Assembly: GCA_028749205.1 (NCBI GenBank)
Contig: JAQULR010000003.1
Coordinates: 46,975 to 110,974 of the forward strand
Origin: Acidobacteriota bacterium
GTDB taxonomy: Bacteria > Acidobacteriota > Aminicenantia > Aminicenantales > Saccharicenantaceae
Direction: 5' to 3'
DNA length: 64,000 nt
Both the position numbers and the translations under genes were made by a program. The notes beneath the pieces were generated by a model. The model did no database searches. It had not been told where the DNA came from and was given only the letters and a program-made list of their open reading frames with translations. Positions 1 to 64,000 of the stretch are shown piece by piece (the stretch's first letter is position 1; the number at the start of each line of letters is the position of its first letter).

Positions 1-1
1 T

Positions 2-742
2 ATTTTCTTTGCCGGCTGCAACCTGAAATGCCTTTTTTGCCAGAATTTCCAGTTGAGTTGGCTTAATGAAGGTAAGCTGGTGCCCGAGGAAGAATTAGCT
101 GCCATGATGCTTAACCTTCAGAGACAGGGAGCTCTAAACATCAACCTGGTCTCTCCAACTCATGTAATTCTACCGATCCTCGGAGCCTTAAGGATAGCCT
201 ATCAGCAAGGCCTATCTATTCCCTTGATATACAACTCCAACGGATATGAGGCAATTGAGGTAGTGGAGGAGCTTCGAGGAATCATCGACCTCTACTTACC
301 TGACCTGAAGTACATCTCAGCCAAGCTCTCGGCTAAATATTCAGCGGCTCCTGATTATTTCGAACAGGCCAGACTGGTCTTACAGGAAATGTACTGCCAG
401 CAACCCGACCTGCTAATTGATGACAGGCAAATTGCCCGGCAAGGGTTGATCATCCGGCACTTGGTGCTTCCAGGTTCGGCACAAGACTCCATAAAGATCC
501 TGGAATGGATTGCTAATAACCTCTCCCCTTCAGTCGGCCTGAGCTTGATGAGTCAGTATCATCCATGCTACCAGGCTCCGGCAGAGATTCAGCGGGAAAT
601 AACCCGTTCAGAATACCAAATAGTGATGAATCGGGCTTTAGAACTTGGCTTTGACAACCTGTTTTTTCAGCCCGAACCTTTTCAGGAAGATGAACATCTT
701 ATCCCTGATTTTCGCCGCCAGAACCCCTTCCGTTGGAAATAA
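2..742 (+). CDS. Radical SAM protein (PflA-like/COG1313-type), 5' truncated by window edge
   Basis: Open frame continues upstream of the tracked TTG start (53) to base 2: IFFAGCNLKCLFCQNFQLSWLNE, containing the CX3CX2C radical-SAM motif. Confidence 0.85.
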   Translation: MFFAGCNLKCLFCQNFQLSWLNEGKLVPEEELAAMMLNLQRQGALNINLVSPTHVILPILGALRIAYQQGLSIPLIYNSNGYEAIEVVEELRGIIDLYLPDLKYISAKLSAKYSAAPDYFEQARLVLQEMYCQQPDLLIDDRQIARQGLIIRHLVLPGSAQDSIKILEWIANNLSPSVGLSLMSQYHPCYQAPAEIQREITRSEYQIVMNRALELGFDNLFFQPEPFQEDEHLIPDFRRQNPFRWK

Positions 743-776
743 TCTTTAAATTTTAAGATAGTAAGTTTTAACGATA

Positions 777-821
777 GAAGGGATTTGCCTTAGATTCTCA
801 AAAGAACTAAAAATCCCTTTC
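777..821. terminator. Intergenic hairpin, possible bidirectional terminator
   Basis: Inverted arms gaagggattt...ttag / ctaa.aaatccctttc between convergent genes ending at 742 (+) and 931 (-). Confidence 0.45.
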
Positions 822-930
822 GACCTCCCCCGTATTTACTCGTAAACCAGAATTTTTTGCCTTCTGTTGACAGCCAGTCTCTGGCTAATTTAGATCAAAA
901 TAAAGCTGCCCTGATAAGACTTAAAGGCTG

Positions 931-1599
931 TCATTTCAGGCTTTCGGGATGGTGCCTAACCTGTTCTGCCATTACCATATAGATTACATATTCAGCAATG
1001 TTGGTGGCATGGTCACAGATTCTCTCTAAGTGCCTCGCTACCAGCAGAAGAGGTACAGCCCGGGGTGCAGTCGTCGGGTCCTTGCTCATATAATCATTTA
1101 TCAACTCGGACTGAACTAGGTTTCTGAGTTCGTCAGCTTCACTATCCCTTAAAATCACTGATTTGGCCAGTTCAGGGTCTTTGTTAACAAAAGAATTTAT
1201 AGAATCCTTGACCATCCCCTGCGAAAGTGTTTCCAGCTTGGGGATATCAATTAGGGGCTTAAGCAGCGGTTGGCCAGCCAGCTCCAGAACCCGCTGGCCG
1301 ATGTCAACTGCCAGGTCGGCAATCCTTTCCAGATCAGTGGCGATTTTCATCGACATAACTATGAATCTTAAATCGGTGGCAGCCGGTTGATAGAGGGCAA
1401 TCAAGTTTAGACATTTTTCCTCAATTTCCAGGTCGATTTTATCTATGCGGTCATCATCCTTGATAATTGCTTCAGCTTTTTCCCGACTAAGCTCTCTCAA
1501 AGCCTTTCCAGAATTCCCGATGGCTTTTTCCACCTCAGCACTCATTTCCAGAATTTTTTTATTAAGTTCTAACAGTTCTTCGTCAAAATATCTGGTCAT
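931..1599 (-). CDS. phoU: Phosphate transport system regulatory protein PhoU
   Basis: Repeated helical PhoU motifs (ALYQPAATDLRFIVMSMKIATDLERIADLAVDI; LLLVARHLERICDHATNIAEYVIYMV), last gene in pst operon. Confidence 0.95.
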   Translation of the reverse strand: MTRYFDEELLELNKKILEMSAEVEKAIGNSGKALRELSREKAEAIIKDDDRIDKIDLEIEEKCLNLIALYQPAATDLRFIVMSMKIATDLERIADLAVDIGQRVLELAGQPLLKPLIDIPKLETLSQGMVKDSINSFVNKDPELAKSVILRDSEADELRNLVQSELINDYMSKDPTTAPRAVPLLLVARHLERICDHATNIAEYVIYMVMAEQVRHHPESLK

Positions 1600-1635
1600 A
1601 TTTGCCTCCTCATCCAGCTGCTCTGGTTGTTGGGC

Positions 1636-2403
1636 TCAACCAAAACGGCCGGTAATATAATCCTCGGTTCTTTTATCCTGTGGGCTAGTGAAAATCTGAT
1701 TGGTCTCACCAAATTCTACCAGATCCCCTAACAAAAAGTAGCCCGTATAATCAGAAACCCGGGCCGCTTGCTGCATATTATGAGTGACGATGACTATAGT
1801 ATAGTCTTTCTTTAATTCATACATCAAATCTTCAATCCTTCCCGTAGCCATCGGATCGAGAGCCGAGCAGGGCTCATCCATTAGGACCACTTCTGGCTCT
1901 AAAGCCAGCAACCTGGCAATACACAGCCGTTGCTGCTGCTCTCCGGTTAATTTCAAGGCATTTTCATCTAACCTGTCTTTAAGCTCTTCCCAGAGATTCA
2001 CCGCCTGAAGACTGCGGTAAAGTCTTTCTTCCAGAAAGTTTCGGGCGGTCAGGCCGTGGACTTTTAATCCATAGGTGACATTATCTTCGATACTCAAAGG
2101 AAATGGATTCGGCCTTTGAAAAACCATCCCCACTCTTCTCCTCAATGTCAGCAGGTCAGTGTCAGGATGATAAATATTTTTTCCATCAAAATAAACTTGG
2201 CCTTCTGTCCTGGCACCTTCTATCAAGTCATTCATCCTGTTTAAGGCTCTTAAAAAAGTAGATTTCCCACAGCCAGAGGGTCCGATCAGAGCCGAAATAC
2301 AGTTAGCTTGAATATTCAGGTTGATCCCCTTTAAGGCCTGGAATTTGGCATAATAAACATACAAATTTTTTACTTCAATTATATTTTTTACTGTCCCTAT
2401 CAT
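1636..2403 (-). CDS. pstB: Phosphate ABC transporter ATPase PstB, paralog 1 (canonical Walker A/Q/H, signature LTGEQ)
   Basis: [54 protein letters not shown]. Confidence 0.95.
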
Positions 2404-2677
2404 TATTAGAACTTCCTCAATCTATTATCAATTGATTTCCTGCCTCTAATTTTACTGCCTGGATAACATCCATCAAATTTTTATTAGCGTCAACTATTAT
2501 TTTTCTTTCTACCCTCAATTAACCTCCGTATTTCACCTCTACCAAAATTATTCTTAAAGGAGAAGCAATTTTCTTTATTTAACTCCTATAATGTTAAGTC
2601 TTATTTATGTTTTGATTAAAATTGCATAAAACCTGGCCAAAAAAGCCATCTCTTAAAATTACCTCCTGTTTCATAAC

Positions 2678-3436
2678 TTAACCAAATTTTCCCTGCAGGT
2701 AAGCTTCGGTTCGCTCATCAGAAGGACGAGTAAATATAATCGCCGTTTCATCAATCTCGATCAATTCACCCATCAGAAAAAAAGCCGTTCGGTCGGCTAT
2801 CCTGGCAGCTTGCTTGGTATTATTGGTTACCAGGATTATCGTAAAGTCATTTTTCAATATCCGGAGGGAATCTTCTATCTTCATGGTAGAAATGGGATCC
2901 AGCCCAGAAGTCGGCTCATCCAGCATGATATATTCAGGTTTTAAAGCCAGGACTCTAGCCAGGCACAATCTCTGCTGTTGCCCGCCGGAGAGCTTCAAGG
3001 CGCTGGTTTTAAGCCTGTCTTTAACTTCATTCCACAAGCCGGCTTTTTCCAGAGAATCCTCTACTATATCATCAAGCTCCTGGTGGTTGTTTTTCCCAAG
3101 AAGCCTGACCCCATAAACGACATTTTCATAAATGGTGGTCGGGAGGGGAACCGGAGTGGCAAAAACCAAGCCCAGTTTTCTTCTCAAGGCCACCACATCA
3201 ACATCCGGTTGGTAAATATCCTGATTGTCGATCAAAATCTTACCCTCCACCCTTGAGCCGGGTATCAGATCATTCAATCGATTAAGGCAAGTCAAAAAGG
3301 TAGATTTGCCGCTTTTAGCTGGTCCAATGATTCCTAAAATTTCGTTCCGGTAGACGTCGAGGTTGAGATTTTTAAGGCTCTGGTGCTGGCCATAATAATG
3401 GCTGAAATTCCGGACCGTTATCCCAGTTGTTTTCAT
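2678..3436 (-). CDS. PstB-like ATPase, paralog 2 (Q-loop Gln and H-switch His replaced)
   Basis: GPAKSGKST, VFATPVPLP, LSGGQQQRLCLAR, LDEPTSGLDP, VTNNTKQAARIADRTAFF; adjacent to pstA. Confidence 0.9.
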   Translation of the reverse strand: MKTTGITVRNFSHYYGQHQSLKNLNLDVYRNEILGIIGPAKSGKSTFLTCLNRLNDLIPGSRVEGKILIDNQDIYQPDVDVVALRRKLGLVFATPVPLPTTIYENVVYGVRLLGKNNHQELDDIVEDSLEKAGLWNEVKDRLKTSALKLSGGQQQRLCLARVLALKPEYIMLDEPTSGLDPISTMKIEDSLRILKNDFTIILVTNNTKQAARIADRTAFFLMGELIEIDETAIIFTRPSDERTEAYLQGKFG

Positions 3437-3439
3437 GAT

Positions 3440-4276
3440 CTAAGATCTATGTTTGATATATCTTTCCATAAGATAATAGGTTATCAGGTTAACAATCAAA
3501 ATGGCGATCACCAGGACAGCGGCTGTGCCATAGGCTTTACTCATGGAGATACCTTCCCTGGCCAGGATGTAAAAGTGGACGGCCATGCTCCTGGAGGATG
3601 AAAATAAAGAGGTCGGCATCCGCAAGGCACTTCCAGCTGTAAAGATGACCGCAGCGGTTTCTCCAATGCTTCGCCCTATACTCAGGATAATCCCAGTGAT
3701 TATACCGGGGATAGCCGATGGCAGGACTACCTTGGTAACAGTTTGCCAGCGAGTACTACCCAGAGAAAAACTGACCAGCCGGTATGAAGCCGGGACAGCT
3801 TTAATAGCTTCTTCACTGGTCCTGATGATCGTTGGCAAAACCATAAAAGCTAAGGTTAAGCCGCCGCTTAGAATTGACCAGCCAAACTTTAATCTGTTAA
3901 CAAAAAGAATAAAGCCAAATAAACCGAAAATTATTGAAGGAATCCCGGCTAAGCATTCAGCTCCGAATCTGATAATTCTGGTTATCCGGTTTTCAACTGT
4001 ATACTCGGTCAGGTAAATAGCCGTCCCGACGCCCAGCGGAGTAGCCACCAGCAAGGCAATGATGGTTAGGTAAATAGTGGCGACTATGGTTGAAAGTATG
4101 CCCCCCTCTCGGCCCATATCAGCCGGATTCCTGGAAAGAAATTCCAGGCTTAGCTGAGGTAAACCATTCTTAAGAATTACGGCCAGAATAAAAACCAATA
4201 CCAGGACAGCTATAAAAGTAAAAAACATCAACACCGATTGAGCAATCTTTTGTTCTATCCTCGGCTTGATCCTCAC
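3440..4276 (-). CDS. pstA: Phosphate ABC transporter permease PstA
   Basis: Multi-TM permease with PstA signatures (PLGVGTAIYLTEY, LAGIPSIIFGLFGF, SIGRSIGETAAVIFTAGSA). Confidence 0.95.
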   Translation of the reverse strand: MRIKPRIEQKIAQSVLMFFTFIAVLVLVFILAVILKNGLPQLSLEFLSRNPADMGREGGILSTIVATIYLTIIALLVATPLGVGTAIYLTEYTVENRITRIIRFGAECLAGIPSIIFGLFGFILFVNRLKFGWSILSGGLTLAFMVLPTIIRTSEEAIKAVPASYRLVSFSLGSTRWQTVTKVVLPSAIPGIITGIILSIGRSIGETAAVIFTAGSALRMPTSLFSSSRSMAVHFYILAREGISMSKAYGTAAVLVIAILIVNLITYYLMERYIKHRS

Positions 4277-4280
4277 TCTC

Positions 4281-5141
4281 CTACCTCTTTTTCTGCCTGG
4301 CTGAGGTTAAATTAGCAATGGTATTCAAGATCATTATTATTACAAAGAGAATTACTCCGGTAGCAAACAAGGCTTGGCGGTGTTCGCCGCTGGCATAAGC
4401 CATTTCTAAAGCAATGTTAGAAGTCAGGGTGCGGACTGGAGCCAGAATTGAGTCCGGGATGGCGGCAGCATTTCCGGCCACCATAATTACAGCCATGGTT
4501 TCGCCAATGGCTCGGCCCATCCCTAAAACAACACCAGCCACTATACCCGAGCGGGCAGCTGGCAAAATCACCATCTTGACAGTTTGCCATTTAGTAGCCC
4601 CAAGAGCAATGGACCCTTCTCGGAAAGAGTCCGGAACTGCTCTGATTGAATCTATGGCAATGCTGGTGACAGTGGGTAAAATCATTACCCCCAGGATTAT
4701 AGAAGAAGCTAAAACCGATAATCCAGGCCCACCTAAATTTTCTCTAATAAAGGGAATTAGAAACATCAATCCGATGAATCCATAAACAACTGATGGTATT
4801 CCAGCTAACAGTTCAATAAAGGGCTTCAGGATTCGAGCTAGTCGCCGATTGGAAAATTCAGTAAGAAAAATGGCGCTGGCCAGGCCAAGAGGAACTCCAA
4901 TAATTAAAGCTCCCAAGGTCACCATCAGAGAGCCTACGATCATTGGAAAAAGTCCGAAGCTTTTTTCCGAAGGATACCAGTCCTGCCCGAGCAGAAAGTT
5001 CTTAAAACCATATTTGAACATAATCGGGGTACCTTGTTCGAAAATAAAGATGGTAATTACTGCCAAAACTGAAATAGCCGAAAACGCCACCACCAGGAGG
5101 CACAATCTTATCAGCCGTTCATTCCGTTCTATCTTGGTCAT
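4281..5141 (-). CDS. pstC: Phosphate ABC transporter permease PstC
   Basis: PLGLASAIFLTEF, LLAGIPSVVYGFIGL, GMGRAIGETMAVIMVAGN; 5' end overlaps pstS by 23 bp. Confidence 0.95.
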   Translation of the reverse strand: MTKIERNERLIRLCLLVVAFSAISVLAVITIFIFEQGTPIMFKYGFKNFLLGQDWYPSEKSFGLFPMIVGSLMVTLGALIIGVPLGLASAIFLTEFSNRRLARILKPFIELLAGIPSVVYGFIGLMFLIPFIRENLGGPGLSVLASSIILGVMILPTVTSIAIDSIRAVPDSFREGSIALGATKWQTVKMVILPAARSGIVAGVVLGMGRAIGETMAVIMVAGNAAAIPDSILAPVRTLTSNIALEMAYASGEHRQALFATGVILFVIIMILNTIANLTSARQKKR

Positions 5142-5982
5142 CTCGGGGTCCTGGGTTCTTTTTGATTGGGATTAGCCCTTCTTTCTTGATAAGTTGCTGA
5201 ATTTCTTCAGACAGAATAAAATCTATAAACTCTTTAACTAATCCGGATGGAGCCGCTCGAGTCAAAAACAAAAATGGCCTCACCAGACGATAGGTTTCGT
5301 TTTGGATTGATTCTTCAGTTGGATAAATACCATCCAGGGATAGAGTTTTGACTGATTTATTAACCAGGCCCAGGGAAATAAAACCTATCGCATTTGGATC
5401 CCGGCTGACTATTTCCCTAACTGTTCCATTGGAATCCTGAACAATGGCCCTTTTAGAAATTCTTAATCTCCCCATAACCAGCTCTTGAAAAGCTGCCCTG
5501 GTACCTGAACCTTCTTCCCTAACCACTACGGTTATATTTTTGGCCTTCCCATTAAGAATCTCCCAGGTAGTAATTTCTCCAGAAAAAATACTTCTCACCT
5601 GGTCCAATTGCAAGTTATCTAACTGGTTTTCCGGATGAATTATAATTGCCAGGCCATCTCGGGCCACCTCTATCTCAAAAAGCTCTTTTTCATCTTCAGT
5701 AAGCGCTCTCGAAGACATGCCAATATCAGCCGCGCCAGTCTGGACAGCCTGAATTCCGGCGCTTGATCCACCTCCCTGAACGTCAACGACTGTCTCAGGT
5801 CTTTTTTCCATAAAGAGTTCAGCCCATTTATCAGCAAAAGGCTGAATGCTCGTAGAGCCAGCCACCACAATCCGCTGACTGCTTTTCCCAGGCCGGCAGG
5901 AAACATAACCCAAGGCGAGAAGCAGACAAAGCCCCAGATTAAGTATCTTTATTCTTGTCATTGAGATTACAATTTTAGTCAT
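5119..5982 (-). CDS. pstS: Phosphate ABC transporter substrate-binding protein PstS
   Basis: Signal peptide; VAGSTSIQPFADKWAE, VQGGGSSAGIQAVQTGAADIGMSSR, REEGSGTRAAFQE. Confidence 0.95.
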   Translation of the reverse strand: MTKIVISMTRIKILNLGLCLLLALGYVSCRPGKSSQRIVVAGSTSIQPFADKWAELFMEKRPETVVDVQGGGSSAGIQAVQTGAADIGMSSRALTEDEKELFEIEVARDGLAIIIHPENQLDNLQLDQVRSIFSGEITTWEILNGKAKNITVVVREEGSGTRAAFQELVMGRLRISKRAIVQDSNGTVREIVSRDPNAIGFISLGLVNKSVKTLSLDGIYPTEESIQNETYRLVRPFLFLTRAAPSGLVKEFIDFILSEEIQQLIKKEGLIPIKKNPGPRDDQDRTE

Positions 5983-6025
5983 CTATTATACTGAACTTTA
6001 GAAAAAATTAAAGCCAAAATAGCCA

Positions 6026-6100
6026 CCTTATTTATCTACATTCTCCATAAAATTGAACTTGACTTGAGGCTTTCAATTATCATTAATAAGAAAATTAGTC
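6026..6100 (-). repeat. Dispersed intergenic repeat, module 2 copy
   Basis: Reverse complement ctaattttcttattaatgataattgaaagcctcaagtcaagttcaattttatggag aligns by eye with copies at 57803, 59648 and 63924. Confidence 0.55.
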
Positions 6101-6337
6101 AGTTATTTAACTTTTTGAAATTAAATTGTTTCCCTTGTTTTCTAAGTCTCGATTCTCCTCTTCTGGTATCTGATTTTACTCGAGACTAATCTATCGGGTC
6201 ACGAATACGCCACTTTTAGCTTTATTATTCCTTAGCAGATAGAAAATTCCCTAAAGAAATAGCTAAATCAAGGATTGGCCTGTGTCTGGGTACATTTTGG
6301 AATATCCTGAGGCCAATGAATAATTCAGGATAAAACC

Positions 6338-7450
6338 TCAATCCTTACTGCTCTTTAATTTAACCTGCTTACTGGCTACGGATTTACTTTGAAGAGCCAA
6401 ACCTCTTGGCTTGAGCGCATTGCTTACTATTTGGTTGAGAAGCGTAATAATGGCCGCATGCACCGTGACCGGCAACCCGTCTGCTCCAGGGTCCACATAG
6501 CCAGTGTTGCCATCAATTAAGCCGGCATCAGCCGCCTCGCGCAGGGTTCGCTGTTCAGTGGCCTCATCATGGAGAACTTCTGGTTGGCTCCTGAGGACAG
6601 CCAGGCAGGCCGCGATGCCGTAGGCTCCCCAATTTGAGACACTGGCCGGTACTACGATGTCGGTAGGTACTGAAGGAGCCAAACCTCCTTGGCAGGGACA
6701 GGCACACCGGCTTCCGTAGGGAACATGGCTACGAATTGCTTCAGCAATCAGCCCCATCCCGATTTCGTTTCCTCCATCTCCAATCCCGATAGTCAAAATT
6801 TTAGCTTGTCGGGCTGATTTGATCAATTCATCCACCTTAGCCATACAGGCAGTGGTATCCATACCTCGGGCATTGTGAATGATACCTTTCTCGTTGGCAC
6901 TGCCCTTTTCTATTGAAATTATGGCTGTGGGACTGAATCTTGAGATCAACTTTTGGGATTCGACAACAGCTTCAGCCGAATCTGTAGGAAAGCTCATGAC
7001 GGTAGCCGCATGCAGTGGAGCCAAAGACTTAGATGCCTTCAAAGTCTGCTCTGGAGAAAGGACCGCAAAACCAGCTCCCCTGGCAGCTGCCTTCATTGCC
7101 GGCTGAAGCTCTGCTTCTATCAGGAAAATGGGCACAATACTTAGTGCCTGGTGGAGGCTCCGTGCCAGTAAAGCTGCCCCAGGCGGGCCATCCAGCTCTC
7201 CTATATCAGGTGTAATCCAGGGGCGATCCGGCCAACCCGTAGCTAACACGACCACATCGCCCGGAGCAACTGAGTTGTTCAGTGAGCTGGCAGCAGCCAG
7301 GACTACAGGCTGTCCGAGCTTTTCTCTAGCTGCCTTATACAAAGCCGAAATGACTCCCCTCCGGTTGATATCAAGAGTTATCAACCTGTCGATATCTTCA
7401 GCAACTGCTAAAATGTCTTGTTTCATTTTCCTGCCCTCTTTCTTACTCAT
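6338..7450 (-). CDS. DUF4392 / D-glutamate cyclase-like protein
   Basis: Motifs EKGSANEKGIIHNARGMDTT, TIGIGDGGNEIGMG, ASVSNWGAYGIAA typical of the DUF4392 family; alternative start at 7426. Confidence 0.8.
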   Translation of the reverse strand: MSKKEGRKMKQDILAVAEDIDRLITLDINRRGVISALYKAAREKLGQPVVLAAASSLNNSVAPGDVVVLATGWPDRPWITPDIGELDGPPGAALLARSLHQALSIVPIFLIEAELQPAMKAAARGAGFAVLSPEQTLKASKSLAPLHAATVMSFPTDSAEAVVESQKLISRFSPTAIISIEKGSANEKGIIHNARGMDTTACMAKVDELIKSARQAKILTIGIGDGGNEIGMGLIAEAIRSHVPYGSRCACPCQGGLAPSVPTDIVVPASVSNWGAYGIAACLAVLRSQPEVLHDEATEQRTLREAADAGLIDGNTGYVDPGADGLPVTVHAAIITLLNQIVSNALKPRGLALQSKSVASKQVKLKSSKD

Positions 7451-9381
7451 TTTATTTTCTCTATCTCCTGAAGTCTCTGCTCAAAGTTGGCCCTCTTTTC
7501 TTCGTATTCCTCGTAGGCTTGAGTATATTCTTCATAGAGGGATTCTAGGTTTTTACGGTTGGCATCAAGGTTGCACGAAAGCCGGACTACTTCCTGGCCC
7601 TGCCCCTCTACTGAAGCTTTAATTATCTGCTCGGTAAGTAAACTCACCATTTGTTCAATTTCCTGGATCTGGTTTTCAAGTTGTAATACTTTTTCTTCCA
7701 GCGGTTTTAAAACCTTGGATTTCTCTATAATAATATCAGAACGGAGCCGACGGAGCTCACGAGGGGACAGTTTAAATTTGAAGACTTCTTCCTGAACAGT
7801 TTCTTTTAGTCCGTTCTTATTGGGGGCTTCTGATTTGATTGCTATTTGGGCCTTTTGGGCTTCGTTTACCGTCGATACTCTTTTAATCTCAGTTTTTTCT
7901 TGGCTCCAGCCGACTTTTTGTAAAAATCTTTCATAGTCACTTTCAAATACCTTAACTTCGTTATCTTGAAAAACAATGAGACGTTCAGCCAGGGCCCTAA
8001 GGAACATTTCATTATGGCTAACCATAACTACCGCCCCGTCAAAATTGTTGATAGCAGCTAGAAGGGCATCAGCAGATTCCAGGTCCAGGTGGTTGGTAGG
8101 CTCATCAAAAAGAAGAACATTGACCGGAGTAGCCAGAATCTTTCCCAGAAGAACCCGACTTTTCTCACCTCCTGAAAGAACCCTGATAGGTTTGAGAGCT
8201 TCCTCACCCTCAAACATCAGAGCTCCAGCAATCTGCCGGATTTGAGAAAGATCCAGCTGGGGGTTAGCTGAGGAAATTTCTTCCAGGACAGTATTATCGC
8301 TAACCATCTCTTCAGCATAACTTTGTTCAAAATAGCCGATGGCCACAGACTTAGCTGATTTTATCTGGCCAGTCTGAGGTTTCAGAACACCAGCCATCAG
8401 CTTTAGTAAAGTGGTCTTCCCCTGACCATTCGGTCCGATAACCATTATCCGGTCCCGAGCTCCAAGATGGAGGCTAAAGTTCTTAATAACCGGCTTGTCG
8501 GGAGAATAAGAAAAACTAATATTATTCAGGTTCAAGGCATATTTATGATGAAAAGGCTTTTCCAGAAAAGAAAATTCCATATTTTTAATCTTTTCCAGCC
8601 TTTCTTTTTTGCCCATTTTTTCAATATACTTAAGTCTCGATTGAACTAGACCAGCTAAGCGAGCCTTGGCTCTAAACCGGTTGATGAAAATCTCAAGCTC
8701 TTGCCGCTTGCGCTCATCATTTATTCGGGTTTTTTCATAGACTTCTTCTTCCAGAGATAATTGGTTATAGTATTTTTCAGTATCTCCTTCAATTTTCCGG
8801 ATTTTCTGGCGATGAATTCCCAGGATGTGAGTGGCCACTTTATCCATGAAACTCCGGTCATGGGTTATGAACATCAGCTCACCAGGCCAGTTTTGGAGAA
8901 ATTTTTCCAGCCAGCGGATAGAGGTAATATCTAAATAGTTGTTCGGCTCATCAAGAAGTAACAGGTCGTAATCAGCCAGTAAAATTCGAGCCAGGCTAAG
9001 ACGAACCTGATAACCACCTGACAACTGAAAAGGGTTTTTATAGAAATCTTCAGGCGAGAAACCAAGTCCGGCTAGAACCTTTTCCACCCGCCAGAGTTGA
9101 CTGCTGTCATCAGATAGCAGGCTTCGGCTGGCTTCTTTTAGAACGGTTGGCTTTTTGAATTCAGGCTTTTGCTCAAGATAACCAATCCGGTATTTCCTGG
9201 GGATGATAATCCGGCCTTCATCGGGCTCTTCCAGCCCAGCAATAATTCTAAATAAAGTAGACTTGCCGTGTCCATTTCTCCCAACTAATCCTATCTTTTC
9301 CCCACGGTTTACCTTAAAGCTAATTTTTTCAAACAGAGCCTGGCCGCCAAAGCTCTTTGATAATTCTTCAACAGCAATCAT
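7447..9381 (-). CDS. ABC-F family ATPase (two NBDs, C-terminal coiled coil)
   Basis: Two Walker A/signature/Walker B sets (GRNGHGKST, LSGGYQVRLSLAR, LLDEPNNYLD; GPNGQGKTT, LSGGEKSRVLLGK, FDEPTNHLD), no TM segments. Confidence 0.95.
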   Translation of the reverse strand: MIAVEELSKSFGGQALFEKISFKVNRGEKIGLVGRNGHGKSTLFRIIAGLEEPDEGRIIIPRKYRIGYLEQKPEFKKPTVLKEASRSLLSDDSSQLWRVEKVLAGLGFSPEDFYKNPFQLSGGYQVRLSLARILLADYDLLLLDEPNNYLDITSIRWLEKFLQNWPGELMFITHDRSFMDKVATHILGIHRQKIRKIEGDTEKYYNQLSLEEEVYEKTRINDERKRQELEIFINRFRAKARLAGLVQSRLKYIEKMGKKERLEKIKNMEFSFLEKPFHHKYALNLNNISFSYSPDKPVIKNFSLHLGARDRIMVIGPNGQGKTTLLKLMAGVLKPQTGQIKSAKSVAIGYFEQSYAEEMVSDNTVLEEISSANPQLDLSQIRQIAGALMFEGEEALKPIRVLSGGEKSRVLLGKILATPVNVLLFDEPTNHLDLESADALLAAINNFDGAVVMVSHNEMFLRALAERLIVFQDNEVKVFESDYERFLQKVGWSQEKTEIKRVSTVNEAQKAQIAIKSEAPNKNGLKETVQEEVFKFKLSPRELRRLRSDIIIEKSKVLKPLEEKVLQLENQIQEIEQMVSLLTEQIIKASVEGQGQEVVRLSCNLDANRKNLESLYEEYTQAYEEYEEKRANFEQRLQEIEKIK

Positions 9382-9505
9382 TGAAATCTGTGGTCATTCA
9401 GATATCCTGCCCTCTTGTCAGGCAGCATAGCAAGCCGACTGATAAGTTGGCCGGTTTACCTGGTTAGAAATTTTTTTAAGCTTTATAAAAGACTCTCTTG
9501 ACCCT

Positions 9506-11668
9506 CTATAAACTTAGCTCTTTTATTATATGATTAGCTCCAGAAAACTTTTCGGTTATGAATATAACGTATCTGATATCAACGCTGATCGATCGCTGCA
9601 ATTCTGGAATGATGTAGTAATCGCCAATAACACTCTCATAGGTCATGTCAAAAATAATTCCAACCTGCTCACCTTTAGCATTTAGCGTGGGAGAACCAGA
9701 ATTACCACCGGTAACATTGGTGGTGTTCAAGAAACAGGCTGGGACATCTTTTAAAATCTGATCTTCATAGCGGCCAAAATCGCGCCTCTGGTAAAGTTCT
9801 TTAAGCTTAACTGGTACCCGGAAAGGGAATTCGCCTGTTTCTTTTTCCATAACTCCTGTCAGGGTGGTAATCGGCTTATAAATAACAGCATCGCGAGGAC
9901 TGTAGCCTTTGACCGGACCATAAGTAAAGCGAATGGTCCCGTTGGCATCTGGAGCCATTTTCCCTTCTTTCATTTCCAGAAGGGCTGCTTCATAAAGTTT
10001 TTTCCGGTCAGCTCTTTCCTGAGACCAGGCTTTACTTTCTTCCCGGACTTTTTTTAGCTCCTTCTCAAGCTCGGCTGCCAGAAGAATAAACGGGTCTCCG
10101 GTTTTTAGCAGTTCAGCCGGTTTCAAATTCAGCAATTCAAGGCGCTTTTTCGGATCAGCTAAAATGGTATTTGTATAGAGGCTATCTACATAGTCTTCAA
10201 TAGCTTTTTCCGATTTCTGAGACATCAGGGCCTTAAAAGGGCCAGGAATATTTTCAGCTGGCAGGTCTAACATCTTTTTTAGTTGGTGTTTGAAAAATTC
10301 CCGGTCAGTATCCAGAACATAGCTTCTCTCAGCTAACTGAATTCTTTGCCTGATGTAGGGCAGATTTCTTTCCTGATAAGACGTTTCCCTTTCCTGATCA
10401 GGCTTCTGCAGCTCTTCAACCGTTCGGTAGATAGTATAAGCTTGTGACAGAAGGGTCGACCCGGAAAAGGAGCTGATGCTGCTGGTCAGCAATTCATTCT
10501 TGGAAGCAAATATTTCATAGCGCTTCATGAAATCAGCTATCTCCTTCAGGACAGGACCATATTTTTTCTGACGTTCAGGGCTGGCCTTAATCCAGGCTAA
10601 AAATTCCTTCTCCTGTTCTTTTTTGCGGTTTATCAGGTCAACCTTTTTCATACCTTCCACCTTGCCCTGCATGTTCTTTAACGAATTATTCAGCCCTTTC
10701 AATAACGAAGCATAGCGAATTTCAGTTTCTTTATCTTCTTTACTAGCAGCTTCTATAAAATTGATTATATCCTGAAATTCATTCATCCTCTTGACCATTG
10801 AGTTATAGTCATACTCTATTTCGGCAGCCGTAAAGTTGCGATAGGTTCGTCCTGGATAGCCCATAACAAATGTAAAGTCATCCTCTTTAAGGCCCTCCAA
10901 CGAAAGTTTCAGCCAGACTTTGGGTTGATAAGGAACATTATCCGGGCTGTAATCAACTCCAACCCCATCTTTGGAAACATAAGCTCTAAGGAAAGAAAAA
11001 TCACAGGTGTGTCGAGGCCACATCCAATTGTCAATATCCCCACCGTAATTACCGAGATCCCGAGGAGGGGCATAGACCAGCCGGACATCTTTTATTCTTT
11101 TGAACCGGTATAAATAATATTGGTTACCGCTGTACATACTGGCAACACTGGCTCTGATATCAGGCCCAGTTTTTTCGGCTTCAGCCACAATTTCTTTAAT
11201 GGCATTTTCTATGGCTTCATATTTCTGGCCTGGATCCATTTCAGTCTTGACTTTCGCCAGAACCCTGGTGGTAACTTCTTCATAGCTAAGCAGAATATCG
11301 GCTGTATAACCTTGAGCCGGAATTTCCTGCCGGCGGTTTCTGGCCAGAAAGCCCTTCGTTATATAATCATTTTTCTTGCTGGAAGCTCGCTGGATAGCTC
11401 CAAAAGCCACGTGATGGTTGGTCAGAATAAGACCCTCAGGACTCACAAACTCACCGGTTCCGCCACCCAGATTGACCACGGCACTCATTAATCCAGTGCC
11501 GTCCTTTTTGTAAAGGTCATCTGGGTTCATCTTGAGTCCAAGTTCCTGCAGATTAAGCATCTTCATTTGATGCGGCATCCACATCCCCTCATCAGCCCGG
11601 CTAAAAACAGGCAGTAGAAGCAGTCCAATAAATAAAATCCCAGTTATTAATTTTGCCTTAAACCTCAT
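9506..11668 (-). CDS. S46 family dipeptidyl-peptidase (DPP7/DPP11-like)
   Basis: Signal peptide; GLILTNHHVAFGAIQ (His), GDIDNWMWPRHTCDFSF (Asp), TGGNSGSPTLN (Ser). Confidence 0.93.
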   Translation of the reverse strand: MRFKAKLITGILFIGLLLLPVFSRADEGMWMPHQMKMLNLQELGLKMNPDDLYKKDGTGLMSAVVNLGGGTGEFVSPEGLILTNHHVAFGAIQRASSKKNDYITKGFLARNRRQEIPAQGYTADILLSYEEVTTRVLAKVKTEMDPGQKYEAIENAIKEIVAEAEKTGPDIRASVASMYSGNQYYLYRFKRIKDVRLVYAPPRDLGNYGGDIDNWMWPRHTCDFSFLRAYVSKDGVGVDYSPDNVPYQPKVWLKLSLEGLKEDDFTFVMGYPGRTYRNFTAAEIEYDYNSMVKRMNEFQDIINFIEAASKEDKETEIRYASLLKGLNNSLKNMQGKVEGMKKVDLINRKKEQEKEFLAWIKASPERQKKYGPVLKEIADFMKRYEIFASKNELLTSSISSFSGSTLLSQAYTIYRTVEELQKPDQERETSYQERNLPYIRQRIQLAERSYVLDTDREFFKHQLKKMLDLPAENIPGPFKALMSQKSEKAIEDYVDSLYTNTILADPKKRLELLNLKPAELLKTGDPFILLAAELEKELKKVREESKAWSQERADRKKLYEAALLEMKEGKMAPDANGTIRFTYGPVKGYSPRDAVIYKPITTLTGVMEKETGEFPFRVPVKLKELYQRRDFGRYEDQILKDVPACFLNTTNVTGGNSGSPTLNAKGEQVGIIFDMTYESVIGDYYIIPELQRSISVDIRYVIFITEKFSGANHIIKELSL

Positions 11669-12006
11669 TCTTACCTCCTTGGCTTTCGCCTCGAAAAAGC
11701 AATATTTTAACCTAATTATTTTTCAAACCAATTTCTTTTAATAAATTTAAATATGATGATATTCTATAGCTGATATAATTTCAAGTTTGGTCCTGTTTGC
11801 CAGCAAGCCAGGCTATTACATTTACGTTTTGTCATAGCCATGGCCTAATTTGTTTTCTATAACATCTCTATTCTTTCCTATCCACTAAACCAGCCATTTT
11901 CCCCAGCTAAGAGGTAATTCCATATTAATGGTCAACAAACCGAGGCCAGCACCAGGCTAAAACCCTGATTATAAAGATTGATATAAAAACAGCTTAATAA
12001 AAAAAA

Positions 12007-13416
12007 TTAATAAGGGCCCCAGTTCATCAAGACCGGTGGGATCAAGGCCAGCAAGCTAAAAATTATCAGAATAACCATCAACGGGAGAAACCATTTAGCC
12101 CATTTTTCCCAGGGAATTTTGGCCACCCCAAGGACTCCCATGGTCACTGCTGAGGTAGGCAGTATCGGGTTAATTACCTCGCAAAGTTGAAAAGCCAGAA
12201 CTGAAGTCTGTCTGGTAATTCCCACCAGGTCGCTCAGGGGAGCAATAATTGGCATGGTCAGGGCGGCCTGGGCAGTCCCTGAATGGACGAAAAAATTTAT
12301 TACCGCCTGCACCAAGAAAATTATCTGAGCTGTCAGAATTGAAGGAACAGCTGAGATTAAACCAGCTGCGCCTTGAAGCATAGTATCCAAGACGGCAGCC
12401 TCCTGAAGAATTATCAATATGGCCCGGCCGCCAGAGATGATTAATGAAACATTCATCATATCTTTGGCTCCATCAACAAAATTCTGGGCCATTTCAGAAG
12501 GCTTCATCCTGGCCAGGAACCCAGAAATCAGGCCAAGGCCAAGAAACAAGGCGGCAATTTCCTCCATATACCAGCCCTGGGCCAATATGCCATAAATCAA
12601 AAGGCCAATGGTCGCAAAGAGGCTAGCAACTATAAGTTGCTGTGATCTACCCCATTTATAGCTTGAAACCGAATTAGACTGATGCTCAATTCTCTTGAGG
12701 TCAAGTTCATATACTGGACTCAATTGTGGATTCTTTCTAATTTTTTCTGCATAAACCATGACAAAAGCTATGCCAATAATCGTGGTTATAATCCACAAAA
12801 TTAGCCTGTATCCTAACCCCGAGTAAAGCGGAAGTTCAGCAAAGCCCTGGGCAATACCAACTGTAAACGGATTAAAAAAGGCAGCGGCAAAGCCAACAGC
12901 TGCACCCAGAAAAGGAATAGCTATACCAACTATTGAGTCATAACCCATGGAAAGAGCAAATGGTATAAAGATCAAAACAAAGGGTATTGATTCTTCGGCC
13001 ATACCATAGACGCTTCCAGCCAACGAAAAGATTATCATCAGGACAGGTATGACCATAATTCTAAGCTTAGGTTTCCGGGTGAAAAAAGCAGCCAGCTTTT
13101 GAATACCGGCATCTATGGCTCCCGACTTAGTCAAAATCCCAAAAGTCCCCCCAAATATGAAAATCAGGATGATAATCAGGGCGGCATCTTGAAAACCGCG
13201 GATAGGGGCAATTAACAGCCATTCAGGGCCTAGCCATTTTTTATCTACCTGGTGGTAAGTTTCTGGCACAATTATCAGCCTGGTTTTTCCCTCAATTGTT
13301 TTTTCAGCCCGGTCAAACTCCCCCGAAGGAAGCACCAGGGCCAGAAGATAAACCAGAATGACCAGAAGATAGATTAAGACTAACGTATGCGGCAGTCTGA
13401 AACTTCTCTTTTTCAT
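12007..13416 (-). CDS. YfcC family transporter (putative amino acid/peptide-related carrier)
   Basis: Hydrophobic, about 12 TM; IFGGTFGILTKSGAIDAGI, FFVHSGTAQAALTMPIIAPLSDLVGITRQ; ORF open to 13458, MKKRSFRLPHT start preferred. Confidence 0.82.
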   Translation of the reverse strand: MKKRSFRLPHTLVLIYLLVILVYLLALVLPSGEFDRAEKTIEGKTRLIIVPETYHQVDKKWLGPEWLLIAPIRGFQDAALIIILIFIFGGTFGILTKSGAIDAGIQKLAAFFTRKPKLRIMVIPVLMIIFSLAGSVYGMAEESIPFVLIFIPFALSMGYDSIVGIAIPFLGAAVGFAAAFFNPFTVGIAQGFAELPLYSGLGYRLILWIITTIIGIAFVMVYAEKIRKNPQLSPVYELDLKRIEHQSNSVSSYKWGRSQQLIVASLFATIGLLIYGILAQGWYMEEIAALFLGLGLISGFLARMKPSEMAQNFVDGAKDMMNVSLIISGGRAILIILQEAAVLDTMLQGAAGLISAVPSILTAQIIFLVQAVINFFVHSGTAQAALTMPIIAPLSDLVGITRQTSVLAFQLCEVINPILPTSAVTMGVLGVAKIPWEKWAKWFLPLMVILIIFSLLALIPPVLMNWGPY

Positions 13417-13614
13417 TTTAGCCACCAAAATAAAACTTTCATCCCTTCCCTTAGCCACTAACTTAAAGCAAGATTTTCTCTATAATTAGCCTTAGAGTCA
13501 ACATTTAAATGGTTGAACAGCCAAAAGTGTGGTGCTAAAGAAGGGGAAATACTGTGGCAAGTACAGCCACCTGGCTGGACATAATTTTTTGATTAATCTA
13601 TAATTGGCACACTT

Positions 13615-13689
13615 CGGGGAGTAGCGCAGCCTGGCTAGCGCACAGCGTTCGGGACGCTGGGGTCGTGGGTTCAAATCCCACCTCCCCGA
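13615..13689 (+). tRNA. tRNA-Pro (anticodon CGG)
   Basis: Cloverleaf: acceptor CGGGGAG/CTCCCCG, anticodon stem-loop CAGCG-TTCGGGA-CGCTG, T arm GTGGG-TTCAAAT-CCCAC; no encoded CCA. Confidence 0.95.
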
Positions 13690-13792
13690 TTTTTTTTAAT
13701 TCCCCAACACCTGTGACCGCCAAATATTTTCCTATTGTATTTTCTGTTCAATCAAGTATATTCAGTGTAGATTGTTAAGGAGGGCAAGACAA

Positions 13793-14329
13793 ATGCGAAA
13801 AGAAATCTCCGGAGTAATAATTGAATGCCTGAAAGGAAATATTGCTGACCAGCCTGATATTATGGCTGTGGTGAATGCAGCCAATGCTCATCTCCAGCCC
13901 GGGGGCGGTGTGGCCGGAGCCATTCACCGAGCAGCCGGTCCTGGTCTCGAGGAGGAATGCCGTCAACTGGCCCCCATAGAGCCTGGCCAAGCAGTGATGA
14001 CTAGAGGTCATAATCTTCCTAATCCCTACGTCATCCACTGCCTTGGTCCCGTCTATGGCGTGGACAAGCCTGAAGAAAAACTCCTGGCTGACTGTTACCG
14101 TAATTCTTTGATGCTGGCTGAACAACATGAGATCGATTCTATTGCCTTCCCCGCTATTTCCACTGGTTTCTTTCGCTATCCCTTAGAAAAAGCCACCAGA
14201 GTGGCTCTAAAAACTGTTCTGGAAATGGCCCCTCAGCTTAAAAAGGTAAAAAAAATCAGGTTTGTCTTGTTCAATGATTCTGATTTAGAGGTTTATGAGG
14301 CTGAACTAACTCACTTAGCTGGTAGCTGA
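13793..14329 (+). CDS. Macro domain protein (ADP-ribose binding/hydrolase)
   Basis: VVNAANAHLQPGGGVAGAIHRAAG, FPAISTGFFRYPLEKA; SD aaggagg before ATG 13793. Confidence 0.93.
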   Translation: MRKEISGVIIECLKGNIADQPDIMAVVNAANAHLQPGGGVAGAIHRAAGPGLEEECRQLAPIEPGQAVMTRGHNLPNPYVIHCLGPVYGVDKPEEKLLADCYRNSLMLAEQHEIDSIAFPAISTGFFRYPLEKATRVALKTVLEMAPQLKKVKKIRFVLFNDSDLEVYEAELTHLAGS

Positions 14330-14364
14330 ACTCAGCTCCTCTTATACCGTTCAACAAATCAGAT

Positions 14365-15435
14365 TCACTTCAGTTCTTCCAGTTCATATTTCTGGGACCC
14401 AAGTCCAATTTTTTCACCATAAGCCAACTGGACCGACCAGTCCAGGTTATATCCCTGTCTGAAGACATCTTTGCCGACTGACCTGTTGACCAGGTCTATC
14501 GAAGCTCTGTCCACAGCTACCGGATCCAACGAGCCAACTATTCCTATATCTTCGGCAATTGCTGGCTGGTTTTTAGCCAGACAATCGCAATCTTTGGTAA
14601 CCTGGAGGATGAAATTAACAAAACAGATTTTATCTCCAAAATGGCTTTTGACCGTATGAGCATATTCAGCCATTTTTTCCTGGAGGCGCTCGGAATCTTC
14701 ATCCCATTTCATCTTGACTGCTCCATACCTGCAAACCACCAGGCATTCGCCGCAGCCGATGCATTTTTCATCATCAATCAGGACATGTTCCTGGGCTTGA
14801 ACGATGGCTTCAGCCGGACAGAATTGGCTGCAGACACCACAATTCCGACATTTTTTAGTACTGACCCTGGGATGAACCACTGAGTGCTGGTCCAGCTTGC
14901 CAGCCCTGGAAGCACAGCCCATGCCCAGGTTTTTTATGGCTGCCCCGACACCACTCTGAACATGGCCGGTAACATGGGTCAGGCAGACCATAGCATTCGA
15001 ATTCAAGAAGGCACTGGAAATACGAGGCGCCTTTATCCTGATACCTGCTGTTTTCACTTCCAGCTTTTCCCGGCCAACCAGGCCGTCAGCAATTATCACT
15101 GGAACCTTGACCACTTCAGGAGTGAAGCCATGTTCCCAAGCTAAGCGAAGATGATCAACTGAATTTGACCTGCAGCCAACATAAAGAGTGTTGCTGTCTG
15201 ATAGAAAAGTTCGTTGACTCTTTCTCAATACTTCATCAATAATTCCAATTATCCAGCGGGGCTTGATGTGCCCGGTGTTATACTTTTCTCCAAAATGGAT
15301 TTTTATAGCCACAAAATCTTCTGGCTCGATTTTTTGGTTCAACCCCAACTCTAAATAGATGGTGGCTGCTTTCCTGGCAATTTCTTCCGGCGCTTCTTCT
15401 CTATTAGCTCTGATAAAATAGACTTTACTTATCAT
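14365..15435 (-). CDS. DUF362 domain protein with 2x[4Fe-4S] ferredoxin motifs
   Basis: CRNCGVCSQFCP and CIGCGECLVVC motifs; DUF362-like N-terminal region (AIKIHFGEKYNTGHIKP). Confidence 0.88.
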   Translation of the reverse strand: MISKVYFIRANREEAPEEIARKAATIYLELGLNQKIEPEDFVAIKIHFGEKYNTGHIKPRWIIGIIDEVLRKSQRTFLSDSNTLYVGCRSNSVDHLRLAWEHGFTPEVVKVPVIIADGLVGREKLEVKTAGIRIKAPRISSAFLNSNAMVCLTHVTGHVQSGVGAAIKNLGMGCASRAGKLDQHSVVHPRVSTKKCRNCGVCSQFCPAEAIVQAQEHVLIDDEKCIGCGECLVVCRYGAVKMKWDEDSERLQEKMAEYAHTVKSHFGDKICFVNFILQVTKDCDCLAKNQPAIAEDIGIVGSLDPVAVDRASIDLVNRSVGKDVFRQGYNLDWSVQLAYGEKIGLGSQKYELEELK

Positions 15436-15493
15436 TTAGCTCCTCGTCAGGTAAAGTATTTCAAGATAGTAGAAATTCGTCTCTCGGCTTAGT

Positions 15494-16645
15494 TCATCTT
15501 ACCAGAAGTGACCTGATTGTTTCTACACCGTCACCCAGAGAAAAAGCAAAGCCGAGGCTCAGGAGGGATTTTTCGATAGCATCAAAAGCTAAAACAATCT
15601 GTTCCCTGGTCAGGTTGCCCATATGCCCTACCCGGAAAACTTGGCCAGTTGTCGAGCCGAGGCCGCCTGCTACCACCAGGCCATTTTCAGATAGCTTCTT
15701 CCTGAAGCTCAAATCCTCAAGCCCTTCAGGATAACGAATCACTGACAGGGTTGAAGCCAGGCAGGTTTCATCGGTATAGGTTGAAAATCCTAAGGAACGC
15801 AAGCCGTTTCTGATGGCTGCAGCAAAACGTTCGTGTCTCTCGAACCTTCTCTCCAAACCCTCTTCTATCACAATTTTAGTGGCTTCATAGAAGGCCCGAA
15901 TTTCGTTAACACCGGGGGTAGAAAAATATTTATTAGGATTTTCCATAACCGGAAGCCAGCGCATAATATCTGCATAATAGGCTTTGACTCCAGGCAACTT
16001 TTTACGCTTTTCCATGGCTCTCTCTGAAAACACGTCTATCGCCAGGCCCGGGGGAGCTCCTAAACATTTCTGAGCAGCAGTCAGAATAACATCAATTCCC
16101 CAGTCATCCATCCTCTCTTCAATTCCTCCTGTGGCACAGACACCATCTACCACCAATAGTGCCTCAGGGGCCACCTGACGAAGAACTTCTGCATAATTAT
16201 GAACCGGAGCGCAAGAACCGGTAGCTGTATCAACATGAGTACAGACCACTACTTCATATTTATGCCTTTTAAGCTCGGCCTTGAGTTCTTCTGCTGTTAC
16301 TACCCTGCCCCATTGACTTTGAAGAAGACTATGCTTGATCCCGAAAGTTTCACAAATTTCGGCCATCCGGCTCCCGAAATAGCCCTGAGAAAGGACCAGG
16401 ACTTTATCTGATGGTGAAGTAATGTTCAGGAGGGCGATTTCCATAGCCAGAGTTCCAGCACCAGATACGATAAAGGGTTGCCCCCTTTCAGTAAAAACAA
16501 TTTTTTTGATATTATTCAGCGCTCGGCTCAGGGCTTCCTCCATCTCCGGGCTTGTATGAGAGACGGTAGGTAGAGCCAGAGCCTCCAGGATTCTGCCGAC
16601 CACCGGCGTCGGCCCAGGAATTAAAAGAAGCTTGTTTTCTTTCAT
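15494..16645 (-). CDS. Class V aminotransferase (serine-pyruvate/alanine-glyoxylate type)
   Basis: LLIPGPTPV, SGAGTLAME, VDGVCATGG, LTAAQKCLGAPPGL (PLP Lys). Confidence 0.9.
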   Translation of the reverse strand: MKENKLLLIPGPTPVVGRILEALALPTVSHTSPEMEEALSRALNNIKKIVFTERGQPFIVSGAGTLAMEIALLNITSPSDKVLVLSQGYFGSRMAEICETFGIKHSLLQSQWGRVVTAEELKAELKRHKYEVVVCTHVDTATGSCAPVHNYAEVLRQVAPEALLVVDGVCATGGIEERMDDWGIDVILTAAQKCLGAPPGLAIDVFSERAMEKRKKLPGVKAYYADIMRWLPVMENPNKYFSTPGVNEIRAFYEATKIVIEEGLERRFERHERFAAAIRNGLRSLGFSTYTDETCLASTLSVIRYPEGLEDLSFRKKLSENGLVVAGGLGSTTGQVFRVGHMGNLTREQIVLAFDAIEKSLLSLGFAFSLGDGVETIRSLLVR

Positions 16646-16676
16646 CAGTCCTATCCTTCTTAATTAGATTATTATC

Positions 16677-16702
16677 CTTGATTATTCAAAAATAATCCAG
16701 GA
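16677..16702. repeat. Module-1-like hairpin (CTTGATTATTcaaaAATAATCCAG)
   Basis: Inverted repeat resembling module 1 hairpin of the dispersed repeat, in a divergent intergenic region. Confidence 0.4.
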
Positions 16703-16740
16703 TAATTAGCTTAAAATAAAATTTAATTTGGAGAGGAAAA

Positions 16741-18438
16741 ATGAAAAGAAATATTGCCACCAGGCAACTGACTTTCCTTTTTTTAGGAGTAGTCTTAACC
16801 ATAATCTTTTCGGCCAGCGGTTGCCAGCAGGACACAGTCCAAAAAGCTCAACTGGTTATTACCGGAAAGATATTTACCGGAATTGATTCCTCTCCTTTTG
16901 TTGAAGCTCTGGCAGTGGCCGACGGGAAGATTCTGGCCATAGGCAACGAGAAGGAAATTAAAAAATACGCCGGTCCGGAAACTAAGGTTATCGGGCTTAA
17001 AGACGGGGTGGCTATACCCGGTCTGATAGATGCCCACACCCATTTTTCCTCAGGCGGCCGATCTCTCATCGAGCTCAGTTTTCGCGGAATTGATTCCGTC
17101 GAAAAACTTCAGCAGATGATAGCAGAAAAAATTAAAGAACTGCCACCGGAGACACCGGTTTTTGGCCGGGAATATGACCATACTCTCTTCCCTGGTCAAA
17201 AATGGCCAACTAAAGAAGATCTGGATAAAGTCTCTCCAAATAACCCCGTGGTCATTCGTAGGGTTGATGGACATTCCATCTGGGTTAACAGTCTGGCCCT
17301 AAAACTTTCTGGAATCGATAAAAAAACACCAGACCCGTTTGGGGGCGAGATCGTAAAAGATCCTCAGACTGGAGAGCCTACCGGCATCCTAAAAGAGTCA
17401 GCTACAGGCTTGATTAAAGTCAAGCCCACGGTTCAATCAACTCCTGAGGAAGATATCCTTAGAGCTCTCGATCACGCTCGCCAGTTAGGGCTCACCGGGG
17501 TTCATGCTGATGTTGGATTGCAAGAGCTAGAGGTATATAAAAAACTTCAAAATGAAGGAAAACTCAGCCTGAGAGTTTACGCCTGGCTGCCGATAGAAGG
17601 ACTTGAAGAATACATCAAAAAGGGAATCCGCCAGGGACAGGGAGATGAATTTCTAAAAATTGGTTTTCTCAAAGCTTTTATAGACGGAACCTTAGGCTCA
17701 GGCACTGCCTTGATGTTTGAACCTTTTGAAGACGACCCCTCTACTTCAGGTCTGGCTCAATACCCAGAGGAAAAGTTTTATGAACTCCTAGAAAAAGCTT
17801 ATGCCCATGATTATCAAGTAGGAGTCCACGCCATTGGAGATAAAGGTGTTAACTGGGTGCTAAATGCCGTAGACAGAGCCAGGGAAAGGCATGGTTACAA
17901 AGATCTGCGTTTCAGGGTAGAGCATGCGCAGATAATCAAGCCTGAAGATTTTCCCCGATTCAAAGAACTTGGAGTTATTGCTTCCATGCAGCCCACCCAC
18001 TGTACTACTGATATGCGTTTTTGTGAAATAAGGGTGGGTAAAGAACGCTCTAAATATGCTTATGCCTGGAGAACTCTGCTTGATAATGGAGCCATTCTGG
18101 CCTTTGGTTCTGATTGGCCGGTAGAACCACTTGATCCTCGCCGGGGACTTTATTCAGCTGTAACCAGAAAGAATATAGAGTTTGGCTATCCGGAGGGCGG
18201 CTGGTTTCCCGAGCAGAAATTAAGCTTAGCTGAGGCTATTAAGTACTTTACCTGGGGCTCGGCTTATGCTTCCTTTGAGGAGAACATAAAGGGAACTCTG
18301 GAACCTGGGAAATTGGCTGATATTACCATCTTTAGTCAGGATATATTCTCGGTCGAGCCAGAAGAAATCCTGACCACCCCAGTGCAATATACGATAGTTG
18401 GCGGAAGGATCGTCTACGAGCAGAAAGAAAACTATTAA
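16741..18438 (+). CDS. YtcJ-like metal-dependent amidohydrolase, secreted/lipoprotein
   Basis: Lipobox-like SASGC; PGLIDAHTHF, VGVHAIGDKG, EHAQIIKPEDFPRF, FGSDWPVEP. Confidence 0.92.
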   Translation: MKRNIATRQLTFLFLGVVLTIIFSASGCQQDTVQKAQLVITGKIFTGIDSSPFVEALAVADGKILAIGNEKEIKKYAGPETKVIGLKDGVAIPGLIDAHTHFSSGGRSLIELSFRGIDSVEKLQQMIAEKIKELPPETPVFGREYDHTLFPGQKWPTKEDLDKVSPNNPVVIRRVDGHSIWVNSLALKLSGIDKKTPDPFGGEIVKDPQTGEPTGILKESATGLIKVKPTVQSTPEEDILRALDHARQLGLTGVHADVGLQELEVYKKLQNEGKLSLRVYAWLPIEGLEEYIKKGIRQGQGDEFLKIGFLKAFIDGTLGSGTALMFEPFEDDPSTSGLAQYPEEKFYELLEKAYAHDYQVGVHAIGDKGVNWVLNAVDRARERHGYKDLRFRVEHAQIIKPEDFPRFKELGVIASMQPTHCTTDMRFCEIRVGKERSKYAYAWRTLLDNGAILAFGSDWPVEPLDPRRGLYSAVTRKNIEFGYPEGGWFPEQKLSLAEAIKYFTWGSAYASFEENIKGTLEPGKLADITIFSQDIFSVEPEEILTTPVQYTIVGGRIVYEQKENY

Positions 18439-18513
18439 ATCTCTGGATTGTGATTCTCCAGATATAAGTGGCTTCTACCCTCCAGCCATTTGGAAATCTA
18501 TTTTCTAAATTTC

Positions 18514-19122
18514 CTACAGGAGATTATCTTTGTCCTTATCCTTAGAAATTAGCTTTTTTATCCTTGCCTTAATTTCCTCATAGGAAGCCACCACGACGGC
18601 TCCTTTAAGATTTTCAGGAGTCATCTGGCTTTCCAAAATATAAATCTGACTCAAGGCTGCATTTTTAGCAGCCAGAATATCGTATTGAGTATCGCCGATT
18701 ACTACGGTCTCTTCAGGAGCCACCTTGAAAAATTTCATCACTTTTTGAAATGGGGCTCCACTTGGCTTATGAAGCCCACTTTCTCTGGTCAAGACCAAGT
18801 CGAAATTTAGATTAAATTTATCAAGCAGCAACCGAGCATTTTTTTGGTTATTATTGGTCACTAAAGCTTTTTTAATTCCGGTTGCCGATAGCCATTCCAG
18901 GAATTCCTTTATACCTTCTTTAAGCACGGCCTTTTCAGTCTGGATTTCCTCATGTTTCTCCAGCTGAGCGTATTTTTCTGACCTTTGTGGTTCAGGTAAA
19001 CTTTCTAAATAAGCCAGAATAGAACCTGACTCCAGACCAAGTTCTTTCCTGATCGCTGCCCAGTCATAGCTGTTTTCTACTATGGTGCCATCAAGATCAA
19101 AGATCGCCAGCCGTATGGTCAT
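18514..19122 (-). CDS. HAD superfamily hydrolase (phosphatase)
   Basis: IFDLDGTIVEN, ALVTNNNQ, VIGDTQYDILAAKNA; ORF open to 19161. Confidence 0.88.
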   Translation of the reverse strand: MTIRLAIFDLDGTIVENSYDWAAIRKELGLESGSILAYLESLPEPQRSEKYAQLEKHEEIQTEKAVLKEGIKEFLEWLSATGIKKALVTNNNQKNARLLLDKFNLNFDLVLTRESGLHKPSGAPFQKVMKFFKVAPEETVVIGDTQYDILAAKNAALSQIYILESQMTPENLKGAVVVASYEEIKARIKKLISKDKDKDNLL

Positions 19123-19297
19123 ACTAATTTTAATCTTATCCTCTCGCCTATGAAAATTCAACTAAGGCCGGATGAAAAGACTTATAAAAACCTATGGCTG
19201 ATGATAAAATAATTTCTCTTGTTTGGCGTTGACTATTTATAAGAAATTTTGTAAATAGATAAGTATGATTTATAACTGAAATTAAGGGAGGCACCGA

Positions 19298-19552
19298 ATG
19301 GGTAAATATTTAGCTATTTTCCTCGGCATTGTGGCGATGATTGCAGGTCTTTACTTAGTAATCTTTGTCTGGTGGAGGGAGTTTTATGAGCTGGTCTTTG
19401 GCTTCATTCCGCCGATACTTTTCTTTGGTGGCCTGATTGCTATAATCGCTGGAATCTCCAGCATCAAAGATGCCAGGCGGCAGAAGAAGCTAGAAGAAGA
19501 AGCCTCTGCCCTCCAGGAAGAACAAAAGACTGAAGAACAGAAGCCAGAATAA
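19298..19552 (+). CDS. Small two-TM membrane protein with charged C-terminus
   Basis: SD aagggagg before ATG; MGKYLAIFLGIVAMIAGLYLV...PPILFFGGLIAIIAGI then E/K/Q-rich tail. Confidence 0.7.
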   Translation: MGKYLAIFLGIVAMIAGLYLVIFVWWREFYELVFGFIPPILFFGGLIAIIAGISSIKDARRQKKLEEEASALQEEQKTEEQKPE

Positions 19553-19624
19553 TAAACCTGCTTTATTTATAAAACTAAAGAATATCTCAAAATTATAGGT
19601 TATCATTGATAAGAAAATCAGGAG
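19552..19624 (-). repeat. Dispersed intergenic repeat, module 2 copy
   Basis: Reverse complement tcctgattttcttatcaatgataacctataattttgagatattctttagttttataaataaagcaggtttatta aligns with the copies at 63924 and 57803. Confidence 0.5.
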
Positions 19625-19684
19625 ATGGGCGAATCAAGCAAACCGATATAAACTATAAATGAGGATTGAGAAGAATTTTCTAAG

Positions 19685-20119
19685 GTGAATGGTATTATCG
19701 GGTTTATTTTATCTTTATTGCTGACCTTACTTAACCAGTTTAATCTCTCTTTAGAAACAGCTTTTCTCCAGAATGACCCGGCTAAATTGTATCAGTTGAT
19801 GCCGGTTAATTCACCTATACTAATTACTCTTCCCGAACCCTTTCAGGTTTCAGATTTCTTCTCCAAAGAACAAGCTTTTCTGATCGCCAAAAGATTATTT
19901 CGGCAAATTTCTACCCTGGAGTTTTTTATTGACCAGGAAAACCCCCCGGCTATAGACGCCAAGGGAGCTTTGGTCCAGGCCCGCTGGTCTGTTATTGATA
20001 ATAGAGATGGCCGCAAATATCTCTTCCGGGTATATTTCTATCTGTTTTCAGAAAAAGTCTCCGACCAAAGCTATAAGGCACGTCTTAAGATAAGAGAAAT
20101 CCGAGCAGAAAAGCGATAA
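19685..20119 (+). CDS. Hypothetical secreted protein, translationally abutting the histidine kinase gene
   Basis: GTG start, N-terminal hydrophobic segment, stop TAA directly abuts ATG at 20120. Confidence 0.65.
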   Translation: MNGIIGFILSLLLTLLNQFNLSLETAFLQNDPAKLYQLMPVNSPILITLPEPFQVSDFFSKEQAFLIAKRLFRQISTLEFFIDQENPPAIDAKGALVQARWSVIDNRDGRKYLFRVYFYLFSEKVSDQSYKARLKIREIRAEKR

Positions 20120-23100
20120 ATGAAAATTAATGGAGTGTCAAACTGGTTGAAATTAAAGTCCTCTAAAGCTCTGCTGATTATAGGCTGTTGTTTTCTATCC
20201 TCTTTACTCCTATTGGTTGCTTCAGAAATCTTATCCAGAAATCGTTCCCCTCAAACGGAGGCAGCGGTCCTGACTAATCTCAGAAAAAATGCCCAAAAGA
20301 TAAAGACAGAATTTTGGCACTTAGTCGACCATATAGAGAAAAGAAAGGCTTATTTTGAACAACATCCCTTAAGTGAAAGGCCAGAGGAAGTTTTTAGCTC
20401 CTTTAAGAAGGCATCTCTGGAGATAGAGGTAGAAGGCGTGGCCTGGCTTGGATCTGACCTTACTCCTCTGGTCTGGTTAGGCAATACCGCTAACTTGAAA
20501 AACTTAATGCTTGGTTGGCCAGAGAACTCAGAAATATACCTGGAAAAAAGTTTTGTCATCCAAGATAGAGCTTCCTATTATCTAATTTTGTTGACACCGC
20601 TAACTGAGAATAGATACCTGGCCCTTTTTGAATTGCTGGCCTTCCAGCCCCAATTTCAATCGGCTTATCTTAGGGAATTTCAGAGATTGAAGTCAGTAGT
20701 CAGGTCTGGAGCAGATATTAACTTTTGGGATTACACCCAGGATACTGAAGCCTTAAACAGATTGTTTTCTAGGTCCGGAGACGAATATTTGAGCCAGCAA
20801 AAAGAAGAAAGAGAGAGCCGGACTCTTTATTTCCCGTTGCGGAATGAAAAAGGTCAGATACTGGCTACCGTAACCTTGAACTCACTCTTGCTGCAACAAC
20901 GGAGTCTAAAGGCTGTAGGTCTCCTCAGGACTGCAGCTATAGTTCTAATTGTCGTGACCTTAATTATTCTGATAATCTGGCTGTTCGGGCTGCGGACTAC
21001 ATCTGGCCAGAGTAAAAGAACTGCCTGGCTGTTAATTATTCTTGGCCTTATAGTAATAAGAATTCTATTCATACCGTTGGCCAAAAACTATCCTGCTTCT
21101 GGCTGGACAGTATTCACGCCCCAGAACCTGGCTTTTATCAGCCCGGCAGATTTAGCTTCTTCACCTGCTTCTCTCTTTATCTCCTGTTTATTGTTTTTCA
21201 TCCTTGTTTATGTAACCATTAAATTTTTTGTAAGTCCTACTATCAAACTGAAAAAAGATAAGCAGCTACATCTACCAGAAGGGCCGGCCTCTTATCCCTG
21301 GATTGTCCTAATAGCAGTAACTTCCAGCTTGGCCATCCTGGGCTTAGCCTGGCTGGTTAGAAAAACTGTAGCCAATTCCAACCTGAATCTATTAAGCTTC
21401 TCTTTTAGTCCTTCTTCCCTTTTGGTCTATATAAGTCTTTTTTTGGCTACTGCCAGCCTGCTGTTACCAGTTATCCTGCTTTTTAAGCTACTACTACCAT
21501 CAGGATTTAGAAAATCATCGACTGTCATATTATTTTACTTAACAGGTCTGGTCTTTTTTGTGGCCTTCTGGTTTCGAGCCGATTTTAACCTGGCTGAAAT
21601 CGGGCTTCAATTCGGGCTCTGGCTCCTTCTTAGTCTCTCAAGTTACCTGAAGCTCAGGAATCTACACTATTATGGATTGGCCTTTCTCCTAATCTCTCTT
21701 TTTACTTTTTCCCTGATAAAAGACTTTACCGAAATTAAGGCCAAAAACCTTACTGAGAACGTCTTGGTCCATCTGGTTTCATCTCAGAAAACCTGGGCAA
21801 AAATGACCTTGAATCAGTCTATTACTGAGTTACAGAAAAGATCCAGGGATCTTCTAAATTATTTCCAGAATCCGGTTGATCCAGAGATGGCTCGTTCTCT
21901 CTGGAACAAAACCGGACTGGCCCGCCTAAACTGGAATTCTTCTCTTTATCTGCAATCGACAGACCTAAAATTACTCTCTTCGTTTGCTCTTAACATGTTG
22001 GTTTTTCCTGAACAGACTAACGACCTACCTGTTTCGACCTATCCAGTTTTTGAGGAGTTATACCTGGACATTTTAGGCCAAGAGAAACATTACTTAGTTG
22101 CCTATCAAGATTTTAGAGACCAGGAAGGCTATGGTGGTCGGCTGGTCATATGGGTAAGTCTTGATCTTGAACTTCTGCCTTTTTTCTATTCGGCTAATCC
22201 CTATTTTGAATTGCTCAGGTTAAATACCTTACCTTCTCTGCAGCACTTTCCGTTAAAACTGGCTGTTTTCGACAGGGGCGGTCAGGCTATTTTTCACCAG
22301 AATAAACCTGGCTTTGCCTTGGAAACTAAAATCAAGGAGAGGGCCGAGTTATCACCTTCAGGAATCTGGACCTCTTTTAAAGCCAACGGCTCCAGCTACC
22401 AGGGCTTTGTTATTATTCTGAGTGATAATAATTTGTATCTTTTCTATCAGCCAGTAAAATCTTTCAGGCAGCAGGCCACTGAATTTCTAAAACTATTCTT
22501 TCTTTTCGTCATCTTTGTTGTTATATTGCTAACTCCCTGGATTATCAGTCAAAAAAAATGGCAGTGGTTCAAGCGGACTTTTTCTTTTCGGGTTTATCTG
22601 GCTTTTATAGCTGTGGGTCTGATCCCTCTTTTCTTTTTCATTTTTTTCAGCCAGGCTATGGTCCAGAGAATATTTTCCGACCGTTTTGTCCAGGAAGCTA
22701 CCAACCAGGCCTATTTTGCCAGAAGCATCTTTCATGATTTTATCAGCCTTCAAGAGCAGCCTGAAGGTCAAAATGCCGTAGCTGCCGAAGACCTAGTATT
22801 CTGGATAAGTGGGACCCTCAATAATGATGTTAATCTTTTCAAAAATGGTTTATTTCTTTCTTCCAGCCGTGGCGAATTCTTCGAAACCGGGATTCTCTCT
22901 GAAATGCTGAATGGAGAAGCTTATTTTAGGCTTAAATATCAGAATCAGCCTCTGGCCGTCAGCCGCCAAGTATTAGGAAGGTACTCTTATCAGACGCTCA
23001 CTGTTCCTTACTATTATTATCAAGATGTTTATTTTCTAAATCTACCATTCCCTTTTGAAAAACAGGAAGTTTCCCGGGCTAGCTCAGAACTTTTTGAATT

Positions 23101-24013
23101 TTTTCTGTTTTCTTCAGTATTTTTTATTCTATTGATTGCTTTTTTGGTCAGTACCATCAAGAAAATGTTTGTGACCCCCATTAATAAATTAATTCGGGCT
23201 ACCCAGGAAGTCAGCCTGGGCAACCTCGATGTCAAGGTCGAGCATCAGGCTCAGGATGAGCTCCAGGGTTTGCTCGATGGCTTTAACAATATGGTGGAAA
23301 ACCTTAAAGCCCACGAAAAAGAATTGGCCGAGCTAAGTCAGAAAGTTGCCTGGACTGAAATGGCCAGAAAGGTGGCTCATGAGATAAAGAATCCTCTGAC
23401 TCCTATTCAGCTTTCAGCTGAGCACATCCTGAAAGTCTATGACGATCAACACCCGGATTTTGAGCGGGTCCTCAAGGAATCTATTTCCTATATCATTTCA
23501 GAAGTAGAAAACCTCAGAAGGATCGCTCAGGAATTTATGACTATAGCCAGAGAAAGTGGACCTATTAAAGAGAAATTTGACCTAAAGGAGTTGATCACGG
23601 AAATCATCCAGCCTTTTAAAATGACTCTGATAGATCGTTTAGAGATTAGCTTTAAATATTCAGGCCAGAATTTTTTCCTGGTTGGGGATCGTGGAAAGGT
23701 TAAGGTAGTCATAAGAAACATTTTAATTAATGCTATTGAAGCCATTAAAGGCAGAGGCCGAATTGAAATCAATCTCCGGGAAAATGACCAGGAAATTGAA
23801 TTGGAAATAAAGGATACAGGTGGTGGAATTCCTCCAGAAATTTTGAGTCATATCTTTGAACCCTACTTTTCTACTAAAGACAAGGGGACCGGCTTAGGCT
23901 TAGCTATTTGCAAAAGAATAATTGAAGAACACCAGGGAACTCTCAGGTTAGAAAGCCAGGTAGGAAAGGGAACGAAGGTGACTATTACCTTCCCCAGGTC
24001 GACATCAAGCTGA
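20120..24013 (+). CDS. Very large multi-TM sensor histidine kinase, NtrY-like catalytic core
   Basis: HAMP-like region (VTPINKLIRATQEVSLGNLDVKVEH), HisKA MARKVAHEIKNPLTPIQLSAEHI, N-box NILINAIEAIK, DTGGGIPPEILSHIFEPYFSTKDKGTGLGLAICKRIIEEH. Confidence 0.92.
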   Translation: MKINGVSNWLKLKSSKALLIIGCCFLSSLLLLVASEILSRNRSPQTEAAVLTNLRKNAQKIKTEFWHLVDHIEKRKAYFEQHPLSERPEEVFSSFKKASLEIEVEGVAWLGSDLTPLVWLGNTANLKNLMLGWPENSEIYLEKSFVIQDRASYYLILLTPLTENRYLALFELLAFQPQFQSAYLREFQRLKSVVRSGADINFWDYTQDTEALNRLFSRSGDEYLSQQKEERESRTLYFPLRNEKGQILATVTLNSLLLQQRSLKAVGLLRTAAIVLIVVTLIILIIWLFGLRTTSGQSKRTAWLLIILGLIVIRILFIPLAKNYPASGWTVFTPQNLAFISPADLASSPASLFISCLLFFILVYVTIKFFVSPTIKLKKDKQLHLPEGPASYPWIVLIAVTSSLAILGLAWLVRKTVANSNLNLLSFSFSPSSLLVYISLFLATASLLLPVILLFKLLLPSGFRKSSTVILFYLTGLVFFVAFWFRADFNLAEIGLQFGLWLLLSLSSYLKLRNLHYYGLAFLLISLFTFSLIKDFTEIKAKNLTENVLVHLVSSQKTWAKMTLNQSITELQKRSRDLLNYFQNPVDPEMARSLWNKTGLARLNWNSSLYLQSTDLKLLSSFALNMLVFPEQTNDLPVSTYPVFEELYLDILGQEKHYLVAYQDFRDQEGYGGRLVIWVSLDLELLPFFYSANPYFELLRLNTLPSLQHFPLKLAVFDRGGQAIFHQNKPGFALETKIKERAELSPSGIWTSFKANGSSYQGFVIILSDNNLYLFYQPVKSFRQQATEFLKLFFLFVIFVVILLTPWIISQKKWQWFKRTFSFRVYLAFIAVGLIPLFFFIFFSQAMVQRIFSDRFVQEATNQAYFARSIFHDFISLQEQPEGQNAVAAEDLVFWISGTLNNDVNLFKNGLFLSSSRGEFFETGILSEMLNGEAYFRLKYQNQPLAVSRQVLGRYSYQTLTVPYYYYQDVYFLNLPFPFEKQEVSRASSELFEFFLFSSVFFILLIAFLVSTIKKMFVTPINKLIRATQEVSLGNLDVKVEHQAQDELQGLLDGFNNMVENLKAHEKELAELSQKVAWTEMARKVAHEIKNPLTPIQLSAEHILKVYDDQHPDFERVLKESISYIISEVENLRRIAQEFMTIARESGPIKEKFDLKELITEIIQPFKMTLIDRLEISFKYSGQNFFLVGDRGKVKVVIRNILINAIEAIKGRGRIEINLRENDQEIELEIKDTGGGIPPEILSHIFEPYFSTKDKGTGLGLAICKRIIEEHQGTLRLESQVGKGTKVTITFPRSTSS

Positions 24014-24030
24014 AACCATAATAGAAGTTC

Positions 24031-24064
24031 GGTTTCCTGAATAAAGCAGGTTGATTATGATAGA
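24031..24064 (-). repeat. Partial module 1 copy of dispersed repeat
   Basis: Reverse complement tatcataatcaacctgctttattcaggaaaccgaacttc, cf. caacctgctttattccagatctgg at 57932. Confidence 0.4.
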
Positions 24065-24102
24065 ATATTGTTTTAATTTAATTATTCAATTGAGAGGTAA
24101 AG

Positions 24103-24597
24103 ATGAGAACGCTGGTAACCTATTACAGTCTGACCGGCAACACCAGATTAGTGGCTGAAGCCATCTATGAGGCCATACCTGAACCCCGAGAGATAAAATC
24201 TTTAACTGAAGTAGCCTCAGTAGATGACTATGACCTGGTTTTCATCGGTTTCCCGGTTCATTCTCACAGCGTTCCTTACAAAGTTGAACAATTTCTTAAA
24301 AAATTGCCGGCTGGAAAAAAAATTGCTCTTTTTATGACTTACAGTTCCATAACTGGCAGCAGACTATCACGGGAAGCACTGGAGCAGGCTCTAGTTTTAG
24401 CTGGCAAGACCAAGATTCTTGGTTCCTTTTCCAGCCGGGGAAAAGTCTCAGCCCAAGCCATGGAAGTTTTAGGAAAATCCCCGGAACATGCCCTCTGGAC
24501 TGAGATGGCCGTAACGGCCAGGTCACATCCTGACCACAACGACTTAGAAGATGCCAGGACCTTCGCTCAATGGATTGTAAGCCTGGCTAATCAATGA
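24103..24597 (+). CDS. Flavodoxin family protein
   Basis: N-terminal LVTYYSLTGNTRLVAEAI phosphate-binding loop; DLVFIGFPVHSHSVP. Confidence 0.85.
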   Translation: MRTLVTYYSLTGNTRLVAEAIYEAIPEPREIKSLTEVASVDDYDLVFIGFPVHSHSVPYKVEQFLKKLPAGKKIALFMTYSSITGSRLSREALEQALVLAGKTKILGSFSSRGKVSAQAMEVLGKSPEHALWTEMAVTARSHPDHNDLEDARTFAQWIVSLANQ

Positions 24598-24668
24598 AGC
24601 TTCCCTTGGCTAAAGCCATAGCCTTCTACTGCTTTGGTAAGCAAAAAACTGGCAATCTGAAGACTTTC

Positions 24669-25634
24669 TTAATGATGCTTGATTCTTTTAAAACCAGAGA
24701 CACCGATTATCTTTAAGCTTTCCTTAGAATGTTCTTCAAGTTGGTCTAAAAGCAAGTTTAATCCAAGGGTATCACTGGCAATATGACCAGCCACAATAAC
24801 ATTCAAGTTAGCTTTCCTGGCTCTTTCCAAAGCTTCTTCGCTGTAATGCATACCAACCAGAGTGCTGATCCCAGCGGCGGCCTGTTTATCATATATATCT
24901 CTGGAGCCTTCAGTTCCACCAGTCATATCCAGAAAGATCTTGCCGGCCCGGCTGTTTTCAGAGCCAACCAGAATTTTTGGCCTGACAGAATTACGGCTGG
25001 ATTCCAGGTATTCAGGAATATCTTCCAGGATTTCGAGAACACCCTTTAGTCTGTCTGGAGCCTTTTCCTGAAACAGATCATGAAGGTATTTAGTGACACA
25101 ATTATCAGCCGGAGTGTGGAGGCAAACAAATGGCAGGTTAAGAAGGCGAGCCGCATCTACCGTCCGGTTGTGATTTACCGGAAGCAGTTTTCTTTCCACC
25201 TCTTCAATTCGCTTTTCCATCAACTGCTCAGCAACACTCGGGGTAACCCCAAATGAGGTCAAAAGGTCGATTTGCAATCCCATCACTTGGGATAGCTGGG
25301 CCAGGGCCCGACCTTCAGGATGATGAGACATGATCAGATCAATTTTCTCATTAGAATCACGGTTGAGAATATAAGTTAGGAGAACTTCGGCTGCTTCCAT
25401 GTCAATCCCAGCTATTACCCGATGGACTTCAACCTCCGGATCTCCTGTCAGAATCCGGCTATCAGCAAAAGGATTAAACAGCCGATCCAGGTCATAAGCC
25501 TGTCTTTCTTTCTCCTCTAACTGGTTGTATTTACCCTTTTCTTCTCGAAGTAGTCGGTCGATTTCTTCTTTCGGTCTCAGGTCATTTCTGATCCCGATTT
25601 CAATGGCAAGATGATACAAATCTTTAAGTTTCAT
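24669..25634 (-). CDS. NIF3-like protein (Nif3/NGG1p-interacting family)
   Basis: VIAGIDM, IDLIMSHHPEG, LPFVCLHTPADN, VGMHYSEEALERARKANLNVIVAGHIASD. Confidence 0.8.
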   Translation of the reverse strand: MKLKDLYHLAIEIGIRNDLRPKEEIDRLLREEKGKYNQLEEKERQAYDLDRLFNPFADSRILTGDPEVEVHRVIAGIDMEAAEVLLTYILNRDSNEKIDLIMSHHPEGRALAQLSQVMGLQIDLLTSFGVTPSVAEQLMEKRIEEVERKLLPVNHNRTVDAARLLNLPFVCLHTPADNCVTKYLHDLFQEKAPDRLKGVLEILEDIPEYLESSRNSVRPKILVGSENSRAGKIFLDMTGGTEGSRDIYDKQAAAGISTLVGMHYSEEALERARKANLNVIVAGHIASDTLGLNLLLDQLEEHSKESLKIIGVSGFKRIKHH

Positions 25635-25829
25635 CTTTCCTCCAGTTTAGCTATTTTCATAGTTAAAAGTATCCCTCGGCACTTAGAATAAAGTGTATCC
25701 TGTTATGAGCTAGCTTTTCAACCCCAAAAAGCCATTTCCTTTCTGCCCCACTATTTAGAGGCAATAGTCATCCATGGTTAGACTGATTTCTCATTGACAG
25801 TCTTTAGAATATAAAGTAAATTTACGGTC

Positions 25830-26114
25830 GTGATTATAAGAGTTATCATTTTAGTTCTTCTTCTGTATCTGATTTTTCTGGTAGTTCGTTTTTTCCAATC
25901 TATTGGGCAGAGCAGCCGGCCGCCTAAGTCCAAATCAGAGGCCTTACCAAAGAAAACCATGGTAAAAGATGAGGTCTGTAATACTTACATTGCCGAAGAT
26001 GAGGCCATAAAAGAAATTCAAAACGGCCGGGTCTATTATTTTTGCTCTCAGGAATGCCGTCAGAAGTTTTTATCTGCCAGAAAAAAACCCCCCAAATCAG
26101 CCTCAGTATCCTGA
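25830..26114 (+). CDS. Membrane-anchored TRASH/YHS-like small protein
   Basis: One N-terminal TM then MVKDEVCNTYIAEDEAI...GRVYYFCSQECRQKFL. Confidence 0.75.
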   Translation: MIIRVIILVLLLYLIFLVVRFFQSIGQSSRPPKSKSEALPKKTMVKDEVCNTYIAEDEAIKEIQNGRVYYFCSQECRQKFLSARKKPPKSASVS

Positions 26115-26168
26115 GAATAAGCCCTCATTATTCGTATAAGAAATTTGTTTATTCTTGTTCCAGAGTAA

Positions 26169-26444
26169 TTATGGCTTGATATAAAAATCTTGAAATTCGT
26201 CCTTGAATTGTTCCCAGATAATTTCAACCTCTTCTACCCTGGCTAACCTGGGCCCCTTTCTAAGTTCAGTTAAAAATTGCTCAAGTCTGTCTTTATCCCC
26301 CTCGGCTACGATTTCGACCCGTCCATCATACCTATTCCTAACCCAACCGGTCACTCCCAACATGTTAGCCACGTGCTGGGCAAAAAACCGGAAGGCTACT
26401 CCTTGCACCCTGCCAGCAATAATAGCCTGAAACCTAGCTCTCAT
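26169..26444 (-). CDS. Acylphosphatase
   Basis: GRVQGVAFRFFAQHVANMLGVTGWVRNRYDGRVEIVAEG. Confidence 0.95.
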   Translation of the reverse strand: MRARFQAIIAGRVQGVAFRFFAQHVANMLGVTGWVRNRYDGRVEIVAEGDKDRLEQFLTELRKGPRLARVEEVEIIWEQFKDEFQDFYIKP

Positions 26445-26570
26445 TTATTTTATTTTATCATAAGGGCAGTTTCTAAATAAAACTATTGGGTATCATGGGC
26501 TGGCGCATAACTTCCTAAAAGAAACTTAAGCTATTTACCTTAGCTGAGACTAATCTTGATCTACTTCTAA

Positions 26571-28892
26571 TTATTTCTTCGGCACCATCGTCACAGTCCT
26601 GCTTTTTATTTTAGAGACCGCCTCTTCTGAAAAAGCCCATTGGTGATAAAGGCTATTGAGATAAAGGGGAATCTGGTCACTGTAATGAGGACTCATAAAA
26701 TGTCCGCTCTCTCCAGAAGTTAAGACCATCAAAGAGTTATCCAGGTTAGACAGGTCAACGATAAAACGGCATGATTGACCAATGGTAGTTTGCCAATCAT
26801 TGGTAGCCAGACTGGCTTTGACTGTAGTTTCATCCCCAATCATCGGATATGTTCCACTATTCAAGAAACCCAGAAACCATTTCTCCCCCAGGAGATGCTG
26901 ATAATTTAGACTATGCATCTTGGCCCAATCCCATTTTTCTTGATTCTGACCAAATCTTTTTTTCAATTCTTTCATAGTCTCCAGCAGGGCCTTTTCAATG
27001 ATCTCCTCGCGGCTCTCTCTCTGTTCTGTATCTATCAAGTCAAACCAATCCGAATCTGGGTCATCTAAAATTTTCTCTAACCCGGCTTCTTTGGCTCGAA
27101 AATAATTAGCAGCCTCTTGGTAGTAAAAGGACAAATCGTCATAAAAGGTCAGCTTTTGCAGTTTCGCCCAGAAAACCTCAAAGATAGCTGGAGCCATTCC
27201 TTCTTTAACTTCTCCTGACCATTGAATTAGAAGTTTTCTCGCTTGTTCGGCCTCAGGTTCACTGAGTCTGATTTCATTCAGAACTTTTTTTACCCGCTCA
27301 GCCCGTCTGGAATAAACATCATTTTGGATGGCGATCATACTTTCTAAGGAATGCTTCTTTTGAGCTTTTATCAACTCTTCAATCCTCAGTTTTCTGTCAG
27401 GTAATAGCCAGTCAAAGCCAAGGTAATGGCTGTAGTCGGGTGGAGCGATATTGTTATTAGCGGTAACAATAAATCCAGAGGTCGGATTAAACTGGTTGGG
27501 CTTTTGTTCTTCAGACAGATAGCCAGTCCAAAGGCTGTCTTCCCGCCAGCCTGGATAGGCATAGACAGCCGCTTCCTTTTTTCTGATGGGAATTTTACCG
27601 GTAAGATAATAGCCAATGTTACCGTCAATATCAGCATAAACAAAATTCTGAGAAGGATTTTCAAACCTCCTGGCTCCAGCGCAGAATTCATTCCAATTTC
27701 TGGCTTTGTTGATTAAATATAACCCTGTTACGGTGGTATCACCTTCATAAATTGTCCAGCGTAGCGAAATGGGCGTTTCGCTGTTTAAAAGATGGGGATT
27801 AAGGAGCGGTCCTTCGTCTGTCCAGCGAATTTCCAGAGTCTGGGAATTTTTTTCTCCTCTGATCTTGACCACCTCGGTTCGAAAAGAAAATGGCTTCCAC
27901 TCTCCCTGGCGAAAATAAGATTCTTTATCCCAGTCAACCTTTTCTACAAAAATGTCCTGAACATCAGCATAAGAATTGGTTACTCCCCAGGCTATCCTCT
28001 GATTGTGCCCAATAATTACCAGGGGAACACCTGGAACAGTTACCCCAGCTACCTTATAATCTGGACATTCCAGACTTATTTCCATCCAGATAGGTGGGAC
28101 AGTAATACCCAGATGAGGATCATTAGCCAGAAAAGGCCGACCGGTTTCTGTCAACTCTCCAGAAATCACCCAGTTATTAGAACCCTGAATAAATTCCTGA
28201 TTGACTCCCCCCAGACGAAGATAGTCTAACCTAATCTCAGAGTCGGGGGGAAAATCAAGGCCAGGCTCCAGCAATTCTACAGCCTCTATTCCCGCCCTTT
28301 TTATCAGATTCATTCGGGCTATTTCCGATGTCAGGTCGGCAGCCAGGCCCAGGGCTAAAAGATGCTTGACAGATAGAGTATCTTTAATTTCCCAGGGTTC
28401 AGGTCTTATTCTTAAAATCATGAATTCAGGTGGCCAGTCCCATTTGATCTGCTGAATAAAGACATTAACTCCGCTGGCGAAAGCAGCCAGAAGTTCTTTC
28501 ATCTCAGGTGACAGCTTTTGATAGTCTCTTTCAATGGCTACCGGTATGCCTAAAACTCGACATTTAATATCATGCTTTAACCCAGGTTTCCCCAGAATTT
28601 CAGATAAACGGCCCTGAGCAACTCTCCTTAGAAGTTCCATCTGCCACAGCCGTTCTCTCGCTTGAACATAACCAGAGGCCAGAAACAAGTCAGGCTCATT
28701 CTGAGCTTTAATATGAGGGACTCCCCATCTATCCCAGTTGACAATAACTTCAGCCTGCAATCCGGGAATCTGAAGGGTATCTTTCTTTGAGGGCAGAGAA
28801 GAGTGGAAGGATAAAAACACGAACACCGAAGCCCCGAGCACCAGAAAAACGACAACAATTATCAAAACCCTGAAAATTCTGGCAGCTTTCAT
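26571..28892 (-). CDS. Penicillin acylase family (Ntn hydrolase) protein
   Basis: Ntn nucleophile region QGSNNWVISGELTETGRPFLANDPHLG, IIGHNQRIAWGVTNSYADVQDIFVE. Confidence 0.92.
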   Translation of the reverse strand: MKAARIFRVLIIVVVFLVLGASVFVFLSFHSSLPSKKDTLQIPGLQAEVIVNWDRWGVPHIKAQNEPDLFLASGYVQARERLWQMELLRRVAQGRLSEILGKPGLKHDIKCRVLGIPVAIERDYQKLSPEMKELLAAFASGVNVFIQQIKWDWPPEFMILRIRPEPWEIKDTLSVKHLLALGLAADLTSEIARMNLIKRAGIEAVELLEPGLDFPPDSEIRLDYLRLGGVNQEFIQGSNNWVISGELTETGRPFLANDPHLGITVPPIWMEISLECPDYKVAGVTVPGVPLVIIGHNQRIAWGVTNSYADVQDIFVEKVDWDKESYFRQGEWKPFSFRTEVVKIRGEKNSQTLEIRWTDEGPLLNPHLLNSETPISLRWTIYEGDTTVTGLYLINKARNWNEFCAGARRFENPSQNFVYADIDGNIGYYLTGKIPIRKKEAAVYAYPGWREDSLWTGYLSEEQKPNQFNPTSGFIVTANNNIAPPDYSHYLGFDWLLPDRKLRIEELIKAQKKHSLESMIAIQNDVYSRRAERVKKVLNEIRLSEPEAEQARKLLIQWSGEVKEGMAPAIFEVFWAKLQKLTFYDDLSFYYQEAANYFRAKEAGLEKILDDPDSDWFDLIDTEQRESREEIIEKALLETMKELKKRFGQNQEKWDWAKMHSLNYQHLLGEKWFLGFLNSGTYPMIGDETTVKASLATNDWQTTIGQSCRFIVDLSNLDNSLMVLTSGESGHFMSPHYSDQIPLYLNSLYHQWAFSEEAVSKIKSRTVTMVPKK

Positions 28893-29956
28893 TCCTCACT
28901 CCTTGTCCATTGTTTGTGAAAGTTTTCAGTTTGTCGGGTAGTCTCAATTCTTTTATCTGCTTTCTTTAAGACAGATTCAGGCAAATCAATTCCTTGAAGC
29001 CTGGCAGCTTCTTCATTAACGAAAAACTTGACCCGGTCTATGTACTGAAATGGAATCCGGGCTGGGCTTTCACCATTCTTCACTCTGATTATCAGCTCAG
29101 CCGTCTTATGCCCTATATCTTCAAAATCAAAGCCCATAGAAATACAGGCTCCGAGCTCAGCTCCCAGGGCAAAAGCGGCGAAAAGAGGCAAATGGTTTTC
29201 TTGGGCCAATCGCCCAACTAATTCAAAGTTGGTATTGATGGTATTATCAGAAACTGGAAAAAGTACTTCCACCCGATCGCCTACCAGACTCTGAACAGCT
29301 TGAACTATATCTTGAGCCCCAGAAATGGGCTCGGCCACAATTTCCAAGCCGTAGTCTATGGCTGATTCTCTCATCAATTCCAAATAGTATTCAGAATTGA
29401 TTTCAGAGGGGGTCCAGATGGTGCCAATTTTTTTCACCTCTGGTTTTAACTGAAGGATAAGTTCCAGCACCTGCCGAATAGGGGCGGTAGAACACACTCC
29501 GGTGACTCTGGGTGAATGGTCAACCGCAGTTTTGCCTGCCCGGACAATATATGGATTTGCCACAGAGGAAAAAATAATTGGCAGATTATCAGTAACTATC
29601 ATGGCCGCCTGAAGAGCGGCAGTGGATATCGGAACCAGAATTCTGGACTTTTCTGCCAGTGACTTAGCCATTTCCGGGAGAGCCGAAACCTGCCCATGCG
29701 CTTTCAGGACAATCACTTCTATTTCCTGGCCACTTTCTTCCTGGTATTCCTCGAGCTTGCTTAACATACTCCTCACCACCTCATCAGACGAGGGCGAATC
29801 ATAAGCCTGGACCACGCCGATGGTATATTTTTCCTCGAGTTGCTGAAGGCTTTCGACTTGATTTTTACAGCCTGAAAGAAAAAGAACCAGGCTAAGCCCT
29901 ACCAACAAAAACCATAATAAAAGATAAGGCTGTCCCAATAGTTTTCTCGTTTTCAT
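28889..29956 (-). CDS. ABC-type substrate-binding lipoprotein (TrpX/ABC_sub_bind-like)
   Basis: Lipobox LFLSGC; YTIGVVQAYDSPSSDEVVRSMLSKLEE, VTGVCSTAPIRQVLELILQLKPEVKKIGTIWTPSEINS; 4-bp overlap with downstream acylase. Confidence 0.85.
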   Translation of the reverse strand: MKTRKLLGQPYLLLWFLLVGLSLVLFLSGCKNQVESLQQLEEKYTIGVVQAYDSPSSDEVVRSMLSKLEEYQEESGQEIEVIVLKAHGQVSALPEMAKSLAEKSRILVPISTAALQAAMIVTDNLPIIFSSVANPYIVRAGKTAVDHSPRVTGVCSTAPIRQVLELILQLKPEVKKIGTIWTPSEINSEYYLELMRESAIDYGLEIVAEPISGAQDIVQAVQSLVGDRVEVLFPVSDNTINTNFELVGRLAQENHLPLFAAFALGAELGACISMGFDFEDIGHKTAELIIRVKNGESPARIPFQYIDRVKFFVNEEAARLQGIDLPESVLKKADKRIETTRQTENFHKQWTRSEE

Positions 29957-29974
29957 TTTACTAATTAATCTTTA

Positions 29975-30940
29975 TCATGAAGATACTATCTTTGACCAGT
30001 GATGGACGTCTATGTTCCCGCCACTGACGACGGCCAAGATTTTTTTTCCTGAAAATAATCTTGGGTAGGAGAGCACGGCAGCTAAAGATAAAGCCCCAGC
30101 CCCCTCTGCTTTCTGCTGGTGATAGCTATGGATAACTTTAATAGCCTGAAGGATAGATTCCTCGTCAACTGTTAAAAGGTCATCAACATATCGCTCGATT
30201 AGGGAAAAGGTCACTGTATTTTCTTCCAGGCCTCCAGCTACAGCCTCAGCTATGGTTAGTTTTTCAATAAAATCATTACTGATCCTTCCGACCGATAGAG
30301 AATGCTTAATGAAAGCTGAATTTTTTGGCTCCACTCCGGTTATTCTGACCTGAGGTCTTTTTTCTTTTATATAAACAGCTATCCCGGCAATCAGCCCTCC
30401 CCCGCCTACCGGAACTATGATCTCCTCCACTTCAGGCCAATCCCTCAATATCTCCAGACCACAGGTCCCCTGACCGGCAATAACCTGTTCATCATTATAG
30501 GGAGAAACATACATCTGGCCAGCAAGAGCCGCTTCCTTTCTGGCTAAGCTTTCAGCTTGCTGACAAGGTCCATTAACCACCACCAAATTAACTTTATTAT
30601 CTTCCAATTTTTTTCTCTTTATCTCTGAGAGAGAAGCTGGAACGTAGATTGACAGAGCCAACTTTTCCTGCCGGCAGACCTGAGCTACAGCCCGACCATG
30701 ATTGCCGGTTGAGGCTGTCACCACTCCTTTTTTCCGGCAGTCATTAAGATTGGCCAGAATTTTGTTGCTGGCACCTCGGATTTTGAAAGACCCAGTTACC
30801 TGGCAATTTTCCCATTTCAGGCAAATTTTAGCTCTTAGCCTGGTTGACAGCTCTAAAGATTCGCTGGTTTCAGTAGGCCGAACATAAGGCTGTATTCTAG
30901 CCCTGGCTTCTTCAATCTGATTAATTGAAATTAGCTTCAT
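29975..30940 (-). CDS. Threonine/serine dehydratase-like PLP enzyme
   Basis: KWENCQVTGSFKIRGASNKI (PLP Lys), TASTGNHGRAVAQV, PVGGGGLIAGIA; ORF open to 30991. Confidence 0.92.
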   Translation of the reverse strand: MKLISINQIEEARARIQPYVRPTETSESLELSTRLRAKICLKWENCQVTGSFKIRGASNKILANLNDCRKKGVVTASTGNHGRAVAQVCRQEKLALSIYVPASLSEIKRKKLEDNKVNLVVVNGPCQQAESLARKEAALAGQMYVSPYNDEQVIAGQGTCGLEILRDWPEVEEIIVPVGGGGLIAGIAVYIKEKRPQVRITGVEPKNSAFIKHSLSVGRISNDFIEKLTIAEAVAGGLEENTVTFSLIERYVDDLLTVDEESILQAIKVIHSYHQQKAEGAGALSLAAVLSYPRLFSGKKILAVVSGGNIDVHHWSKIVSS

Positions 30941-31057
30941 TAATTTTCTATCTTCATTTTTCTTATAGTATATCATAAGAATTTGACTCAAGATTAATCT
31001 TAAATTATAGTTCTACTGAGGCAATAATTGCCAACAAAAGACACAAGAGGTTATAAT

Positions 31058-31621
31058 ATGAAACCAAACGCCCCCACTGGCAAACTCAGATCTACCGAAA
31101 ACTTAGGATATATTCAGGTTTATACAGGCGATGGCAAAGGTAAGACTACGGCTGCTCTGGGTCTGGCTTTGAGAGCCGCCGGTCATGGAATAAGAACTTA
31201 TTTTGGCCAGTTTCTAAAAGGGCAGGTCTGCGGTGAAATTTTGGCTGCCAACAAGCTGGCCTTTATGATAACTTTTGAGCAATTCGGACGGAAAAAATTT
31301 ATCAAAGTCACCGAGGGTTTTGAAGAAGAAGATTATCGACTGGTGGCTGAAGGCTTAAAAAAATCTTTAAAGGCCATGCTGAGTGGTGAATACCGGATTG
31401 TGGTCCTGGATGAAATTAACGTAGCTATGGACCTCGGTTTGATCTCAGAAGAGCAAGTTCATGAATTTCTTGATCGCAAGCCCGAGGAAGTCGAAATTAT
31501 CCTAACCGGACGGCGGGCACCTGAATCTATAATTCAGAGAGCAGACTTAGTGACTGAGATGGTCTGCTTGAAGCATTATTATGAGAAAGGAGTTAAGGCC
31601 AGAAAAGGGATTGAAAAATAG
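31058..31621 (+). CDS. cobO: Cob(I)yrinic acid a,c-diamide adenosyltransferase (CobO/BtuR-like)
   Basis: GYIQVYTGDGKGKTTAALGLALRAAGHG P-loop, VVLDEINVAMDLGL, VEIILTGRRAPE. Confidence 0.93.
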   Translation: MKPNAPTGKLRSTENLGYIQVYTGDGKGKTTAALGLALRAAGHGIRTYFGQFLKGQVCGEILAANKLAFMITFEQFGRKKFIKVTEGFEEEDYRLVAEGLKKSLKAMLSGEYRIVVLDEINVAMDLGLISEEQVHEFLDRKPEEVEIILTGRRAPESIIQRADLVTEMVCLKHYYEKGVKARKGIEK

Positions 31622-31683
31622 TTCTGGCTCCAGCCATGGACCAAGAAAGAGCCATCAAAAAAATTCCTATCGAAAGGAATTAG

Positions 31684-32055
31684 GTGAGATTAACCAGAGA
31701 AAAATTCCAGCAGTTAGTTGAAGAAGCTTTCAAGAATATTCCCAAAAAATATCTACGGAAAATAGACAACGTGGCTATTCTGGTTGAAGATTATCCTCCA
31801 CCCGGACAAAGCCTCCTCGGACTTTATCATGGTGTTCCCCTAAAGCATCGTGGCTCTTATTACGGCAACATTCCGCCTGACGTTATAGTCTTGTATAAAG
31901 TCCCCATTGAAAGTCTTTGCCAAACCAAAGAGCAAGTCAGAGAAAAAATTGAGGAAGTTCTTTGGCATGAAGTCGGACATTATTTCGGCCTGGATGAAAA
32001 AACCCTCAGAGAAATTGAACTCTGGAAATTGAACAAGAACAGAAAAAAACATTAA
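31684..32055 (+). CDS. Metallopeptidase family protein (zincin, HExxH)
   Basis: GTG start; VAILVEDYPPPGQSLLGLYHG, VLWHEVGHYFGLDE. Confidence 0.88.
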   Translation: MRLTREKFQQLVEEAFKNIPKKYLRKIDNVAILVEDYPPPGQSLLGLYHGVPLKHRGSYYGNIPPDVIVLYKVPIESLCQTKEQVREKIEEVLWHEVGHYFGLDEKTLREIELWKLNKNRKKH

Positions 32056-32069
32056 AAGGAGAATTGAAA

Positions 32070-32960
32070 ATGAAAAACTCTATTAAGGGAATTTTTGCCG
32101 CCTTAACCACTCCTTTTGTTAACGGCCAGGTCTCGGCCGAGAAGCTCCGGGACAATTTAGAGAAATTCAATCTTACCAGACTCGCTGGTTATGTAGTTCT
32201 TGGTTCAACCGGAGAGGCTTCTTTCCTGGATGATGAAGAATCAGTAAACCTTGTCCGGCAAGCTAGAAAGTTGACCGATAAGGATAAAATTCTGATTGCT
32301 GGGACCGCTCGGGAGTCAGCCGAATGGACCATAAAATTCACTAACCTGGTAGCTGAGGCCGGAGTAGAGGCTGCTTTAATCAGACCACCTTCTTACTACA
32401 AAGCCCAGATGACCTCCGAGGCTCTGCGGACCTATTATTTAGAAGTAGCTGATAGAGTTAAAATTCCGGTTATTCTTTACAACATTCCTCAGAACACTCA
32501 GGTCTCACTTCCTTTAGAATTAGTAATTGAGCTCTCCGAACATCAAAACATAATTGGCCTTAAAGAAAGTGCCGGAAATCTGGCCTACCTGGGCGAGGTC
32601 ATAACGAAAGTCCCTGCTGAGTTTCTCTATTTGACCGGTTCTGGCAGTGTTCTTTATTCAGCTCTGGAACTTGGAGCGACCGGAGCTATCCTGGCTTTAG
32701 CCAATGTGGTCCCAGAACTTTGTGTTCAGCTTTATGAATTATTCCAGAGCCGACAAAAAGAGGAAGCCCTTAAGCTCCAGTATAAACTTATTCCGCTTAA
32801 TAGAGCCTTGACTCAAACCTATGGCATCCCGGCTGTTAAATACGCTCTGGATCTTCAGGGTTTCTACGGAGGTGCCTGCCGCCCTCCCCTGCTGCCTCTG
32901 GACGAAACTGCTCGCCAGAGAATTGACCGACACCTAAAGGACCTATTATCAGCTTGCTAA
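32070..32960 (+). CDS. DapA-like (dihydrodipicolinate synthase/NAL family) aldolase
   Basis: GIFAALTTPF, VVLGSTGEASFLDDEE, PVILYNIPQNT, IIGLKESAGN; SD ggag before ATG 32070. Confidence 0.92.
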   Translation: MKNSIKGIFAALTTPFVNGQVSAEKLRDNLEKFNLTRLAGYVVLGSTGEASFLDDEESVNLVRQARKLTDKDKILIAGTARESAEWTIKFTNLVAEAGVEAALIRPPSYYKAQMTSEALRTYYLEVADRVKIPVILYNIPQNTQVSLPLELVIELSEHQNIIGLKESAGNLAYLGEVITKVPAEFLYLTGSGSVLYSALELGATGAILALANVVPELCVQLYELFQSRQKEEALKLQYKLIPLNRALTQTYGIPAVKYALDLQGFYGGACRPPLLPLDETARQRIDRHLKDLLSAC

Positions 32961-33026
32961 TAGGAGCAGGTTAATCTTTCGAAGAAAAGTTTTTAAGCTA
33001 AAGCTTAGCTCGGAGGTCAGAATACC

Positions 33027-34214
33027 ATGATGGTCATAATTGCTTTGTGCCTCCTCCTCCTTATAGCTTATCTTTTTGAATATTATTCAGAGAAAATAAA
33101 TGTCCCGACAGTTATGGTCCTGCTGCTAACAGGATTCATTTTGAGAGAAGTAATCACCTACCTCAATATTCCCTTGCCTGATCTTTTCTTTTTATTACCC
33201 GCCCTGGGTAATATTGGGCTAGTGTTGATTGTCTTGGAAGCAGCTTTAGAAATTGATTTAGGCCGAGAGCATGGGAAATTAATCAGCCAGACTTTAATCC
33301 TGGCTTTTGTCAGTATCATAATTTTGTCGTTCATCCTGGCTCTGGTTTTTATGCTGACTAATGGAGAAAGAAGCTTTAATGAGCTGCTGCTGATGGGGGT
33401 GGTCTTTGCCGGCACTAGTAGTGCTGTGGCTATTTCCAGCTCCAAAAATTTGCCACAACCCAGTAGACTTTTTATCATCTATGAAAGTAGCTTTTCAGAC
33501 ATTTTAAGCATAATGTTTTTTAATTTTCTCCTCTGGAACTCAGTGGTAAATTGGACTTCTTTCTATGTGACTTTAGGCCAGTTGATATTAACTATCATAT
33601 TTTCAGCCATCTCAATCTATTTTTTATTTTTTCTTCTCAAAAGAATCGAACATCACGTCAAATTCATTCCGATAATTCTTCTGGTAATTTTGCTCTATTC
33701 ATTATCTGAAGTTTTTCACCTTCCGGGACTTATTTTTATCCTGTTTTTTGGACTATTTCTTAATAATTATGAGAAGTTGCGATCTGTCCCTTACTTAGAA
33801 AAAATATTTATTAAAGAAAACCCGACCGAAGTCAAAAAATTTAAAGATCTGGTCATAGAATTTACTTTTCTTATTAAATCAATCTTTTTTCTGGTTTTTG
33901 GCTTTGCGGTCAGTCCGAATGAAGTTTTTAATGCCAAGGATTTTATTAGGGCTCTGGGAATAGTAGCCCTTATTTTCGGATTGAGATGGCTCTTAATGAG
34001 ACTGATGAGGATCAATTTGGACAGAGTCTTATACTTTGCTCCTCGAGGCTTGATTACCATTCTTTTGTTTGTCACCCTGGCAGAACAAGGTAAAAGTCTC
34101 TTTTTCTCCCGGGGAATGGTTTTTCTAGTAGTGTTGTTATCCTGTCTGGTGATGGTGGTCGGAAACGTCGTTGGGAAAAACAAAGACTTAGAGCCTGACC
34201 TTCCCGGCCACTGA
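33027..34214 (+). CDS. Cation:proton antiporter (CPA family)
   Basis: About 12 TM; NVPTVMVLLLTGFILRE, LVLIVLEAALEIDLG, VFAGTSSAVAISS, YESSFSDILS. Confidence 0.82.
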   Translation: MMVIIALCLLLLIAYLFEYYSEKINVPTVMVLLLTGFILREVITYLNIPLPDLFFLLPALGNIGLVLIVLEAALEIDLGREHGKLISQTLILAFVSIIILSFILALVFMLTNGERSFNELLLMGVVFAGTSSAVAISSSKNLPQPSRLFIIYESSFSDILSIMFFNFLLWNSVVNWTSFYVTLGQLILTIIFSAISIYFLFFLLKRIEHHVKFIPIILLVILLYSLSEVFHLPGLIFILFFGLFLNNYEKLRSVPYLEKIFIKENPTEVKKFKDLVIEFTFLIKSIFFLVFGFAVSPNEVFNAKDFIRALGIVALIFGLRWLLMRLMRINLDRVLYFAPRGLITILLFVTLAEQGKSLFFSRGMVFLVVLLSCLVMVVGNVVGKNKDLEPDLPGH

Positions 34215-34268
34215 TGGTTCTATTTCTTTGAGAATGGGAATTTTTGGCTATAAGGCTTTTACAGCAAT

Positions 34269-35990
34269 CTAGGTCCTAGGAAATAGTTCAATTAGATAAG
34301 GCTCAGGATTGTCCTCATAAATCAAGGGCTGTTTCTGGTAAAAATGATATTTATGATAAAACCAGACGCTTAAAAGAACTAAGATAACGGCTACATAAAA
34401 ACCAATCAATCTCGAAGGCCTGGCCAGAAAATAGGGCTCGAACCAGCGCGGAATAAAGATATAGCCCAGAAATAACAGGATATAAACCAACCAGAAAATA
34501 TGCAGCTTGCCTTTCCCGGGAAGATAAGAGCAGGCAAAAGGAAATTTCTTCTGCTGGAAAAACAGGACTTCAACCAGCAAGACAGCCAGAGCAAAGTTAT
34601 AAAGACAATGAACTCCAGAGGCCGGCCAGTTCCAGATAAAGCCATAAAAGACAAATAATAATAGGAAGAGCGGAAAAAGGGCAAAGATTATAAGGCTTTT
34701 GCGCAGAGCTGAAAAATAGGTCCATCTCCGGGGGGTTTCAGCTAGCTGGAAGGCCCAGTTAGCTTCAAAGTTTAGCGGAATATTGCTGGCATCTCTTATC
34801 CCGACCAGAAGAAAGAAGCTCAGGACAAGCGGCAATGAAAGCATGTTTCCTGATTGAGCCTTCCATAAAAATTTCCCGGTCGAGACAAACATAATAAGGC
34901 TAAGGCCGAAACCAATTCCCAAATAAGACAAAATCCTGGTCCGGTGGAGACGGCTGCGGCTCATAACACTTCCATAAAACCAGAAAGCCGCCCTTTCGGC
35001 TGGCCGCCTTAAAATCGTTAAATTTAAGATGGGTTCAGTCAGTCTTCTTAATATTGACGGGCGGAAATGCTTGGCCCCTTCTGGTGATATTTTTTTGAGA
35101 TGCCGGTTGTAAGAAAAAAGAGTAATAAGGAAAAAGGCAGCCACAGCTATGGCCAGAGCTAAAAGGGCCCTCAAAGCCAGTTCCTGAAAGAAAGGCTGGT
35201 GGTTTCCCTGCAAAACCTCATAAAGGCCGGTAAACCAGAGCGGGGGAAAATTCATCATAAAGGAAGTTGGAGTTCCTTGGAGGTCTTTCAGCTTTTCAAA
35301 CTGTTCATAAATGAAATGGGTATCGATCAGGAAAAAATAAAGAATAAAAATATGAACGACGATCAGGCTAAGACGCAGTAGATCTGAAATCCGTTGAAAG
35401 ATTTTACCCCGAAGAAGGATATTGAAAAAGCCGGCAATAAAGCCCAGAGCAAAAAACATAAAGGCACTGGCCAGAAACATAACCAGAAGATGGGTCAGAA
35501 ATAAGATAACAGTGGATAGAAACCCAAAGTAACTGGCCTGCCCTAAAAACAAGACAAAAACAATTGACGACAGGGCATTAAGGCCAATAGCAAATATCCC
35601 GACAAACATTATCAGGCTGGCAAATTTGGCAGAAAAAATGGTCAGCGGTTTTAAGGGCAGAGGCATCAGATTCAAAAAATCCTGCCGGTCAAGAAAAATC
35701 GCATCCCAGACAAAGATGGTGACGAGCCCGATGAGAAGCATGATCAGGCTGGTAAATTCCGAGATTTCAGCCCAGGCCTGGGGTTTACCAGGGATAATAA
35801 GGTAAACGAACAAAAGGTTATCAGCCACATAAGCTGGAAAAATAGATAGAAGAGCTATGATACTTATCACCTTACCGGTCATCTGCTCTTCAAAAAAGAC
35901 GGTTTCATTCAGGAAAAGACGTCTGAAAAAATGCCGGGTCAGAACCAAAAACGAACTCTCTTTTAGCTGAAACTTTTTGAGGCCGTCCAT
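34269..35990 (-). CDS. Large ABC-2-type membrane (permease) protein
   Basis: 573 aa, many TM segments, directly downstream of an ABC ATPase gene. Confidence 0.75.
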   Translation of the reverse strand: MDGLKKFQLKESSFLVLTRHFFRRLFLNETVFFEEQMTGKVISIIALLSIFPAYVADNLLFVYLIIPGKPQAWAEISEFTSLIMLLIGLVTIFVWDAIFLDRQDFLNLMPLPLKPLTIFSAKFASLIMFVGIFAIGLNALSSIVFVLFLGQASYFGFLSTVILFLTHLLVMFLASAFMFFALGFIAGFFNILLRGKIFQRISDLLRLSLIVVHIFILYFFLIDTHFIYEQFEKLKDLQGTPTSFMMNFPPLWFTGLYEVLQGNHQPFFQELALRALLALAIAVAAFFLITLFSYNRHLKKISPEGAKHFRPSILRRLTEPILNLTILRRPAERAAFWFYGSVMSRSRLHRTRILSYLGIGFGLSLIMFVSTGKFLWKAQSGNMLSLPLVLSFFLLVGIRDASNIPLNFEANWAFQLAETPRRWTYFSALRKSLIIFALFPLFLLLFVFYGFIWNWPASGVHCLYNFALAVLLVEVLFFQQKKFPFACSYLPGKGKLHIFWLVYILLFLGYIFIPRWFEPYFLARPSRLIGFYVAVILVLLSVWFYHKYHFYQKQPLIYEDNPEPYLIELFPRT

Positions 35991-36018
35991 TTTTTATATC
36001 TTCTGTCGGCTCAGGCCA

Positions 36019-36789
36019 TCAGGCATTTTTCTTCATGAGAGAAATCAATTCCGAGGCAGCCGCCTCCGGGTCTTCCTGGGCAATTAACTGATTAAATATT
36101 TCTTCGAGAGAAGGTACTTTGATCAGCTGACGCAAGTTGTCGACCGAATCATCAGCCCGAACCTTACCTTGATGAAGAATTATTACCCGTTGGGCCACCT
36201 TTTCGACAATATCCAGGATGTGGGAAGAATAAATGATTATTCTCCCTTCAGCCGAGAGTCGCTGAACCAATTTTTCAATTACCAGAATAGTAGAAACATC
36301 CAGCCCAGATAACGGCTCATCCAGAAGAAGGATTTCCGGGTCATGAAGCAGAGCAGCTGAAAGCAAGACTTTTTGAGTCATACCTTTGGAAAAAGAGGCA
36401 ATCTCTGAATACATATCGCCAGCTAAATCGAAGACTTCCATAAAACCATTAATTTTTTGTTTAAGGTTGGATTCTTTAAGGCCTCGCAGCCTTCCAATCA
36501 TCAGGAGGTACTCATAGGCATTCAAATGAGAATAAATGGCCGGCTCCTCCGGCACATAGCCGAGCCTTTGTTTGAACCAGACAAGATTCTTCCAGACATT
36601 GCGGCCGGCATAGAATATTTCACCTTCTGTCGGCTCCAGCAAGCCAGCTAAAATTTTGATAGTGGTCGATTTACCCGCCCCATTAGGACCGAGATAGCCT
36701 ACCGATTCTCCCGGCCTCACTGAGAAGCTGATATTGTCCACCGCCTTAATACATCCATATTTTTTAATAATTCCCCTTAGCTCTAACAT
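36019..36789 (-). CDS. ABC transporter ATPase (ABC-2 export type)
   Basis: GPNGAGKST, FSKGMTQKVLLSAAL, LLLDEPLSGLD, YSSHILD. Confidence 0.93.
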   Translation of the reverse strand: MLELRGIIKKYGCIKAVDNISFSVRPGESVGYLGPNGAGKSTTIKILAGLLEPTEGEIFYAGRNVWKNLVWFKQRLGYVPEEPAIYSHLNAYEYLLMIGRLRGLKESNLKQKINGFMEVFDLAGDMYSEIASFSKGMTQKVLLSAALLHDPEILLLDEPLSGLDVSTILVIEKLVQRLSAEGRIIIYSSHILDIVEKVAQRVIILHQGKVRADDSVDNLRQLIKVPSLEEIFNQLIAQEDPEAAASELISLMKKNA

Positions 36790-37188
36790 GACCTATTTTC
36801 TTATGTCGCTGCGTATAAATATCTTATAAGGCTTATCCTGCGCTGAAGTCAATATATTCTTTCTGGTCAGTCTCTCTATCTCCAAACAAGTAAAGATAGT
36901 GAGGGACTTTTAGGGCCAGGGCTTGGCCGTTAGCACAATAGGGCTAAGACCAGCAAAATACCAGCTTATCCTTAGGAAATTAATCATCAGATCAATAAAC
37001 CGATATATCAATCGAAAATTAAAAATTTAGCTTGCCAAATGTTAAATATATTTTATACAATGTATGTGTAAATTATGATTAAGGAGGTGATAGGTTTGAG
37101 TTTGTAGCTTTGAATTTATGAACAAAATGCTTCTCAAAACAATTATCAGATGAAAGTTTATCGAATTTCTTTACTAAAAGGAGCGATT

Positions 37189-40100
37189 ATGAAGAAAAAC
37201 ATTATGAAAAACCCAGTATTTACTTACCTGATGATCTTAATTACGGTTATTTGTTTGAGCCATACAGATATTTTGGCTCAGGTTTCAAGTCGTGAAACAG
37301 GCTCTATCCGGGGAGTAGTCACTGATGAGGAGGGCCTACCATTGCCCGGAGTAAACATAGAAGTATCCGGGCCGGCCCTAATGGGCACAGCAACTGATGT
37401 TACCAGAAATGATGGTTCCTTCAGGATCATTCTGTTACCCCCAGGTAATTATAAGCTCACAGCTGAGCTGCCTGGCTTTCAGACGTACATTGAAGAAGAA
37501 ATCGAAGTTAGAGTCGGCTTGACCGTTACCAGAAATATCAAGTTAGGCCTTGCAAAAATGGAGGAAGAGGTAACAGTTGTCGGAGCAGCTCCAGTTGTAG
37601 ATGTCAAGGCATCAAAAACCCAACAGATTTATAAATCTGACCTTATCCAGAATTTGCCAATTAGCCGAAGTCTAACCGCAATCGTTTCTCTTACTCCTGG
37701 CACCGTCGATGCTACTAACATCAAAGGGGCTACAGCAGCTGGTAATACCTATCAAATTGATGGCCTCAATGCTAATGATCCGAGCCAGCAGCAGCTTAGT
37801 ATTCCAATTGATTTTAATGCCCTGGAAGAAGTAGAAGTCATGACAGGAGGAGCCCCGGCCGAAGTCGGCTGGACTCTGGGTGGGTTTGTCAATGCTATTA
37901 CTAAATCAGGTGGCAATAGTTTTTCGGGCATAATCCAGGGTTATTACACCAATGAAGACCTAACCAAAGCTGTTCTGCCTGATGAACAATTAAAAGCCAT
38001 GGGCTTATCGAAACCGTCTTCGGCTGTTTATGATTATGATGTTTCCGTTGGGTTTGGTGGTCCAATTATTAAAGATAAAATCTGGTTTTATGTCGATGGT
38101 CGTTATGCCAGAAATGTTTACCATTCGGGCTTTATCCCCTTTACTTCACCTTATGACGGAACTTATTATGATAATTTTGATCGGAAGGACAAGACCTGGA
38201 CAGGCTTCGGTAAGTTTACTTTTCAGTTGGCTAAAAGCGTCAAACTGGCTGTTATGGGTAATGTGCAGCAAAGAACCGACAATACAAGGGCCTCTGGTTG
38301 GAATATACCATTTGATTGCCTGTATAAAACCGATCCCTGGGCTAACTATGCCTTTACTGGAGTCTTAACCTGGATGGTTAACAATAATACTCTAGTCGAA
38401 GCTCGGGCTGGTTATGCTACAGTCGATGCTACGCTACCCCTTATCCGTGAGGAGCAAACGGATATTCCTTATATGTGGGACGGCTATACTGGCTATTACT
38501 TCGGTACAGGTTACTATGCCAATCAATGGAATGGCCGTCCTTCTTTACAGTTTTCTGCCCACTTAACCAGGTTTATTGATGATTTCCTCGGAGCTGACCA
38601 TGAACTCAAGATTGGTGCAGAGATTCAGCGCGGAGCCGCCAAGTGGGCTAACTGGAAAGCTAACACTATGCAATGGCCCTGGTACAATAACGAGCCTTAC
38701 TATTGGACGGCTCAAGGCTACCCAAGAGAATGGTACGGAGATGGTTATATCGGATTCTGGGCCCTTGGACAGGACAAGGATAGCAGCATGGTCGAAGGCG
38801 ATTTCTCGCGCTATGGCGGCTACATTCAGGATTCTGTGACTATTAAAAATAGGTTGACCATAAATCTTGGACTTCGTTTCGATGGTACCAAAGGCTGGAT
38901 ACCAGACATCTACAAAGGGCCAACTGGCAGCTTTGCTAATGAGCTCGGTGTTTCGTTGATTGAACCTGAAATTGGTTTTAATCCCTATGCCGAATTTAAC
39001 ATGGAAGGGGTAGATAATCTGGTTGACTGGTTTAATATTTCGCCCCGAATTGGCCTTACCTATGACCTCTTCGGCAATGGGAAAACAGCCTTGAAGTTTA
39101 ACTACGGTCTGTATCGTGAATCAGTCTGGGGATCAATCATTTACAAGTGTCACCCTCTTTATTATAAGACATATTATTTTAATTGGTGGGATGAAAACGG
39201 TAATGGGCAACCTGATGCCCCCAGCGCTGGCGATTATTATGAAATGCTGTGGTCCTGGTCGAATCCATCAGAAATGCTTAGAGAAAACTGGATAACTGGT
39301 ATTTCATCCGATACCAAGGCACCTTATGACGAGCAGATAGTGGTTGGGCTTGATCATGAGCTCTTTAAGAATTTCAAAATCGGTCTTAACTATATGTATA
39401 AGGTTAAAAAGAACATTCTTGATGATGCCCTTTATGATCTTGATACTGGTGAAACCTGGTATAATCCAGATACTACACCTGGTAACCAATACTGGGTCCC
39501 CTTTACTACAACTGTTCCTGCAGCCGGCAGCTTTCCTGCCCAAGAAGTTACTATGTATTTTATGAGCAATGAGGCTCCTGATAACTGGGTACTCCAGATT
39601 CGCAACATTCCAGAAGCCTTTCGGAAATATTCAGCCCTGGAACTATCATTTGAAAAAAGAATGGCTGATGGCTGGCAGTTAGGTGGTTCAATCAACTATT
39701 CCAAAACCTGGGGAAATATTAATGGCGGCTATACTGATATTCATGGTTACACTTCAGCGGCCAACGATGCCAACTGGTTTATTAATGGCGACGGTCGGAC
39801 CTATGAAGATCGTCCCCTAGTTATTAAACTCTTTGGCTCATTCAATATTCCCTATGGCTTCGTAGTTTCCTTTAATTACAACTTCAGCAGCGGCACTCCC
39901 TGGGCTCGCGGGGTGACTGTTGTTCCACCAGAAGATTGGGCGGCTGACAATAATGTCAACATCTACAACACTTATTATGTTAATCTTGAACCAGTTGGTA
40001 CCAGGCGCAATTACTCATGGAATTTACTGGATGTCAGGGTTGAAAAAGTCTTTTCCCTAAAAAAATACGGACAACTAGGAATCTTTGCTGATATTTTTAA

Positions 40101-40272
40101 CCTGCTTGGCCAGCACTATGTCAACATCAATCAAAACCCAGGGGGAACCTGGATGCCAGTCGATAATAACTCCACTGAAGGAACTTATAACCTTAGCGGC
40201 ACCTTTAAGAAGATTACCAGCATTTCCAATATGACCAGGACCTTGAGATTCTCTGTCCGCTATTCTTTCTAA
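37189..40272 (+). CDS. TonB-dependent receptor-like outer membrane protein with N-terminal carboxypeptidase-regulatory-like domain
   Basis: Signal peptide; GSIRGVVTDEEGLPLPGVNIEVSG, plug-like YQIDGLNANDPSQ...EVEVMTGGAPAEVGWTLGGFVNAITKSGGNSF, C-terminal TLRFSVRYSF beta signal; SD aaaggag before ATG 37189. Confidence 0.9.
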   Translation: MKKNIMKNPVFTYLMILITVICLSHTDILAQVSSRETGSIRGVVTDEEGLPLPGVNIEVSGPALMGTATDVTRNDGSFRIILLPPGNYKLTAELPGFQTYIEEEIEVRVGLTVTRNIKLGLAKMEEEVTVVGAAPVVDVKASKTQQIYKSDLIQNLPISRSLTAIVSLTPGTVDATNIKGATAAGNTYQIDGLNANDPSQQQLSIPIDFNALEEVEVMTGGAPAEVGWTLGGFVNAITKSGGNSFSGIIQGYYTNEDLTKAVLPDEQLKAMGLSKPSSAVYDYDVSVGFGGPIIKDKIWFYVDGRYARNVYHSGFIPFTSPYDGTYYDNFDRKDKTWTGFGKFTFQLAKSVKLAVMGNVQQRTDNTRASGWNIPFDCLYKTDPWANYAFTGVLTWMVNNNTLVEARAGYATVDATLPLIREEQTDIPYMWDGYTGYYFGTGYYANQWNGRPSLQFSAHLTRFIDDFLGADHELKIGAEIQRGAAKWANWKANTMQWPWYNNEPYYWTAQGYPREWYGDGYIGFWALGQDKDSSMVEGDFSRYGGYIQDSVTIKNRLTINLGLRFDGTKGWIPDIYKGPTGSFANELGVSLIEPEIGFNPYAEFNMEGVDNLVDWFNISPRIGLTYDLFGNGKTALKFNYGLYRESVWGSIIYKCHPLYYKTYYFNWWDENGNGQPDAPSAGDYYEMLWSWSNPSEMLRENWITGISSDTKAPYDEQIVVGLDHELFKNFKIGLNYMYKVKKNILDDALYDLDTGETWYNPDTTPGNQYWVPFTTTVPAAGSFPAQEVTMYFMSNEAPDNWVLQIRNIPEAFRKYSALELSFEKRMADGWQLGGSINYSKTWGNINGGYTDIHGYTSAANDANWFINGDGRTYEDRPLVIKLFGSFNIPYGFVVSFNYNFSSGTPWARGVTVVPPEDWAADNNVNIYNTYYVNLEPVGTRRNYSWNLLDVRVEKVFSLKKYGQLGIFADIFNLLGQHYVNINQNPGGTWMPVDNNSTEGTYNLSGTFKKITSISNMTRTLRFSVRYSF

Positions 40273-40288
40273 AAAGATTAAGCAGAGT

Positions 40289-40326
40289 AAAAAGGGGAGG
40301 ATTTACTGGAGTCCTTCCCTTTTTTT
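40289..40326 (+). terminator. Rho-independent terminator
   Basis: aaaggggagga-tttactggag-tccttccc followed by ttttttt, 17 bp after the receptor stop. Confidence 0.85.
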
Positions 40327-40664
40327 ATTGCCTTTTTGCCTTGGTTGCATATGACACAAATAATTAGGGTCTACTGAAAAACACTAAATATTACAATAAC
40401 ATATACAATGTGTTAGGTCAGACACATTAGTGACACTTAGTGTAAGATAGGTGTTACTATGTATATACAACCGACGACAACTTATGGTTCACTCATTCCG
40501 GGCTCTGAGTACATTCGGCCTCTGTTACGCTTAATATTATTTCTTTAGCTAGATAAGAAAATTTGTCTTGACTTATCCTTAACAAAATAATAGCCTTGAG
40601 ATATAAAATATGAAAAATATTTTATTTAAACCTTTGTTATTTAAACCATTAATAGGAGGGCTAC

Positions 40665-43019
40665 TTGAAAACATCTAAGATCTCGTTTTTATCTCTGAGC
40701 ATTGTTTTAATTCTTTCAATGTTTGTTGCCTCTGAGGCCCAAAAATCGCCTCAGCCAAAAAAAGTTGAGAGCACTGATCCAGCCCTGCGTTTCCAATGGT
40801 TTGAGCAATTCCAGTCGATGAAGGCTAATACTCCATTGAAGGACTTGAAATGGCGTCACATTGGTCCATTTGATGTTGGGGGGCGATGCACGGATGTGGA
40901 GGTCCCAAAAGGAAGCCGGCTGACCATTTATGTCGGTTCAGCCACAGGTGGTGTTTGGAAGACGGATAACGCCGGAACCAGTTGGGCTCCAATCGCCGAC
41001 GAATTGCCGACTCTTTCGGTCGGGGACCTGGCTATTTCTGAATCCAATCCTGACATCGTTTGGCTTGGCACGGGCGAGGCCAATCACTTCAGGGCTTCTA
41101 TCGCCGGGATCGGAGTCTACAAATCTGTTGATGCTGGAAAGACCTGGACACATATGGGTCTGGCTGCCACTCAGACAATTGGCCGTATCGTTATCCACCC
41201 TACCAATCCAGACATCGTCTACGTAGCTGCAACCGGCCACGAATGGACCTTCAATCCCGATAGGGGCGTCTACAAAACGACTGATGGCGGCAAAACCTGG
41301 GAAAAGGTTCTCTACATCAACGAAAAGATAGGGGCCATTGACCTGGTAATGGATCCGACCAATCCGGACATTCTAATTGCCTCGATGGTTCACAGGATAA
41401 GGCTCCGCTGGAGCGATCCGACTCCAGGTGGTGAAGGACTCTTCAAAACGACCGATGGTGGCAAGACCTGGAAACCATTAACTAATGGTCTACCTCCTGA
41501 CAAAACGAAGATCGGTCGAATTGGCTTAGCTCTTTGCCGGACCAAACCAAATGTGGTTTATGCTTATGTTGACAATCACACTCCAACCAGGATGCCCGAG
41601 CCAGGCGAGCGGGATTCATATGGCCGGATAAGAACTTACCCTGATATTGTCGGGGCTGAGGTCTACCGTTCAGACGACCAGGGTGAAACTTGGCGCAAGA
41701 TGAACCCTTCAGACAGGATGTTTCAGCGATTCGGCGGAACTTATGGCTGGGTATTCGGCCAAATTCGGGTTGACCCCAACAACGCCGATGTTGTCTATCT
41801 AATGGGACTTCGTTTGTGTCGATCCATTGATGGTGGTAAAACCTGGGAGAGAATTGACCAGGGGCTTCATGTAGACCACCATGGCCTGTGGATTGACCCG
41901 CAAGATTCGAACTACCTACTCAATGTCAATGACGGCGGGGCCTATGTGTCTTACGATTATGGGAAGAACTGGCGGAGCTTTCAGGACGGTATCCCGGTGA
42001 CTCAGTTTTACAATGTTGCCTATGACATGAATAAGCCGTTTGCCGTCTATGGTTCTGTTCAGGATTTCGGTACTTTTCGTGGTTTAGGGGTTGCTCCTTT
42101 AGCCGCTCAGGAACCAGGCCGTCGCCAGCGGCCCCAGATAGTCCGATGGGAAAGAGCCCCCGGTGGAGAAGGCACTCTGATTGCTATCGATCCCAACGAC
42201 CCGAACACAGAATATGCCTCTGGTTATTACGGGCGGGTCGAAAGATCCGAGTTCAAGAATGGAGAATGGACCAGCAAAGAGATTTATCCAAAACCTTCCG
42301 AAGGTGAACCAGAGTATCGAGGCCAATGGCTGGCCGGTCTTTTGCTTTCACCGCATAATCCCCAAATTGTATACTGCGGATTTCAATATCTCTTTCGCTC
42401 GATGAATAGAGGTGAAAGATGGGAGAAAATCAGTCCGGATTTGACCTACAATAGGCCTGAATGGCAGGGAAAGCTTCCTTATGCTATTCCTTATCAAAGT
42501 ATAACAGCTATAGCTGAATCACCATTTAAATTTGGAGTAGTTTACGTTGGGACTGATGATGGCCGCGTTCATCTGACGAAGGATGCCGGATCAACCTGGA
42601 CCGATATTACAGCCGGTCTTCCTTATAATAAGCATGTCTGGAACATTGTGGCTTCTCAATATGACCCAGCGACAGTCTATCTGGCTCAAATCGGGCGGCA
42701 TGATGACGATTTTGCTCCCTATCTATATAAATCCACAGACTACGGCAAAACCTGGGTAAGTATTGTCGCTAATATCCCCGGCGGTCCAACCAATGTCATC
42801 CGGGAAGATCCGAAAAAGAAAGATGTTCTCTACTGTGGTACTGACCAGGGAGTGTTTGTGACTACAAACGGCGGTAAATCATGGAATTACCTTGGATCCG
42901 GATTGCCCAATGCCCCGGTCTGGGATCTGCAAATCCATCCACGCGACAACATGCTGATAATCGCTACCAATGGTCGTGGTATGTGGGTCATCGACGATGT
43001 CTCCCCGCTCCAGAAATAA
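40665..43019 (+). CDS. Secreted Asp-box/BNR (VPS10/sortilin-like) repeat protein
   Basis: TTG start with SD ggaggg; about ten Asp-box-like repeats (TDGGKTWEKV, TDGGKTWKPL, SIDGGKTWERI, DAGSTWTDI, DYGKTWVSI, NGGKSWNYL). Confidence 0.88.
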   Translation: MKTSKISFLSLSIVLILSMFVASEAQKSPQPKKVESTDPALRFQWFEQFQSMKANTPLKDLKWRHIGPFDVGGRCTDVEVPKGSRLTIYVGSATGGVWKTDNAGTSWAPIADELPTLSVGDLAISESNPDIVWLGTGEANHFRASIAGIGVYKSVDAGKTWTHMGLAATQTIGRIVIHPTNPDIVYVAATGHEWTFNPDRGVYKTTDGGKTWEKVLYINEKIGAIDLVMDPTNPDILIASMVHRIRLRWSDPTPGGEGLFKTTDGGKTWKPLTNGLPPDKTKIGRIGLALCRTKPNVVYAYVDNHTPTRMPEPGERDSYGRIRTYPDIVGAEVYRSDDQGETWRKMNPSDRMFQRFGGTYGWVFGQIRVDPNNADVVYLMGLRLCRSIDGGKTWERIDQGLHVDHHGLWIDPQDSNYLLNVNDGGAYVSYDYGKNWRSFQDGIPVTQFYNVAYDMNKPFAVYGSVQDFGTFRGLGVAPLAAQEPGRRQRPQIVRWERAPGGEGTLIAIDPNDPNTEYASGYYGRVERSEFKNGEWTSKEIYPKPSEGEPEYRGQWLAGLLLSPHNPQIVYCGFQYLFRSMNRGERWEKISPDLTYNRPEWQGKLPYAIPYQSITAIAESPFKFGVVYVGTDDGRVHLTKDAGSTWTDITAGLPYNKHVWNIVASQYDPATVYLAQIGRHDDDFAPYLYKSTDYGKTWVSIVANIPGGPTNVIREDPKKKDVLYCGTDQGVFVTTNGGKSWNYLGSGLPNAPVWDLQIHPRDNMLIIATNGRGMWVIDDVSPLQK

Positions 43020-43161
43020 ATGCTCGGTGAAGTTAGTTTCAAGATTTTTTTGAAATAGGCTTTCGACGGAGGAATCTTTAAGAATTTAGCCCTGTGTGGG
43101 TTTGTCTAATAAAATTTTGATCTTCTCGGATCGAAGTCGTTTTTTGGTTGAAGGAGGTTTT

Positions 43162-45468
43162 ATGAAAAATAAATCTAAGGCGGTATTCTTAGTTCTCTTT
43201 ATAATCTGGCTTCTTCAACCGGTATTCGTTTCAGCTCAGGGTACCCAGGCGGATTACGAACGAGCCAGCAACCTCCAGAAAAAAACTCAATTTTTGGCTT
43301 TGAACGTCGTTGACCGAGCTGGTTGGATAGAAAATACCAGTCGTTTCTGGTACCGGAAAACGGTTAAGGGAGGTTATGAATTCATCGTAGTGGATGCCCA
43401 AACCCTGGTCAAAAGACCTGCCTTTGATCACCAGAAATTAGCCAGCTCTCTTTCTGCTGCTTCTGGTGAGGATTATTCTCCTCTTAATCTGCCTTTTATG
43501 GTCCTTAATTTTACCAGTAATGAGCAAGCCATCGAATTCGAAGTCGGCCAGGACAGATGGAGGTGCGACCTGGCGGACTATTCTTGTAAAAAAATCGGTT
43601 CGGTTTTTCGCCGACCACCAGGTTCACCATTCGCCCCACGCCCTGTCCCGCCCCAGACTCCTCGGGTTTCTCCTGATGGTCAGTGGGAAGCTTTCATCAA
43701 AAATTTCAATGTCTGGTTGCGATCCAGAGAAAACCAGAAGGAATTTGCCCTAAGCTACGACGGCTCGGAAGGTAACTACTATGCTCTGTATACCTTAAGA
43801 TGGGCTCCGGATTCTAAAAAGCTTGTTGCTTACCGCATTAAGCCTGGATATAAACGCATCATCCAGTATGTAGAGTCTTCTCCGACTGATCAGCTTCAGC
43901 CCAAGTATCACCAGTTGGAATACAACAAGCCAGGCGATGTCCTTGACCTCCAGCAGCCAGTACTCTTCAACCTTGAAACTAAAAAACAGGTTAATATCGA
44001 CAACACTCTCTTCCCCAATCCGTTCAGTCTTTCACCTCTTGTCTGGTGGCAAGACAGCCGTGGATTCACCTTCGAATATAACCAGCGTGGCCATCAGGTC
44101 TATCGTATTATAGAGGTGGAAGCAACTGCTGGGACTCCGAGGGCAATTATCAGTGAAGAGCCAGATACTTTCTTTTCCTATCGTTACAATAAATACCGCT
44201 ACGACGTTGACGACAGAAATGAAATTATCTGGTTATCGGAACGGGATGGTTGGGGACATCTTTACCTCTACGACGGAAAATCTGGTAAGATCAAAAATCA
44301 GATAACTCGGGGAAATTGGGTGGTTCGAGGCATAGATAAAGTCGATGAGAAGGCCAGGCAGATATGGTTCCGGGCTAGCGGTCTGTTTCCAGGTCAAGAC
44401 CCTTACCTTATTCATTATTGCAGGATCAATTTTGACGGCACCGGGCTGACACCACTGACCAAAAGCGATGGAAATCACTCAGTTATTTTTTCAACAGATA
44501 TGAAATACTACTTTGATACCTGGTCTCGTGTCGATCTTCCCCCGGTTTCCGAACTCCGCCTCACTGAGAACCAAGAGCTTCTCCAAGAGGTGGAGAGAGC
44601 CAATATCCAGCCGCTTCGTGAAGCTGGCTGGCGAGCTCCAGAGGTTTTTGTGGCTAAGGGGCGTGATGGTAAAACCGATATTTGGGGAGTCATTTTCCGC
44701 CCGACGAACTTTAGGCCATCAAGAAAATATCCTGTGATTGAATACATCTACGCTGGCCCGCACGACTCATTTGTCCCAAAATCGTTCAGTGCTTATTATC
44801 CAATGCAGTCTTTAGCCGAGCTGGGTTTTATAGTCGTTCAGATTGATGGCATGGGAACAAACAACAGGTCAAAAAAGTTTCACGACGTCTGCTGGAAAAA
44901 CCTTGGTGATGCCGGCTTTCCGGACAGGATTCTATGGCACCGGGCGGTGGCAACTAAATATCCTTATTATGATCTCAGCCGGGTAGGTATTTATGGTGGG
45001 TCGGCCGGGGGACAAAACTCGACCGGTGCCTTATTGTTCCACCCTGAGTTTTATAAGGTAGCGGTATCGTTCGCTGGTTGTCATGATAACCGAATGGATA
45101 AAATTTGGTGGAATGAGCAATGGATGGGCTGGCCGGTTGGTCCAGAATACGCCGCTTCTTCTAATGTGGATAACGCCTATCGGTTACAGGGTAAGCTCCT
45201 GTTAGTGGTTGGCGAACTTGACACCAATGTTGATCCAGCCTCAACCATGCAGGTGGTCAATGCTTTAATCAAAGCTAATAAAGACTTCGACCTTTTGATC
45301 ATGCCCGGCCTTGGTCACGGGGCCGGCCGGCGGGAAAATGCCGAATATGGAGACAGAAAGAGGAACGACTTTTTTGTTCGCCATCTGCTCGGAGTTGAAC
45401 CCCCTGATTGGAATAAGACCGATGCCGTTTATTCGAGTGAAAGCCTGTTGGAGAGTCCTGGAACTTAA
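43162..45468 (+). CDS. S9 family prolyl oligopeptidase (DPP IV-like)
   Basis: Signal peptide; beta-propeller region; [23 protein letters not shown] (Ser), [12 protein letters not shown] (Asp), [10 protein letters not shown] (His). Confidence 0.92.
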
Positions 45469-45513
45469 AACTCAAGATAAAAACCGGGCTGGCACTTCCC
45501 ATCAGCTTCTGAT

Positions 45514-46428
45514 TTAGTTTTTCTTGGCGAGCTCCGGGTAGTTCTCCTTAAAGTTATAGTAGACATCAAGAGAAATTCTGTGATTCAAGGGAAAGATGCG
45601 AGCTAGAAGATCGTAAAGCTTAGGGTCATAGGTGCGAAGATCTAAAGGGCTGTAGACAACCTTATCTCCGTCCTGGTATTCATAATTAGACCAAAACCAA
45701 AACTGAGTTCCTTCGGCAAAATATTCTCCTGAATTGGTCGAGGCATATTGACCTTTCCAGAGACCAATAGCCATAGCATCGGCATAGGCTTGATCGATAG
45801 CTTCGGCAAGTTCTGGATCACAGGCTCTTATTCCTCTATGAATAGCATGGGCAAACTCATGAACCAGAATATGTTCTCCAAAATAACGTGTTTCTGGTAT
45901 ACCCAATAAGTTCTCCTCTCCGCAGGTTGTGTAAACACCGCCCAGCCCTCTAGCTCGCCTGTTCCAGTATTCCTGATCAGACATTTTTTTAATTTTATCA
46001 TATTCTGCGATTTCCTTTGCAGTTAAGCGCCTGTCTCCAAATTCTGGTTTTTTCAAATTTTTATACTCCGGAATATCAGACATCTGCTGAGTCTGGCCAA
46101 TGATCCCGACCTTCTGTCCTGTTCGAACCAGTGTCCTCCTGATATCAGGCCTTTCAGAAAGCATCTGGATGATAATCTCCCGAGCAATGAGAAGGGCGGT
46201 ATCGGACACGGCTGCCGAAGCTATAATCGGAATACCCATGGCATCAACATATTTTTCGTAAAAAGGATCTAACATAAGTTTAGCAGGCGGTTTCGAGATC
46301 AATTCTTCATTAATCATTTTAATTAGAGCGGTTTCCTTCTGATTCCTGGATTCTTGGGCAAGCTGGATAGTTGCAGTAAAAAAAACCATAATCCCAACGA
46401 GGAAAATAATACATTTGGAATGCTTCAT
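45514..46428 (-). CDS. Putative secreted gluzincin-type metallopeptidase
   Basis: Signal peptide; ILVHEFAHAIHRG (HExxH) and downstream NSGEYFAEGTQFWFW supplying a candidate third Glu ligand. Confidence 0.7.
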   Translation of the reverse strand: MKHSKCIIFLVGIMVFFTATIQLAQESRNQKETALIKMINEELISKPPAKLMLDPFYEKYVDAMGIPIIASAAVSDTALLIAREIIIQMLSERPDIRRTLVRTGQKVGIIGQTQQMSDIPEYKNLKKPEFGDRRLTAKEIAEYDKIKKMSDQEYWNRRARGLGGVYTTCGEENLLGIPETRYFGEHILVHEFAHAIHRGIRACDPELAEAIDQAYADAMAIGLWKGQYASTNSGEYFAEGTQFWFWSNYEYQDGDKVVYSPLDLRTYDPKLYDLLARIFPLNHRISLDVYYNFKENYPELAKKN

Positions 46429-46920
46429 AAATTAACTCCTTTCCTCGTTATTATAAATAATCTGCATAACCGCTTCCAATTAAACAGAATTGATAAGTAA
46501 GATGATAGAAAACGCAATATATATATTATTTTGACCTTATTTTGCAGTTCATCTATTGTGAATTGACATGTTTTACATCAGAAATCAGATATTACAAGAA
46601 TTAAACTGAATAGGTGATGATTGCTCTCTCTATAAAATTGACTTCATCCGCTGGACTATTGAGGCTGGAGCTGATTGTGTTGACCATGCCTAATAGTTTT
46701 TTAATCGGGCTCAACTCTCAACAGGCCTGAGGACAGTTTTAAAGCTCTATTTATTTTTTAACTTCCTCAGGATATTGTAACTTGATGGCCGGAATGGCAC
46801 TTAGCTTAAATTCTAAAAATCCGAGGAGGTGTTTTAACTGCTCACTGGATTAGTGTATATTTCACTATTTCATTGCTTTAATTTTATTCCTTAGATAAAG
46901 TAATCAATAACATCATTTAT

Positions 46921-47178
46921 TAACAGGAGGGTTTACTTGAATTATTTTCATGACCTTAAGTTAGGATTTGATGCGCTAAACGGAGGCTATGTTTTTTCCT
47001 CCTCACTCCAAAACCAGCGAAAAAGAATAGAAAGCTTATAGCTTTTTCGATTATAACTCTAACAATATTTCTCATCTCAGGAGCCGCCAGTGCTAAGGCC
47101 CAGGTGACCAAGGCTGATTATGAGCAGGCTATCGGACTTCGTGAACAATGGCAGTTTAGATATGCAATTCTATTTTGA
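46921..47178 (+). pseudogene. Decayed 5' remnant of an S9 peptidase-like gene
   Basis: SD ggaggg + TTG, then after a frame change KNRKLIAFSIITLTIFLISGAASAKAQVTKADYEQAIGLREQWQFRYAILF*, resembling the signal peptide and mature start [25 protein letters not shown] of the 43162 gene. Confidence 0.6.
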
Positions 47179-47336
47179 TACTTAGTCGAGGGTTGATTTT
47201 CCAACCAGATCAGAACTACATCGCTAACTGCCAATTCAATTTCTAGCTTAATACAATACAATTGACAGCCAACCTTAAATTTTCTCGAATTTTGAGTCAT
47301 CAAGCGCCTCAATGAAATGACATGAGATATAAACAG

Positions 47337-47613
<277 letters not shown>

Positions 47614-47832
47614 TAAAATTATAGCACAAAATCTAGCCAGAATTATTCTTAAAGGAGATTTATTAACTGGTATTATTCGAAGGTTTAAACCTGAAATAAC
47701 CGAAAGCCTCTAATAACTTAAAAATACTGCCTGAGGGATTCTCGAAATATCTTCTTGACTATTCTTTTTCGCTGATATAAAAAATAGTTAAATCTTAAAA
47801 TTGGGTTGCTAAAAACCCAAAGGAGGGCAAGT

Positions 47833-48045
47833 ATGGGCAAATTAAACACCCTGGATTGGATCTGTGTTATCTTACTGATTATCGGAGGGTTTAATTGGCT
47901 TCTGGTAGGCTTGTTCAGTTTTGATTTAGTAGCTGCTATTTTTGGGGCGATGACTACTTTGAGCAAAATTATCTATATCTTAGTAGGCATTGCCACACTT
48001 TATGTCCTTATTCTATTGGTGCCAAAGTTCGGTAAAAAGAAATAA
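47833..48045 (+). CDS. DUF378 domain membrane protein
   Basis: MGKLNTLDWICVILLIIGGFNWLLVGLFSFDLVAAIFG; SD aaaggaggg before ATG 47833. Confidence 0.9.
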   Translation: MGKLNTLDWICVILLIIGGFNWLLVGLFSFDLVAAIFGAMTTLSKIIYILVGIATLYVLILLVPKFGKKK

Positions 48046-48295
48046 AAAGCCTTAGTTGCTTCCTGAGATCAGAAGTAAGATCTTGCGTTCTCATCTATAA
48101 GTAGTGAGTTTTTTTGCTGCTAATCTTGTTAAGGGAAAGTAATTATCCAGTTGGGGTATAGGCCCATTTCTAGCGTAGAGTATTTCTGAGCTTCAGAAAG
48201 CAGTGGATCAGTCTAATTTAACCTGGCCAATTCAGCTTAAATAAGAGAAGCTGTTTTTTTAGGGCATCCTTTCAGCCTACGAGCAGGGCAGGCTT

Positions 48296-50911
48296 TTACA
48301 TTTCTTCAGGGTAAAAAAAGGCATTCAGCAAGAATTTGTAGGTCCCATGGGACTGAGCCCGGTGTTGAGCTCTGATGCCAATAAGGAAAATATGTCCTTT
48401 TTTATTTTTAATATCGACCACTGCCGCATTTCGAGCTAAATACTCCTCACCCAGCAGCCAACCGCTTAGCAGGATATTATCTTCCGGATAATAGGCCACC
48501 ACTTTTCTATCCCAATCCACAGGTGGTACCCAGGTGCTAAAAGCTAGACTCCTAGAAAAAACCGCCCCAGTTTCTTCTTCAAAGCCATAGCCGAGCGGCG
48601 TGGTATTGTCAACTTTTATCCTCAGGATTGAGGTCGGGCAGAAAAATTTGTTGCGATCAATTCCACTTAAGGCATTTCTGGCCGGTACTCCCAGCTCGCT
48701 CATAGCGAGCTCGCTGGCCTGGTTTAGGGTGATAAGACGACCACCATTTTCCACGAAGGCCTTCAGAGCATCAATTCCTTCTTTCTCAATCCCACCCTCG
48801 TATTCTGGGGGCATGGCTGCGAAATAGCGAGCAAATTCAGAACGTTGAGCGGGCCGGCCTGACTTAATTATATCGGCGCCTTCACTGGCGAAAATGATAA
48901 CATCATAGTTGGCTTTAAGATTAACCTTTTTCCCCTTATCGCCCTTAAAGTCTTTATTATGGAGAATGCTATAGGTAAGACCAAGGTCATCCAGCATATA
49001 GCGAGTCCAGCCCTCGTCGGCATTTCCACGCCAGGATTGATAAATGGCAATCCTGGGAAAACTAACAGGGGCCTTTTCAATAGGGGAAACATCAGACATG
49101 ACGGTGACTGGAACTGGCCATTTTTGCAACATATTCGAGAGAATCTTTTTAACTTCAGCTGAATTCTTAACCAGAAAAGCCCCGGCCGGAATTTCAGAAG
49201 CTTCGGTCTTAATTTCAGTCTTAGCTCGCCAGACCTGAGCTTTGTTCTTAAGTAGCTCAAAAGCTACCGCATAAGAAGCATTAGGGCGGGGGTCTAATAC
49301 CAAATAGCCAGCTTCATCGGGCAACTCAGTTTTAGGATATTCAACTTTATCCACTTTGTTTAAAGGAACCTCAAAAGCCTTATCAATTTGGTCACATTTA
49401 ACACCCATCTGCAAGGGCAGAGTCCAGCCAGCATTATCATAAGGTGGAATAGGCGGCCCGCCAGGATACTGCCTTAGGTCAGGATATTTTTGTTTTTCTA
49501 AAAGCGCCCAGGCATAAGCTTTATAAGGCTGAGCCATCAGGATCACAAAGGAACCAGCAGGATAATATCGTCCGTCGGCGATAAAATCTTTGGTGGCTTG
49601 ATGCACCTCGACTCCACCGAGTTGGAGGATTTCTATCATCTTAAGAGTAGTTGGATAATCCAGCTGGTCTTTGGTGATGACAAAAGCATAAGGCTGATTC
49701 CTTTCTTTAACTTCAATACTCTGTTTTCCCATCAAATAGGAATTGAAAAGAAAATCTTCCTTGTTGAGCCAGGCGGTTTTTACCAGGCTTTTGGAAATAG
49801 TGAGTTCATAATCAACAATATCCCGAAGCCGCCACCAACCTCCTGGCCAGGGGTCGATAAAATCCATGCGTTTTTCATAGTAAGACTTGGGAACTTCAGT
49901 GGGTTCAATGTAAATCGGACTGGCAATTCTAACCGAGGCCGCCTCACTTAGAAGCCCGACCACATTGTGAAGCCAGGAAGTATCGTCGCAGGCCCCAATC
50001 CACCAGCCAGTATAACTGCGCCCGTTAACCACACCTTTATAGCCGAATTTCTGAAGGTCATAGGCCATATTAACTCCACAGAGATTGACACTTCGCCAGA
50101 GCAAGGGCTGAACATTCGGCAAAGGGGGATCCATAAAAGGCGGGACAAAAATCCGGGCTCCAGTCGAACCCATTTGATGCTCATCGATATGAATCTGGGG
50201 AAACCAGTCATGGTAAAGAACTTTGGTAACAGCCCTGGTTTCCGCCAGGTTAATCATGAAGAAATCACGGTTATTGTCATGACCGGCATAATGATGATAA
50301 AGCCATGGCATGTTTCCACCTTCATATTTGGTACCAACATATTTTCTATACCAGTCTGTGACCATCTCTTGACCATCGGGATTTATCGATGGGGCCAGAA
50401 GAACAATAACTTCTTTTAGAGCCTGGTTTACATCAAAGAAAGCCTTTCCCGAGATAAGGTCATAAGCCAGTTCTATAGCCATCTGGGAAGCGGCAATTTC
50501 TGTGGAATGAATATTGCAGGTGATCAGTAAAATAGTCTTGCCTTGCTTGGCCAATTCGCGAGCTTGCGCTTCGCTGAGACCGCGAGCATCTTTCAATTGT
50601 CTGGCAATATCGCGGTACCGATCCAGATTCCTCAGATTTTCTTCATCAGAAATAATGGCCATGATCATATCTTTTCCTAAAGTTGTCTGGCCAATGTTAA
50701 GAAGAGTTAGCTTTGGAGATTCTTTATCTAAAAGCTCAAAATAAGCCTTGATCTGAGCGTAATCAGCCAGCTTCCGGTCTTCCCCTACCCTATGACCCAG
50801 AAATTTATCAGGCGGGGTCTGAGCCTGAAGAAGTCCGGAGAAAACAGCGCCGAAAAGAAAAAGAACCAAAAAAGATAATAGCTTAAAACGGGTAATAATT
50901 TTATTAGGCAT
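48296..50911 (-). CDS. M14 family zinc carboxypeptidase, secreted
   Basis: Signal peptide; CNIHSTEIAASQMAIELAYDL (HxxE), SINPDGQEMVTDWYR, HYAGHDNNRDFF; SD ggagg before ATG 50911. Confidence 0.9.
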   Translation of the reverse strand: MPNKIITRFKLLSFLVLFLFGAVFSGLLQAQTPPDKFLGHRVGEDRKLADYAQIKAYFELLDKESPKLTLLNIGQTTLGKDMIMAIISDEENLRNLDRYRDIARQLKDARGLSEAQARELAKQGKTILLITCNIHSTEIAASQMAIELAYDLISGKAFFDVNQALKEVIVLLAPSINPDGQEMVTDWYRKYVGTKYEGGNMPWLYHHYAGHDNNRDFFMINLAETRAVTKVLYHDWFPQIHIDEHQMGSTGARIFVPPFMDPPLPNVQPLLWRSVNLCGVNMAYDLQKFGYKGVVNGRSYTGWWIGACDDTSWLHNVVGLLSEAASVRIASPIYIEPTEVPKSYYEKRMDFIDPWPGGWWRLRDIVDYELTISKSLVKTAWLNKEDFLFNSYLMGKQSIEVKERNQPYAFVITKDQLDYPTTLKMIEILQLGGVEVHQATKDFIADGRYYPAGSFVILMAQPYKAYAWALLEKQKYPDLRQYPGGPPIPPYDNAGWTLPLQMGVKCDQIDKAFEVPLNKVDKVEYPKTELPDEAGYLVLDPRPNASYAVAFELLKNKAQVWRAKTEIKTEASEIPAGAFLVKNSAEVKKILSNMLQKWPVPVTVMSDVSPIEKAPVSFPRIAIYQSWRGNADEGWTRYMLDDLGLTYSILHNKDFKGDKGKKVNLKANYDVIIFASEGADIIKSGRPAQRSEFARYFAAMPPEYEGGIEKEGIDALKAFVENGGRLITLNQASELAMSELGVPARNALSGIDRNKFFCPTSILRIKVDNTTPLGYGFEEETGAVFSRSLAFSTWVPPVDWDRKVVAYYPEDNILLSGWLLGEEYLARNAAVVDIKNKKGHIFLIGIRAQHRAQSHGTYKFLLNAFFYPEEM

Positions 50912-51185
50912 AACCTCCTCCATCATAGGCACTAAGAGCTTTTTTTACTACTCCGTTCACCACAAGTCAATAAAAATATATTTTAAGTCAGCCCTTGCCC
51001 TTCAGACGAACCAGGGAAACAATCGCTTGTGGAACAGAGGCTTAAAGTGACCAGGAGATTGGTGAAGCAAGAATCCTTAGAGCGGCTTATAAACCATCTA
51101 TTACAAAACAACCTGGGAATTGAGGATATATATCTTTTTTTCTTTATATTAATGAAACTTCCCGATTGCCTAAATTATACTGAGA

Positions 51186-51872
51186 TTAGCTGCGGGAGTT
51201 ACGGAGTAAAATCATTCTGAAAAGCTGGATAGCGGCCATAGCTGTTGAAGCAACATAAGTCATAGCCGCCGCACTCAGGACTTTCTTAGCCCCTATCAGC
51301 TCTTGGTTGTTTAGGAATCCCCTCTCCCGCAGGATACCCAAGGCTCTGCGGGAAGCATTAAACTCAACTGGTAAAGTAATCACCGAAAAAAGCACGGCCG
51401 CCGAAAAAAGAAAAATTCCGATATCCATAAGGATTCTGGCCCCGCTGCCAAAAATTAATCCAACAAAAAATAGCGGAAAAGCTAAGTTAGAACCAAAACT
51501 GGCCACGGGATAAATCAGGTTTCGCAAAGCCAGGAAGGCGTAACCCTGAGCATGCTGGATAGCGTGGCCAGCTTCATGGGCAGCCACTCCCAGAGCAGCA
51601 ATAGAAGGACTGTCGTAAACACTTTCTGATAATCTTAAGATTTTTTTTCTTGGGTCATAATGGTCGGTTAGATTTCCGGAAACTCTTCCAATCTGGACAT
51701 CGCGGGCCGGACTATACTTCAAAATTTCCGCCGCCGCCTCGGCTGCTGTTATTCTTGATGATGAAATAACCTTACTGAATCTGGTAAAGGTTGATTTAAC
51801 CTTGCTCTGGGCATAGATAGAGAAAATCAACACCGGAATGAGCATCCAGAAAGTGAAATCATAAAAAAACAT
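51186..51872 (-). CDS. YugP-like zinc metallopeptidase (membrane)
   Basis: ALGVAAHEAGHAIQHAQGYAFLALRN, YDPRKKILRLSESVYDSPSIAA. Confidence 0.93.
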   Translation of the reverse strand: MFFYDFTFWMLIPVLIFSIYAQSKVKSTFTRFSKVISSSRITAAEAAAEILKYSPARDVQIGRVSGNLTDHYDPRKKILRLSESVYDSPSIAALGVAAHEAGHAIQHAQGYAFLALRNLIYPVASFGSNLAFPLFFVGLIFGSGARILMDIGIFLFSAAVLFSVITLPVEFNASRRALGILRERGFLNNQELIGAKKVLSAAAMTYVASTAMAAIQLFRMILLRNSRS

Positions 51873-51949
51873 TATTTCCTCCTGAGGTATTATTTTAGCC
51901 GACTATCAGAATTTGTAAATAGCGGCAAAACTCAATCTGCCCGGCAGCT

Positions 51950-52336
51950 TCAGGACTGGAGCACCTTTATCGCTTCTTCAACATTAGAAACATCCATGAT
52001 GACTGATACCTTATCCCCCGATTGACTCAGGGTTCCATAACAGTACTCAATGTTAATACCTTCATCACCAATTCTGGTAGCCACCTCCGCCAGGGCTCCG
52101 GGTTTGTTCTCCAGATGGATGAGCAGAACATCTCGAATTTCGGTGGTGTAATTGAGCTTGTTCATCACCTTAACTGCCTTGCTCACGTTTTTAACGAAAA
52201 TTTTAGCTGTATCTTGAAACACCCCTATGGCTTCGACATTTATTTCATTCTCAGCCAGCTCGCTTAAAAGCTCACCCAGTACAGAAGGTTTATTCTCCAG
52301 GATAACAAAGATTTCAGTAACTCTTTCAAAATCCAT
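51950..52336 (-). CDS. Tandem ACT domain protein
   Basis: Two ACT-like halves (VILENKPSVLGELLSELAENEINVEAIG; IHLENKPGALAEVATRIGDEGINIEYCYG); SD gaggag before ATG 52336. Confidence 0.88.
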   Translation of the reverse strand: MDFERVTEIFVILENKPSVLGELLSELAENEINVEAIGVFQDTAKIFVKNVSKAVKVMNKLNYTTEIRDVLLIHLENKPGALAEVATRIGDEGINIEYCYGTLSQSGDKVSVIMDVSNVEEAIKVLQS

Positions 52337-52630
52337 AAACTCCTCGTTTAAACCTCCTAAAATTATTTTCGTTGCGAACGATTGTATTATCACCTAAAGA
52401 AGCCATATTTTTCAACTAGCCTGCCGAGAGTTAAAATTGGTCCATAATACATTGCCCCGGTCCTCAGAAAGCCCTGAACTTTAGGATAGAAACCAATGGT
52501 AAACTCTGATAGGCTTTCAGTGAAAAGTGTCGTCTGATAAGGAAAAAGGAGGTTATGAAGTTTCGCCTATGAAGGCTTCACTTAATCGGTTCGGGTAGCA
52601 ATTGTCCCCAGGCCCTTAATTTGCCACAAG

Positions 52631-52690
52631 AATAATCTATCAGGTCCGGAATAAACAAGTTTGACCTGGATTATTTTTGAACAGAGCAGA
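52631..52690 (-). repeat. Dispersed intergenic repeat, module 1 copy
   Basis: Reverse complement caaaaataatccaggtcaaacttgtttattccggacctgatagattattctt. Confidence 0.6.
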
Positions 52691-52694
52691 CTAC

Positions 52695-54110
52695 TTAGAA
52701 GATTTTGCCCGGATTCAGGATTCCCAGGGGGTCGAAAACCTGTTTGATTTTTTTCATCAAATCTATCTGGGTAGCTTCTAAGGAGAGAGGAAGATAATTC
52801 TTTTTATATAGTCCAATTCCATGCTCTCCAGAGATAACCCCTCCTCTCGCAGCAGCATCTCTAAACAGTTCTTGCCGAGCTGCTTCTAACCTGTCTTTTA
52901 TTTCCTCAAAATCAACTGGCACCATCCGGCCATCCTGATATCTGGCCCTCATTAAATGGGTATGAACATTACCGTCACCGGCATGGCCAAAGGCTGGAAG
53001 CCAGAGATCATATCTTTTAGCCACTTCCTGAACTTTTCTTACGTGGCCAGAGATTTCCGACCGAGGGACGCTAATGTCCAGAATATCCACAGTTTCTTTT
53101 TTAATAGCTTCATAAATTTCAGAACGAATTTTCAGGACTTCATCTTGCCTGGCAGGACTATCAGCAATAAAAACATCTATGGCTCCATTTTCCAAAACCA
53201 CATCGGCAATTTGATCAGTAATCCGGCTAAGGCCATCTTCAGAGGGAGAATCCACAATAACCATAAGATGGACTTCTCCCTGATGGGTAGGCCAGCTTAG
53301 GTTAAGGGCCTGTTCGCTCAGCTTGATGACATCCAGACTGACGAACTCCACAGCCATCGGGACAATTCCCTTGTCAAAAATAAGTGGTACATTGTCAATA
53401 GCCTGTTCGATGCTGCTAAAAGGGATGACCATGGTCCGAAGAAAAATCGGCCTGCTCATCACCTGAGTAATAGCCTTAGTAATGATCCCCAGCGTTCCTT
53501 CCGAGCCAATAAAAAGGTTAAGAAGATTGTAACCGGTAGAATTTTTGATCAATTTACCGCCGGGATGAATAATCTGGCTGTCAGCCAGAACCACTTCCAG
53601 CCCACGGATATAATTGCGGATCCCTCCATATTTAACGGCCCGGCTTCCCCCGGCGTTGGTAGCAATCATCCCACCGAACATGGCTCCTTCATCACCTGGG
53701 TGAGGCGGGAAATAGAATCCTTCTTTCTCCACCGTCTGGATAAATTCGCTAAGAGTAATTCCAGCTTCAACCACAGCTAACTGATTTTTCCTATCCAGTT
53801 CTAAAAACCTGTTCATTCTCTGTATCGAGAGCACTATCCCACCATAAACAGGGACACAACCGCCAGCCAAACCGGTAGCCCCTCCCCTAGGTGTCACCGG
53901 GATTTTATTTTCAGCTGCCAGCTTCAAAATAGCTGAGACTTCTTCAGGACTTCCAGGTCTGAGGGCAACTTCTGGCAAGCAATCCGGCTGCTGGAGGACA
54001 TATTCATCATAAATATAACCGTCTAATTCTTCCTTACAGGTTAAAACGTTGTTTTCACCAACGATACCGATAAGTTTATTGATTATTTGATCATTAATTT
54101 TTTCATACAT
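52695..54110 (-). CDS. FAD-linked oxidase, GlcD/D-lactate dehydrogenase-like
   Basis: PVTPRGGATGLAGGCVPVYGGIVLS, GGMIATNAGGSRAVKYG, GEHGIGLYKKNYL. Confidence 0.93.
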   Translation of the reverse strand: MYEKINDQIINKLIGIVGENNVLTCKEELDGYIYDEYVLQQPDCLPEVALRPGSPEEVSAILKLAAENKIPVTPRGGATGLAGGCVPVYGGIVLSIQRMNRFLELDRKNQLAVVEAGITLSEFIQTVEKEGFYFPPHPGDEGAMFGGMIATNAGGSRAVKYGGIRNYIRGLEVVLADSQIIHPGGKLIKNSTGYNLLNLFIGSEGTLGIITKAITQVMSRPIFLRTMVIPFSSIEQAIDNVPLIFDKGIVPMAVEFVSLDVIKLSEQALNLSWPTHQGEVHLMVIVDSPSEDGLSRITDQIADVVLENGAIDVFIADSPARQDEVLKIRSEIYEAIKKETVDILDISVPRSEISGHVRKVQEVAKRYDLWLPAFGHAGDGNVHTHLMRARYQDGRMVPVDFEEIKDRLEAARQELFRDAAARGGVISGEHGIGLYKKNYLPLSLEATQIDLMKKIKQVFDPLGILNPGKIF

Positions 54111-54196
54111 GGTGACCTACCATCTTAAAATATCTTTTAGTTTTTTAGCCGAGTCACTTTCCCCGATATTCCGAGCTACCAGTAAATTAAGCCTTA

Positions 54197-56026
54197 TCAT
54201 CTAAGGAGTAGAGACTTAACTGCTCGAACTATAGCCGCGGCATCAATCTCATATTTAGCCAGAAGCTCGGCTGGCTTTCCAGACCGGGGAAATTCTCGGA
54301 TGCAGAGATGACGCCAGGATTTCTTTTCAGGCAGGATCAGGGCTACCGCTGTTCCCAGGCCTCCCTGTTCAAAATGATCTTCGACCACCACCACCCGGCC
54401 ACCAGTCTCAGAAACAGACCTGATAATGGTGTCGACATCGATTGGCTTGACTGAATAGCTATCAATGATTCTTACCCTGATTCCCTCGGTCTCAAGCTGG
54501 CTGTAAGCTTTCAAAGCTTCATGGACAGTTATACCTGCGGCCACTATAGTGGCTACATCCTTTTCGCTCTTCCGCAGAACCTTGGCTCCCCCAGCCGGAA
54601 ACTCTTCCTCTGGTGAATATAGAACCGGAGTAGCTGGTCGGGTGGTTCTAATATAAACCAGGCCTTTATGCTTAGCCGCTTCCTTAACGCATCCTTCAGC
54701 CGAGACCGCATCTGACGGATAAAGCACTAAGCAATCTGGAATCGGCAAAAACATAGCCAAATCTTCCAGTCCCATCTGTGACGGCCCGTCTTCACCAATA
54801 CTCACTCCGACATGGGAGCCACAAAATTTTATGTTGGAAAAAGAATACCCGGCCATCCTGATCTGGTCATGAGCCCTGGTCAGAAAGGCAGCAAAAGTAG
54901 CGACAAACGGTAGATAGCCTTTCGCCGCCAGACCCATAGCCATCCCGACCATATTTTGCTCAGCAATATAACTTTGAAAAGACCGGTCTGGGAAAGCGGC
55001 AAAGAACCTATCAGCATAGGTTGAATTTTTCACATCACCGTCTATGACCAGGACCCGGTTATTAACTTTTCCCAGTTTTTCCAGGGCAATCCCATAGGCT
55101 AACCTGGTGGCTGTTTTATCCTGGTAGGCGGGGGGATCCATCTCCAGGCTGTCAGTCCATTTTAGAGCCTTTAATTTTTGCCTGCTTTTAACATATTTTC
55201 TGGAGTCAATTTCAGGTATCGGTCCGAGCTCTTTTAAGGCCCTTTCCAGCTCTTCTGGCTTGAGCGGTTTCCCATGCCAGCCATTTTTATCTTCTATAAA
55301 AGAAACCCCTTTACCCTTGACCGTCTTAGCCAGAATAACCTTGGGATCTGGTCCCTTTCTAACCTCGCCCAGGGCTTCGAGAATTTTCTCTATCTTATGT
55401 CCGTCTACCTGAATAACATCCCAACCAAAGGCCTTAAATTTCCGGGCATAAGCTTTTAAGTCGTGCCGATGCATGGTGGGCGCTGATTGGCCTAAGCGGT
55501 TAACATCGACAATGGCTACCAGATTCCCGAGCTTCAGTTCCCGGCCAGCATTGGCTGCTTCCCAGACAGCACCCTCAGCACATTCTCCATCGCCCATTAG
55601 AACAAAAGTTCTAGCTTTTGCCCCGATTAGTTTTTGTGCCAGAGCTAATCCCACACCCACAGACAGACCCTGACCAAGTGAGCCAGTGGCTGCCTTCACC
55701 CAGGGCATCCGGGGCGTTGGATGTCCTTCAAGATTACTGGTAATTTTTCTTAAATCCAATAATGAATCTTGAGAAATTAAGCCGGCCTCAGCATAGGCCG
55801 CCCAAAGAATCGGAGCAGCATGTCCTTTAGAAAGAACAAACTCATCATTCTCTAAAGCCAAGGGATCCGCCGGGTCGTAGCGCATTTCCTGGAAAAAGAG
55901 ACAGGCCATTATTTCGGCACAAGAGAGGCAAGTAGTTGGATGACCTGAGCCGGCAGTCGTCGTCATCCTTAAAGAATGAATCCTTAGCCTTTTAGCTATT
56001 TTTTCTAAAACCGAGATTGAAGCCAT
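54197..56026 (-). CDS. tkt: Transketolase
   Basis: TTTAGSGHPTTCLSCAEI, LSKGHAAPILWAAY, LMGDGECAEGAVWEAAN, FIAEQNMVGMAMGLA-type pyrimidine domain. Confidence 0.95.
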   Translation of the reverse strand: MASISVLEKIAKRLRIHSLRMTTTAGSGHPTTCLSCAEIMACLFFQEMRYDPADPLALENDEFVLSKGHAAPILWAAYAEAGLISQDSLLDLRKITSNLEGHPTPRMPWVKAATGSLGQGLSVGVGLALAQKLIGAKARTFVLMGDGECAEGAVWEAANAGRELKLGNLVAIVDVNRLGQSAPTMHRHDLKAYARKFKAFGWDVIQVDGHKIEKILEALGEVRKGPDPKVILAKTVKGKGVSFIEDKNGWHGKPLKPEELERALKELGPIPEIDSRKYVKSRQKLKALKWTDSLEMDPPAYQDKTATRLAYGIALEKLGKVNNRVLVIDGDVKNSTYADRFFAAFPDRSFQSYIAEQNMVGMAMGLAAKGYLPFVATFAAFLTRAHDQIRMAGYSFSNIKFCGSHVGVSIGEDGPSQMGLEDLAMFLPIPDCLVLYPSDAVSAEGCVKEAAKHKGLVYIRTTRPATPVLYSPEEEFPAGGAKVLRKSEKDVATIVAAGITVHEALKAYSQLETEGIRVRIIDSYSVKPIDVDTIIRSVSETGGRVVVVEDHFEQGGLGTAVALILPEKKSWRHLCIREFPRSGKPAELLAKYEIDAAAIVRAVKSLLLR

Positions 56027-56219
56027 TATATAACTCCCGATAAATAATAAGGTGCTATTATACCCATATTGTTAACCAATAATCCAGACCGATTTAGAGT
56101 AAAAATATCTATAAATGGCTGATTCTCAACCTGGGTGCTGGAGTCTATCCTTATTACTCTTCATGGATTTAACCGATAATTAGTATTTCTTATTGTCTTC
56201 CGTCAACTTTGCTACTTTT

Positions 56220-57020
56220 TTATTCGCCTATCTTTGCCAGAAGACCTTTTTCTCTTACTTTTTTGAACATCCTGAAAAAGAAAAACAGTACCAGAGTCAG
56301 ATAAATAAGGTTTAGGCTAAAAGCCTTAATCAAATGATCAACCGGAAAAATCTGATTGAAGATTATCGATCTCATCCCTTCAAATACGTAGGCAGCTGGA
56401 ATGAACTGGGCCAGCGTCTGAAGGAATCCTGGCAGAACCGAAACAGGATAAAATACGGCTGAAACCGGCTGAAACAAAAAGGCTATCCCCCAGGCCAGGA
56501 CTTCGGCCTGCTGACCAAACCGCAGGATAAAACCTGTCGTCAGGATGCCAATGGTCCAGCCCATCATTATTAAGTTAACCATAAATGGAATAATATACAG
56601 GCCGATGATGAAAAGATTGAAGGAATAAAGTACCCAAGCCAGAAGGGCACTAATCAGAAAGGCTACCACCACCTTGAACAATGATACCAGCATCAAGGAT
56701 ATCAAATATTCGTTTATAGTCAGAGGACTGACAAAAAGGTTCAGGAAATTCCTGGCCCAGACCTCTTCCAAAAAGGAGACCGAAATCCCCTGTTGTGATC
56801 TGAAAAGAATATCCCATAAAATCAGAGCGCCCAGAAAAATTGCCAGAAATTTGGGAGCAGAGGCCCCCTCATCAGATAGTCGGGCAATGTAGAGACTAAC
56901 AAATCCCCAGACTAACAGGTCCAGGAGTGGCCAGTAAACGATCTCTATTAGCCTCGTCAAGCTGTGCCGGTAAAGATAGATATGCCGCAGGAACATAGCT
57001 GAGATCCGATGGGCTTTCAT
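56220..57020 (-). CDS. ABC-2 type transporter permease
   Basis: About 6 TM; WPLLDLLVWGFVSLYI; 4-bp overlap with upstream ATPase. Confidence 0.87.
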   Translation of the reverse strand: MKAHRISAMFLRHIYLYRHSLTRLIEIVYWPLLDLLVWGFVSLYIARLSDEGASAPKFLAIFLGALILWDILFRSQQGISVSFLEEVWARNFLNLFVSPLTINEYLISLMLVSLFKVVVAFLISALLAWVLYSFNLFIIGLYIIPFMVNLIMMGWTIGILTTGFILRFGQQAEVLAWGIAFLFQPVSAVFYPVSVLPGFLQTLAQFIPAAYVFEGMRSIIFNQIFPVDHLIKAFSLNLIYLTLVLFFFFRMFKKVREKGLLAKIGE

Positions 57021-57766
57021 TTCCGGGCCTCCCTGGCAACCTTTAAAAAGACATCTTCGAGACTTTCACCTCTAAATTTAGCAACCAGCTCCCCGGGGGA
57101 GCCCCGGGCTATGATTTCCCCATTTTGCAGAAAAAGCAGCCGGTCAGAAATCTGTTCCATTTCCTGCATGTTATGAGAAGTGTAGAGAATAGCCATTTTT
57201 TTGCTAAGCTTGGCCTCTATCAGAGAACGGCGTGTCCGGTCAGCGATATCCGGGTCCAGGCTGGCCGTTGGTTCATCAAGGAGGAGAATCTCCGGGTCAT
57301 TGATAAAAGCTTTGGCTAAATTGAGTCTGGTCATCTGGCCGGAAGAAAGAGTCCTAACCGGACGGTCAGCGGCCTCTTTCAGCTCGAATTGATCGATTAG
57401 ATAATCTATTTTTGCCCTGGAATTTTTTACTCCGTAGAGTCTGGCAAAGACCATCAAAGATTCCCGGAGAGTTAAAGAATATGGCATAGCGACATAGGTT
57501 GAAGAAAAATTCATCCGGTTCAGGATTTTTTCTCTGTCTTTGGCTTTTTCAGGATTTAGATCGAAAATTCTGATTTCTCCCGAAGTAGGAGAAGTAAGGC
57601 CAAGCAACATATGGATGATAGTCGTCTTGCCTGCCCCGTTGGGACCGAGCAAACCAAGAATTTCTCCGGGATAAAGCTCAAAAGAGACTTTTTTTACTGC
57701 TTGAAAGGAATTAAAAGACTTTGATATATCTTTTACATACAGCAATGGTAATTCTGAAGATTGCAT
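57017..57766 (-). CDS. ABC transporter ATPase (ABC-2 export type)
   Basis: GPNGAGKTT, LSSGQMTRLNLAKAF, LLLDEPTASLDPD, YTSHNMQEME. Confidence 0.93.
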   Translation of the reverse strand: MQSSELPLLYVKDISKSFNSFQAVKKVSFELYPGEILGLLGPNGAGKTTIIHMLLGLTSPTSGEIRIFDLNPEKAKDREKILNRMNFSSTYVAMPYSLTLRESLMVFARLYGVKNSRAKIDYLIDQFELKEAADRPVRTLSSGQMTRLNLAKAFINDPEILLLDEPTASLDPDIADRTRRSLIEAKLSKKMAILYTSHNMQEMEQISDRLLFLQNGEIIARGSPGELVAKFRGESLEDVFLKVAREARK

Positions 57767-57802
57767 TTTGACCTTTCTGAGAAGACCTCAAGGGAAAAGA
57801 AA

Positions 57803-57880
57803 AATTATTTTACCTGTATTATTCATAAAACTGAACATGTCTCGAGATTTTCAATTAACATTAATAAAAAAATGGGGACA
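57803..57880 (-). repeat. Dispersed intergenic repeat, module 2 copy
   Basis: Reverse complement tgtccccatttttttattaatgttaattgaaaatctcgagacatgttcagttttatgaataatacagg. Confidence 0.65.
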
Positions 57881-57931
57881 TGATATGATTTTTTAAAATC
57901 GCTTCGTGTCCCACATTTTTCCCGATAAAAA

Positions 57932-57984
57932 CATACCAGATCTGGAATAAAGCAGGTTGAACTGGATTATTTTTTAATAATCCA
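57932..57984 (-). repeat. Dispersed intergenic repeat, module 1 copy
   Basis: Reverse complement ttggattattaaaaaataatccagttcaacctgctttattccagatctggtatg. Confidence 0.65.
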
Positions 57985-58193
57985 AAGCTCGTAATATACC
58001 AAAATAATAGGATTTTGTCTATTAAATCTGCTTATCTCTTCTTGAAATCCTGCCTGGGATCAAAGGTGGATTTCCCGCTGAACCCCATTCCAGGATTCAT
58101 TATCACTACAGCAGGATCTCAGCGCAGGTTTCGGGCAGTATAGGAGGCCTTGGCATCCCCTATATGCTTATTATCTTGAATATTTGTTATAAA

Positions 58194-59219
58194 TTAGAAT
58201 CTGATTCGCGGCAGATAAATTTTTTCATACATATCCAGAGCATAGCTATCGGTCATCCCAGCGATAAAATCAGCTACTCTTCTCTCCAGCAGGTCTCCTT
58301 CTGGATAGTCTTTGACCACATCACCGGGGCTCTGCTGAAGATACTCAAACAATTCTTTGATTATCTTTCCAGTCTTTACCAGTTCGGCTCTGGCTATGGG
58401 ATTTAGGTAAACTTTATCATACAGAAAATCCCTCAATGCCATCAGGGTTTTGTAGATCTGCTGGCTCATAGCAATTTTATCCAGGTTATTTTTAAGACTG
58501 GCTTCTACTACATCCATGACTAGGCGGTCAATTCTGGTAGAATGATGTTTTCCCAGAATTTCGGCTACCTGGGCCGGTATGTTTTCTTCCTTGATAATTC
58601 CGGCTCTCAGAGCATCATCAATGTCATGGTTGACATAGGCAATAACATCGGAGACCCTGACTATCTGGCCCTCAAGGGTCAAGGGCCTGCTGTCAGGATC
58701 ATCATCAAGGATCTCTCCCCGCCCTTTGGAATGCTTAACAATTCCGTCTCGAACCTCAAGGGTCAGATTAAGCCCTTGGCCTTCATATTCCAGCTTATCC
58801 ACCACCCTGAGACTCTGTTCGTAATGACAGAAACCATCAGGCAGGAGTTCGTTCAGGGTTTCTTCTCCGGCATGGCCGAAAGGGGTATGCCCGAGGTCAT
58901 GGCCTAAGGCGATGGCTTCAGTCAGGTCTTCATTAAGTCTTAGGGCTCTAGCAATTGTTCTGGCTATCTGGGAGACCTCAAGGGTATGGGTCAGCCTGGT
59001 CCGGAAATGGTCTCCAAAAGGAGAAAGAAAAACCTGGGTCTTATGCTTCAAGCGGCGAAAGGATTTACAGTGAATGATACGGTCCCGGTCGCGTTGAAAA
59101 GCTGTCCTGATGGGATGAGGCTTTTCTAAACGGAGCCGTCCCTGGCTTTGAGAACTCAAGCAGGCTTTCTCCGAAAGGGTCTTTTTTTCAATTTCTTCAA
59201 TCTGCTCTCTTATATTCAT
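58194..59219 (-). CDS. dgt: dGTPase-like HD-domain triphosphohydrolase
   Basis: [50 protein letters not shown] aaggag before ATG 59219. Confidence 0.93.
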
Positions 59220-59254
59220 AGCCCTTTCTCCTTGAACCTCATAGAATAATTTAG

Positions 59255-59278
59255 CTGGATTATTTGTGAACAATCCAG
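59255..59278. repeat. Module-1-like hairpin
   Basis: CTGGATTatttgtgaaCAATCCAG inverted repeat. Confidence 0.4.
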
Positions 59279-59374
59279 ACTAAATAAAGAAAACCTTTAG
59301 CCAAACTCTTTCCGAAGCAATCCCACTTTTAGCGGTGTTAAATCCCTATCGAAAAAACAAAAATGCTTCCAGTC

Positions 59375-59557
59375 TCAACCCATCCAAAAACCTTTACGGT
59401 GCGAGACCCCAAGAATTTTATGGCAATGTGGGCAGAAGTAAACATAGCGTCTTCCGAAAGTACTCTTCAATTGCTGATACAGAATTTTGGTTAGAGCTGT
59501 ACTGCAGTGGGGACAAATGGGGCTGAGGTCATGGCGTTCTTCACTTTCTATCATCAC
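59375..59557 (-). CDS. Small zinc-ribbon protein
   Basis: 60 aa with CPHC...CPHC (zinc-ribbon spacing); SD-like ggaag/ggag upstream. Confidence 0.6.
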   Translation of the reverse strand: MMIESEERHDLSPICPHCSTALTKILYQQLKSTFGRRYVYFCPHCHKILGVSHRKGFWMG

Positions 59558-59579
59558 ATCTCCTTCCCAATATTTTAAC

Positions 59580-59632
59580 AGGATTGTTTATAAATAATCC
59601 AGGCAAACCTGCTTTATTCCCAGCCCAATAGA
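59580..59632 (+). repeat. Dispersed intergenic repeat, module 1 copy
   Basis: aggattgtttataaataatccaggcaaacctgctttattcccagcccaatagat. Confidence 0.6.
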
Positions 59633-59647
59633 TCTGTCGATTTTACC

Positions 59648-59724
59648 ATGTCCCGATTTTTCTATAGATCATGATTTAAGATATCGAGGTTTTCTTGGTC
59701 TTATGAATAGGGCAAGTGGTTAAT
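59648..59724 (+). repeat. Dispersed intergenic repeat, module 2 copy
   Basis: atgtcccgatttttctatagatcatgatttaagatatcgaggttttcttggtcttatgaatagggcaagtggttaat. Confidence 0.55.
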
Positions 59725-59803
59725 TCTGTTCTTTTGGCAAATTTTAGCTTGAGACAGGAAAAAGGATTAAGTATAATTTTTATTTATCCAGGCTCCTTAA
59801 CCT

Positions 59804-60478
59804 ATGAGCAAAAACAATCTTGATTACATCAAAGAAAATGTCCGTCAACTGCTTCAGGAATTACCGCCAGGAGTTGAATTAGTTGCTGCAGCCAAACAAC
59901 AACCTCCTGACAAAATCATGGCGGCCATTGAAGCTGGAGTTAAAATTATAGGCGAGAACTACATTCAAGAAGCGGCTGCTGCCTTTGAGGTCATAGGTCA
60001 CCAGGTCAGCTGGTCATTTATCGGTCATCTTCAGAAAAACAAAGCGAAAAAAGCCATTGAAATATTTGACATAATCGAAACCGTTGATTCCCGGGAGCTA
60101 TCTCAAGAACTCAACAAAAGGTGCTCTGCTCTCAACAAGCTTATCCCTGTGCTGATTGAAGTTAATTCGGGACGCGAGCCTCAAAAATTCGGAGTCTGGC
60201 CGGAGAAAGTTGAGGGTTTAGCTCGGGAAATTATTGGCCACCCACACCTCAGATTATATGGCCTAATGACCATGGGCCCGTTTGAAGGTAACCCGGAAGA
60301 GGCCAGGCCATATTTTAGGGAAACCAAACAGCTTTATGATTATCTCAAGAGTCTGAATCTTCCCGGGGCCGAAATTAAGATCTTATCTATGGGAATGACC
60401 AATTCCTACCGAGTAGCAATCGAAGAAGGAGCTAACAGGGTCCGAATTGGTACCAAAATATTTGGCCCACGAGACTGA
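59804..60478 (+). CDS. YggS family PLP-binding protein (PLPBP)
   Basis: LVAAAKQQPPDKIMAAIEAGVKIIGENYIQEA, WSFIGHLQKNKAKKAIEIFDIIETVDS, LSMGMTNSYRVAIEEGANRVRIGTKIFG. Confidence 0.95.
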   Translation: MSKNNLDYIKENVRQLLQELPPGVELVAAAKQQPPDKIMAAIEAGVKIIGENYIQEAAAAFEVIGHQVSWSFIGHLQKNKAKKAIEIFDIIETVDSRELSQELNKRCSALNKLIPVLIEVNSGREPQKFGVWPEKVEGLAREIIGHPHLRLYGLMTMGPFEGNPEEARPYFRETKQLYDYLKSLNLPGAEIKILSMGMTNSYRVAIEEGANRVRIGTKIFGPRD

Positions 60479-60502
60479 ATAAGATTAAATCAGGAGATAT
60501 CT

Positions 60503-61879
60503 ATGAAAAACAGGTGGTTGGTCGTTATTGGAGCCTTGATTATTCAGGTCAGCTTAGGAGCAGTTTATATCTGGAGCGTCTTCCAGACTCCCCTGCTCTC
60601 TCATTTTTCTTCCTGGAAGGAGACCCAGGTTACCCTGCCGGCCCAGGTAATTCTGGCTTGCTTTGCTATAGCGGTAATTATTGCCGGGAGAATTCAGGAT
60701 AAGGTTGGGCCCCGGCCTGTAGCAATAGCCGGTGGGCTGCTGCTTGGAGCAGGGTTAATTCTGGCTAAATTTACAGCTAATTTTCCACCCTCAACGGCTC
60801 TTATTTGGTTGATAATTTCTTATTCGGTTCTTGGAGGTTTAGGCATTGGAGCTGCCTACGTCTGTCCCATTGCCACCTGTGTCAAGTGGTTTCCTGATAA
60901 AAGAGGTTTGATAACCGGTTTAGCAGTGGCTGGCTTCGGGGCCGGAGCCTTTTTTTTCGCTCCGCTGGCCAAAGGTCTAATCGACGGAAGCCCCTATCAG
61001 CTTTTCGGTAAAAACCTATTCTCCTTGCCTGAAACTGGACTTTTTAACACTTTCCTGATTCTGGGGATAATTTTTCTACTGCTAATCACTCTCGGGGCCC
61101 TGCTATTAAAGAATCCCGAGCCTGGTTACCGGCCGGCTGGCTGGAATCCGCCAGCTCAATCGGCGGATTCTCTGAACTTCAAGGTAGAGTTTACCCCAAA
61201 TGAAATGCTTCGAACCAGGCAGTTCTGGCTGCTTTGGGGAACTTATCTAATCGGTTGTGCTGCCGGTTTGATGATCATCATGAAAGCTTCTCCTATCTGG
61301 GAGTCTTTTGCCCTGACTGGCTCAGCTGCAGGAACAGAATATTTAAGCTTTAACCAAATCGCCTCAGCCGGAGCTATGGCAGTGGCTATCCTGGCAATCT
61401 TCAATGCCCTTGGCCGGATTATTTGGGGAAAGATTTCTGATATTGCCGGCCGTAAACCGACTCTTATCGCCATGTTTTTGTTATGTACTTTGACTCTGTT
61501 AACTTTTAACAATTTCAAACAATTCCCGGCCTTTTTAGCCGCGATTTCCATGGTTGGTTTGTGTTTTGGTGGTTTCCTAGCTGTCTTTCCTGCCGTTACT
61601 GCTGATTATTTTGGCACGAAACACTATGGTGCCAATTATGGATGGATGTTTAGTGCCTATGGTGTAGGTGGACTCCTCGGTCCTTATTTAGCGGCGGCCT
61701 TGATGGAAACCTCGGCTCTGGTCAAAATCAGACAGTTTAAAGAAGGGCAGGAAGAGACTGTCAGATCGCTGGTAGCCGGTGACTATTCCCGAGCCTTTCT
61801 GGTAGCCGGGATACTTTGCCTGATATCCACTGTGGCCCTATTTACCCTAAAAAAACCAGCCGCCCAAACCGAAAAATAA
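60503..61879 (+). CDS. OFA family MFS transporter (oxalate/formate antiporter-like)
   Basis: 12 TM; QVSLGAVYIWSVFQTPLL, GLGIGAAYVCPIATCVKWFPDKRGLITGLAVAGFGAGAFFF. Confidence 0.92.
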   Translation: MKNRWLVVIGALIIQVSLGAVYIWSVFQTPLLSHFSSWKETQVTLPAQVILACFAIAVIIAGRIQDKVGPRPVAIAGGLLLGAGLILAKFTANFPPSTALIWLIISYSVLGGLGIGAAYVCPIATCVKWFPDKRGLITGLAVAGFGAGAFFFAPLAKGLIDGSPYQLFGKNLFSLPETGLFNTFLILGIIFLLLITLGALLLKNPEPGYRPAGWNPPAQSADSLNFKVEFTPNEMLRTRQFWLLWGTYLIGCAAGLMIIMKASPIWESFALTGSAAGTEYLSFNQIASAGAMAVAILAIFNALGRIIWGKISDIAGRKPTLIAMFLLCTLTLLTFNNFKQFPAFLAAISMVGLCFGGFLAVFPAVTADYFGTKHYGANYGWMFSAYGVGGLLGPYLAAALMETSALVKIRQFKEGQEETVRSLVAGDYSRAFLVAGILCLISTVALFTLKKPAAQTEK

Positions 61880-61924
61880 GCTCCTTTAAATTTTACTTTC
61901 GATTACAGCAGAAGGAATTTTGTT

Positions 61925-63190
61925 CTAGTCCTTCTCCTCGTTTTCTGAATTCAGGTCATCAGATTCAGTCTCATTTTCGACTAATTCAGCCTCTGCTGGG
62001 ATGGGGCTAGCTTCTTCCAACATCTCTGGCTTAACTCGGCTTTTGATGGTTTCAATCTGTCTTAATGGTTTTTCCAGCTGGTTTTTCCGAGTAGAGTTAA
62101 GATATTCAAATTCTCTCTGGGCTTCTTCAATTTTTCGGCCCACTTTATCCAATGATTTCACAAAAGCCTGCCACTGCCTGTAGAAAGAATCCAGTAGGTT
62201 AAGGATCTCACCGGCTGTGTTTTGCAGGTTGAAATTTTCCATAGCCTGGCGGATGATAGCCAGAATTGCATAGAGAGTTATCGGCGAACACAGGATAACT
62301 TTTTTCTCCAGGGCATTATCCAAAAGAGTCCGGTCATTTTCATTAATGAAGGCATAGACCTGTTCATTCGGTATGAAAACCAGGACATAATCCAGAGTGT
62401 TATCCTTGGGGTTGATATAATCCCGGGTGGTAACTTCTTTGATTCTAGCCCGGACATCTCTTAAGAATTGCTGCCGGTAACTTTCCCGCTCCTGGTCACT
62501 GGAGGCTTCAAGATAGTGAAGATAGTTATCAAGTGGAAATTTAACATCCATATTGATTTTCCGGCCCTGCGGCAGGTAAAAAGTATAATCGGGTCTCCCC
62601 TGACCCATTTCCCCGGTGGTTTGCTTCTCGTAGTTTAAGCCCTCTACAAAACCCATCAGCCGGAGAATGTCTTCAGCCATTCGCTCACCCCACTGACCTC
62701 TAACCCTGGTGCTGGCCAGAGCTTGACGAAGCTGATTGGTGGTTTCTTGAAGCCGAGTAGTTTGTTCCAGGGCCAGGCTAAGCTGCTTTTCTAATTGCCC
62801 GAATTTAGCGGCCCGGTCTTTCTCAAACTCGCTGATGAGAGTCTGAATCTTGCTGAGGTCAATTTTCATTCCTTCCAGGGTCTGGTCAATAAGTTTCTTT
62901 TTACCCTCAAGCTCCATCTCTCCCGACTGGGTCTGCTTACTCAGGACTTCGTTGGCCACTTTAAGAAACTCTTCGGTATTCTTTTTCAATGCCTCCAACG
63001 ACAGTGCCCCGAAGGCATCTTTGACCCTTCCTAACATTATTTCCAACTCCTGAGTCTTCTGGAACTGAGCCTGGTTGACCAGCTCTTGGGCCAGTTCCTT
63101 AGCCCGGCGCTTGTTCCAAGAACTGATAAGAAGAACCAGAACAGCTCCAAAAATTGCCCCCAGAGCAAAAGCGATTAAAAAATCCATCAA
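61925..63190 (-). CDS. rmuC: DNA recombination protein RmuC
   Basis: N-terminal TM, coiled coil, STRVRGQWGERMAEDILRLMGFVEGLNYEKQ, KINMDVKFPLDNYLHYLEA. Confidence 0.93.
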   Translation of the reverse strand: MMDFLIAFALGAIFGAVLVLLISSWNKRRAKELAQELVNQAQFQKTQELEIMLGRVKDAFGALSLEALKKNTEEFLKVANEVLSKQTQSGEMELEGKKKLIDQTLEGMKIDLSKIQTLISEFEKDRAAKFGQLEKQLSLALEQTTRLQETTNQLRQALASTRVRGQWGERMAEDILRLMGFVEGLNYEKQTTGEMGQGRPDYTFYLPQGRKINMDVKFPLDNYLHYLEASSDQERESYRQQFLRDVRARIKEVTTRDYINPKDNTLDYVLVFIPNEQVYAFINENDRTLLDNALEKKVILCSPITLYAILAIIRQAMENFNLQNTAGEILNLLDSFYRQWQAFVKSLDKVGRKIEEAQREFEYLNSTRKNQLEKPLRQIETIKSRVKPEMLEEASPIPAEAELVENETESDDLNSENEEKD

Positions 63191-63199
63191 TCAGCCTCC

Positions 63200-63625
63200 T
63201 CAGCCAGCCAAATCCAGGTCATTATAATCCTCGCCAGAAAGCCCGGCAGAAGAACTATCCAGATCAGATTCAGTGGCCGGTTCACTTTCCCTACCAAACT
63301 GGCCTTTTTCAACTTCTTCTACGGCCCGGTCAAGCTCTTCATCAAACTCCGACCCTAGCTCTTCACCCATTTCCCGCCCGTATTTTTTCATCCAACGAGC
63401 CAGGCTTTTAGGGTCACTTTCGTCAAGATCACCGAGCTTTGAGGGATCAGCTAAACTTTCCAGCCGACTGTCCTCCGAGCGAAGGACAGCTACCCTTGAA
63501 ACCAACTTGATTAAATCTGGACTACCACAGTGCTGACAGCGCTTTTCAAACTGCGAATAGACCGACAGAACCAGAAAAGAAGATTTCTTACCACATTCCT
63601 GACAGCCGAATTCATAGATCGGCAT
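63200..63625 (-). CDS. FmdB-family zinc ribbon protein
   Basis: MPIYEFGCQECGKKSSFLV...KRCQHCGSPDLIKLVS. Confidence 0.9.
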   Translation of the reverse strand: MPIYEFGCQECGKKSSFLVLSVYSQFEKRCQHCGSPDLIKLVSRVAVLRSEDSRLESLADPSKLGDLDESDPKSLARWMKKYGREMGEELGSEFDEELDRAVEEVEKGQFGRESEPATESDLDSSSAGLSGEDYNDLDLAG

Positions 63626-63695
63626 CTTCCCCTCCTGATTTATTCGCTTGAACTATTCATGAATAAGACAAACAAATAGCTCCTGAGAACAGTAT

Positions 63696-63750
63696 CCTGG
63701 ATTTTTCACCAATAATCCAGGTCAACTTGCTTTATTCTGGACCTGATAGA
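63696..63750 (+). repeat. Dispersed intergenic repeat, module 1 copy
   Basis: cctggatttttcaccaataatccaggtcaacttgctttattctggacctgataga. Confidence 0.65.
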
Positions 63751-63923
63751 TTTCTCTGCAGGAAAATGAGGGACACAGACCGATTTAAATAAAGCCTCCG
63801 TGGACTCAACTCTATAGCCTCCTACTTTAGGGGCGAAACCCCGCACCAAAAGCCTATCATGATTTACCATTTATGCCTGCCCTAAAACCCAGAGCTTTCT
63901 GGTGCGTGGGAAAATCGTCTCAG

Positions 63924-64000
63924 GTCCCGATTTTCTTATTAAGGTTAATTGAAAATCTCGAAACATCTTCATTTCTATGAGTAAAGCAAGTTAATAATCT
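63924..64000 (+). repeat. Dispersed intergenic repeat, module 2 copy (runs off window)
   Basis: gtcccgattttcttattaaggttaattgaaaatctcgaaacatcttcatttctatgagtaaagcaagttaataatct. Confidence 0.65.

Follow-up and report, generated by a model that had tools for sequence, protein, structure and literature searches.

Two conserved modules of a 64,000-nt stretch of Aminicenantales DNA (the window, meaning the whole stretch that was analyzed) delimit a single dispersed element, one at each end. We consider it very probable that the first is the left end and the second the right end of the members of a non-autonomous miniature transposon family with IS1380-type ends; the element belongs to an ordinary class, the MITEs, and its composite form is unusual. 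The evidence comprises its anatomy, the fixed order of its parts, the terminal repeats, a target preference, the lack of coding capacity, the dispersal of the copies, matches to IS1380 elements of the same order, and a neutral-looking decay of the stems. The original prediction offered a composite non-autonomous element (MITE/REP-like) or a structured RNA family with a variable insert. The former is borne out by the IS1380-type ends, YTAA-like targets, non-coding nature, dozens of copies and REP-like hairpin, whereas the latter is not.

Distribution of the element in the window and the genome

The genome is an Aminicenantales MAG of 2.12 Mb (92% complete, 101 contigs), and the window lies on its contig C56. 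We searched with iterated profiles built from genome copies and recovered module 2 (hereafter R) at all five sites where it had been noticed, with E-values of 1e-19 to 4e-11. Module 1 (hereafter L) stands upstream of R in the same orientation at all three loci for which this had been claimed. The repeats were also recovered by local BLAST. In addition, the profile search detected a fourth locus with L and R that had been overlooked, in which L is decayed (E 7e-9), and a fifth locus with L and a core but without R. The copies and their parts in the window are as follows (by profile search from the second composite copy onward).

57813..57985 (-): composite copy under study, with L palindrome, inner terminal repeat, hairpin and R end, and no core insert
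57962..57985 (-): outer mini-palindrome TGGATTATT-AAAAA-AATAATCCA, two terminal repeats back to back (read from the sequence; pairs in the predicted fold)
57944..57956 (-): inner left terminal repeat CCTGCTTTATTCC, with the YTAA-like spacer TCAA between repeat and palindrome
57875..57912 (-): REP-like hairpin GGGACACGAAGCGATTT...AAATCATATCATGTCCC (fold, and pattern match at C56:104849-104886)
57813..57882 (-): R end, from hairpin arm to right terminal repeat ...TTTTATGAATAATACAGG (profile E 1e-19)
59580..59715 (+): second composite copy, short core; L 59580-59638, R 59647-59715
63696..63989 (+): third composite copy, with core insert; L 63696-63784, core 63794-63907, R 63920-63989
6036..6232 (-): fourth composite copy, degenerate; R 6036-6097, L 6162-6232
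52462..52688 (-): L end and core, R end not detected
19557..19627 (-): R end alone
16676..16712 (+): solo L mini-palindrome
59250..59278 (-): solo L mini-palindrome, overlapping the 5' end of a dGTPase ORF

Across the 2.12 Mb, the 191-bp locus gave at least 50 matches (BLAST; 40 of 141 candidates scored), the L query at least 48 and the core query at least 30 (40 candidates scored per search). Copies were taken from individually read loci, and every copy number is a lower bound. The whole-genome check with both modules showed dozens of dispersed loci, and in all 29 of the loci read that contained both, L preceded R in the same relative orientation. L, R and the core were each also found alone by the profile search. 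Copies measure 116-315 bp from L to R. Given that the median identity of the short copies is only 65%, the family is old in this genome.

Anatomy of the composite

The left end of the family is a 26-bp palindrome, CCTGGATTATTCACAAATAATCCAGG, which consists of two terminal repeats back to back. Next to it lie about 4 bp that are YTAA-like and fit the target (TCAA, TTAA, CTAA and others), followed by a second terminal repeat, CCTGCTTTATTC, and an AT-rich stretch. The hairpin GGGACACGAACCGATTT-loop-AAATCGTATCATGTCCC (GGGACA...TGTCCC) occupies the middle of the element; another AT-rich stretch then leads to the right terminal repeat, which reads CCTGCATTATTCATAAA on the opposite strand. The cores that were said to separate the modules are indeed variable, and the core proves to be an optional repeat of about 120 bp that, in the many copies where it is present, occupies the loop of the central hairpin. 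In some copies (C30, C46:4006 and C61) the orientation of the hairpin is reversed, which would be the expected outcome if the palindrome arms recombine. The element contains no genes and has no coding capacity.

The same composite was found at two loci (L210 and, in reverse, L212) of G064, a genome from another family of the order, with the end palindrome, a terminal repeat, a hairpin of the same polarity and a terminal repeat. The composite is either old or has been formed repeatedly, and the common polarity, seen in two complete cases only, favors the former. A more far-reaching idea, which we regard as unlikely, is that the composite is one ancient transposing unit that has been kept across Aminicenantales families rather than repeatedly assembled. 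The REP-like hairpin and the extra end palindrome would then be working parts, serving for example excision, protection or the control of transposition, and the copy in the ABC-exporter leader described below may be a co-opted leader element.

Terminal repeats, target sites and relation to IS1380

Insertion sequences of the IS1380 family, one of them from the same order, have a terminal repeat and a 4-bp target that match those of the element (CCTGNATTATTCATAAA and YTAR). The terminal inverted repeat has the form CCTG(S)ATTATTCAYAAA. In both the L and the R consensus, the outer end fits this pattern. The signal lies far above the AT-rich background: the pattern CCTGSATTATTCAYAAA was matched 26+22 times in this genome and the backward pattern 0+0 times; in members of a sister family the pattern gave up to 75+62 matches, and the backward control almost none. 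The element ends CCTGGATTATTCACAAA and CCTGCATTATTCATAAA resemble the IS1380 ends CCTGAATAATTCATAAA, as the terminal repeats of a MITE should. They also start with CC and agree with a known IS1380 clade that has a 4-bp target, as expected of an IS1380-derived element. With regard to the target, YTRA was found in 25 of 77 tetramers beside the ends in this genome, compared with 2.9% of nearby tetramers (p = 1e-19).

The same-order match is an IS1380 transposase gene (L141) in the Aminicenantes MAG G077, which is bracketed by CCTGAATAATTCATAAA and CCTGATTTATTCATAAA. Its product is firmly identified by matches to PF13701 (E 1e-156) and NCBIfam NF033539, the IS1380 equivalog (399 bits against a cut-off of 180). 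Internal deletion derivatives of this insertion sequence (L180 and L193) keep both ends, and the 17-bp motif reached such a score only twice in 600 kb of shuffled DNA. A sister family of the order has clean MITEs of 130-150 bp that share these ends, and the same or a similar end motif is found in IS1380 relatives of other phyla, from KSB1, Oxalobacteraceae, Bradyrhizobium, Nitrospira and others. Exact 4-bp duplications were detected in 11 IS1380 relatives; the tetramers are CTAA, CTAG, CTAT, CTAC or TTAG, and most fit CTAN. L141, the closest insertion sequence with matching ends, shows no clear duplication, and the extra left palindrome of the composite is absent from it. The more distant IS1380 genes of the order (L174-L176, L190 and L147) lack these ends.

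We propose that the copies were presumably mobilized in trans by an IS1380-family (DDE) transposase, that the composite would move as one unit, and that the family may by now be extinct in this genome. A search for an IS1380 transposase gave no gene in this MAG, despite its 92% completeness, and nothing above the cut-off in the genus; either the family is extinct here or its driver is absent from the assembly. Paired left and right target-site duplications in this genome agreed no better than shuffled pairs (p = 0.43 and 0.29), and exact or near-exact pairs were seen only at C81:22824 (TTAT) and C81:59299. Paired duplications could therefore not be demonstrated here, which is in keeping with how old the copies are. 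The relatives are too diverged for a base-by-base alignment of an empty site.

With its CCTGNATNATTCATAAA terminal repeats and its YTAR target of 4 bp, the element is like the IS1380 family and the related piggyBac superfamily, of which the animal members use TTAA, with CTAA, TTAG and TAAA as variants (PMC10813416). It differs from IS1380 in that it is 130-320 bp long, lacks a transposase gene, and carries an extra left palindrome and a hairpin core. Known bacterial MITEs, such as Correia elements and TIMEs (PMC4133298), are likewise short (about 30-300 bp), gene-less and multi-copy, have no transposase gene and possess IS-like terminal repeats, whereas the composite core, the REP-like hairpin and the optional third repeat set the present element apart. 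Our search of the open-access literature for MITEs in Aminicenantes returned nothing relevant, and no description of IS1380-derived MITEs from this group was found there. With IS1380-type ends and a YTAR target, the origin of this repeat family, which abounds throughout an uncultured order, can now be named.

The central hairpin and REP elements

The GGGACA hairpin occurs by itself in many Aminicenantales genomes and is therefore a repeat in its own right. This solitary occurrence, together with the one Y1_Tnp protein encoded in this genome, would agree with a pure REP/BIME family spread by a RAYT (Y1) transposase, in which the L and R flanks are passengers. We judge this very improbable, since each flank is sharply bounded and has terminal repeats of its own, the flanks show a preference for a 4-bp target, and they also occur without the hairpin, for example at C35:79076 and C84:15023. 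Moreover, a search for a REP-associated transposase, as had been advised, yielded one RAYT gene, and the hairpin of the element does not flank it. This lone Y1/RAYT-like gene (G000:C58:104311-104637, L031) has just three short, terminator-like GGGACAC-GTGTCCC stems within 3.3 kb, and a C/T-rich run of the kind seen in terminators comes after at least one of them. We also considered the RAYT protein as the mobilizer of the family and rejected it, as there is a single gene and it is not bracketed by the CGAACCGATTT hairpin.

The central hairpin of the miniature transposon may nevertheless be of REP nature. Like the REP/BIME sequences of the GTAG and CGTC superfamilies (PMC3733652), it is a short, dispersed, mostly intergenic palindrome that also stands alone. 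It differs from them in having an AT-rich inner stem and neither a GTAG nor a CGTC tag; the GTAG tag was absent beside the GGGACA hairpin in all copies read. Because it has no GTAG tag and brackets no RAYT gene, we call it REP-like rather than a member of REP. Insertion of REP dimers into longer palindromes has already been described for GTAG-15 of Anabaena variabilis (PMC3733652), and therefore the principle of such a composite is not new. The present family is an example of a MITE that regularly holds a REP-like hairpin inside.

A copy in the leader of an ABC-exporter operon

The copy under study lies upstream of an ABC-exporter operon, for which the relevant features are as follows.

57993..58021 (-): TAGACA-N17-TATATT, a putative sigma70 promoter for the operon that is conserved within the genus and is followed immediately downstream by the element
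57017..57766 (-): gene for the ATPase of the ABC transporter, with the element in its 5' leader
56220..57020 (-): ABC-2 type permease, second gene of the operon

In relatives from the genus, the promoter is conserved as TAGACA or TGGACA, a spacer of about 17 bp, and TATATT. The distance from the -10 box to the start codon is 46 nt in three of them (G011, G014 and G008) and 226 nt here. Given that the same promoter is kept and that the extra distance matches the length of the element, the element interrupts the ABC-exporter leader. It adds about 180 nt of structured leader downstream of the conserved promoter and ahead of the start codon, and transcripts initiated at this promoter would include the element. 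Known bacterial MITEs can be co-transcribed with adjacent genes, and the present copy offers a concrete case of a MITE-type element that lengthens the leader of a conserved operon.

Structured RNA or DNA element

If the modules were instead the two sides of a conserved stem in a structured, cis-regulatory RNA that controls neighboring genes, with the core as a variable insert, strong folding and a place in a leader would be natural. Both copies tested fold far better than shuffled sequence (z of -4.6 and -5.3), and the copy under study lies in a probable 5' leader. However, strong folding is natural for palindromic DNA in any case. RNAalifold on gappy alignments returned an empty structure, and compensatory changes were counted directly in the named stems. 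Among 43 copies of the L stem there was one double change, compared with 1.4 expected from shuffling, and the paired fraction was 0.877, compared with 0.878 after shuffling; the core stems behaved alike. The orientation relative to genes is free, with 22 divergent, 27 tandem and 12 convergent cases and no convincing bias. Furthermore, the same ends flank IS1380 transposase genes. An Rfam search of the window and of 57700-64000 gave nothing at the gathering threshold near the elements. In other words, there was no compensatory excess, no fixed orientation and no Rfam family to sustain the RNA alternative of the original prediction. Since the mutations in the stems are non-compensatory, the copies are about 65% identical and the gene orientation is free, a conserved regulatory RNA is not supported, and we regard it as highly improbable. 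The pattern in the stems is that of elements decaying after insertion and looks neutral. This is a caution against naming strongly folding repeats RNA families.

The Rfam search also produced a sub-threshold match to mir-208 at 63629-63692 (E 0.12), which lies outside the element and was judged to be due to chance. An intact bacterial large SRP RNA (RF01854, 159 bits) is present in the window at 47342-47607(-).

The core repeat and other composites

In the profile search, the core was inverted with respect to the other two parts, L and R, at two loci (C20:11134 and C81:22824), and it was free-standing elsewhere. At L060, L062 and L064, the core of about 120 bp, with GGGCTAAAGCCC-like stems, stands alone between genes, with neither L nor R. 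It is therefore a third, separate repeat family. That two or three unrelated repeats merely gather in the same intergenic hot spots, as the separate occurrence of L, R and core and the limited intergenic space might suggest, has a nearly negligible probability, being contradicted for L and R by their constant order and orientation in the joint loci and by the same order in another family, although in part it stands for the core.

Terminal-repeat elements are also joined to other repeats in the sister-family genomes G048 and G055 (L130, L131, L134 and L136). The joined repeat in an example from G048 is of the GTCGAGGTTGCCGCAGATGCG type, which suggests that further composites exist.
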